In this document: positions 1 through 39,841 of the stretch, in pieces
Layout of the letters: each line of letters starts with the position of its first letter
How positions within the stretch are numbered: position 1 is the first letter of the stretch
Origin: Candidatus Yonathbacteria bacterium RIFCSPLOWO2_01_FULL_47_33b
GTDB taxonomy: Bacteria > Patescibacteriota > Minisyncoccia > Phycocordibacterales > UBA1550
Assembly: GCA_001823575.1 (NCBI GenBank)
Contig: MHUW01000022.1
Coordinates: 1 to 39,841 of the forward strand
Reading direction: 5' to 3'
DNA length: 39,841 bases
Notes under the pieces: generated by a model
Seen by the model: only the letters and a program-made list of their open reading frames with translations
The model's database searches: none
What the model was told of the DNA's origin: nothing
Program-made: the position numbers and the translations under genes

Positions 1-312
1 CATAAGGTATGGTACTGTCGTGATAGTATTAAATATCCACGCAAGCTCTGTCACCTCGGGTACGTCGGACTGAAGAAAAATTGTTGTCTTTTTTGGATCA
101 ACGCCGATGACGAGATAATCCATTACGAGGTCGAGGGTAAGCTTGCGCAAAAGCTCCCCATCCGACACGCTCGTGAGCGCGTGGTAGTTGGCAACAAAAA
201 TAAACTGACGATAGTCGTCCTGGTGGTCCACAAACTGGCGCATAGCACCAAAATAGTTACCAATATGGGCAGTCCCCGTTGGTTTAACCCCCGAAAGTAG
301 CGTTTTTTGCAT
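1..312 (-). CDS. trpS: Tryptophan--tRNA ligase, N-terminal part (runs off left edge)
   Basis: Attaches tryptophan to tRNA(Trp) in the cytoplasm. The minus strand is open for 104 codons from the ATG at 312 to the window edge. It begins MQKTLLSGVKPTGTAHIGNY, the class Ic synthetase start with SG.KPTG and the HIGN version of the HIGH nucleotide-binding motif. Further on come FVANYHALT and a LDLVMDYL.IG.DP segment typical of TrpRS. The remaining two thirds, including KMSKS, lie outside. A TAGTAT box preceded by TGG ends 6 nt before the ATG, so the mRNA may be leaderless; AAGGA also sits there but very close to the start. TyrRS is the nearest alternative, but the SGVKPTG/HIGNYFGA context fits TrpRS. 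Confidence 0.9.
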   Translation of the reverse strand, partial: MQKTLLSGVKPTGTAHIGNYFGAMRQFVDHQDDYRQFIFVANYHALTSVSDGELLRKLTLDLVMDYLVIGVDPKKTTIFLQSDVPEVTELAWIFNTITTVPYLM

Positions 313-318
313 TTCCTT

Positions 319-327
319 ATACTACCA
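319..327 (-). promoter_or_regulatory. Probable extended -10 promoter of trpS
   Basis: On the minus strand TGG precedes TAGTAT (319-324), which ends six bases before the trpS ATG. No good -35 box is seen; TTCAAA lies about 18 bp upstream. The remaining 110 bases up to the hairpin at 440 hold nothing else I can support. Confidence 0.4.
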
Positions 328-436
328 GAAAAGCAGAGGATTTTGAAGGGGTGTCACAAACCTACGAGCATCAAAATTACCTTTTTATTAAAAATAATAT
401 ACTCCACACTAAAAACTCCTTGAAGCATATGCTTAA

Positions 437-937
437 TTATTCAACAAACCAAGAAAAAATTTTTTGTTCTTGGTTTGTTGAATTTTGGCTTACTTTGGCT
501 TCAAAGATTTTTCTAGGAAAATCTTTTTTGCTAATCTTATGACCCAAGGGGCCATCTGAGCCTTTTACTGTATATTCAGTATTTTTACTTCTTGAGACAC
601 TAATCCACTCAACTGGATTATGAACATCATTTAAAATCTCTTTTAATTCTTCAAAACTTAGAGCAAGTATTCCATCCTCACCACAAACTAATAGCAAAAA
701 TACATCTCCTATTTTATTTTTTATTTCCAGAATCTCGTCCTGATGCTCCTTTGCAAAACTAAATCTCCATGGGGACATTCTCTTTGTGGAATGTTTAATA
801 AACAACCCAATATTCTTATTTAACACATAAGAAGCGTTACTTGGACTTGAGAAGGGTTCAATAATGACCCCATGCCCTGATTCGTGAAGTAATTTTGTCA
901 ATACTGCTCCATGGTAAAATTCAAATTCTTTAATCAT
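437..937 (-). CDS. 166-aa protein of unknown function, last gene of the methyltransferase/Z1 cassette
   Basis: Its start overlaps the stop of the Z1 gene in an ATGA arrangement, so the two are probably translationally coupled and functionally linked. The protein starts MIKEFEFYHGAVLTKLL and has alternating predicted strands: a GVIIEPF strand, then YVLN followed by IGLFIKHSTKR, an SPWRFSF turn, and a VFLLLVCGEDG strand before an acidic helix (SFEELKEIL). The strand-IKHS-strand-helix order is reminiscent of restriction-endonuclease-like folds, but I see no convincing PD-(D/E)xK acidic residue pair, so I make no nuclease claim. The last ~14 residues are encoded by a terminator-like hairpin and may be non-conserved. 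Base composition is as A/T-rich as the other two genes of the cassette. It could be the effector, a specificity subunit or an accessory factor. Confidence 0.75.
   Translation of the reverse strand: MIKEFEFYHGAVLTKLLHESGHGVIIEPFSSPSNASYVLNKNIGLFIKHSTKRMSPWRFSFAKEHQDEILEIKNKIGDVFLLLVCGEDGILALSFEELKEILNDVHNPVEWISVSRSKNTEYTVKGSDGPLGHKISKKDFPRKIFEAKVSQNSTNQEQKIFSWFVE
440..482. terminator. 15-bp perfect inverted repeat at the 3' end of the defence cassette
   Basis: Arms 440-454 and 468-482 are perfectly complementary; the 13-base loop contains A6T6. It lies inside the last codons of the 166-aa gene, whose stop codon comes just after it at 437-439. It is probably the transcription stop for the cassette, but there is no clean T-run after the stem on either strand, so a recombination-related role is also possible. 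Confidence 0.55.
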
Positions 938-2778
938 TTTTTAGGTATTTTTAAGAATCGAATACTCCCTTCATATTTATAGAATACGCGAGCTTTTCTC
1001 GATTCATTGAACAATACAAACACATGGTGCATTGCACTTGGAAATTTGTTTTCTTCCCTGTCATATTTACCAATAAACCCCTTTGAACGAACAATATTCT
1101 CCGCATCATCCATCTCACGCCCAGAGATATCTTTAGGCACATGGACAGCAATTGACTCACTACCGAGTGGACAAAAACTTTCAATATAATTGATTAGGTA
1201 TTTAGGGAGGCAATTTTCACCTAAAAGTTCCGAAAGCGCTTTTATTTTTTGCACTGGGTTAATATTTTGAACAAGAATTTCATTTATGGTATCAGGCTCA
1301 AAATCAAAAATGTTAAAACTCATTTCACCTTTATCTACAATAACATTTGTTTTGTCTATACTACCACTAGCTACAGCAGTAATTCTTTCTCCGTCTAACC
1401 ATACAGGCGACCTCTTGTTTTGCTTTCTTGATTCAAGCGACAATCTGTGAAATATAAAACATTTTTGCCAATCTAGATAAAGTGTCTTAGGGATTACCAA
1501 TTCAAAATAATTCAAATAATCACCGCGTGATCCAAACATCCTCGCTCTTTGGATGTAGGTATCTTGTTGAAGTTTATGCTTTACATCTCTCGTAAAGAAC
1601 ATAGTTAATAAATTATTAAAAGTAACTCCACGGGAAACAATATTTCCGCCAATAATAACCGTGAATGGAGCAGTTGGGTCAGTTGCAGTTCTATTGTCTG
1701 CCGCGTTAACCTCCTTATCGCTGTTCATTACAACAATATTATTTCTATCGCTGTTTGCTATGGCATATTTTGTAATTTCATCTGCATGTTCAGGATATCG
1801 CTCGTTGGCTATTTCCCATATTTTTTTAAAGTAAGCCTCATGATATTGGTTTCCTTCGTCTTTTAGCGCTTCCAGGGTTTTTACAATTTGTTTGTAATCT
1901 ACGGTATGGTCTGCCTTCTTGCTACTTGTATGAACAAGCATTGAATAATTTTTTTCTGGGTCGTTTACTGCAACATTTAAATATCCGACGTTCACAATAA
2001 AACTAAATAAAGCTTCTCTTAAATGTTTTGGGTCATCTCCTACGTCAGACAAGAATGTCAGCCTAAATGGTATATTTTCAATCAATACGGGGAAAAACAC
2101 ATCTTGCCCTGTGTAATTTGAGTGTGGACGAAAATCAATCCAATGTTCATTTTGATTTTCGTGTGTTTTGTTTAAATCGAGACGGGCGGGTGTTGCTGTA
2201 ACACCAATGTAAGTACCCTCCGAACCAATTAATTCCCCTGTAAGTTTGTTAATTGTGCTTTTTTCTTTTTTATTTATTTTTGAGTTTGGTGTTGCGTAGT
2301 CCGCCTCATCATCAATGACCACTCTGCGAGAGTGCCCATCTAGCTTTTGAATAAGTTTCTGTAAATCTTTTGAATTCTTTTTACAAAAAATAACCCATTG
2401 ATGGTCCCCAATCTTTACCTCTGCGGGCAATATCTCGCTAAATTTTTTTGGTGACGGGGAAAGACCAGATCTTTGAAAACGTTCTAAATTTTGCCCCAAA
2501 AGCTGGACACTATCATTGAGTAGTACAATTACTATTTTAAAATTAAGATCAAGTAATTTAGCTGTTAAAGCAATCATCATCTCTGTTTTACCACTTTGAG
2601 GCTCACCGTATATTACAAATGACTTCTGATTATTTGTAATATTTACTACAGCATTTTCAACAACACTTTTTATTCTATCAACCTCTTGATTCATAGAAAC
2701 GAGCTTAGATAGTCGCCTCTCGTAGCGGTTATTATTTACTGTTCCTCTTTTCATTTCATCTAGATTAAATTCTGACAT
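934..2778 (-). CDS. Z1-domain ATPase/helicase of a restriction-modification-like system
   Basis: Likely a DNA-dependent ATPase acting with the adjacent methyltransferase. Counting from the ATG at 2778, there is a Walker A GEPQSGKT at 58-65, Walker B DDEAD at about 156-160 and VTATPAR at 193-199, all superfamily-II helicase features. The C-terminal half has GGNIVSRGVT (377-386) and DTYIQRARMFGSR (406-418), the signature of the Z1 domain, which Iyer, Abhiman and Aravind described beside MutL/MORC-type ATPases in restriction-modification operons. Longer frames begin at GTG 2832 or ATG 2820 and would overlap the methyltransferase by 29-41 bp. I prefer 2778, which leaves a 13-bp gap, but no ribosome site decides it. 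No separate MORC-like ATPase or obvious PD-(D/E)xK nuclease lies beside it. Confidence 0.85.
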   Translation of the reverse strand: MSEFNLDEMKRGTVNNNRYERRLSKLVSMNQEVDRIKSVVENAVVNITNNQKSFVIYGEPQSGKTEMMIALTAKLLDLNFKIVIVLLNDSVQLLGQNLERFQRSGLSPSPKKFSEILPAEVKIGDHQWVIFCKKNSKDLQKLIQKLDGHSRRVVIDDEADYATPNSKINKKEKSTINKLTGELIGSEGTYIGVTATPARLDLNKTHENQNEHWIDFRPHSNYTGQDVFFPVLIENIPFRLTFLSDVGDDPKHLREALFSFIVNVGYLNVAVNDPEKNYSMLVHTSSKKADHTVDYKQIVKTLEALKDEGNQYHEAYFKKIWEIANERYPEHADEITKYAIANSDRNNIVVMNSDKEVNAADNRTATDPTAPFTVIIGGNIVSRGVTFNNLLTMFFTRDVKHKLQQDTYIQRARMFGSRGDYLNYFELVIPKTLYLDWQKCFIFHRLSLESRKQNKRSPVWLDGERITAVASGSIDKTNVIVDKGEMSFNIFDFEPDTINEILVQNINPVQKIKALSELLGENCLPKYLINYIESFCPLGSESIAVHVPKDISGREMDDAENIVRSKGFIGKYDREENKFPSAMHHVFVLFNESRKARVFYKYEGSIRFLKIPKK

Positions 2779-2791
2779 TGAAATATTTAAT

Positions 2792-4120
2792 TTATTTTTC
2801 CATAACCAAAATGTACTCATACTCGTAAGCACATTTTTTATTTGGATTTTTTATACTTGTAAATTTCCCTGTACTTATATCGCGCCAAGGAGTAATCATT
2901 TTATTAGGAACTTCCCTTTTTATAATTTGGTATTTTTTAAAACCAATTTTAAGCATTTGTTCAGTTGCCACTTCGGCATTTAGAATATCTACTCCTTTAA
3001 GTTGAGTATTGCCGATTACAATACACGCATGTTTACCAGACTTAAGCACGCGATACATTTCTGAGAAAGCCAAGTTCATATCAATAAAATAATTTGATAC
3101 ATCTTTCGAAAGTGCTTTATCTAAAACAAACAAACGATCAACAATGTCTAAACCTATACTACTACCGATTTCTCCTTTTTGTTTATTTTTATAACTCGTT
3201 CCAACAAAATTTTTCCTAAATTCAATAAAATTATTCGAGGGGTTCTCCCAATTTTTAAAATTTTGGTTGTCTCCGCCAAACCATAATAGTGTCAACTGAT
3301 GTAAATCAGCATACTCATATGAAGTTACGTAGGGTGGCGAAGTTACAATTAAATCAACACTATTGTTTTTTAAAGGAAATTTTTTTGTTGAATCTCTCAG
3401 TAAAATTTTAGCAGGGGTTTGCAGGTTTTTATCTTTTTTAAGATTTAAATAAAATTGCTGGTTCTTTTTCACCATTGATCTTGCATGTCTCAAAAACGTA
3501 CTGACAGTTTGTGGATTCTTTTTATTTTTATCAACAGTAGGCTTAGTACTCTTCATCAACCAGCGTGAAGTATTTTTTAAATTATGAGAAAAAGCACACA
3601 AGAAGAATTTTTTTATTTTTGTGTCTTTAATTTTTTTAATTTTAGAATAAATAAAATCCAACTCTTTTATTGTCTTTTTCTCAAACCAATAAAGTAGCCT
3701 TTCATTTTTAAGGTGATTTTTAGATATCACAGTCTTTTCTTTTAAAAAAGAAATACTTAATCTTTCAAACTCAATATCTAATTTTTCTGGATTTATTGGT
3801 GTTACTTTTACCTCAGCTATAAATTGGGCAACAGGATTGATATCAAAACCAAGACTTTTTCTTCCTAACCTTTTTGATTCAACAAGGGTTGTTCCGCATC
3901 CACCAAATGGATCAAAAACGAGGTCTCCTTCGGAGGTAAAATCATTCAATAATTTTTCAACAATATTCGGAATGAATTTCGCTGGATATCGATGATAACT
4001 GTGTGTTAAGGCGGTGGTCTCTGAACGAGTAACGTCTTTGAACGACCAAGATTTTTTAGGTTCTAGGGCTACAAACGTACTTAGTATATTTTTAATATCC
4101 ACCGTTGGCATAGTCCTCAT
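2792..4120 (-). CDS. DNA methyltransferase (amino-group, N4/N6 type)
   Basis: Methylates a base amino group in DNA using S-adenosylmethionine. From the ATG at 4120, SAM-binding motif I reads DPFGGCGTT at about residues 70-78, followed by the GFDINP acidic loop. Catalytic motif IV reads TSPPY at about 260-264. Motif I comes first, with about 180 residues between that may hold target recognition. SPPY is common in N4-cytosine enzymes but also occurs in N6-adenine ones, so the product is not decided. A TTG at 4141 would lengthen the frame; ATG 4120 or ATG 4111 is more likely because TATAAT (4119-4124) ends just before them. It is the first gene of the cassette and protects the host if the cassette restricts DNA. 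Confidence 0.87.
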   Translation of the reverse strand: MRTMPTVDIKNILSTFVALEPKKSWSFKDVTRSETTALTHSYHRYPAKFIPNIVEKLLNDFTSEGDLVFDPFGGCGTTLVESKRLGRKSLGFDINPVAQFIAEVKVTPINPEKLDIEFERLSISFLKEKTVISKNHLKNERLLYWFEKKTIKELDFIYSKIKKIKDTKIKKFFLCAFSHNLKNTSRWLMKSTKPTVDKNKKNPQTVSTFLRHARSMVKKNQQFYLNLKKDKNLQTPAKILLRDSTKKFPLKNNSVDLIVTSPPYVTSYEYADLHQLTLLWFGGDNQNFKNWENPSNNFIEFRKNFVGTSYKNKQKGEIGSSIGLDIVDRLFVLDKALSKDVSNYFIDMNLAFSEMYRVLKSGKHACIVIGNTQLKGVDILNAEVATEQMLKIGFKKYQIIKREVPNKMITPWRDISTGKFTSIKNPNKKCAYEYEYILVMEK

Positions 4121-4124
4121 TATA
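4119..4124 (-). promoter_or_regulatory. Consensus -10 box (TATAAT) of the methyltransferase cassette
   Basis: TATAAT on the minus strand overlaps the ATG at 4120 and ends 7 bases before the in-frame ATG at 4111. If used, the transcript would begin at about the second ATG, giving a leaderless message. No well-spaced -35 was found: the TTGACC upstream is too far away (26 bp). Confidence 0.4.
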
Positions 4125-4214
4125 CAGTCAATGCCTGACAATTACCACCAGGTCAAATTTTTTATATTATCGGAGGTAAACTAAAAAATACTACACGCTC
4201 CCCCACCTTTTTTC

Positions 4215-4262
4215 AATTCCTCAGTAAGCTTCTCGGCTTTGCGGGAGAGTTTGGTGGGGGTT
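4215..4262 (-). repeat. 48-bp duplicated remnant of the dnaJ 3' end (distal copy)
   Basis: Matches 4836-4883, inside the dnaJ coding region, at 45 of 48 positions and in the same orientation. Read in the dnaJ frame it still encodes [12 protein letters not shown] followed by TEELKK, then diverges to a stop. The two copies bracket the relBE pair. The rest of 4142-4269 holds no gene that I can see. Confidence 0.8.
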
Positions 4263-4269
4263 ATTATCC

Positions 4270-4539
4270 CTAAACCCTCTTATCAGCTAGTGCATATACT
4301 ACGGAACGGTGTGTAATGAGAATAACGAACACTTCTTTTTTCTTTAGCTGAAATACAATACGGTAGTCACCCACTCGTAGACTTCTCAGTCCAGCTAGCG
4401 AAAATTGGAGTGGTTTTCCAAAAAATTCAGGGTTACTCGAGAGCTTTTCCTCAATAGCTTTCCTGATAGCGTTTTTATGAACAGATGAAATAGCAGAAAT
4501 ATCATCCACTATTTTTTTATGGTATGTTATCTCAAACAT
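4270..4539 (-). CDS. relE: RelE/ParE-family toxin, copy 1
   Basis: Probable mRNA-cleaving toxin of a type II toxin-antitoxin pair. The 89 residues show the fold's order: an N-terminal strand (MFEITYHKKIV), two helices, then LRSLRVGDYRIVF and VFVILITHR strands with the basic residues usual for RelE-like ribonucleases, and a VVYALADKR tail. It starts 3 bp after the antitoxin stop. It is about 84% identical by eye to the toxin at 33486-33755. HigB- or ParE-type activity cannot be excluded from sequence alone. Confidence 0.85.
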   Translation of the reverse strand: MFEITYHKKIVDDISAISSVHKNAIRKAIEEKLSSNPEFFGKPLQFSLAGLRSLRVGDYRIVFQLKKKEVFVILITHRSVVYALADKRV

Positions 4540-4542
4540 ATC

Positions 4543-4767
4543 CTACTTTCCCCACACTTCTGTGTGCGTCAGTTTTTTCCCTTTTTCTTTCAGTCTGTTG
4601 TCAGCAAGCAAAGAAAAAGCCTTGTCCTCTTCCATCATTAACGATATTTTGAGAAGCTCACTAATCTTTGTTGCCTCAGGAACGCGGTCACGCTTTGCAA
4701 TATGCGTGATCATTTTTTCAACCTCAGGAGCAAGGGTAATATTCAATCTTCGTTTTGTGGTAGCCAT
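4543..4767 (-). CDS. relB: RelB-like ribbon-helix-helix antitoxin, copy 1
   Basis: The 74 residues begin MATTKRRLNITLAPEVEKMI, a ribbon-helix-helix DNA-binding N-terminus (RLNITL strand, then two helices). A charged tail (MMEEDKAFSLLADNRLKEKG) probably wraps the toxin. It neutralises the downstream toxin and should repress its own promoter. The ATG at 4767 lies six bases after the -10 box, so the message is probably leaderless. It is about 89% identical by eye to the antitoxin at 33759-33983. Confidence 0.85.
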   Translation of the reverse strand: MATTKRRLNITLAPEVEKMITHIAKRDRVPEATKISELLKISLMMEEDKAFSLLADNRLKEKGKKLTHTEVWGK

Positions 4768-4773
4768 ATAACA

Positions 4774-4801
4774 AGTGTATCAAAAGTGTGCCGTTTGTCA
4801 A
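4774..4801 (-). promoter_or_regulatory. relBE copy 1 promoter and likely operator
   Basis: TTGACA (4796-4801) and TACACT (4774-4779) on the minus strand are 16 bp apart. The spacer and -10 contain ACACTT twice, 11 bp apart (one helical turn), a plausible antitoxin operator. About 31 bp here are identical to the region before the second relBE at 33984-34016. Confidence 0.7.
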
Positions 4802-4816
4802 CAGTACCTCAAAGGA

Positions 4817-5878
4817 CTAAATCCCCTCCTCTCTTAATTCCTCAATAAGTTTCTCGGCTTTGCGGGAGAGTTTGGTGGGAGTTTTTACTTCGACTTTGAT
4901 GATGAGGTCGCCGCGGCGTTTGCCGGTGTTGTCGAGCGGTACGCCCTTGTCGCGGATACGGAGAAGCTCGCCCGAGGAGATGCCCTTAGGAATCTTTACT
5001 TTTATTTCTCCATCAAGCGTTTGCACAGGATACTCGGCACCGAGGAGTGCGTCGGAGAGCTTCACCAATAAGTTCATTGTGAGATTATGTCCTTCGCGTT
5101 TGAATACCTTGTGCGATGCGACGTGGATACGTGCGTAGAGATCACCCGTGGTACCGTTTTGTACGGCCTCACCCGCACCGGTCATACGCAGGGTCTCGCC
5201 GTGTTGAATGCCTGCAGGCACGCGAAGCGTGAGCTCCTCGTCTTTGCGGGCTACGCCGTGGCCTTTACAGGTTGTGCATTTCTCCTCGGGAATCTTACCC
5301 GTGCCTCCGCACGCTCCACACTCGCGCTCTTGCATAAAGGTACCAAGGAATGACCGTACAGCCTCCTGGATGCGGCCTTGCCCCTTACATTCTGCACAGG
5401 TCTTCATCGCCGTACCTTCCTTTGCGCCGGTACCATTACAGGTTGCACACTTTGCCGTTTTGGTCAGACGGACTTTGCGCTCCACGCCAAACACTGACTC
5501 TGAAAATGAAATCTCGAGGTCAACAGAAATATCACGCCCGCGACGCACTTGAGCGCCTCTCCCCCGCCCTCCGCCAAAAAAGTCACCAAAGATATCGTTC
5601 AGGTCTACCCCTTCAAAACCCTGACCACCTTGGAACCCACCAAAACCTGACGGATCAAAACCTCCCTGTCCGGGGCCAGCACTGCCGTAGGTGTCGTACT
5701 CTTGACGCTTCTTTTCATCCGAGAGTATCTGGTACGCTTCACTCGCCTCTTTGAACTTTACTTCATCACCGCCTTTGTCGGGATGATGTTTATGCGCGAG
5801 CTTGCGGAACGCTTTTTTAATTTCGTCCTGCGATGCGCCCTTTTCTACGCCCAGTGTTTTGTAATAGTCTTTTGCCAT
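4817..5878 (-). CDS. dnaJ: Chaperone DnaJ (Hsp40)
   Basis: Co-chaperone that delivers unfolded proteins to DnaK and stimulates its ATPase. In 353 residues it shows a J domain (1-65) with HPD in HHPDKGGD, a Gly/Phe-rich linker, four CxxCxGxG zinc-finger repeats ([32 protein letters not shown]) and the C-terminal substrate-binding region. All four zinc repeats are intact, so it is a type I DnaJ. It lies downstream of dnaK but is separated from it by a terminator, so it may have its own promoter. Its last 16 codons are duplicated at 4215-4262. Confidence 0.97.
4836..4883 (-). repeat. 48-bp direct repeat, intact copy within dnaJ
   Basis: The functional copy, coding for the last residues of DnaJ ([16 protein letters not shown]). 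See 4215-4262 for the remnant on the other side of relBE. Confidence 0.8.
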
Positions 5879-5913
5879 ATATTCACTCTGTATCCTATCA
5901 TTTTACCATGCAA

Positions 5914-5949
5914 TACAAAAAGGTCTCGTACATACGAAACCTTTTTGTA
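5914..5949. terminator. Terminator hairpin between dnaK and dnaJ
   Basis: Arms TACAAAAAGGT (5914-5924) and ACCTTTTTGTA (5939-5949) pair. An inner TCGTA/TACGA stem follows one mismatch. The run of T at the stem foot suits termination on the minus strand after dnaK. Confidence 0.7.
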
Positions 5950-5961
5950 AAATACTTAGCC

Positions 5962-7854
5962 CTACTTCTTGTCGTCGCCTTCGGTAAACTCGGCATCGCG
6001 TACGTTGCCCTCGGGAGTATCACTGGGAGTCTGTGGTGCGCCCTCTTGTGGAGCGTTCTTCATCATCTCTTCGCCAATCTTTGAGAGTTCAGTCGAGAGT
6101 TCTACCCCTGCGGTCTTCATAGCCTCGAGGTCAGTGCCTGCGCCTGCGGTCTTTGCGGTTGCAAGCTTGCTCTCTACACTTGCCTTGAGCTCTGCGGACA
6201 CCTTGTCACCGTTTTCACGGAGTTCTTTTTCTGCGGTGTAGATCATCTGCTCGAGCGTGTTCTTGGTCTCGGCTGCATCGTGTTTCTTTGCATCTTCTTC
6301 TGCATTCATCTCTGCTTCCTTGGTCATACGCGCAATATCGTCCTTTGAGAGACCCGAGCTTGCTTCGATACGAATAGACTGCTCTTTACCCGTTGTCTTT
6401 TCTTTTGCCTTTACCTGAAGGATACCATTGGCGTCCACATCAAAGGTGACTTCTACCTGCGGAATACCACGTGGTGCCGTAGGAATACCATCGAGCACAA
6501 AGCGGCCAAGTGACTTGTTGTCCGGTGCCATAGGGCGCTCACCTTGTACGACGTGAATCTCTACTGAAGTCTGATTGTCAGCGGCAGTCGAGAATATCTG
6601 TGAACGTGATGCAGGGATGGTCGTGTTCTTTTCGATGAGCTTTGACGCTACATTACCAAAGGTCTCGATGCCGAGAGAAAGTGGAATAACGTCGAGAAGG
6701 AGAATGTCTTTTACATCACCCTGAAGGATACCTGCCTGAATAGCAGCACCAATAGCAACCACTTCATCAGGATTGATCGAACGGTTAGGCTCCTTACCAA
6801 AGAGTTCTTTGACGGCGTTAATGATAGCAGGCATACGTGTCTGTCCACCAACCATAATGATTTCGTTGATGTCCTCTTTCTTGAATGGCGAAGCAGCGAG
6901 TGCGCGCTTGGTAATCTCGATAGACTTCTGAATGTACTCACTGGCGAGCTCCTCGAGCTTTGCGCGAGAAAGTTTCAACTGCAAGTGCTTTGGGCCTGAA
7001 GCATCTGACGTAATGAACGGAATGTTAACCTCTGCGTCAGGCGTTGTTGAAAGCTCATGCTTTGCCTTTTCTGCAGCCTCCTTCAAACGCTGAAGCGCGA
7101 GCACATCGGTTGATACGTCGATGCCTGATTCCTTCTTGAACTCATCAGCAATCCAACGAATAATTTTCTGGTCGATATCCTCACCACCCATATGTACATC
7201 ACCGTCGGTTGACTTCACTTCAATAACATCATCACCCACTTCGAGAACTGACACGTCAAACGTACCTCCACCAAAATCGTACACAACAATCTTCTCGTCC
7301 TTCTTTTTATTAAAACCGTATGCGAGGGCTGCGGCGGTTGGTTCGTTGATGATACGCTTTACGTCAAAGCCTGCAATCTGGCCGGCGTCCTTGGTAGCCT
7401 GGCGCTGTGAGTCGTTGAAGTATGCAGGTACGGTAATAACCGCCTCGGTGATTTTCTCACCAAGCTTTGCCTCTGCATCCGCCTTGAGTTTCTGAAGCAC
7501 CATTGCCGAAATCTCCTCGGGGCGGTACTGACGGTCTCCCATCTTTACCATCACACTGCCGTCGGTTGAACGCTCGATACCAAACGCTGCATTCTTTTTG
7601 TCGCGCTGCACGCCTTCGTCCTCAAAACTATGGCCAATAAGGCGCTTGATACCAAAAAGTGTGTTCTGAGGATTGGTGACTGCCTGACGCTTTGCAAGCA
7701 AGCCGACAAGGCGCTCCCCGCCCTTTGACGTAGCGATGACAGACGGCGTCGTGCGTGCACCCTCGATGTTCTCAACAATGCGCGGCTCGCCACCCTCGAT
7801 GATTGCCATCGCTGAATTCGTTGTACCCAAATCAATGCCTAAAATTTTTGCCAT
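5962..7854 (-). CDS. dnaK: Chaperone DnaK (Hsp70)
   Basis: ATP-driven folding chaperone, 630 residues, normal length. The N-terminus [18 protein letters not shown] has the phosphate-1 loop; [17 protein letters not shown], the [13 protein letters not shown] phosphate-2 region and the [16 protein letters not shown] loop all follow. The substrate-binding domain begins after the [16 protein letters not shown] linker, and the acidic tail ends EGDDKK. It lies 41 bp downstream of grpE and is probably transcribed with it. I saw no CIRCE element upstream. Confidence 0.98.
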
Positions 7855-7895
7855 AGTATTTTTTGTTTGTTAGTTATTTTATAAATGCCGACTTT

Positions 7896-8513
7896 TTATT
7901 TTTGAACACCTGCCTTTACCTTTGCGGGACGGATGACTTTGCTGTGAAGACGATACCCTTTTTGAACAATCTCGACGACCGTATCAACCTTGTTTTCATC
8001 GGTGGGAATACCTTCCATTGCAATATGTATTCTCGGGTCAATCTTTTCTCCTACTACACCGATTTCTGAAAGTCCGCGTGCTTCAAGGACTGAGAACATT
8101 TGCGAGTAGATGTACTCGACACCTTTACGCCAGCTTGCATCTACTTTTTCCCAAGCCTCTTTGTTGGCAAACGCCATCGAGAAACTATCGAGTACGGGGA
8201 GCATATCTTCGACAAGCCCCTCTGATGCAAACTTTATCATATCGCCACGGCGCGTTTCCTCGTCTTTACGAGCGTTTGCAAAGTCTGCGCGCATACGCTG
8301 CCAGCCGTCGAGATTGTCTTTTTTCTCCTGCTCGCAAGTGCGCAATTTTTCGCGAAGTTTCTTTAACGTACCGGCAATATTCTCGCTTTCGTCCTCGCTT
8401 TCAAATTGCACGTCATCAATATACGTATCGGTAGCCTCCGTGTCAAGCGCCTCGCCTTGTGAGTCCATATTCCCTATTTTCTCATCTTTTTCCTCGTATT
8501 CTGTATCGGTCAT
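7896..8513 (-). CDS. grpE: Nucleotide exchange factor GrpE
   Basis: Releases ADP from DnaK. The 205 residues have an acidic, variable N-terminus, a long helical region (TLKKLREKLRTCEQEKKDNLDGWQRMRADFANARKDEE in outline) for dimerisation, and a beta domain with DPRIHIAMEGIPTDENK and VVEIVQKGYRLHSKVIRPAKV, the usual GrpE C-terminal signature. First gene of the grpE-dnaK unit. The promoter at 8528-8556 ends 14 bp before the ATG. Confidence 0.95.
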   Translation of the reverse strand: MTDTEYEEKDEKIGNMDSQGEALDTEATDTYIDDVQFESEDESENIAGTLKKLREKLRTCEQEKKDNLDGWQRMRADFANARKDEETRRGDMIKFASEGLVEDMLPVLDSFSMAFANKEAWEKVDASWRKGVEYIYSQMFSVLEARGLSEIGVVGEKIDPRIHIAMEGIPTDENKVDTVVEIVQKGYRLHSKVIRPAKVKAGVQK

Positions 8514-8527
8514 AGTATTGAAACCTC

Positions 8528-8556
8528 ATCATACCATACCCAGCAAAAGAGGTGAA
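8528..8556 (-). promoter_or_regulatory. Sigma-70-like promoter of grpE-dnaK
   Basis: On the minus strand TTCACC (8551-8556), a 17-bp spacer and TATGAT (8528-8533) with TGG in front, an extended -10. The predicted start leaves a leader of only about 8 nt before the grpE ATG. Confidence 0.6.
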
Positions 8557-8567
8557 ATTATTTTTGC

Positions 8568-8595
8568 TTGACATTTTTAAGATGCCTGCTAATAT
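8568..8595 (+). promoter_or_regulatory. Strong plus-strand promoter facing the NYN gene end
   Basis: A perfect TTGACA at 8568-8573 lies 16 bp before TAATAT (8590-8595). No plus-strand gene follows; the only structure downstream is the hairpin at 8611-8650. Confidence 0.55.
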
Positions 8596-8601
8596 ATGTG
8601 C

Positions 8602-8656
8602 ATAACGACGAAAAGGGGCCCGAACGGTTAATTACCTAAGGCCCCCTTTTCTTTTG
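8602..8656 (+). ncRNA. Possible short RNA antisense to the NYN gene 3' end
   Basis: Predicted transcript of about 50-55 nt, from the promoter at 8568-8595 to a hairpin (AAAAGGGGCC at 8611-8620 paired with GGCCCCCTTTT at 8640-8650, one bulged C) followed by a T-rich stretch. It overlaps the last codons and stop of the minus-strand NYN gene. The hairpin may simply be a two-way terminator. Confidence 0.3.
8611..8650. terminator. G/C-rich hairpin, probable two-way terminator
   Basis: Ten-base-pair stem with one bulged C and an inner GGT/ACC pair. T-runs lie on both sides, so it can terminate the NYN gene on the minus strand and the short plus-strand transcript. The NYN stop codon at 8632-8634 is inside the loop. 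Confidence 0.6.
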
Positions 8657-9171
8657 CCTATTTTTGCCTGTACATCTGCCTTAGCTAGGTCATCAAAATA
8701 CTTTCTAGTTATCCTCTTAAACAAAGATGATGCACGAGCTCCATCTGGAAAAAGAATTTTTTCAAACTTTTTTTCTTCAATGAGAAAATCTACAAGCTGC
8801 CTATAGTCACCGTCGCCTGACACCAGCACAATACTATCAAACGGCTCTTTCTTATAGAGCTTTTTCATTATGTGAAAAACAATATCGGTATCTACGTTCC
8901 CCTTTTTAGTACCGAGCATTGCTGGATTGTGCTTCTTGAATTGTAAAATAAATCCAGCATTTTGTATTTCTTCATACAAATCTTGGTTCTCGTCCTGCAC
9001 AAATCCTAAAAAATAATACGCCTTGTCGACATTGTATTTTTTCTCCAAATACACACGGAAACGAGCGAGGTCAATTCTCCACGGATCCACTTCCCGCTTC
9101 GACGTACCCATATACAAATTCTGTCCATCTACAAATGCGTAGTTTTTATTTTCCTTTACCATATATTTCAT
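8632..9171 (-). CDS. NYN-domain (LabA/DUF88-like) ribonuclease
   Basis: Predicted metal-dependent RNase of the PIN-like superfamily. In 179 residues it has the NYN motifs AFVDGQNLY (Asp15, Asn18), GNVDTDIVFHIM (Asp94, Asp96) and VLVSGDGDYRQLVDFL (Asp120, Asp122), the acidic set that binds metal. The C-terminus is basic (AKIGKRKGGLR) and could bind nucleic acid. It stands alone between grpE and a divergent gene. An ATG at 9162 is an alternative start. Substrate unknown. Confidence 0.85.
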   Translation of the reverse strand: MKYMVKENKNYAFVDGQNLYMGTSKREVDPWRIDLARFRVYLEKKYNVDKAYYFLGFVQDENQDLYEEIQNAGFILQFKKHNPAMLGTKKGNVDTDIVFHIMKKLYKKEPFDSIVLVSGDGDYRQLVDFLIEEKKFEKILFPDGARASSLFKRITRKYFDDLAKADVQAKIGKRKGGLR

Positions 9172-9204
9172 TCTATCATATACCCCATTTCGTCAAACCA
9201 CATT

Positions 9205-9238
9205 ACATCACACAATCTACAAAACAATTGTGTGATGT
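9205..9238. repeat. 12-bp perfect inverted repeat between divergent genes
   Basis: ACATCACACAAT (9205-9216) and its complement (9227-9238) are separated by 10 bases. It lies between the NYN gene start and the promoter of the plus-strand TPR-like gene. It could be an operator or a structured leader; no T-run supports a terminator. Confidence 0.5.
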
Positions 9239-9291
9239 CCCTATTCCTTCCTTTCAATTTTTGAAGAAATTCCTACTTGCTCACGAAAGCA

Positions 9292-9320
9292 TTGACAGTT
9301 AGTGCGTCTTATGCTATGAT
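9292..9320 (+). promoter_or_regulatory. Near-consensus promoter of the TPR-like gene
   Basis: TTGACA (9292-9297), 17-bp spacer, TATGAT (9315-9320). The expected leader is about 40 nt and ends in a strong Shine-Dalgarno AGGAGGT at 9356-9362, five bases before ATG 9368. This longer leader with a ribosome site differs from most genes in the window. Confidence 0.75.
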
Positions 9321-9367
9321 TGATTTAGATTCCTAATCACAGAAGCCCTACACACAGGAGGTACGAA

Positions 9368-10078
9368 ATGGCATCAATATATGACCTAAGCTGGAACGAG
9401 ACCTCGTTTCTCGCCAAGCTACAGCTCTTTTCCAAATCACGAAAGCAAGAGAATAAGAAAATGCAGTCGAACGATCGGCAGGTGCGAGCTGAAGGATACT
9501 CCGCGCTCTCAAGCACCTACTACAGCATCCTCGGCACCGCATTTTCACAGCTCAAGGCAGCGCTTCGTCCGAAGTTGCTCGCCCCGGTGAAAGTCGCGGC
9601 GTGGTGCCTCTCATGGCTTCCGCTTGCCACGTACTGTTACTGGCGCATGCTTCCGCTCTCAAACCGCATCGTCGAAATCCTCGGCTACAACAGCATGTCG
9701 GCCGATCAATGCGATGTCCGCCAAAGCGTTCTGCGCCGCCGAGGCCAGTACGACGAGGCGAAGAAGTGCATTCGAGCCGCACTCGCCAAGAATCCCGAAA
9801 AGGCCCATACGCGAGGATTGCTTCACGTTGGACTTGCAGAGATACATTGGCATGAGGGAGATAAGCGGAGTGCGCGATCTGAAGTGTATGCGGCACTTGC
9901 CGAAGTCGAAGAAGCAGAGAAGCAAGACCCTGGGCAAGCGGTGCGTATCTACAAGCACTGCGCCGACTTGTTTGGACAGGTCGGGGGAAACGATCGTCAC
10001 CCCACCGCTGATCTTCGTCGCAAGGCACAGGAACTCGCACAAGCAACAGGCGCACGCGATCAACTTCTCAAGCTGTGA
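9368..10078 (+). CDS. TPR-like helical protein of unknown function
   Basis: 236 residues; family not recognised. After a basic, polar N-terminus there is one moderately hydrophobic stretch at about 72-98 (PVKVAAWCLSWLPLATYCYW) that may span or attach to the membrane. Residues ~115-205 look like two to three tetratricopeptide-type helix pairs (RRRGQYDEAKKCIRAALAKN, then AEIHWHEGDKRSARSEVYAA and a third amphipathic pair). TPRs bind proteins, so a scaffold role is plausible. The gene is one of the few on the plus strand, has its own strong promoter, ribosome site and terminator, and is visibly richer in G/C than neighbouring coding regions, so it may have been acquired. Confidence 0.75.
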   Translation: MASIYDLSWNETSFLAKLQLFSKSRKQENKKMQSNDRQVRAEGYSALSSTYYSILGTAFSQLKAALRPKLLAPVKVAAWCLSWLPLATYCYWRMLPLSNRIVEILGYNSMSADQCDVRQSVLRRRGQYDEAKKCIRAALAKNPEKAHTRGLLHVGLAEIHWHEGDKRSARSEVYAALAEVEEAEKQDPGQAVRIYKHCADLFGQVGGNDRHPTADLRRKAQELAQATGARDQLLKL

Positions 10079-10082
10079 TGAC

Positions 10083-10098
10083 GTGGCGCATGCGCCAC
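10083..10098. repeat. Perfect 16-bp palindrome after the TPR-like gene
   Basis: GTGGCGCATGCGCCAC begins 5 bases after the stop codon and just before the terminator stem. It would form a short GC-rich hairpin in the 3' end of the mRNA. Confidence 0.6.
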
Positions 10099-10099
10099 C

Positions 10100-10136
10100 A
10101 ACCGCTTCGTGTCCATCCACGAAGCGGTTTCTTTTT
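10100..10136 (+). terminator. Rho-independent terminator of the TPR-like gene
   Basis: AACCGCTTCGTG (10100-10111) pairs with 10118-10129 around a 6-base loop, followed by a T-rich run. Confidence 0.85.
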
Positions 10137-10417
10137 GCTAAGATTTACATACGAAAACATCTCCGCCGATTGAGGATACTAGGGGGGGTCAGATACTAAG
10201 GGAATCAGGAGCCTTTGCTTATAGATGTTTATAGGTATGGGATTTAATCTTGGTAATAATAGGGGCAGCCACCACCATTGTTCATTTAACAAAATGACTT
10301 ACTGAAAAATCTGTACGATAAATCATCTCCATCCCGTTTGCGACATCAAGTCTGGTAAATTTTTGTGCGATATTTTTGAGATATTCTTCCATGTGTTTAT
10401 TGCCTTCAATCTTAACA
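10137..10417. other. 281-bp gap without a supported gene
   Basis: Holds no recognised gene, RNA or repeat. A minus-strand reading frame of 36 codons (10282-10392, beginning MEEYLKNIAQKF) stays open further upstream through the rpsI terminator, so it may be the eroded end of a lost gene. I could not assign it to a family. Confidence 0.5.
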
Positions 10418-10418
10418 C

Positions 10419-10442
10419 AAAACCACCCAGATGGGTGGTTTT
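10419..10442. terminator. Terminator after rpsI
   Basis: AAAACCACCC (10419-10428) pairs with GGGTGGTTTT (10433-10442) around AGAT. It lies 20 bp beyond the rpsI stop and ends the ribosomal-protein operon. Confidence 0.85.
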
Positions 10443-10462
10443 GAAAAATAGTTTTATAGAGA

Positions 10463-10930
10463 TTAACGCTTTGACCACTGTGGGGCTTTACGTGCTTTCT
10501 TGAGACCGAACTTGCGGCGCTCCTTCATACGTGGGTCACGCTTGAGGAAACCAAGTTTCTTCAAACGACCGCGGGTTTCTTCGTCAAACTTCACGAGGGC
10601 GCGTGAGAGTCCGTGGCGAAGTGCCTCTGCCTGTGAGTGAATACCACCACCAATAACATGTACTGAGATGTGGAACTTGCCAGCAACCTTTGACTTCTCA
10701 ACTGCCTCGATGACAATCTTTTGGAGCTCGAGGGTTGGGAAATACGTAGGAACGTCCTTGTCGTTTACCACCACGCTCTCCTTTGCTGCCTCCGTAATAC
10801 GAACGCGAGCGGTTGAAGTCTTGCGACGACCAACAGCCTCAATATAGCGATGAGCTGCCTTCTTTGCAGCGGGTGCCTTGTGAGCTGCCGGTGCCTTTAC
10901 TTCTTCTGTTTTTGTTTCTGCTGTCGTCAT
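10463..10930 (-). CDS. rpsI: 30S ribosomal protein S9
   Basis: Small-subunit protein whose C-terminal tail reaches the P-site tRNA. The 155 residues include an unusual Ala/Lys-rich N-terminal extension of about 27 residues (KAPAAHKAPAAKKAAH). The S9 core follows: YIEAVGRRKTSTARVRI, VIGGGIHSQAEALRHGLSRAL and the tail LKRDPRMKERRKFGLKKARK ending QWSKR. It follows rplM with a 7-bp gap, the usual L13-S9 pair, and is the last gene of the operon. Confidence 0.97.
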   Translation of the reverse strand: MTTAETKTEEVKAPAAHKAPAAKKAAHRYIEAVGRRKTSTARVRITEAAKESVVVNDKDVPTYFPTLELQKIVIEAVEKSKVAGKFHISVHVIGGGIHSQAEALRHGLSRALVKFDEETRGRLKKLGFLKRDPRMKERRKFGLKKARKAPQWSKR

Positions 10931-10937
10931 AAAATTA

Positions 10938-11288
10938 TTAATCGTTTATCGTCAAACGCTTCATACGTGGCTTGTGAAGGCGGTTGCGGGGAATCATGCG
11001 CTCGATAGCACGGATGAAAACCTCACTAAAGCCTTTCTTCTCAATCGTCTGTGCGATTGTGCGCTCCTTGAGTCCACCAGGATAGCCGGTGTAACGCTTT
11101 GAGTGTACCTCACCAAGCTTTGTTGGTGCAATCGCTACCTTTGAGGCGTTCTCAATAACTACCTCTACGTCTGCAACGAGGTGCTTCTGGAATGCTACGG
11201 ATGTTTTACCCATAAGCACGCTTGCTGCCTCGGTCGCAACGCGTCCTACTGACTTTCCCTGTGCGTCAATTTTGTGTGAAGTAGTCAT
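10938..11288 (-). CDS. rplM: 50S ribosomal protein L13
   Basis: Early-assembly large-subunit protein. ATG 11288 (MTTSHKIDAQGKSVGRVATE) is chosen over an upstream TTG that would overlap rplQ. The motifs DAQGKSVGRVATEAA, YTGYPGGLKERT and IERMIPRNRLHKPRMKRLTI are the L13 core. At 116 residues it is about 25 shorter than the E. coli protein, lacking N- and C-terminal extensions, consistent with a reduced ribosome. Confidence 0.96.
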   Translation of the reverse strand: MTTSHKIDAQGKSVGRVATEAASVLMGKTSVAFQKHLVADVEVVIENASKVAIAPTKLGEVHSKRYTGYPGGLKERTIAQTIEKKGFSEVFIRAIERMIPRNRLHKPRMKRLTIND

Positions 11289-11289
11289 A

Positions 11290-11649
11290 TTATACAAATT
11301 CAATTACTGCCATCTTGCTGGCGTCTCCTCCACGGCGAGGAAGCTTCATAATACGGGTGTACCCGCCAGGGCGATCAGTATAGCGAGGTGCAATCTCGTC
11401 GATAATCTTTTTTGCACCTGCCTCACCTGAAACACCACCAAGGCGCGCAATAATCATACGGCGTGATGCAATATCACCTACGCGACCCTTGGTCACCAAG
11501 CTTTCGATAAATGGGCGGAGTTCCTTTGCGCGCGCCTCAGTAGTCTCGATGTGTTCCGAGGTAATGAGTCCAAGAGCAAGAGAGCGAAGGAGCGCAATGC
11601 GTCCTGCGTGGTCTCGTCCAAATTTTCTAATCGCTTTGTGATGTTTCAT
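11290..11649 (-). CDS. rplQ: 50S ribosomal protein L17
   Basis: Sits near the peptide exit tunnel. 119 residues with the family start MKHHKAIRKFGRDHAGRIAL, the LITSEHIETTEARAKELRP segment and the GGYTRIMKLPRRGGDASKMA C-terminus. Downstream of rpoA as in most bacterial alpha operons; the rplM start lies 1 bp after its stop. Confidence 0.97.
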   Translation of the reverse strand: MKHHKAIRKFGRDHAGRIALLRSLALGLITSEHIETTEARAKELRPFIESLVTKGRVGDIASRRMIIARLGGVSGEAGAKKIIDEIAPRYTDRPGGYTRIMKLPRRGGDASKMAVIEFV

Positions 11650-11672
11650 AATAGTCTTCTAAAGTCTTTCGA

Positions 11673-12638
11673 TTAATCCTTGAGGGTGATGCTGTGCACA
11701 CTGAGTGCGCGCTTGATCTCCTGAATACCCTTGTCGCCGAGACCGTCGATCTCGAGGAGATCTTCTTCGGTCTTGCGTGCGAGGCCGCCCACCGTACGAA
11801 TGTTTGCTCCTGCGAGCGCGTTGTTGGTGCGAGTTGAGAGGTCGAGGTTTTCAATGCGAGTCTTCAAGAACTCACTATCTACGGCGTCCTTCTTTGCAGG
11901 CTTCTCAGATGCCTCTTCTTCTTCAACTTCCTCCACCTCTTTCTTCTCTACAAAACCGATAACTGCCTTGAGCTGGTTGATCATGATTTCGATAGATGAC
12001 TCAAGAGCGCGGCGAGGAGCGATGGTACCATCGGTCTCTACGGTGAGCTTCAAACGGTTGTAGTCGGTACGATCACCAACACGCATGTTGTCTACCTCGT
12101 AGTTCACGCGGCGAATCGGGGTAAAGATAGCATCGAGAGCGATGGTGCCGATATCAACCTTTTCTTTCTGATGAACCTCCTTGGCAACATAGCCGAAACC
12201 TTTGGTGACTACCATTTCGATAGTAAGGTTTGCGTTCTTGTCAGTAAGGGTTGCAATGTGGAGCTCTGGATTCAAAACTTCTACCTGACCTGACACCTTG
12301 ATGTCGCCAGCAGTTACCTCTTTAGCGCCCTTGATTGAAAGGGTGATAGTCTGAGGCTCCATAGTAGTAAGCTTGAAGCGAACCTTCTTCAAATTGAGCA
12401 AAATAGTGATAACATCCTCTTTTACTCCGTCGAGTGTTGAGAACTCGTGAGGAGCGCCTTCAATCTTTACCGTGGTGATAGCGGCACCCAAAAGTGACGA
12501 CAAAATAATACGGCGGAGCGAGTTGCCAAGCGTGTGACCGTATCCAGGATAAAGACCTTCGATCTCGTACGTACCCTTAAAATCGTCCTCGGTGAGAACT
12601 TTCGGTTTCGATGGCAATGTGATGTTGTAGTCGAGCAT
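11673..12638 (-). CDS. rpoA: RNA polymerase alpha subunit
   Basis: Scaffold for RNA polymerase assembly; its C-terminal domain binds promoter DNA and activators. In 321 residues the N-terminal domain has GYGHTLGNSLRRIILSSLLG and VLNPELHIATL. An acidic linker (EEVEEEEASEK) leads to the C-terminal helix-hairpin domain (LDLSTRTNNALAGANIRTVG then LLEIDGLGDKGIQEIKRAL). Both domains are intact. Confidence 0.98.
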   Translation of the reverse strand: MLDYNITLPSKPKVLTEDDFKGTYEIEGLYPGYGHTLGNSLRRIILSSLLGAAITTVKIEGAPHEFSTLDGVKEDVITILLNLKKVRFKLTTMEPQTITLSIKGAKEVTAGDIKVSGQVEVLNPELHIATLTDKNANLTIEMVVTKGFGYVAKEVHQKEKVDIGTIALDAIFTPIRRVNYEVDNMRVGDRTDYNRLKLTVETDGTIAPRRALESSIEIMINQLKAVIGFVEKKEVEEVEEEEASEKPAKKDAVDSEFLKTRIENLDLSTRTNNALAGANIRTVGGLARKTEEDLLEIDGLGDKGIQEIKRALSVHSITLKD

Positions 12639-12707
12639 AGTGATGTAAAATTAGACGATGAAACTATACATTATATTCTTGATAAATGCAAACGCTTATC
12701 GTTCCCT

Positions 12708-13340
12708 CTAGCGGCTGTAGAACTCAATAACGGACGTAAGATTGAACGTGTTATTCCCTTGCGCAACCTTTGGCTTGCCCTGGAAGGTTACGGTCATTTT
12801 CTCAGCATCAACCTTGAACCATGTTGGCACCGTGAGGGTCTTCAACTTCTCTGCGAGGGTCTCGAAGAGTTTTGAATCCTTGCTCCCGGGGCGCACAGCG
12901 AGCACATCGCCAACGACGAGACGGCGTGACGGAATGTCGGTGCGGCGTCCGTTGACGGTGATGTGTCCGTGAGCAACCATCTGACGAGCGAGTGAGCGTG
13001 AAGCTGCAAAGCCTGCACGGAATACTGAGTTGTCGAGACGTGACTCGAGTGCCTCAAAAAGGTTCTCAGCAGGATTTGCACCCTGCTTTCCTGAAGCCTC
13101 CTTGATGTAGTTACCAAACTGCTTCTCGCTTACGCGGTATGTATTGCGAACCTTTTGCTTCTCGCGCATCTGGATACCGTACTCGGTAACACTCGAGCGG
13201 TGCTTCTTTTCAGAAAGAAGGCGGCCTGGTGGATAGGGCTTGCGCTCGATCGCACATTTAGGCGTAAAACAACGCTCCCCTTTGAGGAAGAGTTTCTCGC
13301 CGGCGCGGCGACATTTTTTACATTTCTGGTCGTTGATCAT
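12708..13340 (-). CDS. rpsD: 30S ribosomal protein S4 (zinc-binding form)
   Basis: Assembly-initiating protein that binds 16S rRNA and in many bacteria represses its own operon. 210 residues. The N-terminus carries four cysteines (CKKC and CFTPKC) in a zinc-finger arrangement, the C+ form of S4. The S4 domain is clear in ESRLDNSVFRAGFAASRSLA and AHGHITVNGRRTDIPSRRLV. A 69-bp A/T-rich gap to rpoA contains no terminator that I can see. Confidence 0.97.
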   Translation of the reverse strand: MINDQKCKKCRRAGEKLFLKGERCFTPKCAIERKPYPPGRLLSEKKHRSSVTEYGIQMREKQKVRNTYRVSEKQFGNYIKEASGKQGANPAENLFEALESRLDNSVFRAGFAASRSLARQMVAHGHITVNGRRTDIPSRRLVVGDVLAVRPGSKDSKLFETLAEKLKTLTVPTWFKVDAEKMTVTFQGKPKVAQGNNTFNLTSVIEFYSR

Positions 13341-13362
13341 ATGCGAATACTAAAAACAATAA

Positions 13363-13797
13363 TTAAATCTTACGTGGCTTAGGTGGCTTTGGTCCGTTGT
13401 GAGGAACAGGTGTTACGTCACGGATCAACGTAATGTCGATGCCTTTTGAATTGAACGCGCGAATCGAACTCTCGCGTCCTGCACCTACACCCTTTACGAC
13501 TACATCCACTTCCTTCATGCCGATCATAGCGGCCTTTTCTCCTACAAGCTCGCCAACCTTTGCGGCAGCGAATGGCGTACCCTTCTTGGCACCCTTGAAT
13601 CCAAGAGATCCAGAAGATGACCAGATGAGCGCGTTACCCGCCTTGTCGGCAAGCAACACCTTAGTGTTGTTGTAGGTTGACTGCACAAAGAGCGTGCCAT
13701 CAACATGCTTCTTCTTTGCGGTGCGGCTAAGAGCGCGAGATACCAATCCCTGATCAACGCTCTGTCCTTCTTTTTTGATAATTCGTTTTTTACCCAT
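13363..13797 (-). CDS. rpsK: 30S ribosomal protein S11
   Basis: Platform protein next to the mRNA exit. 144 residues, with a short basic N-terminal extension. The core motifs are TLFVQSTYNNTKVLLADKAG, SSGSLGFKGAKKGTPFAA, VVVKGVGAGRESSIRAF and DVTPVPHNGPKPPKPRK at the end. Confidence 0.97.
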   Translation of the reverse strand: MGKKRIIKKEGQSVDQGLVSRALSRTAKKKHVDGTLFVQSTYNNTKVLLADKAGNALIWSSSGSLGFKGAKKGTPFAAAKVGELVGEKAAMIGMKEVDVVVKGVGAGRESSIRAFNSKGIDITLIRDVTPVPHNGPKPPKPRKI

Positions 13798-13824
13798 AGT
13801 AGTGGTGTTTCGTTTTCAGTCTTT

Positions 13825-14205
13825 TTACTTCTTGTCAGCTTTACGGCGCCCTGAACCCATTGTCTTGCGCACGTTACCGCGTACGGTGCGTGAGTTGGTC
13901 TTGGTGCGCTGTCCGCGTGCCGGAAGTTTCTTGGCATGGCGGCTACCGCGGTAAGACTTGATATCCTTGAGACGCTTGATAGAGGTCGATACTTCGCGCT
14001 TGAGGTCTCCCTCGAGGGTAAAGTCTTCTACGACTTTACGAATCTTTGCCTCCTCGTCGGGGGTAAGATCCTTGGCACGCTTGCCGTGCTCGATTCCTAC
14101 GTTGTCGAGAATCTCCTTTGCGCGAGGACGGCCAATGCCGTACACCGCCGTCAGGCTTATCTCCAATCGTTTCTCGTCTGGTATGGTTACTCCTAGGATA
14201 CGCAT
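13825..14205 (-). CDS. rpsM: 30S ribosomal protein S13
   Basis: Head protein forming bridges to the large subunit and contacting P-site tRNA. 126 residues with MRILGVTIPDEKRLEISLTA, the GIGRPRAKEIL helix-hairpin motif, and the basic tail RGQRTKTNSRTVRG then RKTMGSGRRKADKK. Confidence 0.97.
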   Translation of the reverse strand: MRILGVTIPDEKRLEISLTAVYGIGRPRAKEILDNVGIEHGKRAKDLTPDEEAKIRKVVEDFTLEGDLKREVSTSIKRLKDIKSYRGSRHAKKLPARGQRTKTNSRTVRGNVRKTMGSGRRKADKK

Positions 14206-14236
14206 AAATAATTTAAATCTTTACTACAATGTTTAG

Positions 14237-14350
14237 TTAGCCCTGGCGTTGCTTGTGGCGCGGATCTGCACAGATAACACGAATACGATCACCGCGCTTG
14301 ACCGTTTTACATTTCACACAAATTTTTTTTACTGATGCTCGTACTTTCAT
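14237..14350 (-). CDS. rpmJ: 50S ribosomal protein L36
   Basis: Only 37 residues, starting [19 protein letters not shown]. The zinc ligands CxxC, a later Cys in RVICADP and the His of PRHKQ are all present, so this is the zinc-binding form. First gene of the operon, 31 bp before rpsM and about 80 nt after the predicted transcription start. Confidence 0.95.
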
Positions 14351-14431
14351 ATTAAAAACTCTCTATCGTTGTCTTGTTGCCTGAATGCGACAGGACCGCG
14401 ACAGAGAAGCTGAAATCAAAACGATTGGGCT

Positions 14432-14460
14432 ATTATATCGCATTTTGAAATTAAATGCAA
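14432..14460 (-). promoter_or_regulatory. Promoter of the rpmJ-rpsI operon
   Basis: TTGCAT (14455-14460), 17-bp spacer and a perfect TATAAT (14432-14437) on the minus strand. The leader of about 75 nt before rpmJ is longer than elsewhere in the window and contains partly complementary CTCTGTCG/CGATAGAG-like segments, so leader-based control is possible. Confidence 0.65.
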
Positions 14461-14461
14461 G

Positions 14462-14529
14462 GCCCACTTCTGTGGGTCCCCCTATAATAACCCTCCCTTG
14501 GTCTTTAGGACCTTTAAAAAGGCCCTAAA
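14462..14529. terminator. Two hairpins after infA
   Basis: A stem at 14504-14529 (TTTAGG and CCTAAA outside, CCTT/AAGG inside) directly follows the infA stop. A second stem, GCCCAC/GTGGGT around TTCT, lies at 14462-14476. Together they probably end infA transcription, although neither has a strong trailing T-run. Confidence 0.45.
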
Positions 14530-14537
14530 TCCCCTAA

Positions 14538-14753
14538 TTATAAGCGCTTAACGATGCGGCCTTTGCCGCCATAGGGGTCGATTTTCACCGTGACCTTATC
14601 CCCTACGAGAACCTTGATACGGTTGAAGCGCATCTTTCCGGCAAGGTAGGCAATAATCACCTGCCCGTTCGGAAGCTCTACGCGGAACATAGCGCTTGGA
14701 AGCGCTTCTGTTACCTCTGCCTGTACCAATTCTTCTTTTTCAATATCTGCCAT
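14538..14753 (-). CDS. infA: Translation initiation factor IF-1
   Basis: Small OB-fold protein that blocks the A site during initiation. 71 residues from ATG 14753, chosen because the upstream GTG start would lie too close to the promoter. Motifs include [39 protein letters not shown] and [13 protein letters not shown]. It lies just upstream of rpmJ, its common position in bacteria, but with its own promoter and a terminator in between. Confidence 0.96.
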
Positions 14754-14764
14754 TGCGAACACTC

Positions 14765-14793
14765 ATAATATCAAAAGAATCTTCTCGCGTCAA
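14765..14793 (-). promoter_or_regulatory. Promoter of infA
   Basis: TTGACG (14788-14793), exactly 17 bp, TATTAT (14765-14770). The -10 ends 11 bp before ATG 14753, giving a leader of only about 5 nt. Confidence 0.7.
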
Positions 14794-14804
14794 TCGTATG
14801 CCTG

Positions 14805-16148
14805 CTATTGGGTAAGAATATCAACGGATATCTTTGCTGGGTCGACAGGAAAGACTGTTTTCCAGACAGGGCGAACGACGGCGCTAGCGCTTTTTATGTT
14901 GTCCTGTGAGGTAATAATCGTTGGGAAATCCTTTTTGTTCTTACCGGCGACCTCTGCAGCAAGCTTCTCCTTGTCAATGCGGCCAATGAACGATGCCTCG
15001 CCATCGATACGGAAACGAACTTGCGCAATATCGGCAAGAACTACGTTATCAACGGGATCGAGGAAGGTGAAGGCGAGTGCTGCAAGGTTGGAGAGTTCGA
15101 GGGGCGCACCCTTGTAGTCCTTGAGCCCTGCGTGAGCTATCTTTTGTGTAAGGAGCTCGGTATCAAAAAAGAATACTGATACGGTGGCACGAACCGTAAC
15201 CGTTGTTGCTTCATCCTTTGAGAGATCCTGTGGTACGTCTTCAAACTTGAGCACCATACTCCCGGGGAAGAACGAAACACTCTCGGGGACCTGGCCGCGC
15301 GCTTTTTCTACGGCTGTTTGCTTGAGGTCCTCTCTGAGGTTCTTTTGAGCCTCGGCAATAATTTCATCGGTGGGGACTTTTACCGTACCTGAAAAACCTC
15401 CGCCAATCGGACTGTCTGGCTTTGAACGCGCGGTGAACTTGCTGTAGCGAGGATCGCCCTTAAAGCCAGGAATAGTAAAGTCTGCGAGGCCGATGTTGTA
15501 TCCATCGCCTGCGGCGTCAGCATATATGACCGCCTCCACCGAGCCTGGCTCGGCAACCTTTCCTGCGACCATTTTTGCTCCTGGTACTACCACAGAATCA
15601 TCAATGCGATAAATCTTGTGAGTCTTGTCGTCCTCGAGGCGCGTATTTTTAATAAGACGCTGGTTGTCACCACTGTATGCGTTGTAGATAATCACCTTGC
15701 CCGAGGCTTTCTTTTGAATCTTTTTTTCGATGGTTGCGGGGACCTCGGCAGACTTTTCTTCTGTCAAACTGAGGAATTGAAATATAAGTCCATCCTCGGC
15801 AGCCTCTTTGGTGGCGGTAAATTCATTTTCGAGTTTTACACTTTGTGTAAAGGGCGTCACTTCGATTGTTGCCGAAGAGAAATACGTCATTACTGCAAAT
15901 ACAGCCCCGAGGAGTGCAGCGATGGCGATAATCCACACCCAAAAACGAGCATTGGATTTTCGGGGAGCGGGAGGAGTTGCGGGAGTGCTGGTGCGTGCTT
16001 TTTCAAAAAATGGATTCTTTTCGATACGGCTCGACTCCTCGCGGGCTCGTGTATCGGGATTTACCTCGGGAACAAAAGAGGGTCGCTTAATAACCTCATT
16101 ATGAGGTACGAGTACATCCTGCATAGGTTTTCGATTGATTCCATCCAT
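14805..16148 (-). CDS. Single-span membrane protein with large outer domain (baseplate-J-like in CPR annotations)
   Basis: 447 residues. The first ~65 residues are polar and cytoplasmic. One hydrophobic span follows (RFWVWIIAIAALLGAVFAVM, about 68-87), then about 360 residues outside with repeated beta-rich segments (KVIIYNAYSG, VVVPGAKMVAGKVAEPGSVE, FTIPGFKGDP). CPR homologues of this shape are often labelled baseplate J-like; I infer rather than see that relation. Its ATG lies 2 bp after the stop of the actin-fold ATPase gene, so the two products probably work together, as PilM does with the short cytoplasmic tail of PilN. A role in the cell envelope or an appendage is plausible. Confidence 0.7.
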   Translation of the reverse strand: MDGINRKPMQDVLVPHNEVIKRPSFVPEVNPDTRAREESSRIEKNPFFEKARTSTPATPPAPRKSNARFWVWIIAIAALLGAVFAVMTYFSSATIEVTPFTQSVKLENEFTATKEAAEDGLIFQFLSLTEEKSAEVPATIEKKIQKKASGKVIIYNAYSGDNQRLIKNTRLEDDKTHKIYRIDDSVVVPGAKMVAGKVAEPGSVEAVIYADAAGDGYNIGLADFTIPGFKGDPRYSKFTARSKPDSPIGGGFSGTVKVPTDEIIAEAQKNLREDLKQTAVEKARGQVPESVSFFPGSMVLKFEDVPQDLSKDEATTVTVRATVSVFFFDTELLTQKIAHAGLKDYKGAPLELSNLAALAFTFLDPVDNVVLADIAQVRFRIDGEASFIGRIDKEKLAAEVAGKNKKDFPTIITSQDNIKSASAVVRPVWKTVFPVDPAKISVDILTQ

Positions 16149-16149
16149 A

Positions 16150-17331
16150 TTATTTTTGCATCATAATTTTTCCTGCTAAAAGCGCTTCGACCACGATAAA
16201 CGGGTCACGCACAATTTCACTCTCAAAGGTCACGAACTTCGAAACAATGAGCTGATCAAGATATGCCACCTCTAGACTATCACCCATTAATGACTCCGGA
16301 CGGGCAGTGTTGATGAGTCCCGTGAAAAATCCTGCCACATCAGAATCAGTCGTAAAGAATACTCTGGGAGGAATGACGCTTGTACCCGCAAACGAGGTGA
16401 GGGTCTTTTCAAAACGTGCCGCCCATTCATCTTTACTGCGTGCGACGATGTTGCCTATGGTATCACGCTTTTTCCCTTCGAGCTCATCGCGGAGGAACAT
16501 TCCAAAGAGCGTTGCGGCTTCGGCATGAAGCGTGTTCTCGCCTGCAGAAATCTCTCGGAGGAAAAAGTTCTTCCCGCGAGAGAACGATGTCACCCCCACC
16601 AAAAGATCATCGACAACGAGGGACACGTCGGTCGTTTCTCCTGTAATATCGAGAAACAGGAAGTTTTTTTCGTTAGGAAAAATATCACGCACGGCACTGA
16701 ATGCTGCTACGGGGAATGAACCAAAGTGCACCGACGGCGCATGAAAGAAACGGCTTATTATGTTCTCGACGCTTTCAATGACACGCTTTGAAGACAGCCC
16801 GACGGTCGCCAGTATCTCCATCTGATGGGTTGTCTGCCCGTAGGGGTTCTTTATCTCGTACCCATTGAGCCTTATTTCAATAATCTTTTTCTCGATGATT
16901 TCGATATCTACCAGTGGCAATGTTTCTTTGAGTTCGTCCTTGAGGTGTTCGATGTCTTCATTTATGAACGCATCGAGTGTTTTTTCCGTAACCTGAAACG
17001 GATCGGTGCGGGTAATATGGAGCTTGCGGCTTTTCAGTACGAACCACGGCGAAGAAAATGTGCAGAAAGTGTGTGCGGGTGCACCATGACCTTTGTTTAG
17101 TTTTTGCAGATTTTTTAGTGAGCGCTCAAGTGCATGAAGCATCCCCGAAAGGAATCGCGCCGAAGAGAGCGTTTCTTGGAATGAAATATCTTCGCGCACC
17201 GTCAAGAGTATGTGAGGAGGCTTCCCTTCTTCAATTTTTACCAAAGCAGCACCCACACTCGCCGAACCAATGTCGACCAAGAGTGTCAGTGACTCATCCT
17301 GCTTCTGCTTTGTGAAAAAAGAAAATACCAT
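16150..17331 (-). CDS. Actin/Hsp70-fold ATPase (FtsA/PilM-like)
   Basis: 393 residues from ATG 17331. The actin-fold phosphate loops are visible: LLVDIGSASVGAALVKI near residue 18 and FLFLDITGETTDVSLVVDDL near 235. A 1C-like insert, with the HQMEILATVGLSSKRVIESV segment typical of FtsA/PilM proteins, lies between them. No transmembrane segment or FtsA amphipathic tail is evident, so PilM-like is slightly favoured. It is cytoplasmic and probably drives or anchors the one-span membrane protein encoded 2 bp downstream. No other pilus genes are in the window. An ATG at 17340 is a less likely start, because it lies right against the -10 box. Confidence 0.75.
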   Translation of the reverse strand: MVFSFFTKQKQDESLTLLVDIGSASVGAALVKIEEGKPPHILLTVREDISFQETLSSARFLSGMLHALERSLKNLQKLNKGHGAPAHTFCTFSSPWFVLKSRKLHITRTDPFQVTEKTLDAFINEDIEHLKDELKETLPLVDIEIIEKKIIEIRLNGYEIKNPYGQTTHQMEILATVGLSSKRVIESVENIISRFFHAPSVHFGSFPVAAFSAVRDIFPNEKNFLFLDITGETTDVSLVVDDLLVGVTSFSRGKNFFLREISAGENTLHAEAATLFGMFLRDELEGKKRDTIGNIVARSKDEWAARFEKTLTSFAGTSVIPPRVFFTTDSDVAGFFTGLINTARPESLMGDSLEVAYLDQLIVSKFVTFESEIVRDPFIVVEALLAGKIMMQK

Positions 17332-17364
17332 CGTGTACATATTGTACCACGATGGTATTTTGCC
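17324..17364. repeat. 14-bp perfect inverted repeat around the ATPase start codon
   Basis: Outer arms AAAATACCATCGTG and its complement, with an inner TACA/TGTA stem. It can terminate vapBC transcription, yet it also contains the -10 box and ATG of the actin-fold ATPase gene. Confidence 0.75.
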
Positions 17365-17369
17365 TTCAA
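17341..17369 (-). promoter_or_regulatory. Promoter of the actin-fold ATPase operon
   Basis: TTGAAG (17364-17369), 17-bp spacer, TACAAT (17341-17346), 9 bases before ATG 17331. The start is predicted two or three bases before the ATG. Confidence 0.6.
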
Positions 17370-17410
17370 CAGTTTTTTACTCAAGCACTGCCTTGATGCA
17401 ATTCTGTAGA

Positions 17411-17791
17411 CTACACACTCAAAACAGGAACAAGCTCCTTCGCGACCTTTAGCATTTTTTTATCATTCGTAACGAGCGTCATCCTGCCCACAATAGCTGT
17501 TGCTGCAATTGTGGCATCACCGAGAGTAAGCAACTTTTTCCTTCTTAGTGCGGCAGCTGTACCTAAAATATCAAGGGAAACAAAGGGGTTCATATCAAAA
17601 GTGTTAAGGAAGTCTTCTATCTGTTTGATTTGACTATCCTTAAGTTCACTCAAGCTTAAAACTTCTATCCTGCTTACAAAAGATATTTTTAAAATTGAAC
17701 CTGCTTTTCTTTGGTCGGCAACCCAAGCATACGTTTCCTTGTGGCCGTTCAAAAAGTCTATGAGTATATTTGAGTCTAATAAATAGGACAT
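17411..17791 (-). CDS. vapC: PIN-domain toxin, VapC family
   Basis: Probable endoribonuclease toxin. 126 residues with the PIN acidic residues Asp6 (MSYLLDSNILIDFL), Glu43 (SRIEVLSLSE), Asp92 (LTLGDATIAATA) and Asp110 (TLVTNDKKML). All four are present, so it should be active. It lies 25 bp downstream of a small basic protein that is presumably its antitoxin. Confidence 0.9.
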   Translation of the reverse strand: MSYLLDSNILIDFLNGHKETYAWVADQRKAGSILKISFVSRIEVLSLSELKDSQIKQIEDFLNTFDMNPFVSLDILGTAAALRRKKLLTLGDATIAATAIVGRMTLVTNDKKMLKVAKELVPVLSV

Positions 17792-17816
17792 CTTTTAAAG
17801 GTTACGCTTCGCGACT

Positions 17817-18002
17817 TCAAGCCTTTCGTTCCCATTCTTTTCTGAGTTCTCGCTGATAAGAAACAGAGGTTTTTTTGATTTTTCCCTTGAGTAGCCCAAA
17901 TGCCTTTTTTAATGTGTCTGCCCCAGAATCCCTGACCCCAAGCTGTTTTCTGAGGTTCCCTGCATAGTCGATATTTATGCTATTTTTCCGTATCGTAGTC
18001 AT
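17817..18002 (-). CDS. Antitoxin partner of VapC
   Basis: 61 residues from ATG 18002 (MTTIRKNSINIDYAGNLRKQ), chosen over a longer frame because the -10 box ends exactly six bases before it. Small and basic, with a short N-terminal strand and a helical C-terminus (LKKAFGLLKGKIKK). The family is not certain, but size, order and promoter fit a vapBC-type unit in which the antitoxin binds and represses the promoter. Confidence 0.7.
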   Translation of the reverse strand: MTTIRKNSINIDYAGNLRKQLGVRDSGADTLKKAFGLLKGKIKKTSVSYQRELRKEWERKA

Positions 18003-18008
18003 AAAGAC

Positions 18009-18038
18009 AGTATATCGCCAAACAATCCAATAGGTCAA
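18009..18038 (-). promoter_or_regulatory. vapBC promoter, probably leaderless
   Basis: TTGACC (18033-18038), 18-bp spacer, TATACT (18009-18014). Six bases separate the -10 from ATG 18002, placing the predicted start at the A of the ATG. Confidence 0.65.
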
Positions 18039-18050
18039 CACCAGTGGCTA

Positions 18051-18077
18051 CTTTACATAGGCCTCGCATATGTAAAG
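18051..18077 (-). terminator. Terminator hairpin after the SGNH surface protein
   Basis: CTTTACATA (18051-18059) pairs with TATGTAAAG (18069-18077), immediately after the TAG stop at 18078-18080. There is little trailing T, so termination strength is uncertain. Confidence 0.55.
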
Positions 18078-21000
18078 CTACTTAATCAACGCATTCAACT
18101 TCGCCCGCGTCTTTGGCCCTACCGTCCCATACCCAGGAGTGCTTGAGGATGCGATGTCATATTTTTCTTGAAAACGTCTAATTGCGCGCTGTGTTGCAGG
18201 CCCAAAGAAACCAGTAACGAGACCTTCAGGATAAAGTGTTTGATCTTTTTTAAGAAACTCTTGAAGCGCAGAGACATCATTTCCTTTTGACCCATACTTG
18301 AGGGAACGAAGGAAGGAAGAAGGAGCGCGGGAAGGTGTTGATACAGTCGGTGGTGTTGGCGTCGCTGCAGGAGTAGGAGTGTCTAGATATGTCACAGTGC
18401 CGTCGGGTGCAATAGTCTGCATACGAGGTGTGAGGTATCCAGGGAGCGCAGAGGGTGGGCCATAGAAAGTTCCTCCCCCACCGCAAGAAGAAACGGAAAA
18501 AGTTTGAGTGTTTGAACTGACACTGTTCCCTTCATTATCAACAGCACTGATATACCAACTATGACTACCGCAAGAAAATCCTGTGGCGGATGTTTGTGTT
18601 GTGGTAGTGGCGATACTGTCATTTTTGATGGCACCGTCAACGTAGAGCTGGTACTTTAAAAGTCCAGAAGATGCATCACTTGATGCCGTCCAGGTAAATG
18701 TCTGTGTTCCCCCTCCGCTAATATTTGATGTAAGCGATGCGGTGGGCGTGGTAGGAGCAGTAGTATCGGGGTCCACGTTAAATGTATGCACGGAGTAACC
18801 CCCTGTGTAGGTGTACGCAATGCGTCCATTTCCATCCGCTTGAAGTGTTTGCTGCGCTACGTCATCAACTGATACGATGTAATAGTGAGCTGGCTGAAGG
18901 TCTCCTATGGTAAAGACAGTGGTTGTGGCGACCGTACTAGAGGCAGTCCACTCTTTAGAATACGTACCTGATGTGTTCCAGGTGATATTAGCGATATCAA
19001 GCCATTTAGAATAATCCCCCGAAACAACAGCGCCGAGACTAGGGGTTGCAACGAGGTCCGCAGTGCTTCCAGAAGCTGAACTGAGGTCCCTAAACTTACC
19101 GTTGTTATATATTCTTGCTCCCGCTTGAATATCTATTTCATCGGTATCCATCGTGTGATTGGTGTAATATAAATATTCAGCCAAATTAGCAATCAGTGCA
19201 TGTCCTGCATTGTTTGGATGCACGTCAGTAGATAGTGTTGCACCAACGTTCCCACAATTTGATGAAGACGTACACCCATAGTAGCCACCGGATTCAGCCT
19301 GCAAATTCCAGTTTGAGTTGAATCGCATTTGATCGAGTATTGAACCATATCTGACCCCATTACTTTGAGCCCACGCATTAACCAACGTGTTTACCGCATC
19401 TGGGTGCGTTTGGTCATCAGGGACGCTCTCAACGCCGAGCCAGATTGGGGTTATCCCCCAATTTATTATTCTCTGGAGGCTTGTTTCTATCTCTGTCGCC
19501 AGTTCCTGGTCGGTTATGTTTGTCGGATTCCTGGCGCCCAGATTACTCAAATTATTAACACCTATTGATAAAAACATTGTTGATGGAGTAGATGTTACCG
19601 CAACGTAATCTATCCAATGTCTCAATCCTTCAACTTTGATACCACTGACGGCACTGTTTGCGGCGCTTAATACTCCTGTAGAGGAAGTAAATTGTGAACT
19701 CACACCGTTCCCCGTTGTTGCTGAACTGCCATTCATAATAGAATCGCCAACAAATGCAATTAAGGAGCCTGCGGTGTAGGTTGGCGCGATAGAAGTCGGT
19801 AGCTGGTATGCTCCCACGTCACTACCTGCCCACGCCAGTCCGTTGCGATCGTATTGCGGCAATACTGAGACACTACCTTTTCCTGCTATCCACTGAGTAG
19901 GTGTTGAATTGATCGTGAGATCTCCTGTTGAGACATTATTAAAATTAGGATTTAGGTAATAATTGGAAGCATCCATTGGAATCAAATAATTGCCTCCGTT
20001 GATGATTGCATCTAAGGCATTATTAACCTGGGTTGAGCTCCAAAAAACATTATTCTTAATAATATAATTGGAGGGGTTACTTACTAAGTCAGCCGCTGCA
20101 GTGCTAGCGAAATGCAATACTGGGGACGCGGCAGTGCTTGAAAAAATATTGTTCCGTATGTCAACAATATTCGTAGATGTTGAAAAATCAACGAAATAGC
20201 CACTACTAACTGGCGCAAAGGAGTTATTGTAAATATTAACAATTGCCGGCTGCGAAGCATCTAGCAGTCCGACTCCATTGTAAATTACCGATGATTTTAC
20301 TGTTATGGTTGGCTTACTTGCATTTGTTTTGTCGTTACGAATAAAAACTCTGCTCGTTGTATTTTTTATCGTACACCGTTCAATAGAATACGAGTTCAAT
20401 GTTCCCGCAGAATTCGTTATTTGCAAACCATATGCACCAACATTATTAAGATCAAGGCTGCAGTCCTGGAATGCAACCATCCGATTTGATTGCGAAATAG
20501 AAAACGATACAGCAACCGAATTGGTGTTAGTAAAGTTGATCCCCTTCAGTAACAAAGGTTTTGAATCGGGTCCATAAAGAAAAGCTCCTGTGGTCCCCGT
20601 TGGAATATTCAGAGTTACGCTTGCCCCGGTTGGGTAAGCCTGCACCGTAGTTGTGCCACTCCCAGCGGCAAGTACAGATAAAATGCGGGTATCTGTACTG
20701 TAGTAAGAATCATACGTTCCTGCTCCAATATTAACCGTATCTCCTTGCGCGGTTCTGCTTCCTGTTAATGCATAATCAAGCGTTAACCAAGCGCAGGCTC
20801 GGGGGGTTACGCCTGAACCAGGATCAGCCGCATCAACTAACCCCGAACAGTTCGTATCATTGCCGTCAGTACGAATATAGCGGGTAGTAGCAGCACTTAC
20901 TGAAGAAGCAAAAGAAAAGAGTAGGATTGTCGCAAAAAATACCTTTCCTAAATAAAGAAGGTGACTTTTAAGAGAGAGAGAGAGAGAGAGAGTTGCTCAT
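18078..21000 (-). CDS. Secreted beta-helix / SGNH-hydrolase / peptidoglycan-binding protein, out of frame at an (AG)11 tract
   Basis: The body is open from 20996 to 18078 with no ATG, GTG or TTG until codon 119 (GTG 20645), yet its first codons encode a complete signal peptide (LKSHLLYLGKVFFATILLFS, cut near SVSA). An ATG at 21000 is one base out of frame; the dinucleotide tract between them could restore the frame. Numbering from 20645: beta-helix repeats fill about 1-250. An SGNH hydrolase follows with GDS (Ser302), GVNN (Asn364-365) and DVHPN (Asp474, His476). Next come a fibronectin-III-like domain (~625-715), a Pro/Thr linker and a peptidoglycan-binding repeat with LKYGSKGNDVSALQEFLKK at the end. 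It likely acts as a wall-attached esterase or deacylase on glycans. In the assembled state only about 10 residues would be made from ATG 21000. Confidence 0.8.
20971..20992. repeat. (AG)11 dinucleotide tract, candidate phase-variation switch
   Basis: Eleven uninterrupted AG units (CT on the coding strand), 5 bases past the ATG at 21000. Current reading from that ATG gives MSNSLSLSLS and then TAA at 20968-20970. Twelve or nine units would join the ATG to the signal peptide. Confidence 0.9.
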
Positions 21001-21024
21001 ACGTGTATTTTTTAAGTTTTGTTT

Positions 21025-21033
21025 ATAGTACCA
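21025..21033 (-). promoter_or_regulatory. Possible extended -10 for the SGNH surface protein
   Basis: TGG then TACTAT (21025-21030) on the minus strand, about 24 bases before ATG 21000. No good -35. It lies 13-18 bp upstream of the end of alaS. Confidence 0.3.
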
Positions 21034-21042
21034 TACTTTCTT

Positions 21043-22815
21043 CTATCCCAGCACTGCCTTGATGCGTCTTACGCCAGCCGAACATGCTTCTTCTTTTTGA
21101 ATTTTGAAGTGGCCGAGCTCAGAGGTATTGGTGACGTGAGGGCCACCGCAGAATTCGAGGCTGAAACGTTGGTCGCCTGCACCTACCTGATACACGCGCA
21201 CAATGTCACCGTATTTCTCACCAAAGACGCCGATTGCTCCGCGACGTTTTGCTTCTTCGGCAGGAATATCTTCATACGTCACTGGCAATGCTTCAGCAAT
21301 CTTTTGATTGATGATATCCTCGACGGCTTTCTTTTGCTCATCAGTCATTTTTTCAGTATGCGAAAAATCAAAGCGTAAACGCTCGGCGGTGATATTCGAG
21401 CCCTTTTGCTGGACGTGTTCGCCTAAAACCATGCGCAGTGCCTGATTGAGCATATGGGTTGCGGTGTGATACTTGACTGACATCTCGCTCGTGTCGGCGA
21501 GGCCACCTTTGAACTTTTGCTCTGCGCCGGCGCGTGAGAGGTCTTGGTGTTTTTTAAACTCAACTTCAAAGCCCGCACGGTCAACCGTCACCCCTTTTTC
21601 AAGAGCGAGCTCCTCAGTCATTTCAAGGGGAAAACCATACGTTGAAAAAAGCTGGAATGCATTCATCGCCGAAACTGATCCATTTGCACTCACACGCTCA
21701 AACTCTTTGAGTCCGCGCTCAAGCGTCTTTCTAAATTTCTCTTCTTCTTTGCGGATCTCATCGATAATAAGTGCTGATTGTACGCCTACATTGTCGTATA
21801 TGCCAACATATTTTTCTGCAACGACCGGCACGAGCTCGGCAAGAGTGTTGTGTGCAATACCTAAAACATCCGCATAGCGCACGGCACGGCGAAGGAGACG
21901 ACGGAGAATGTACCCCTGGTCGGTGTTTGCGGGACGAACGCCATCGGCAATCATCATTACTCCTGTACGAACATGATCGGCAACAATGCGCGAGGCTCTC
22001 ATGTCAGTAATTTCACCTCCTGCCAGCTCCTTGATCTTTTCCATGAGCGGCGCAAAGAGGTCGGTCGCAAACACATTATCTTTCCCCTGAATCGCCATCA
22101 CAATGCGCTCAAGGCCCGAACCCGTGTCCACGTTTTTCATGGCGAGCTTGCCGATGACCTTGCCGTCTTTCTTCTCGTACTCCATAAAGACATCGTTCCA
22201 AATCTCGACAACCTCCTGACGGTCGTCTGCCGCCATATATTCCTCTTTGGTCATGTCTCCCAAGCCACGCTCGGTTACATCGTAAAACATTTCGGTATCG
22301 GGACCACAAGGACCATTGTCGCCAGGACTCCACCAGTTGGACTTTGCGGACATAAAGTAAATGCGATTCTCGGGCATATACTTTTTCCAGATCTCAAACG
22401 CTTCGTTGTCGCGCGGTGCATCATCGTTACCTTCAAATACCGTCACGTAGAGACGGCGCGGATCGAGGCCGAGTCCTTCTTCTTTTGAGGTCAAAAATTC
22501 AAAACTCCACTTGATGGCGTCTTCTTTGAAATAATCACCAAGTGACCAGTTGCCAAGCATTTCAAAAAAAGTATCGTGCGTATTGTCGCCCACCTCGTCG
22601 ATATCCTGCGTGCGGACACATTTCTGAGAGTTCGCCAGGCGCACACCGCGAGGGTGTGGGGTCCCCATCAAATACGGCGCGAGGGGTTGCATCCCGGCAG
22701 TATTAAAAAGCACCGAAGGGTCGTTCTCGGGCACAAGAGGGGTCGAAGGAATAATAGCGTGTCCCCTCCCCTCAAAAAACTTTAAAAATCGCGCTCTAAT
22801 TTCTCGTGAATCCAT
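21043..22815 (-). CDS. alaS: Alanine--tRNA ligase, short form
   Basis: Charges tRNA(Ala) and edits mischarged serine or glycine. The catalytic domain has the class II motif FFEGRGHAIIPSTPLVPEND, the SGDN-like WWSPGDNGPCGPDTEMFYD and TGSGLERI. The editing domain has both metal-binding motifs, HTATH (450-454) and CGGPH (556-560). The protein stops at residue 590 just after the editing domain; the usual ~875-residue enzyme continues with a C-Ala domain that is absent here. The frame ends cleanly with GVRRIKAVLG, so this looks like a natural short form rather than a broken gene. Confidence 0.97.
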   Translation of the reverse strand: MDSREIRARFLKFFEGRGHAIIPSTPLVPENDPSVLFNTAGMQPLAPYLMGTPHPRGVRLANSQKCVRTQDIDEVGDNTHDTFFEMLGNWSLGDYFKEDAIKWSFEFLTSKEEGLGLDPRRLYVTVFEGNDDAPRDNEAFEIWKKYMPENRIYFMSAKSNWWSPGDNGPCGPDTEMFYDVTERGLGDMTKEEYMAADDRQEVVEIWNDVFMEYEKKDGKVIGKLAMKNVDTGSGLERIVMAIQGKDNVFATDLFAPLMEKIKELAGGEITDMRASRIVADHVRTGVMMIADGVRPANTDQGYILRRLLRRAVRYADVLGIAHNTLAELVPVVAEKYVGIYDNVGVQSALIIDEIRKEEEKFRKTLERGLKEFERVSANGSVSAMNAFQLFSTYGFPLEMTEELALEKGVTVDRAGFEVEFKKHQDLSRAGAEQKFKGGLADTSEMSVKYHTATHMLNQALRMVLGEHVQQKGSNITAERLRFDFSHTEKMTDEQKKAVEDIINQKIAEALPVTYEDIPAEEAKRRGAIGVFGEKYGDIVRVYQVGAGDQRFSLEFCGGPHVTNTSELGHFKIQKEEACSAGVRRIKAVLG

Positions 22816-22825
22816 ATTTGTCTAT

Positions 22826-22853
22826 CTTATACTAAACGGCCCATTTTCGCCAA
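22826..22853 (-). promoter_or_regulatory. Promoter of alaS
   Basis: TTGGCG (22848-22853), 16-bp spacer, TATAAG (22826-22831), ten bases before the ATG. The -35 overlaps the end of the large inverted repeat. Confidence 0.5.
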
Positions 22854-22975
22854 ATATCACAGAGTTGTGGCTATATAACTGGGTACAATATACTCTGCGC
22901 TCGCTCGGAGATACAAACTCCGTGTTTGTATCTCTCTCGCTCACTTGAGTATAGCCACAACTCTGTGATATTTGG
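22850..22975. repeat. Large inverted repeat with 26-bp perfect arms
   Basis: Arms 22850-22875 and 22950-22975 are perfectly complementary. Inside, GAGATACAAAC (22908-22918) pairs with 22924-22934. The whole 126 bases can form one long imperfect hairpin, filling most of the gap between the alaS start and the end of the next gene. Confidence 0.9.
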
Positions 22976-22997
22976 TATGAGATTCTTTATCTTGCTT

Positions 22998-23507
22998 TTA
23001 TTTCACAAAAAGAAAAATCAGCGCGTAAAAGACAAAAAAGAGTGCAGGAACGACTGAGTCAATGAGCGCCATACGGCGAGGGTTGCTATGTGAAGCACTT
23101 AGTATCTCCCACTCTGCACGATAAATCGCGAGCGGCAGATGCTCTTCGAGACAGTGCAATATTGAAAACTTCGCTTCAAGAATATCGTTATAGCTTCGCA
23201 CTGTGGACCACCATGCTATAGCCATAAATATGCCGATAATGGGAATAACCTGCTGGGTCAACTCGGGCATCGCAATTTTTTCACGTGCCGCAGAGAGCCC
23301 TACAGCGGCAAGGAGCACCGTATGAATCGTGAGAAAATAATTATTTACGATATGCTTCCATTTACTCGTATAGTCGACACCTTGTATCGCAATCTTGTAT
23401 TGCTCTAAAAAATGATTACGATAAGAGTCACCGTATTCCTGTTCGCCTTTTTTATAAAGGTTTATTTCACAGACCTTTGAGTGGATTTCTGAGTGATCGT
23501 TTTTCAT
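22998..23507 (-). CDS. Small integral membrane protein, RipA-like
   Basis: 169 residues with three hydrophobic spans at about 56-74 (YFLTIHTVLLAAVGL), 87-103 (VIPIIGIFMAIAWW) and 148-168 (VVPALFFVFYALIFLF). The pattern WWSTVRSYNDILEAKFSILH followed by LEEHLPLAIYRAEW resembles a small-membrane-protein family sometimes labelled RipA-like octameric membrane protein. That link is from memory and moderate. Its ATG starts 1 bp after the stop of the MgtC-like gene, so they form a two-gene unit in the membrane. Confidence 0.65.
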   Translation of the reverse strand: MKNDHSEIHSKVCEINLYKKGEQEYGDSYRNHFLEQYKIAIQGVDYTSKWKHIVNNYFLTIHTVLLAAVGLSAAREKIAMPELTQQVIPIIGIFMAIAWWSTVRSYNDILEAKFSILHCLEEHLPLAIYRAEWEILSASHSNPRRMALIDSVVPALFFVFYALIFLFVK

Positions 23508-23508
23508 A

Positions 23509-23985
23509 TTATTCTTCCATCTCTGTGTGCGCGAGCGACTTTACGCGATTCTCCACATACCAAAGCGCAGTAAAGACAATGAGTACAAAGACCATTGATA
23601 CCGCCGCGAGCAAGTACAGGCCATACCCCACCGCAACGCCGATACCTGCTGCCACCCAAATGCCCGCTGCCGTCGTTACCCCACTAATCTTGCCCTCGTG
23701 AGTAAAAATGAGTCCTGCACCAATAAAACCGATACCGGTGAGTATCTGCGCGGTAAAACGAAGCGAATTGGTAAGGGCATCAGCAGACGCGTATCCCCCC
23801 GCAGCAAGGACCGCCACAATAGTAAATAATGCTGACCCCATGGTCACAAGACCGTACGTACGCATACCGGCAGTCTTGCCTGCAACAGCGCGCTCTACAC
23901 CAAGCGACATACCCAAAAGGAGCGCTATCACAAGCTTCATAATAATCTCAAAATTGGGGTCGGCGATAAGGGTATTGATTTCCAT
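23509..23985 (-). CDS. MgtC/SapB-family membrane protein
   Basis: 158 residues with four to five hydrophobic spans. It has the family core LLLGMSLGVERAVAGKTAGM, RTYGLVTMGSALFTIVA, QILTGIGFIGAGLIF and TTAAGIWVAAGIGVAVG. It lacks the C-terminal ACT-like domain of enteric MgtC and so is the short SapB type. Members are linked to Mg2+ limitation and control of membrane ATP synthase, but the role here is not shown. Confidence 0.9.
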   Translation of the reverse strand: MEINTLIADPNFEIIMKLVIALLLGMSLGVERAVAGKTAGMRTYGLVTMGSALFTIVAVLAAGGYASADALTNSLRFTAQILTGIGFIGAGLIFTHEGKISGVTTAAGIWVAAGIGVAVGYGLYLLAAVSMVFVLIVFTALWYVENRVKSLAHTEMEE

Positions 23986-23994
23986 ATATGATTA

Positions 23995-24023
23995 AGTATA
24001 CCCCCACACCTACTTTTTGTATA
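23995..24023 (-). promoter_or_regulatory. Promoter of the MgtC-like gene inside an inverted repeat
   Basis: TATACA (24018-24023), exactly 17 bp, TATACT (23995-24000), nine bases before ATG 23985. The spacer is one arm of the 21-bp inverted repeat. Confidence 0.5.
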
Positions 24024-24090
24024 GTTTGTTGTGATGTATTTTTGTGATGTGTTCGAACGGTAATGATGCAAAAGTAGGTGTGGGGGTATA
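23997..24090. repeat. Inverted repeat with 21-bp perfect arms
   Basis: TATACCCCCACACCTACTTT(T) at 23997-24017 and its complement at 24070-24090, 52 bases apart. The spacer has TTGTGATGT twice. It probably ends transcription of the ATP-cone gene and overlaps the next promoter. Confidence 0.9.
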
Positions 24091-24107
24091 AATAATATCT
24101 TCAACAA

Positions 24108-24968
24108 TTAAAACTGCTGACACACTTTGTTGACTTCGCCCACAACTTTTTTAATGCGATCGTCTGAGAACCCTAGAGAGCGCAGTGGTGCGTCACTCTC
24201 CTTGAGGGTGCGGCACATCACCACACCCTGCCCAAGAAGCCCTGCTTTTTCTTGTGCCGTGAGTGTCGAAAGAAAGGTGAGCGGATGTACGCCGGTTTCA
24301 AGAATCAGGTCTTGCAGATTGCCCTTCTCGGGATAATCCCAACCAATAACCGTAAGCCCGATACAGTTTGCGTATTGTATTGCATCACTCGTGAGCTTAG
24401 TGTTGGTGATGAGCCACCCTTCGTGAATTTTTGATGACGGTAAAGCTTTTTCGCTCACGTCGTGCCCTTTTTGAAGATCCATAAATCGCGAATGTACATA
24501 GAGCGCGACCTTCACATCGGTCTTAATCCCCTGCTGGTTGTGGAATTTACACTCTGCAAAAATATGGCGATCGTCTTTCTCCATAAGAACGTCAACCTCA
24601 TGAGAGACACAAAATCCTGGCAAAATAACCCCCGTCTGTGCGGTATACCCCTTGCCACGCAGGACTTCGGCGACAAATTCCTCAAACGGAAAACCGCTCG
24701 GCCCAAGCTCCATCACCGCCTTGCGCAGTGAGTAGCGTACGGCAGCGGGATACTTTGATTTCTTAAGCAAAGAGAATGCATGCTTGTATATCGCTGATGT
24801 TTTCATCCCGTTGTGGAGCTCGGGGATGATATGCTCGATAACCATTTGTGTTGTTGCCTCATCGGCCCCCGACCTCACCAGAGAGCGACGAAGTTTATTA
24901 AGAGAAAATGGCTCGCGTTCACCCGAAGTTTTTATCACCCACACATCGCCATCGTACTCTTTTTTCAT
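24108..24968 (-). CDS. ATP-cone domain fused to an Mrr-like nuclease domain
   Basis: 286 residues. Residues 8-90 form an ATP-cone (VIKTSGEREPFSLNKLRRSL to YSLRKAVMELGPSGFPFEEF), the nucleotide-sensing fold known from ribonucleotide reductase and NrdR. Residues ~95-235 look like an Mrr-type restriction-endonuclease domain: GKGYTAQTGVILPGFCVSHE, Glu124 and Asp126 in HEVDV, Glu139 and Lys141 in AECK, so the D-(E)xK set is intact. The tail may hold a small helical domain. A dATP/ATP-gated nuclease is a reasonable inference, but its target is unknown. It stands in its own transcription unit between mnmA and the MgtC-like gene. Confidence 0.85.
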   Translation of the reverse strand: MKKEYDGDVWVIKTSGEREPFSLNKLRRSLVRSGADEATTQMVIEHIIPELHNGMKTSAIYKHAFSLLKKSKYPAAVRYSLRKAVMELGPSGFPFEEFVAEVLRGKGYTAQTGVILPGFCVSHEVDVLMEKDDRHIFAECKFHNQQGIKTDVKVALYVHSRFMDLQKGHDVSEKALPSSKIHEGWLITNTKLTSDAIQYANCIGLTVIGWDYPEKGNLQDLILETGVHPLTFLSTLTAQEKAGLLGQGVVMCRTLKESDAPLRSLGFSDDRIKKVVGEVNKVCQQF

Positions 24969-25012
24969 ATTCCCCTTATTGTCGCATATTTGAATGGAAT
25001 TTGGAATGATTT

Positions 25013-25031
25013 ACATAGGGTTACCCTATGT
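25013..25031. terminator. Short perfect inverted repeat at the mnmA stop
   Basis: ACATAGGGT (25013-25021) and its complement (25023-25031) around one central base. The mnmA stop codon (25021-25023) is in the centre. No T-run follows, so this is a possible terminator only. Confidence 0.4.
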
Positions 25032-26139
25032 ACTCCTCAATCACTCCTCCTCCGACACACTCATCGCCATCATATAAAACAATTGATTGACCTGCGTCAA
25101 AGATTGCAGGTTTTTCGAGCTGAAGTTCAAACTTCTCGTCTTTCAAAGACACGATTTTACATTTATGAGACTCGCCATGATAGCGCACCTGTGCCGCATA
25201 GGCATGAGTGTGGTCTAGGACAGCTCCTCGACAAAAGCTTGTCTGTGAGGCCTGCAGAGCCTGTGAGGCACATTCTAGGGGCTTTTTTGCAACCTGATGC
25301 GCCACAGTGAGGGTGTTGTTTACAAGGTCTTTTGCAACAATATAGTAAGGACTGTCGTCTGTCCCCTTTTTGGTAATGGTAAACCCATGCCGTTCGCCGA
25401 GGGTATAAAAATATGCGCCGCGATGTGTGCCAATCGTTTCGCCTTGTTCATTGATGACACTTCCCTCTTTCTCCTGTATAAAATGCGCGAGAAAATCTTT
25501 TACATCAAGCTTGCCCATAAAGCAAAGTCCTTGGCTATCTTTTTTCTTCGCAACGGGAAGTCCAAACTTTTTTGCAAGCGCTCGTACATGTGACTTCTCA
25601 AATCCTCCAATCGGGAAAAAAGTTTTAGAGAGCTGTGCTTGTCCGAGCGTCCATAAAAAATACGACTGATCTTTTGCGGTATCTACTCCCGTAAGCATTT
25701 TGTATTCTGCTCCACCGCTTTTGACTTTTGACTTTTGACTTTTGACTACTCTTGCATAATGCCCCGTCGCCACAAAGTCAGCACCCGCCTCTGTCGCGCG
25801 GCGAAAGAATGCGCCAAACTTAACCTCTTTATTGCACATCACGTCAGGGTTCGGCGTACGACCTGCTTTGTACTCGCGTATCATGTAGTCTGCAACACCC
25901 TCTTTGTATTCCTTTTCAAAATTCCAGGTAAGGAACGGGATGCCGAGGTGCGCTGCAACGCGCATAGCATCGAGGCGCTCCGTGCGCCACGTGCAGGGCA
26001 AAAAATCTGGCTGCCAAACCTTCATAAAAACTCCTATCACCTCGTAGCCTTCTTTTAAGAGGAGCGCTGCCGCAACCGAGCTGTCTACCCCGCCCGACAT
26101 CGCAACATATACTTTTCCTTTTGATTTTTTTACTGCCAT
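25021..26139 (-). CDS. mnmA: tRNA-specific 2-thiouridylase MnmA
   Basis: Adds sulfur to U34 of Lys, Glu and Gln tRNAs. 372 residues. The PP-loop SGGVDS (15-20) binds ATP; the two catalytic cysteines are Cys102 (MCNKEVKFGAF) and Cys206 (DSQGLCFMGKLDVKDF). GHYARV and GVDTAKDQSYFLW are in place, and GGGVIEEYI ends the protein. An insertion at about residues 133-143 (KSQKSKVKSGG) is encoded by four tandem 7-bp units. Third gene after the DUF8128-like and mltG genes. Confidence 0.97.
   Translation of the reverse strand: MAVKKSKGKVYVAMSGGVDSSVAAALLLKEGYEVIGVFMKVWQPDFLPCTWRTERLDAMRVAAHLGIPFLTWNFEKEYKEGVADYMIREYKAGRTPNPDVMCNKEVKFGAFFRRATEAGADFVATGHYARVVKSQKSKVKSGGAEYKMLTGVDTAKDQSYFLWTLGQAQLSKTFFPIGGFEKSHVRALAKKFGLPVAKKKDSQGLCFMGKLDVKDFLAHFIQEKEGSVINEQGETIGTHRGAYFYTLGERHGFTITKKGTDDSPYYIVAKDLVNNTLTVAHQVAKKPLECASQALQASQTSFCRGAVLDHTHAYAAQVRYHGESHKCKIVSLKDEKFELQLEKPAIFDAGQSIVLYDGDECVGGGVIEEYIG
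25718..25745. repeat. Four tandem 7-bp units (CTTTTGA) within mnmA
   Basis: CTTTTGA x4, perfect. It codes for the SQKSKVKS loop inserted after GHYARV. Seven is not a multiple of three, so loss or gain of a unit would shift the frame. Confidence 0.9.
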
Positions 26140-26164
26140 ACGCAGAAACTAGCATATTTAAACA

Positions 26165-27184
26165 TTACCGCAAATACTTCGCTTTATTCGCCTTGTGCTC
26201 CTCAAATGTTTTCGCGTAGTGCATTATGTCATCCTTATCTGAGAGATAGTACAAGTATGGAGACGTAGCTGGCATGATGGCAGCCTGAATAGCAACAAGG
26301 CCAGGATTACCAATGGGACCAATAGGTAAGCCTTTGTTTTTGTACGTGTTGTATCCTGACTTGAGCGCAAGGTCTGACTGCGTCAGCTCCGCAGACTCTT
26401 TACCGAGAAGGTAATAAAACGGCGCATCAACTTGAAGCGGCATGCCTATCTTGATACGCTTCCAAAGGATTCCCGAGACCAGCGCTTGATCCTCGGGGGT
26501 CTTTGCTTCCTTTTCAAGGATTGAGGCCATGTTCACAATCTCGTCGAGCGGGTGACCTGACTTCTCTATCGAAGATTTTAGGGGTTCGGTCTTTTGTTTA
26601 AACTGTGCGTTCATCATCTTTATCACATCCTCTGCTGTTGCGGCAGGCGAGAAAAAATATGTTTCAGGGAAAAGGTACCCTTCAAGCTCTTGTGCATTGG
26701 TCGCAAAAATCTTTGTATCAAATTTAGGAAGGGCTTTTGCAAGAACATCCGCGGTGCGCGCGTTGGACATACCTTCTGAAATCGTCACCTTTACTGCCGG
26801 CACGCCCGAGATGCCGCGCGCAATACGTGAAGCTATCCCACACGCACCAAGAGGTTGTTTAAAGAGATAATCCCCTGCAACCACGTTCCTCTCCCCACTG
26901 ATGGTAATCATGCAAAACTCAAACATCAAGCGAGAACGAATAAACTGCTCCTCCTTGAGAAAGAGCGACACCTGTCCGAGCGATGCTCCGCTTTCTACCG
27001 TAATCTGTTTTCCTGCAGGAAAATCTGCTGGTGGTGTTACAAAAAAAATAGCTAGCGCAACCACAACAAGCCCCAACACAATAGGTACCTTGGGAAAACG
27101 GCGTGTAGTCTCGAGTGGAAGCAAAAAAGGGGACTTCCCTTTTTGTTCTTGAGCCGGAGCCTGTTCATACGTAGGCTGGTCCAT
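26165..27184 (-). CDS. mltG: Endolytic murein transglycosylase MltG
   Basis: Cleaves nascent peptidoglycan glycan strands at the membrane. 339 residues: cytoplasmic N-terminus, one span at about 33-50 (VPIVLGLVVVALAIFFV), a LysM-like region, then the YceG catalytic domain with EGYLFPETYFF, MASILEKEA (219-227, catalytic Glu), YNTYKNKGLPIGPIGNPG and YYLSDKDDIMHYAKTFEEH. It begins 3 bp after the DUF8128-like gene and precedes mnmA by 25 bp. Confidence 0.95.
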   Translation of the reverse strand: MDQPTYEQAPAQEQKGKSPFLLPLETTRRFPKVPIVLGLVVVALAIFFVTPPADFPAGKQITVESGASLGQVSLFLKEEQFIRSRLMFEFCMITISGERNVVAGDYLFKQPLGACGIASRIARGISGVPAVKVTISEGMSNARTADVLAKALPKFDTKIFATNAQELEGYLFPETYFFSPAATAEDVIKMMNAQFKQKTEPLKSSIEKSGHPLDEIVNMASILEKEAKTPEDQALVSGILWKRIKIGMPLQVDAPFYYLLGKESAELTQSDLALKSGYNTYKNKGLPIGPIGNPGLVAIQAAIMPATSPYLYYLSDKDDIMHYAKTFEEHKANKAKYLR

Positions 27185-27187
27185 AAA

Positions 27188-28429
27188 TTATATCGGCAAA
27201 TTGACGGGTGCTTCGCCCTTGCGTGAAGCAATACGTCCAAAGGTTGGTGTCTGCGCAACGCCGCCAGGGAAATGGTAGATCGTTGCAAGCTCTTCGCTCG
27301 TCAACACAAAAGGTTTAAGCTTGCGGGGCTTATAAAACCACGAACGTTGCTTGTACGCATTGAACTGCTTCTTGCGAAGTCCTGTCAAACGAATACCATT
27401 AAAATCATTCCATGGGTAATCAAAGCCAGCGGTGAAAAGAACTGGCTTGAAACCATTCATACTTCCCGCCGTAAAGGGGCGCAAAAGCCCACCAAGCGCT
27501 TTGATGTTACTAGGGTTGAATTTATCTTTTTTTACGAGGTAGAGTGCGCGAATACCGCAGTCAAACCCAAGCTTACTCATACTTCGTTCGATAGCAGCAA
27601 TCACTTCGTTTTCTCCTTTGGTTGCCATCATCATCTTGAAAACTGGCATACCTTCCGGGGTTTTTTCATTGCGCTTGGTGAGATCATCGATGATTGCCTT
27701 ACCCTCGTCTTTCCAGTCCCCTTTGCTACCATCTTTCTTTTTGTAGCGTTTACTCGACGACTGCACAAGAATCTGCATCCAGACCTGTTCGCCAGGACCA
27801 ACCGAACCCAAGTACTCAATAACTGAAGTGAGCGGGTCTGTCTTAAACTCTTCTTTAACTCCCTCTTTGTCGAGACCATAATCAATATAGGTCTTGATGG
27901 GATACGGGTCCGCTTTGGAAAGGTCGTACTCAATACCTACCATTTCCCATTCTCCTTCTTTGCCACGATAATCTACATAACGCGTATAGTCCGGCACTTC
28001 GTAGATCTCGATGTCTGGATACTGTCCGTAAATCTGCGCTTCAATCACATTTTTGTAAATCTCTGGAGTGCGGATAAAAAACTTAACATGTCCCTCTATC
28101 GACACCATCTCGAGAGAAAACCAGTCTTTGACTTTACCTTTCCAGTACTTGTCCCACCACACGATAGAACCGCCCATTTGATAAAGTGAATTGAGCACAA
28201 TCTCCATGGCTATCGGTGTCTTATGAATCTCTTTAGGAAGCTTTACCTCAAGAATCACCCACTTCATATTTGAACGATGACGCTCTTGAATATAGTGTAC
28301 CCACTCATGCCAAAAAACAGCACCAAAAAGAAACGGTGCCCAAAAAGGAAACCATTGGAAAACTTGTTCAAGAAGCATTCCTGTTTGCACGAAAAGCTTA
28401 TCAAATCCGAGAACCTGTATAAAATCCAT
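27188..28429 (-). CDS. DUF8128-like protein (CPR-type, conjugation-ATPase-linked domain without the ATPase)
   Basis: 414 residues from ATG 28429. A hydrophobic N-terminal segment (about 25-45, FQWFPFWAPFLFGAVFW) is followed by WVILEVKLPKEIHKTPIAME, HVKFFIRTPEIYKNVIEAQI, YGQYPDIEIYEV and a C-terminal LTSEELATIYHFPGGVAQTP. This resembles the region that in CPR proteins precedes a VirB4/TraD-like ATPase; here the frame stops right where an ATPase would begin. I recognise this from memory, so the family name is moderate. It heads the mltG-mnmA unit and has an extended -10 box seven bases before the start. Confidence 0.65.
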   Translation of the reverse strand: MDFIQVLGFDKLFVQTGMLLEQVFQWFPFWAPFLFGAVFWHEWVHYIQERHRSNMKWVILEVKLPKEIHKTPIAMEIVLNSLYQMGGSIVWWDKYWKGKVKDWFSLEMVSIEGHVKFFIRTPEIYKNVIEAQIYGQYPDIEIYEVPDYTRYVDYRGKEGEWEMVGIEYDLSKADPYPIKTYIDYGLDKEGVKEEFKTDPLTSVIEYLGSVGPGEQVWMQILVQSSSKRYKKKDGSKGDWKDEGKAIIDDLTKRNEKTPEGMPVFKMMMATKGENEVIAAIERSMSKLGFDCGIRALYLVKKDKFNPSNIKALGGLLRPFTAGSMNGFKPVLFTAGFDYPWNDFNGIRLTGLRKKQFNAYKQRSWFYKPRKLKPFVLTSEELATIYHFPGGVAQTPTFGRIASRKGEAPVNLPI

Positions 28430-28436
28430 ATCTCCT

Positions 28437-28445
28437 ATCATACCA
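28437..28445 (-). promoter_or_regulatory. Extended -10 promoter of the DUF8128-mltG-mnmA unit
   Basis: TGG then TATGAT (28437-28442), seven bases before ATG 28429. AGGAG lies between them but only two bases from the ATG, too close for a normal ribosome site. Confidence 0.45.
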
Positions 28446-28492
28446 TGGGGGGTAGAATTTGGAAGTTGGAATACGGAATTTAGAATAAATGC

Positions 28493-28520
28493 AGAAAATC
28501 CGCCTTTGGGCGGATTTTCT
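28493..28520. terminator. Nested terminator hairpin after the sigma4-HARE gene
   Basis: AGAAAATCCGCC (28493-28504) pairs with 28509-28520 around TTTG. A weaker outer pairing joins GGAATA..GAATTTAGAA upstream with TTCTAAATTC..TATTCC downstream. Suits both strands. Confidence 0.8.
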
Positions 28521-28567
28521 TGAGACCACTCTCTATGTTCTAAATTCTATATTCCACATTCTGTCCT

Positions 28568-29596
28568 TTACGCGAGTGCGTATTTCCCTTCTTTGGTTTT
28601 TTTGAAAAGCTTGGGATCCTGGAGATTTACAAACACCGTGTTCTCCTTTACGTAGCGCTCCTTGAGGACGCGATCGATAATCTCTTTCTTGGTAAGAGGT
28701 CCTTCTTTTTTGAGAACCTTGGCAATAACATCCTTGACCACACCTTTTTCGTAGCCCCATGATGAGAGAGCGTAGAGTCCACGGCCAACGAGCACGAAAC
28801 GGTTATCCTTGATGAGCTCGTTGTGGCAGGTTGCGACGTGCGCTTTTTTACCAAACACCTGAGAGATTGCTTTTGCAACTTCGGTGAAGTGCATTGGTGA
28901 GCCGTGCTTTCTGATAATCAAGTACGCGTAGTCACGCATACCACGAGCGCTCACGTTTGGAGAGTGCGCTACACCCCATTCACCGAGAGGGTTCTTGGCA
29001 ATCGTCTTTGAGAGAGCGAGCCAACGCTTGATAACCTCTTCATTCTTGTAGGTATCACCAACATCCTTCAAGTGATCCAAGAATGCCGCAACAATCTCGC
29101 CTTCGGGAATAAGGTCCTCGTTCGAAAGACTCTGGAAGAGCTTTTGAAGCGCCTCGTGAACCTTCATTGAGGTCTTGTCATCAACGATCCAGCGATGTTT
29201 GAAATTTACATCTTCTTTTTCGCGCTTGAACTCATCGCCCAATACAAGGAGGAAGTAGATGTGGTTTTGTGTGCTGGGGTCCTTTGAGAGGTGCATAAGG
29301 AAATCTTCTTCGCATACGATACCGCCCATCGAAATCACGAGCTCGTGAAGCTCAGCAAACACCGCCTCTTCTTTTTTGAAGATGTCGGACTTTTTGATGG
29401 TTGCGAGGGCGAAGTTTTCGATCTGACGTACGCGCTCACGAGTGATGCCGTAAGTACCGCCGATACCCTCGAGAGTCATGCGGTCAGTGCTTTCGCCGAG
29501 ACCATAACGCTTGACCATGACGTCGAGTGCGCGTGGTGAAAGTGGCGCGAGGAGGCGCTTGATGACCTGTTTTGGTTTAAATGTGATTGCGGGCAT
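28568..29596 (-). CDS. Transcription factor: sigma-70 region 4 fused to HARE-HTH domain
   Basis: 342 residues. Residues ~10-75 match sigma-70 region 4 (LSPRALDVMVKRYGLG, TLEGIGGTYGITRERVRQIE). No region 2, so it cannot replace a sigma factor by itself. A linker of helices follows. Residues ~215-275 (MRDYAYLIIRKHGSPMHFTE, VAKAISQVFGKKAHVATCHN, FVLVGRGLYALSSWGY) resemble the HARE-HTH fold of RNA polymerase delta, and a second similar half (VIAKVLKKEGPLTKKEIIDR) ends the protein. Likely binds promoter DNA or polymerase. It has its own promoter at 29654-29682 and terminator. Confidence 0.85.
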   Translation of the reverse strand: MPAITFKPKQVIKRLLAPLSPRALDVMVKRYGLGESTDRMTLEGIGGTYGITRERVRQIENFALATIKKSDIFKKEEAVFAELHELVISMGGIVCEEDFLMHLSKDPSTQNHIYFLLVLGDEFKREKEDVNFKHRWIVDDKTSMKVHEALQKLFQSLSNEDLIPEGEIVAAFLDHLKDVGDTYKNEEVIKRWLALSKTIAKNPLGEWGVAHSPNVSARGMRDYAYLIIRKHGSPMHFTEVAKAISQVFGKKAHVATCHNELIKDNRFVLVGRGLYALSSWGYEKGVVKDVIAKVLKKEGPLTKKEIIDRVLKERYVKENTVFVNLQDPKLFKKTKEGKYALA

Positions 29597-29653
29597 GACG
29601 ATGGGTAATAAAGATTATTTGATTAATATTTTTCCACACAAAGTAGTATTTGC

Positions 29654-29682
29654 ACTTTAGCACTAAAGGTCTAGGAAGTCAA
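29654..29682 (-). promoter_or_regulatory. Promoter with palindrome before the sigma4-HARE gene
   Basis: TTGACT (29677-29682), 17 bp, TAAAGT (29654-29659). The sequence CTTTAGTGCTAAAG covers the -10, an inverted repeat that could be an operator. About 50 nt leader. Confidence 0.5.
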
Positions 29683-29696
29683 GGGTTTCTCGTCCT

Positions 29697-32210
29697 CTAG
29701 TCTCCGACGACGATACTCAGGAGTTTTCCTTTGACGACAATCATCTTTTTGATCTCCTTGCCATCAATCCATTTTGTGACCGCCGGGCGAGCAAGGGCCA
29801 TTTCCTTGATTGCTTCGTCGCTTGTTTCAATAGCCAGCACAATCGTATCGCGGACCTTGCCATTGACCTGAATGGCAATCGTGACCTCGCTTACTACTGT
29901 TTTTGAGGGGTCAAACACTGGCCACGTCGCAAGATGAATCGAGTCTGTGTTCCCCATCTCGTGCCACAGCTCCTCGGTGATGTGTGGCGCAAATGGCGCA
30001 AGGAGTACCAAGAGTGTTTCATACTGCTCGCGAGAAAACTCCTCGGCCTTTTCCATTTCGTTCACCAAAATCATGAGCGATGAGATGGCAGTATTGAAAC
30101 CAAATACCTCAATATCATCCCCCACTTTTTTGATGGTCTTGTGCATGACTGCATCAAGAGAACTTTCGTTGGTGCTCTTGAGTGCTTTTTCTTTTAGCCT
30201 CCACACGCGCTCGAGAAAACGTCGCGGGCCGATGATTGACTCGGTACTCCACACCACCGACTGACCAAACGGCCCCATAAACATTTCATACAAGCGAAGG
30301 GTGTCAGCGCCATGTGTCGCCACGATATCATCGGGGTTGATAACATTCCCCCATCGTTTACTCATTTTGCGACCATCCTCTGCCATAATCAAACCCACAT
30401 TTTGTAGGCGCTTGAATGGCTCCTGATAGTTCACCACGCCGATGTCGTAAAGGAATTTATGGTAGAAACGAGCATAAATAAGGTGACGTGTCGCATGTTC
30501 AGCCCCGCCCACGTACATATCTACTGGCGACCAGTACGATTCTTTTTCTTTATCAACAAGTGCTTGCTCATTCTTTGGGTCAATATAGCGAAGATAATAC
30601 CACGATGAACCCGCCCACTGAGGCATGGTGTTGGTCTCGCGTTTCCCTGAACCGCCACACTTCGGACACGAGGTATTTACCCACTCGGCAATATCTGCGA
30701 GTGGTGACTCCCCTGTTCCTGTTGGCGCATAGGATTCCACCTGAGGTAAAACTACCGGCAAATCTTTTTCTGCCACAGGTACGACGCCACACTTTTCACA
30801 ATGAATAAGAGGAATCGGCTCCCCCCAATAGCGCTGGCGCGAGAAGACCCAGTCCTTGAGGCGATACTTGGTGACCCATCGTCCTTTTACAAAGTCAGTG
30901 ATTTTCTTTTTTGCGTCTTCAGAATATTCTCCATTAAACTGGTTAGAATTAATGAGTAATCCTTTCCCGTCATAACACTCTTCTCCTAAATTTTTATATA
31001 GATTTCCAAAAATCTTTCCAGTATTTTTATCAACAAGTTCATAAATTTCGGGATGCCCAACCCAATTACCAATACCCGTTCCTCGGTAAACATTTTTCTC
31101 AATCAGTCCATCAGGGGCTTCTATAACTTGCATAACTGGTAACCGATATTTCTGAGCGAACGTAAAATCGCGTTCGTCGTGCGCAGGGACGGCCATCACC
31201 GCACCGGTGCCATAGTGACCAAGCACATAGTCTGCAACAAATACGGGGAGCTTGTCGTCATTTGCAGGGTTTACTACACTTATTCCTTCAAGCTTCACGC
31301 CTGTTTTCTCACGCCCTGCTGCCGTACGCTCAATCTCGCTTTGTTTTTTTGCCTCATCGCGGTAGGTAACAACATCGCCCCAATTTGTGACTGAATCCTT
31401 GAGCTCGTCTAAAAGTTTGTGCTCTGGCGCCAATACCACATACGTCGCACCAAAAAGTGTGTCAGGGCGCGTCGTGAACACCGTGATTTTTTTCTCACTT
31501 CCTTCGATAGCAAAATCAATCTCTGCTCCCTCGCTACGTCCAATCCAATTTTTCTGAGACTCCTTGATAGAGGTTGGCCAATCGAGCGCGTCGATATCGG
31601 CAAGCATACGGTCTGCATAGTCGGTAATACGCAACACCCACTGTCGCATTGGTTTTTTCTCTACGACCGTCTCGCAGCGTTCACATTTACCATCTTCAAG
31701 GTCTTCGTTTGCAAGTCCAGTCTGACATGTTGGGCACCAGTTGATAGGCTCGTATGACTCATACGCAAGACCCTTCTCAAACATCTTGAGGAATATCCAT
31801 TGCGTCCACTTATAAAACGCCGGGTCGGTCGTATTGACCTCGCGCTCCCAGTCATAGTTAAACCCAATCACCGAGAGCTGCTCTTTGTAGCGTGCCGTGT
31901 TCTTGTCGACGGCGACACGAGGGTGCACTTTATTCTTGATGGCGTATTGTTCTGCGGGCAACCCAAACGCATCCCACCCCATGGGATGTAGCACACTGAA
32001 CCCCTGCATCGTTTTCATGCGCGAATAAATATCGGTCGCAATGTAGCCTTTTGGGTGCCCTACATGCAGCCCTTCGCCAGATGGATATGGGAACATATCG
32101 AGCACATAGCATTTTGGTTTTTCGCGATTGTCGCTCGTGCGATAGAGCCCCGCCGCTTCCCAAGCAGCCTGCCATTTTTGTTCTATAGCTTTATGGTCGT
32201 ACTTTTCCAT
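29697..32210 (-). CDS. leuS: Leucine--tRNA ligase
   Basis: 837 residues, bacterial length. PYPSGEGLHVGHPKGYIATD carries HVGH (49-52). The CP1 editing domain has TTRPDTLFGATYVVLAPEHK and AVPAHDERDFTFAQKY. A four-cysteine zinc-binding pattern (INWCPTCQTGLANEDLEDGK, CERC) is present, and KMSKR follows in AEDGRKMSKRWGNVINPDD. The C-terminal anticodon-binding region ends with GKLLSIVVGD. Upstream GAAAGG lies 7-8 bases before the ATG. Confidence 0.98.
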   Translation of the reverse strand: MEKYDHKAIEQKWQAAWEAAGLYRTSDNREKPKCYVLDMFPYPSGEGLHVGHPKGYIATDIYSRMKTMQGFSVLHPMGWDAFGLPAEQYAIKNKVHPRVAVDKNTARYKEQLSVIGFNYDWEREVNTTDPAFYKWTQWIFLKMFEKGLAYESYEPINWCPTCQTGLANEDLEDGKCERCETVVEKKPMRQWVLRITDYADRMLADIDALDWPTSIKESQKNWIGRSEGAEIDFAIEGSEKKITVFTTRPDTLFGATYVVLAPEHKLLDELKDSVTNWGDVVTYRDEAKKQSEIERTAAGREKTGVKLEGISVVNPANDDKLPVFVADYVLGHYGTGAVMAVPAHDERDFTFAQKYRLPVMQVIEAPDGLIEKNVYRGTGIGNWVGHPEIYELVDKNTGKIFGNLYKNLGEECYDGKGLLINSNQFNGEYSEDAKKKITDFVKGRWVTKYRLKDWVFSRQRYWGEPIPLIHCEKCGVVPVAEKDLPVVLPQVESYAPTGTGESPLADIAEWVNTSCPKCGGSGKRETNTMPQWAGSSWYYLRYIDPKNEQALVDKEKESYWSPVDMYVGGAEHATRHLIYARFYHKFLYDIGVVNYQEPFKRLQNVGLIMAEDGRKMSKRWGNVINPDDIVATHGADTLRLYEMFMGPFGQSVVWSTESIIGPRRFLERVWRLKEKALKSTNESSLDAVMHKTIKKVGDDIEVFGFNTAISSLMILVNEMEKAEEFSREQYETLLVLLAPFAPHITEELWHEMGNTDSIHLATWPVFDPSKTVVSEVTIAIQVNGKVRDTIVLAIETSDEAIKEMALARPAVTKWIDGKEIKKMIVVKGKLLSIVVGD

Positions 32211-32224
32211 CCGTATGCCTTTCG

Positions 32225-32821
32225 CTAGTTATTAAATTTTTTGATACCAATCCACACAAGGGCCACAAGAGCGATGCCGAGCACTACTACGCGAAGGCGT
32301 TCGTCCATATCACTCCAGTAACGAATCGTACCGATTACCAAAGAAATGATGCCGGCAAGAGAGAAACCAAGGGCAACCGCCTCAATACCTGATACAAAGA
32401 TGCTTCCAATGAGAAGTATTGTGCCAGCAATCACCAGGAAAATGAACACATTGCGGTTATAGACTTTGTTTGCTTCTTCAAAATTCTTTCCACAGGTGTA
32501 TTCTTCGTTACAGTAACCTTTAACCTCGACAACTGTCGTAGGTGCAGGCTGTGCAGGCACCGTCTGGCCTTGATAAAGTTCTTTAGGGTATGTGCTTTCA
32601 TTCCATTGTCCACCTTTAGTGAGGCATGCTTCTTGAGTAAGGACCGCTTCACGCACTTGTGGCTGAGGACAGAACACCTCATACTTTGGCGCCTTGTAAA
32701 ATACATCGAGCGCGTAGTTGAGGAACAAATTCGTCACAATCATAATACTGCCCACCAAAATCCACTTAAAAAGCGGGTGGCGTTTACTCCCAGGAACAGG
32801 TTGTGTTGTTTGTGTATCCAT
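32225..32821 (-). CDS. Four-span membrane protein with Cys-containing outer loop
   Basis: 198 residues, family not recognised. A first span at about 19-40 (FKWILVGSIMIVTNLFLNYA) is followed by an outer loop of ~85 residues with four cysteines (EVFCPQ, EACLTKGGQW, GYCNEEYTCG), suggesting disulfides or metal binding. Three more spans follow: about 124-143 (VFIFLVIAGTILLIG), 145-166 (FVSGIEAVALGFSLAGIISL) and 179-193. It lies 14 bp before leuS. No function assigned. Confidence 0.65.
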   Translation of the reverse strand: MDTQTTQPVPGSKRHPLFKWILVGSIMIVTNLFLNYALDVFYKAPKYEVFCPQPQVREAVLTQEACLTKGGQWNESTYPKELYQGQTVPAQPAPTTVVEVKGYCNEEYTCGKNFEEANKVYNRNVFIFLVIAGTILLIGSIFVSGIEAVALGFSLAGIISLVIGTIRYWSDMDERLRVVVLGIALVALVWIGIKKFNN

Positions 32822-32870
32822 AATAGATAATAATACCCCACAAATCCCCGCACCGCAAATCTACAAGTGG

Positions 32871-32899
32871 TTAACAAAATCTTCATATGGTGGTACGAT
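32871..32899 (+). promoter_or_regulatory. Promoter of the coiled-coil membrane protein
   Basis: TTAACA (32871-32876), 17 bp, TACGAT (32894-32899) with TGG in front. Nine bases before ATG 32909. Confidence 0.6.
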
Positions 32900-32908
32900 G
32901 CATCTATT

Positions 32909-33460
32909 ATGGTTAAAAAGAAAAAACCTCTCCCTTCAAAAATCCCCGAGGATCTACGCCTTGAAAAAATTTCGGTCAACGCGACAAGGTGGATTGGTTC
33001 TATCGAGTCCCTCATCGTACACACCGCTCTTTTTGCAGGGATGTTCTCTCTTTCCTTTTTTGGGTTTGATGTCGACAAAATACTACTCGTTCTCACCACC
33101 ATTCTCTCTCTTGAGGCAATATACCTTGCAATCTTCATTCAAATGACAGTAAATAGAAACACGATGCAGTTGCGTGAGGTTGAAAAAGACATTGAGGAGA
33201 TTTCGGAGGATATCGAAGACATTCAAGAAGATGTGGAGGAGATTTCGGAGGATATCGAAGACATTCAAGAAGATGTGGAAGAGATTTCGGAGGATATCGA
33301 AGACATTCAAGAAGATGTGGAAGAGATTTCGGAAGACGAGGAGCAAGAAGTAAAAGAAGAGGAGCTCGCAAAAAAAGAAAACAAACTTGCTCTCGCAAAA
33401 CTCGAAAAGACGCTCGCAAGCCTGCTCAAGGAAATCGAGGAACTCAAAAAGAAGAAATAA
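32909..33460 (+). CDS. DUF1003-like membrane protein with long acidic coiled coil
   Basis: 183 residues from ATG 32909, chosen over an upstream start inside the promoter. Two spans at about 34-52 (LIVHTALFAGMFSLSFFGF) and 58-77 (ILLVLTTILSLEAIYLAIFI) with LSLEAIYLAIFIQMTVNRNT resemble DUF1003. An acidic coiled coil of three perfect 14-residue repeats (EEISEDIEDIQEDV) follows, with Ile/Val at heptad spacing, then a Lys/Glu helix. Likely forms a cytoplasmic rod. Divergent from the four-span gene and convergent with relBE copy 2. Confidence 0.75.
   Translation: MVKKKKPLPSKIPEDLRLEKISVNATRWIGSIESLIVHTALFAGMFSLSFFGFDVDKILLVLTTILSLEAIYLAIFIQMTVNRNTMQLREVEKDIEEISEDIEDIQEDVEEISEDIEDIQEDVEEISEDIEDIQEDVEEISEDEEQEVKEEELAKKENKLALAKLEKTLASLLKEIEELKKKK
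33194..33319 (+). repeat. Three 42-bp tandem repeats in the coiled-coil gene
   Basis: Units 33194-33235, 33236-33277 and 33278-33319 are nearly identical, with a partial fourth. 42 bp is 14 codons or two heptads, so unit changes keep the frame and lengthen the rod. Confidence 0.9.
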
Positions 33461-33487
33461 AAAAAAGCCCCACGATGGGGCTTTTTT
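33461..33487. terminator. Two-way terminator between convergent genes
   Basis: AAAAAAGCCCCA (33461-33472) pairs with TGGGGCTTTTTT (33476-33487) around CGA. It serves the coiled-coil gene (+) and the toxin (-); its last bases overlap the toxin stop at 33486. Confidence 0.9.
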
Positions 33488-33755
33488 AAATCCGCTTATT
33501 AACTAACGTGTACACAACTGAACGATGTGCAATGAGGATAATGAACACTTCTTTTTTCTTCAGTTGGAATATGATGCGGTAGTCGCCAACTCGTAGACTT
33601 CTCAGTCCTGCAAGCGAAAACTGGAGCGGTTTTCCAAAAAAATCTGGTGAATTTGTGAGCTTTTCTTCAATTGCTTTTTTGATAGCATTTTTGTGAGAGG
33701 ATGAAATAATTGAAATATCATCCACTATTTTTTTGTGATAGGTGATTTCGAACAT
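33486..33755 (-). CDS. relE: RelE/ParE-family toxin, copy 2
   Basis: 89 residues, 75 matching the toxin at 4270-4539 by eye. The basic core LRSLRVGDYRIIFQLKKKEV is unchanged; differences are mostly conservative and concentrated at SSSHKNAIKKAI, LTNSPDF and the C-terminus (VYTLVNKRI). It starts 3 bp after its antitoxin. The active-site region looks intact, so both copies may be functional. Confidence 0.85.
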   Translation of the reverse strand: MFEITYHKKIVDDISIISSSHKNAIKKAIEEKLTNSPDFFGKPLQFSLAGLRSLRVGDYRIIFQLKKKEVFIILIAHRSVVYTLVNKRI

Positions 33756-33758
33756 ACC

Positions 33759-33983
33759 TTACTTCCCCCATACATCAGCATGAGTGAGCTTCTTCCCTTT
33801 TTCTTTCAACCTATTCTCGCCCAATAAACTAAAGGCTTTATCCTCTTCCATCATAAGTGAGATATTGAGTAGCTCGCTTATCTTTGTCGCCTCAGGCACG
33901 CGGTCACGCTTCGCGATTTGGGTGATGAGCTTTTCGACATCAGGTGCAAGGGTTATATTCAATCTTCGTTTTGTGGTAGCCAT
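33759..33983 (-). CDS. relB: RelB-like antitoxin, copy 2
   Basis: 74 residues, 66 matching copy 1. The DNA-binding N-terminus MATTKRRLNITLAP is identical, so it should read the same operator; the toxin-facing tail differs at AD/GE and TE/AD. Leaderless-type start at 33983. Confidence 0.85.
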   Translation of the reverse strand: MATTKRRLNITLAPDVEKLITQIAKRDRVPEATKISELLNISLMMEEDKAFSLLGENRLKEKGKKLTHADVWGK

Positions 33984-33989
33984 ACAACA

Positions 33990-34017
33990 AGTGTATCAAA
34001 AGTGTGCCGTTTGTCAA
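33990..34017 (-). promoter_or_regulatory. relBE copy 2 promoter and likely operator
   Basis: TTGACA, 16-bp spacer, TACACT, six bases before ATG 33983, identical to copy 1 over about 31 bp including the ACACTT direct repeat. Confidence 0.7.
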
Positions 34018-34056
34018 TAGGGCTTCCTCAATGCGCCGAATGAGAATGTAAAATTA

Positions 34057-34085
34057 AAATCCCACCAGTCAAGCTGATGGGATTT
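34057..34085. terminator. Terminator after the 117-aa orphan
   Basis: AAATCCCA (34057-34064) pairs with TGGGATTT (34078-34085), with an inner CAG/CTG pair. A T-run follows on the minus strand. Confidence 0.75.
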
Positions 34086-34097
34086 CTGTCGAGGGGA

Positions 34098-34451
34098 TTA
34101 CATATCCCCTAATAAACTAAGTCGCTGAAGTTCTTCCCCTCTCGCAATTAGGTATGGCTCGAGTTCTTTCCCTGTCAACATCTTTTCACCTGGCTTTAGC
34201 AATTTACGCCGAAGCTGGCGCTTAAGCAGATGCCCATTTTTGTCATAGTGGTGGACAATTTGGTGCCATCCCCCCACACAAACAAGAACTTCGTCTTTAT
34301 CTAGGAGACCAAAACGTTTGCCAAAATCGGCATAAAAATGCCCCTCTTTTTCAACCCCATTCGTCCCGGGTGTGTGATAAGAGTGGCAGAGCCGAAAAAA
34401 AATGCTAACTACCACATCAATACGACCAAACATTTTTTGTAAAAGATTCAT
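34098..34451 (-). CDS. 117-aa protein of unknown function
   Basis: Not recognised. MNLLQKMFGRIDVVVSIFFR is followed by a His/Cys-containing stretch (RLCHSYHTPG), a hydrophobic strand (DEVLVCVGGWHQIVHHY) and a basic segment (LLKRQLRRKLLKPGEK). ATG 34451 is supported by AAGGAG six bases upstream, a strong ribosome site rare in this window. Upstream TTGACT and TAGTAT boxes (34520 side) give a leader of about 50 nt. Separate unit with its own terminator. Confidence 0.65.
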   Translation of the reverse strand: MNLLQKMFGRIDVVVSIFFRLCHSYHTPGTNGVEKEGHFYADFGKRFGLLDKDEVLVCVGGWHQIVHHYDKNGHLLKRQLRRKLLKPGEKMLTGKELEPYLIARGEELQRLSLLGDM

Positions 34452-34538
34452 TTAAATCTCCTTTGTGTTGAGGAACATTTTCAATGCCTAGTGAGAATAC
34501 TACTATAATATGAATGGAAGTCAACTTGCTGTTAGTCT

Positions 34539-35636
34539 CTAAATCCTAAACTCAATCACGTCGCCGTCTTTGACGATATATTCTTTGCCTTCGATGCGTA
34601 CAAGGCCTTTTTCGCGGGCAGCGCCGTATGAGCCAGCATCGAGGAGGTCTTTCCAGAATACCACCTCTGCGCGAATGAACTTATCCTTAAAATCCGTGTG
34701 AATTGCCATACCTGCAACGGGGGCCGTACTTCCCTTCTTAATCGTCCATGCGCGTGTTTCCACTTCACCCGTGGTGAAGTACGTATCCAGTCCGAGCATC
34801 TCGTAGCTTTTTCGGATGAGGTCGTTTACACCGTCATCCTTTACCCCAAGCTCTGCGCGGAACATCTCCTTTTCCTCGCCCTCAAGCTGCGACAGGTCGT
34901 GCTCGACACCCGCGTCCACCACCACATAATGCGCATTTAGGCTTTTTATGTATGCGAGGAGCGCTGTGTAGCGTGGATCGTTCATCTCGTCGAGATTTTT
35001 TCCACCCGCTTTTTTATTCAAAACGTAGAGAATAGGCTTCATCGTGAGGAGGTGCATATTCCTTACAAAAATCTGCTCGTCATCTACGAGGGCAACCGAA
35101 CGCGCGAGGTGCGCCTGTTTGAGAGCTGCGGAAATCCTTTGAAGCACATCTTTTTCTTTGGCAGCCTCTTTGTCGCCGCGCTTTACATCTTTTTCAATAT
35201 TCGCAAGACGTTTTGTCACCGTCTGGTCATCTGCAAGGACGAGCTCGAGATTAATGGTTTCAATATCTGACATAGGATCAACTGCACCGTGCACATGAAT
35301 GACATTGTCATCTTCAAAAATACGCACGACTTCGGCTATCGCGTCCGTCTCACGGATGTGGGAAAGAAATTGATTACCCAAACCCTCGCCTTCACTCGCT
35401 CCTTTTACCAGACCGGCGATATCGACAAACTCTACTGCCGCAGGAATTATTTTTTTTGTCTTTGAAAACTCAGAAAGCTTGTAGAGGCGTTCATCAGGCA
35501 CCGCAACAACCCCGACCGAGGGGTCGATGGTACAAAACGGATAATTCTCCGCGGGGACAGATTTTTTAGTGAGGGCATTAAAAAGCGTTGACTTGCCCAC
35601 ATTGGGAAGCCCCACGATGCCGATTGCGAGTGCCAT
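34539..35636 (-). CDS. ychF: Ribosome-binding ATPase YchF
   Basis: Obg-family P-loop protein that prefers ATP. 365 residues: G1 GLPNVGKST (9-17), G3 DIAGLVKGASEGEGLGNQFL, the LYVLNKK-type G4 replacing NKxD, a helical hairpin insertion, and the C-terminal TGS-like domain with AIHTDFKDKFIRAEV and KEYIVKDGDVIEFRI. Starts 3 bp after a 74-aa gene. Confidence 0.97.
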   Translation of the reverse strand: MALAIGIVGLPNVGKSTLFNALTKKSVPAENYPFCTIDPSVGVVAVPDERLYKLSEFSKTKKIIPAAVEFVDIAGLVKGASEGEGLGNQFLSHIRETDAIAEVVRIFEDDNVIHVHGAVDPMSDIETINLELVLADDQTVTKRLANIEKDVKRGDKEAAKEKDVLQRISAALKQAHLARSVALVDDEQIFVRNMHLLTMKPILYVLNKKAGGKNLDEMNDPRYTALLAYIKSLNAHYVVVDAGVEHDLSQLEGEEKEMFRAELGVKDDGVNDLIRKSYEMLGLDTYFTTGEVETRAWTIKKGSTAPVAGMAIHTDFKDKFIRAEVVFWKDLLDAGSYGAAREKGLVRIEGKEYIVKDGDVIEFRI

Positions 35637-35639
35637 ATA

Positions 35640-35864
35640 TTATTTGAGTACCTTCTGAAGCTCTGCCTGGTGTGCGCGCATTACCTCCATTGATGCTGCG
35701 GCCTGTGAGCGTCCGCTCTTAATCTTTGCTTGGATTTCATCACCAATCTTTTTGAAAAGCTCGGGGTTCTTTTCCACCAGCATAATAATACGGTCTACCT
35801 CAGAGTCAGGGACCCCTTTGAGCTGGCTCTTGATCATTTTCTTGAGTAAAAATTCTTTAAACAT
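35640..35864 (-). CDS. 74-aa helical protein upstream of ychF
   Basis: Not recognised. All-helical by appearance (MFKEFLLKKMIKSQLKGVPD, VDRIIMLVEKNPELFKKIGD, then an Ala/Gln helix). Its stop is 3 bp before ychF, so the two are probably co-translated. Conserved small helical proteins of this sort occur in CPR genomes, but no role is known to me. Confidence 0.7.
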   Translation of the reverse strand: MFKEFLLKKMIKSQLKGVPDSEVDRIIMLVEKNPELFKKIGDEIQAKIKSGRSQAAASMEVMRAHQAELQKVLK

Positions 35865-35902
35865 ATGTTGGGATAGTAACAGAAAATACGAAAAAAATAA
35901 AG

Positions 35903-36709
35903 CTAATCAAAGAGGCCGCCTTTTGGTTTTGTTTTTACCGTTTGTGTAGTGCGAAATTCTTGCTGTACATCACGAGCCGCTTTGCGGTACGAACAGAAAT
36001 CGCATTCTTCCCCTACTGCCGGTATCTCGTTTGTCTCGAGACACTTTTTGATTTCTAGGAGGGTTGCGTCAATCCATTCGGTTTGCCCCGTGCAAGGAAT
36101 GAGCGTTACATCGAATTCTAACTGCCCATCAAATGCCTCCTTGTCGGTCGTCGCATTTGCATATACAAAATATCCCGTGTCAGATACCTTGAAGCCGTTC
36201 TTGCGGAGGAGCCACTGATAGATACCCATCTGCCTTTTGTACGACTCTTCCCACGATGAATCGGCGAGTGTTTCAATGGCGCCGTCTTTTGAAGTGGCTT
36301 TGTAATCAACTACCATAAGCTCACCATCAGGATTGACCCATATGTCATCAACCGCTCCTGAAATCACAAAACCTGTCTGAGGGTCTTTGTACTCAATCCC
36401 TTCAAAATTTTCTCGCCAAGTGTCCATATTTTTATGAACAAACGGTACGGCATCTACGCCATACTTTTGCATCAACGGGTGCGCTGTTTTGCTGACACGA
36501 TGTGCGTCAAACTCTTTTTTGAAAAGGGTGTCGACCGCAATGTTAATCGTGAATGCAGGTCCACGAGGTCGTGCGGTGCCAAGCTTGTTATCAATAAAAA
36601 AACAACGAGGGCACTCAGTAAAAAGCTCTATCTTTGAACGAGAGAGTCGCCAACGAGGTCCGCCATAATTCCAATCTGGTTTTCGGTGTGGTTTGTAGTA
36701 GCTCGACAT
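35903..36709 (-). CDS. PD-(D/E)xK nuclease, RecB/Cas4-like with cysteine cluster
   Basis: 268 residues. Acidic and lysine residues of the nuclease core: Asp121/122 (ISGAVDDIWV), Asp135 and Lys137 (VVDYKATS), with QMGIYQWLLR supplying the Gln-xxx-Tyr motif (Q160, Y164). Cys33, Cys36 (TECPRCFF) and Cys236, Cys239 (ECDFCSYR) fit an iron-sulfur cluster as in Cas4 and AddB. Expected to cut single-stranded DNA ends. No CRISPR array is in the window. Downstream of a DEDD exonuclease gene by 23 bp, so they probably act together in DNA repair. Confidence 0.88.
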   Translation of the reverse strand: MSSYYKPHRKPDWNYGGPRWRLSRSKIELFTECPRCFFIDNKLGTARPRGPAFTINIAVDTLFKKEFDAHRVSKTAHPLMQKYGVDAVPFVHKNMDTWRENFEGIEYKDPQTGFVISGAVDDIWVNPDGELMVVDYKATSKDGAIETLADSSWEESYKRQMGIYQWLLRKNGFKVSDTGYFVYANATTDKEAFDGQLEFDVTLIPCTGQTEWIDATLLEIKKCLETNEIPAVGEECDFCSYRKAARDVQQEFRTTQTVKTKPKGGLFD

Positions 36710-36732
36710 ATAGGTACTATTCTAACACAAGA

Positions 36733-37440
36733 CTACGCCTTGATATAATCCTTCCATTTCAGATAAAGTTCACGCGTTGCATGCAGGTCGCGGGCGTTGT
36801 AACGGGCGATTTCGATAAATTTTTTAGCATGAAAAAGCTTACCGACATCATCGCCCGTTACCCCATCAATTTTCGGACTCTTGATACCGAACGCACGACA
36901 CCACAGATGCAGACTTCCCTTGCGACGCACAGCTCCGTAAAAGGTGAGCTGATCGAGAAGGTCAACATGCTTGGCCTTGAAGATCTGACTCTTCAGGTAG
37001 CGGTTTGACATCAAGTCCTTCGTGGGCTTGATACCATGCACGGCTGAGCGGATGACCAGAAATGGCACATCAAATCCCCTGCCGTTGAAACTCACAAATT
37101 CATCGTACTCGGCGACGCCTTTCCAAAAAAGCGTGAGCATTTCTTTTTCGGTCATCGGCTTGAACTTGATGCCCTCAACTTCTGTTACCTCTTCTTTTAC
37201 GCCTGGCGTTTGATAGTACACAGCGCCTTTACCACGCTCGTGATCAAGGACACCGATTGCCGCAATCTCGCCCGTGAGCGGAGAAAAGCCCAGCCCATTT
37301 TTCAAATCCTCGAGAGCCGCCTCGTATCCCTCTGCGGGTGTCTCCTTTTTTATCCAGCGCGTGAGGACGTCCTGTGTCGCGGTATCAAGCGCGTCAAAAT
37401 CTTCGCCGACCGTCTCTATGTCAAAAATGAGGGTGCTCAT
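36733..37440 (-). CDS. DEDD-type 3'-5' exonuclease (PolB exo2-like)
   Basis: 235 residues from ATG 37440, chosen because the longer frame overlaps the CAP-protein gene. Exonuclease motifs: Asp7/Glu9 in IFDIET, Asp124 in NGRGFDVPFL, Asp160 in HVDLLDQL, and Asp218 in YNARDLHATREL. It lacks polymerase domains. It starts 2 bp after the CAP gene stop. Confidence 0.88.
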   Translation of the reverse strand: MSTLIFDIETVGEDFDALDTATQDVLTRWIKKETPAEGYEAALEDLKNGLGFSPLTGEIAAIGVLDHERGKGAVYYQTPGVKEEVTEVEGIKFKPMTEKEMLTLFWKGVAEYDEFVSFNGRGFDVPFLVIRSAVHGIKPTKDLMSNRYLKSQIFKAKHVDLLDQLTFYGAVRRKGSLHLWCRAFGIKSPKIDGVTGDDVGKLFHAKKFIEIARYNARDLHATRELYLKWKDYIKA

Positions 37441-37442
37441 GA

Positions 37443-38480
37443 TTAGTGAGTTGCCGTACCTGCGGCGGCAATACAATTATTAAATGCCTGCACGGTCAGA
37501 TTGTATTCAACAACCATAGTGCGGGTATCTACGACCAATGCGTTGTACGGCTGCACTAGTGCATTGAATTCATTGACATATGTATTGTAGTTGGGATCGT
37601 TTGTGGGGAGCGCCTCGATAAATGCTTTCTTGCTTTCGAGAATAGCCGCCCTGCTGGTGACCTCAAGGTTATTGATGTCGATTTGAGTCTTTTTTTGTGT
37701 ATCGATTGCGGGGCACGATGAAAGCGGCATACCAAACGCCTGCACGGCGAGCCAGGTTAATCGCCCCTCATACATCCCCCTCCCTACCGCAACGCCTATT
37801 TCCTCATAGTGTTCATTTAAAATATTCGCACGATGCCCAGGACTGTTCATCCATGCTTCGACAAGTTTTTCATCACTCGCAAAATCTCCGAGCGCAAGGT
37901 TCTCTCCAACGATGACAAAGTTGTAGCCCACTGCTTTTGCAATATCACTCGGACCTACACCCGTCGGTGATTCATGTTCAAAGTATTGTTTAGCGAACAT
38001 GTCCTCAAGCTTTATCTGCGCATCACGATCAAGCGTGCTGTTTTCAATAAGTGCTGGTAGTCCTCCATTCAGCGAACGCGCACCATTGGTGTACTCGATA
38101 ACTCCACGAACAGAGAGCGTCGTTCCTGTCGGAGTGGATGGTGAGACCGTAATGCGGAGCGGTCCCGGCTCTACAACATTCTGTACGGTTGTTGGTGTCT
38201 TGGTGACAAGGCTTCCATTTGTCGGAACAGGCGCCTGTGCGGTCGAGGCCTTAGGCTCTTCTTGTTTTGGAGTAATCTTTGCGGGAACCTCTATCGTCGT
38301 TTCGGTAGGAGTTTTTGAAACCGGAGTTGGTGACACCTTTTTCGGTACCACTACAACTGCTGGCGTTGTGGTGGGTGCAGCGATACGTGGCTCCGATAAT
38401 CCAAACTGTAAATATGAAAAAATCCCTGCTCCAACAAGGGCGATTATGCCGACGATGAAACTGATAATATTTGCTACCAT
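37443..38480 (-). CDS. Membrane-anchored CAP (SCP/PR1) domain protein
   Basis: 345 residues: an N-terminal anchor (ISFIVGIIALVGAGIFSYL), a Thr/Pro/Val-rich linker of ~75 residues, and a CAP domain (~120-255) with GVIEYTNGARSLNGGLPAL, YFEHESPTG, GENLALGDFASDEKLVEAWM, SPGHRANILN and VQAFG. A helical tail with cysteines (SSCPAID, NNCIAA) follows. Acts outside the membrane; bacterial CAP proteins bind small lipids or act in the envelope, function here unknown. Confidence 0.9.
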   Translation of the reverse strand: MVANIISFIVGIIALVGAGIFSYLQFGLSEPRIAAPTTTPAVVVVPKKVSPTPVSKTPTETTIEVPAKITPKQEEPKASTAQAPVPTNGSLVTKTPTTVQNVVEPGPLRITVSPSTPTGTTLSVRGVIEYTNGARSLNGGLPALIENSTLDRDAQIKLEDMFAKQYFEHESPTGVGPSDIAKAVGYNFVIVGENLALGDFASDEKLVEAWMNSPGHRANILNEHYEEIGVAVGRGMYEGRLTWLAVQAFGMPLSSCPAIDTQKKTQIDINNLEVTSRAAILESKKAFIEALPTNDPNYNTYVNEFNALVQPYNALVVDTRTMVVEYNLTVQAFNNCIAAAGTATH

Positions 38481-38489
38481 GTGAATTAT

Positions 38490-39287
38490 TTACGCAGATT
38501 TGCGCGCCTCGAGGAAAAGGAAGAGCGGAATCTCTTTGCGGGCGCGATCCTCCGCATCCTTGCGCGGACCTTTTTCGCTTTCGCGATGAGAGAGCCACTC
38601 CTCGAGGCGACCCACAGTGAATCCCGCATTCGAGAGTGCCTTGAAGTAATCCTGGAGCGATCGGTGGAACGACACCGTCATAGAAGTCCCTGGCCTGCTG
38701 GGATTCATATCAATCTCAATCTTACTTTCCGACATATAGCGGTCGACCCGGCGGTATTGCGTCTTGGTCGCTTCGTCGAACCCCCACTCGCTCGAACGAG
38801 GGATACGAAACGCGGGATGATTCAGAACAAGAAAAAGTTTCCCTCCTGGTTTCAGAACGCGCATACATTCTTTAAAAACTTTGTGCGGCGCCTCGATGTT
38901 TTGTATCGCAAGCACAATCGAAATCTTTTCAAAATAACCATCCTGAAACAAAGAGAGGTCTTCTGCGGAGTGTACAAAATATTTAATCTCCTTGGGTGAT
39001 TGTTTTTTTGCGAGCGTAATAAGAGGCGCGCCTATGTCGACACCCGTAACATCTGCCCCTGCGGTGTGAAAAATACGCGTAAAGAACCCCTGCCCACACG
39101 CAAGGTCAAGCACACGCTCCCCGTTCTTGATATCCATTAGGCGCACAAGGTTGGGCAAAATAACCTTTGCCTGATAGGTGTCATCGTCCTTTTCGAGGAG
39201 CGCATCGTACCATGCTGCCACGCCACCCCATGATGTCTCTTTTGCCTTTTTTGCTGGTTTTTTCATCCCGTTAGAGTTTTTATTCAT
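38490..39287 (-). CDS. Class I SAM-dependent methyltransferase
   Basis: 265 residues. SAM site VLDLACGQGFFTRIFHTAGA (near 59-78), the acidic GVDIGAPLI loop, and VLKPGGKLFLVLNHPAFRIP strand. The substrate is not evident; UbiE/BioC-like enzymes look similar. The first seven codons (MNKNSNG) pair with an upstream inverted-repeat arm, and ATG at codon 8 is an alternative start. First gene of the series running to ychF. Confidence 0.85.
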   Translation of the reverse strand: MNKNSNGMKKPAKKAKETSWGGVAAWYDALLEKDDDTYQAKVILPNLVRLMDIKNGERVLDLACGQGFFTRIFHTAGADVTGVDIGAPLITLAKKQSPKEIKYFVHSAEDLSLFQDGYFEKISIVLAIQNIEAPHKVFKECMRVLKPGGKLFLVLNHPAFRIPRSSEWGFDEATKTQYRRVDRYMSESKIEIDMNPSRPGTSMTVSFHRSLQDYFKALSNAGFTVGRLEEWLSHRESEKGPRKDAEDRARKEIPLFLFLEARKSA

Positions 39288-39366
39288 TTAATCAGTAAAC
39301 TAAGTAATTTGCTAGCCGTATAACAACATCTTACCCCATCAGAGATTAGTAAAACTCTAACGGGAT
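39265..39366. repeat. 16-bp inverted repeat spanning the methyltransferase leader and first codons
   Basis: ATCCCGTTAGAGTTTT (39265-39280) and its complement (39351-39366) are 70 bases apart. The upstream arm would be at the 5' end of the mRNA, the other covers codons 3-8. Confidence 0.85.
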
Positions 39367-39377
39367 TCATATTGTGC

Positions 39378-39386
39378 AGTATACCA
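39378..39386 (-). promoter_or_regulatory. Extended -10 promoter of the methyltransferase series
   Basis: TGG then TATACT (39378-39383) on the minus strand; no clear -35. Leader of about 85 nt carrying the inverted repeat. Confidence 0.5.
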
Positions 39387-39457
39387 CACCGTACAAAACC
39401 ATCGAGCCATTCACAAAAAAGCCCTTGTGTGGTAGTTTTAAAAAAGATCATACAAAC

Positions 39458-39466
39458 AAAGGAGGT
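39458..39466 (+). promoter_or_regulatory. Strong Shine-Dalgarno of the right-edge gene
   Basis: AAAGGAGGT six bases before ATG 39472, nearly the full anti-16S match. An extended -10 (TGG TAGTTT) about 30 bases upstream may drive it. Confidence 0.75.
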
Positions 39467-39471
39467 GTCCC

Positions 39472-39841
39472 ATGAGCTCTCTTATCCAGCCGGCAGCATA
39501 TTTCGCAATGGAAACTCCTGAGTCTGGGAAGATCATACTCAGGGATGAAGTGCCGTCCCCTGAACTTTTTTCCAAGGAAGCAGCGCTTGAATCACTCAGC
39601 TTTGCATTCAAAGAAAAATACATCGACAGCGCGGAACGAGACATTATTGAGCAGCAAATCAACGATTCCCCTCTCCCCGCAAAGCTGTCTATCATAGAAA
39701 AACAGATGTACATCATCAAAGACAACATCGAGGAGATTTTCCAAATACTCGACGAGGAATTTGGCGGAATGGACCCTGATAGCTTTAGCTCAGATGATGG
39801 TGCTAGCCCTGACGGTGTTGGACAACCTACCTCAAAAGGTA
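39472..39841 (+). CDS. Unknown protein, N-terminal 123 residues (runs off right edge)
   Basis: Open to the window end. MSSLIQPAAYFAMETPESGK opens a soluble, acidic, helical protein; a helical pair (IEKQMYIIKDNIEEIFQILD) precedes a Gly/Asp/Ser-rich stretch (MDPDSFSSDDGASPDGVGQP) that looks flexible. No family recognised. Plus strand and strong ribosome site, like the gene at 9368. Confidence 0.65.
   Translation, partial: MSSLIQPAAYFAMETPESGKIILRDEVPSPELFSKEAALESLSFAFKEKYIDSAERDIIEQQINDSPLPAKLSIIEKQMYIIKDNIEEIFQILDEEFGGMDPDSFSSDDGASPDGVGQPTSKG

Follow-up and report, generated by a model that had tools for sequence, protein, structure and literature searches.

Slipped-strand repeat switches are known from pathogens. 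Haemophilus lic1A and lic2A and Neisseria opa are translational SSR contingency loci, and in opa the CTCTT units lie within the code for the signal peptide. In the locus we describe here, as in these, a short repeat follows closely on the start codon, slippage there would shift the reading frame, and the target is a surface molecule. It differs from them in that the repeat is a CT dinucleotide, the gene concerned encodes a secreted SGNH hydrolase that carries a wall-binding domain, the organism is a member of the Patescibacteria, and the switching is predicted from sequence.

Phase variation by promoter spacing is described for Neisseria porA and nadA, and porA has a poly-G tract in its promoter (PMC3639595, PMC2791445). 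Sister poly-G tracts in the genome studied here likewise lie between -35 and -10 elements, but the genes are different, promoter function is assigned by consensus, and the CT tract itself is translational. Campylobacter and Helicobacter have phasomes of G/C tracts (PMC6321876, PMC2823697). Our genome is like theirs in its small size, its several poly-G tracts of 7-11 and its surface-protein targets, but it has fewer loci (~10), mixed repeats (G, CT and a pentamer) and leaderless-looking promoters. Within the Candidate Phyla Radiation, the portions of the Gracilibacterium BD1-5 report drawn on here describe a gene with hypervariable 9-mer repeats that encodes a predicted surface protein (PMC6851277). 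There too, repeats underlie variation in a predicted surface protein; unlike at our locus, the BD1-5 repeats keep the frame and their variation is synonymous, and those portions of the report propose no on/off switch (PMC6851277). A search of the open-access literature found no earlier report of SSR phase variation in Patescibacteria or the Candidate Phyla Radiation, in agreement with the initial annotation, which knew of no described case in Patescibacteria. The mechanism we propose is of an already known kind; what is new is the group of organisms and the connection with retroelements.

The CT tract and its reading frame

The window, by which we mean the whole stretch of 39,841 nucleotides that was analysed, belongs to a genome of 0.72 Mb in 22 contigs, read whole as stretches. 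Its nearest named relatives are Ca. Yonathbacteria and Nomurabacteria, so the patescibacterial setting assumed at the outset holds. The locus is on the minus strand, where positions 21000-20968 read ATGAGCAA-(CT)11-TAAAAGTCACC, that is, ATG AGC AA(CT)11 TAA. The locus and its neighbours comprise the following features:

20998..21000, minus strand: ATG start codon, 5' of the tract (read from the sequence and by ORF recomputation)
20971..20992, minus strand: unbroken (CT)11 tract, which is (AG)11 on the plus strand
20968..20970, minus strand: TAA closing the 10-residue OFF product MSNSLSLSLS (by translation)
18078..20972, minus strand: main reading frame, 964 aa, which joins the ATG only at 6, 9, 12 and 15 units among the counts tested
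20892..20972, minus strand: signal peptide KSHLLYLGKVFFATILLFSFASSVSA with an expected cleavage site behind VSA (by eye; Kyte-Doolittle value of 2.5 for the hydrophobic segment)
19194..19754, minus strand: SGNH/GDSL hydrolase domain, residues 407-593 (Pfam PF13472, 1.5e-10)
18096..18284, minus strand: C-terminal peptidoglycan-binding domain, residues 897-959 (Pfam PF01471, 1.8e-8)
21043..22815, minus strand: alanyl-tRNA synthetase on the upstream side, with its catalytic part and SAD domain (Pfam PF01411, PF07973), ending 43 nt before the ATG
17411-17791: downstream neighbour, PIN-domain protein (Pfam)

As assembled, with 11 units, the locus is OFF: translation from the ATG at 21000 ends after 10 residues. 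The long frame is open from 20996 to 18078 (972 codons), with a TGA directly upstream at 20997-20999, and its product, counted from 20972, is the 964-aa protein LKSHLLYLGKVFFATILLFSFASSVSA followed by ATTRY.... The first ATG, GTG or TTG of this frame is a GTG at 20645, inside the mature protein (an 855-aa ORF); gene callers will place the start there and lose the signal peptide, or will annotate genes of this type as broken. When the ORF was recomputed for 6-15 CT units, counts of 6, 9, 12 and 15 gave a single ORF of 970-976 aa, and counts of 7, 8, 10, 11, 13 and 14 gave an OFF product of 8-18 aa. The repeat is therefore placed between start codon and coding region in the frame-shifting manner of a contingency locus. 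These results bear out what the initial annotation had read from the letters: an ATG at 21000 followed by (CT)11 and a signal peptide in a different frame, a stop after about ten residues, a protein of ~970 codons, and no other ATG, GTG or TTG in the first 118 codons. To the 9 and 12 units that it named as joining start and signal peptide, recomputation adds 6 and 15.

Upstream of the ATG at 21000 we saw no Shine-Dalgarno-like sequence, found no sigma-70-type promoter above threshold and recognised no strong promoter; by eye, a TATAAA lies ~21 nt upstream. Recoding of the TGA that adjoins the long frame was considered and dropped, as the genes of the window read normally under table 11.

An uninterrupted simple repeat of this length is improbable for the genome. 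Period-2 runs drop about four-fold per extra nucleotide (25,834 of at least 4 nt, 101 of at least 8, 6 of at least 10 and 1 of at least 11), and 4e-7 to 5e-6 runs of at least 22 nt are expected in 719 kb. The genome has no second period-2 run longer than 11 nt, and (CT)11 was the sole dinucleotide run of more than 5 units found, in a dinucleotide-run scan that left out 19.3 kb of contig C21; the whole-genome searches included those 19.3 kb.

The predicted surface protein

The SGNH blocks occur in order in the long-frame product (I, GDS at 409; II, G at 444; III, GVNN at 471; V, DVHPNNAGH at 583), and the PF13472 match is above the cut-off. Together these catalytic-type blocks and the Pfam hit uphold the earlier assignment to the SGNH hydrolases, and the signal peptide, read by eye, stands as well. 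Because it combines SGNH and peptidoglycan-binding domains, the product is probably a secreted, wall-bound esterase-type surface protein. It probably acts on surface glycans of the own cell, of the host or of a phage receptor, a glycan or host role that we infer. In solved structures it has a weak match only, to the peptidoglycan-binding part.

A search of a collection of genome contigs gave no close relatives of the protein. The nearest paralogue, a 1198-aa open frame on contig C9, matches it at 54% over the C-terminal 392 residues and starts with TATACT-aaaggg-ATG, without a tract. Comparison of the CT tract across related genomes, which the initial annotation had proposed as a check, yielded no orthologue of the N-terminal half and no copy of another length: within the genus the C-terminal part alone matches, and in viral contigs neither the CT-tract locus nor the fibre-gene locus described below turned up with a different tract length.

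The PIN-domain gene (17411-17791) is preceded by a small ORF, an arrangement resembling a toxin-antitoxin pair. Elsewhere in the window, positions 25718-25747 hold a heptanucleotide repeat of ~4.3 perfect AGTCAAA copies in an mnmA-type tRNA 2-thiouridylase gene, the frame of which a one-unit change would shift, and positions 33186-33336, in an ORF-rich region, hold 42-nt tandem repeats (3.3 copies, 98% alike) of in-frame length.

Poly-G tracts in the same genome

Runs of G or C in this genome (G000) fall steeply with length, from 2792 of 4 nt to 754 of 5 and 99 of 6, and then form a plateau, with 6 runs of 7 nt, 4 of 8, 2 of 9, 3 of 10 and 2 of 11. Five runs of at least 10 nt were observed, against 0.04 expected from the 5-to-6 ratio.

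A G11 at C3:28122-28132 and a G9 at C16:30961-30969 lie within the signal peptide, MNPRRVIFVLTLSLILGGG followed by VLYKSPVSFAAE, of two related fibre-like surface genes; neither gene is in frame as assembled, and G10 or G7 would restore the frame in each. An alignment of the two 5' regions over 234 nt shows 95% identity and a single gap, at the G tract, so the tract has changed in length since the duplication. The C3 fibre product has Peptidase_S74 and surface Ig-like domains (Pfam), and its middle part looks SGNH-like by eye (AWGDSLTGGSG ... WAGRNN). Other G tracts lie between -35-like and -10-like hexamers (G7 at C1:8174, G9 at C1:15610, G8 at C1:44840, and G10 at both C13:29652 and C15:602), with spacers of 17-19 nt and, in some, an ATG just ~7 nt past the -10. 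Here the promoters are consensus calls, tract lengths are those of the assembly consensus, and comparisons use one genome per species. A G11 at C1:67569 is inside the N-terminal code of a histidine kinase. With the signal peptide, SGNH and peptidoglycan-binding domains of the CT-tract protein on the one hand and these other tracts on the other, the genome has both a surface or host-interaction target and further loci of the same kind.

The histidine-kinase gene also has an in-frame TAG at C1:67668 (L026:7668), where orthologues have a sense codon. A pentamer repeat, (AGAGG)7, occupies C17:41091-41125 (L039:1091-1125), in non-coding DNA between a small gene and a tRNA-Trp gene recognised by eye.

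Recurrence in the genus and order

The spacer promoters have the form TTGAC-N8-9-Gn-TATACT. The pattern TTGAC-N{8,11}-G7-N{1,6}-TANNNT occurs at 11 sites in 6 of the 16 genomes of the genus, compared with 1 for the reversed pattern, and a scan of the same order returned 25 rows for it, representing 23 distinct sites in 18 of 297 genomes and 15 genera, compared with 2 for the reversed control. Tract length differs at sister loci, that is, at paralogues and orthologues of the other tracts (fibre genes, promoters and histidine kinase). Between identical flanks, the orthologous promoter TTGACAAGTGTTGTA-Gn-TACAAT has G10 in G008 and G8 in G009; the tract of the MEPKFE gene is G7 in G000 and G10 in G003; and the histidine-kinase orthologues have G11, G11, G11, G10 and G8. 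A further member of the genus carries MNHFSKILAFILLFLGGGVLVATAQ, with G10 in frame.

Dinucleotide tracts recur as well. Runs of (CT)9 or longer are present in 12 of 98 genomes of the order, and 46 sites, spread over 33 of 397 genomes (28 of 179 genera), carry runs of (CT)8 or longer that start with C. Placement was evaluated for 48 distinct CT/GA tracts, with random positions from the same loci as a local control: 18 of the 48 sit at a long ORF's 5' end, against 10.4% of random positions (p ~7e-7), and 8 at signal-peptide-like starts, against 1.5% (p ~4e-7). GA tracts precede signal peptides in G106, G376, G116 and G272 and a type IV pilin-like protein in G048, and other CT/GA targets are beta-helix and S74 fibre proteins. 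The GA tracts at L142:1500-1520 and L199:1481-1501 have upstream ATGs in all three frames; there a change in length would shift which start is used, and might change the amount of protein, without turning it off.

The closest parallel to our locus is in G060, where (CT)9 lies in the signal peptide, out of frame, and encodes MKTSLHALTL(LS)n before LLILPISASAQ in a protein with PG_binding_1 and Lipase_GDSL_2 domains. The two proteins had no significant BLASTP match (E 1.0). As they are not detectably homologous, the shared domains and tract design look convergent, and the CT-tract design on SGNH and peptidoglycan-binding proteins appears to have arisen more than once.

MutS (MutS_V, PF00488) was found in 0 of the 16 genomes of the genus versus 11 of 14 control genomes. 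Absence of MutS raises slippage rates.

A predicted slippage switch

The frame arithmetic, the rarity of the tract, the genome- and order-wide tract set, the length differences at sister loci and the absence of MutS together make slipped-strand translational phase variation very probably the best explanation of the (CT)11 tract, which would then be a contingency switch. In replication the CT run would slip by one or more 2-nt units, and slippage would escape correction by MutS-type mismatch repair because MutS is absent. At unit counts that are multiples of three, translation from the ATG at 21000 would pass by way of (Leu-Ser)n to the signal peptide, and the cell would make and export a large SGNH hydrolase of the surface that carries a cell-wall-binding domain; at other counts the product would be a peptide of ~8-18 residues, and the population would be a mixture of ON and OFF cells. 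We infer slippage rate, reversibility and expression at the CT tract. The on/off reading offered in the initial annotation gains support from recurrence of the design in this genome and in other genera, from the differing lengths in paralogues and orthologues, and from the missing MutS.

The predicted switches bear on the question of how the surfaces of Patescibacteria, which live on other microbes, adapt to hosts, phages or competitors. Because their ON lengths are stated, they are directly testable in existing metagenome reads.

It is conceivable, although we think it improbable, that the frame is bypassed at 11 units, whether because ribosome or transcription slips on the CT run or because a non-standard start is used; the tract would then adjust how much protein is made instead of acting as an on/off switch. 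With a single ATG to serve the frame and a TGA directly upstream, any expression at 11 units needs such a bypass, and in the relatives G106 and G376 the tract is preceded by ATGs in each of the three frames, which suggests graded rather than all-or-none output there. However, the usual slippery sequences are A/T homopolymers and not CT dinucleotides, no near-cognate start lies between the TGA and the signal peptide, and poly-G or GA tracts in a like arrangement would each require their own bypass.

We give just as little credence to a decaying pseudogene in which the tract is a neutral expansion that broke the gene by chance. The assembled allele is out of frame, runs may grow in a genome that lacks MutS, and another member of the set, the C1 histidine kinase, has its in-frame TAG. 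Against this, 964 codons are open without another stop and the catalytic-type motifs are intact, and neutral growth fails to explain why tracts are concentrated at 5' ends, signal peptides and promoter spacers. The least plausible account of all is that the count of 11 units arose by an error of assembly or consensus and that the real tract has a fixed in-frame length: tract length in a metagenome assembly is a consensus, but 22 nt fits well inside one short read, and comparable out-of-frame tracts, with different repeat types, occur in assemblies of different projects.

Reverse transcriptases and retroelements

Beyond the CT tract of the window, which we read as a slippage switch, about one third of the CT/GA sites are in or beside reverse transcriptase (RT) genes. 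GA runs of 17-39 nt lie just before (G)IPIGNLTSQ in RT genes at seven loci from six genera, in the same internal place, and reading of the frames puts 6 of the 7 out of frame as assembled. At other loci the tract occupies the 5' ends that divergent RT and Avd-like frames share, and one tract length often brings both RT and Avd into frame. The loci are:

L148, L183, L184, L209, L210, L211 and L212: RT-gene GA tracts just before the GNLTSQ motif
G000 C13:2375-2955 and 3377 (L016): retroelement
G000 C15:602 and 1123-1588 (L018): retroelement

The C13 and C15 loci are diversity-generating retroelements, with RT, Avd and a TR/VR pair differing at template adenines. Pfam places bAvd in both and RVT_1 in C15, and the C13 RT is assigned by its sequence. 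All 23 of 23 TR/VR differences in C13 are at A, as are 6 of 6 in a 47-nt block in C15. Both loci have a G10 tract between the divergent avd and RT genes.

On balance we favour the view that slippage switches, built from CT/GA and poly-G tracts and of both frame and promoter-spacer type, are deployed genome-wide in this order of Patescibacteria, where they act on proteins that face the host and also on the bacteria's own machinery of hypermutation; cells would thus turn these retroelements on and off through slippage. The recurrent tracts on RT and avd genes suggest slippage control of targeted hypermutation; if this is true, one mutational switch gates another, with slippage governing retroelement hypermutation. 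We found no report in open-access papers that links diversity-generating retroelements to slipped-strand switching. In the assembly, the C15 variable repeat includes a stretch of N, which may reflect population variation.
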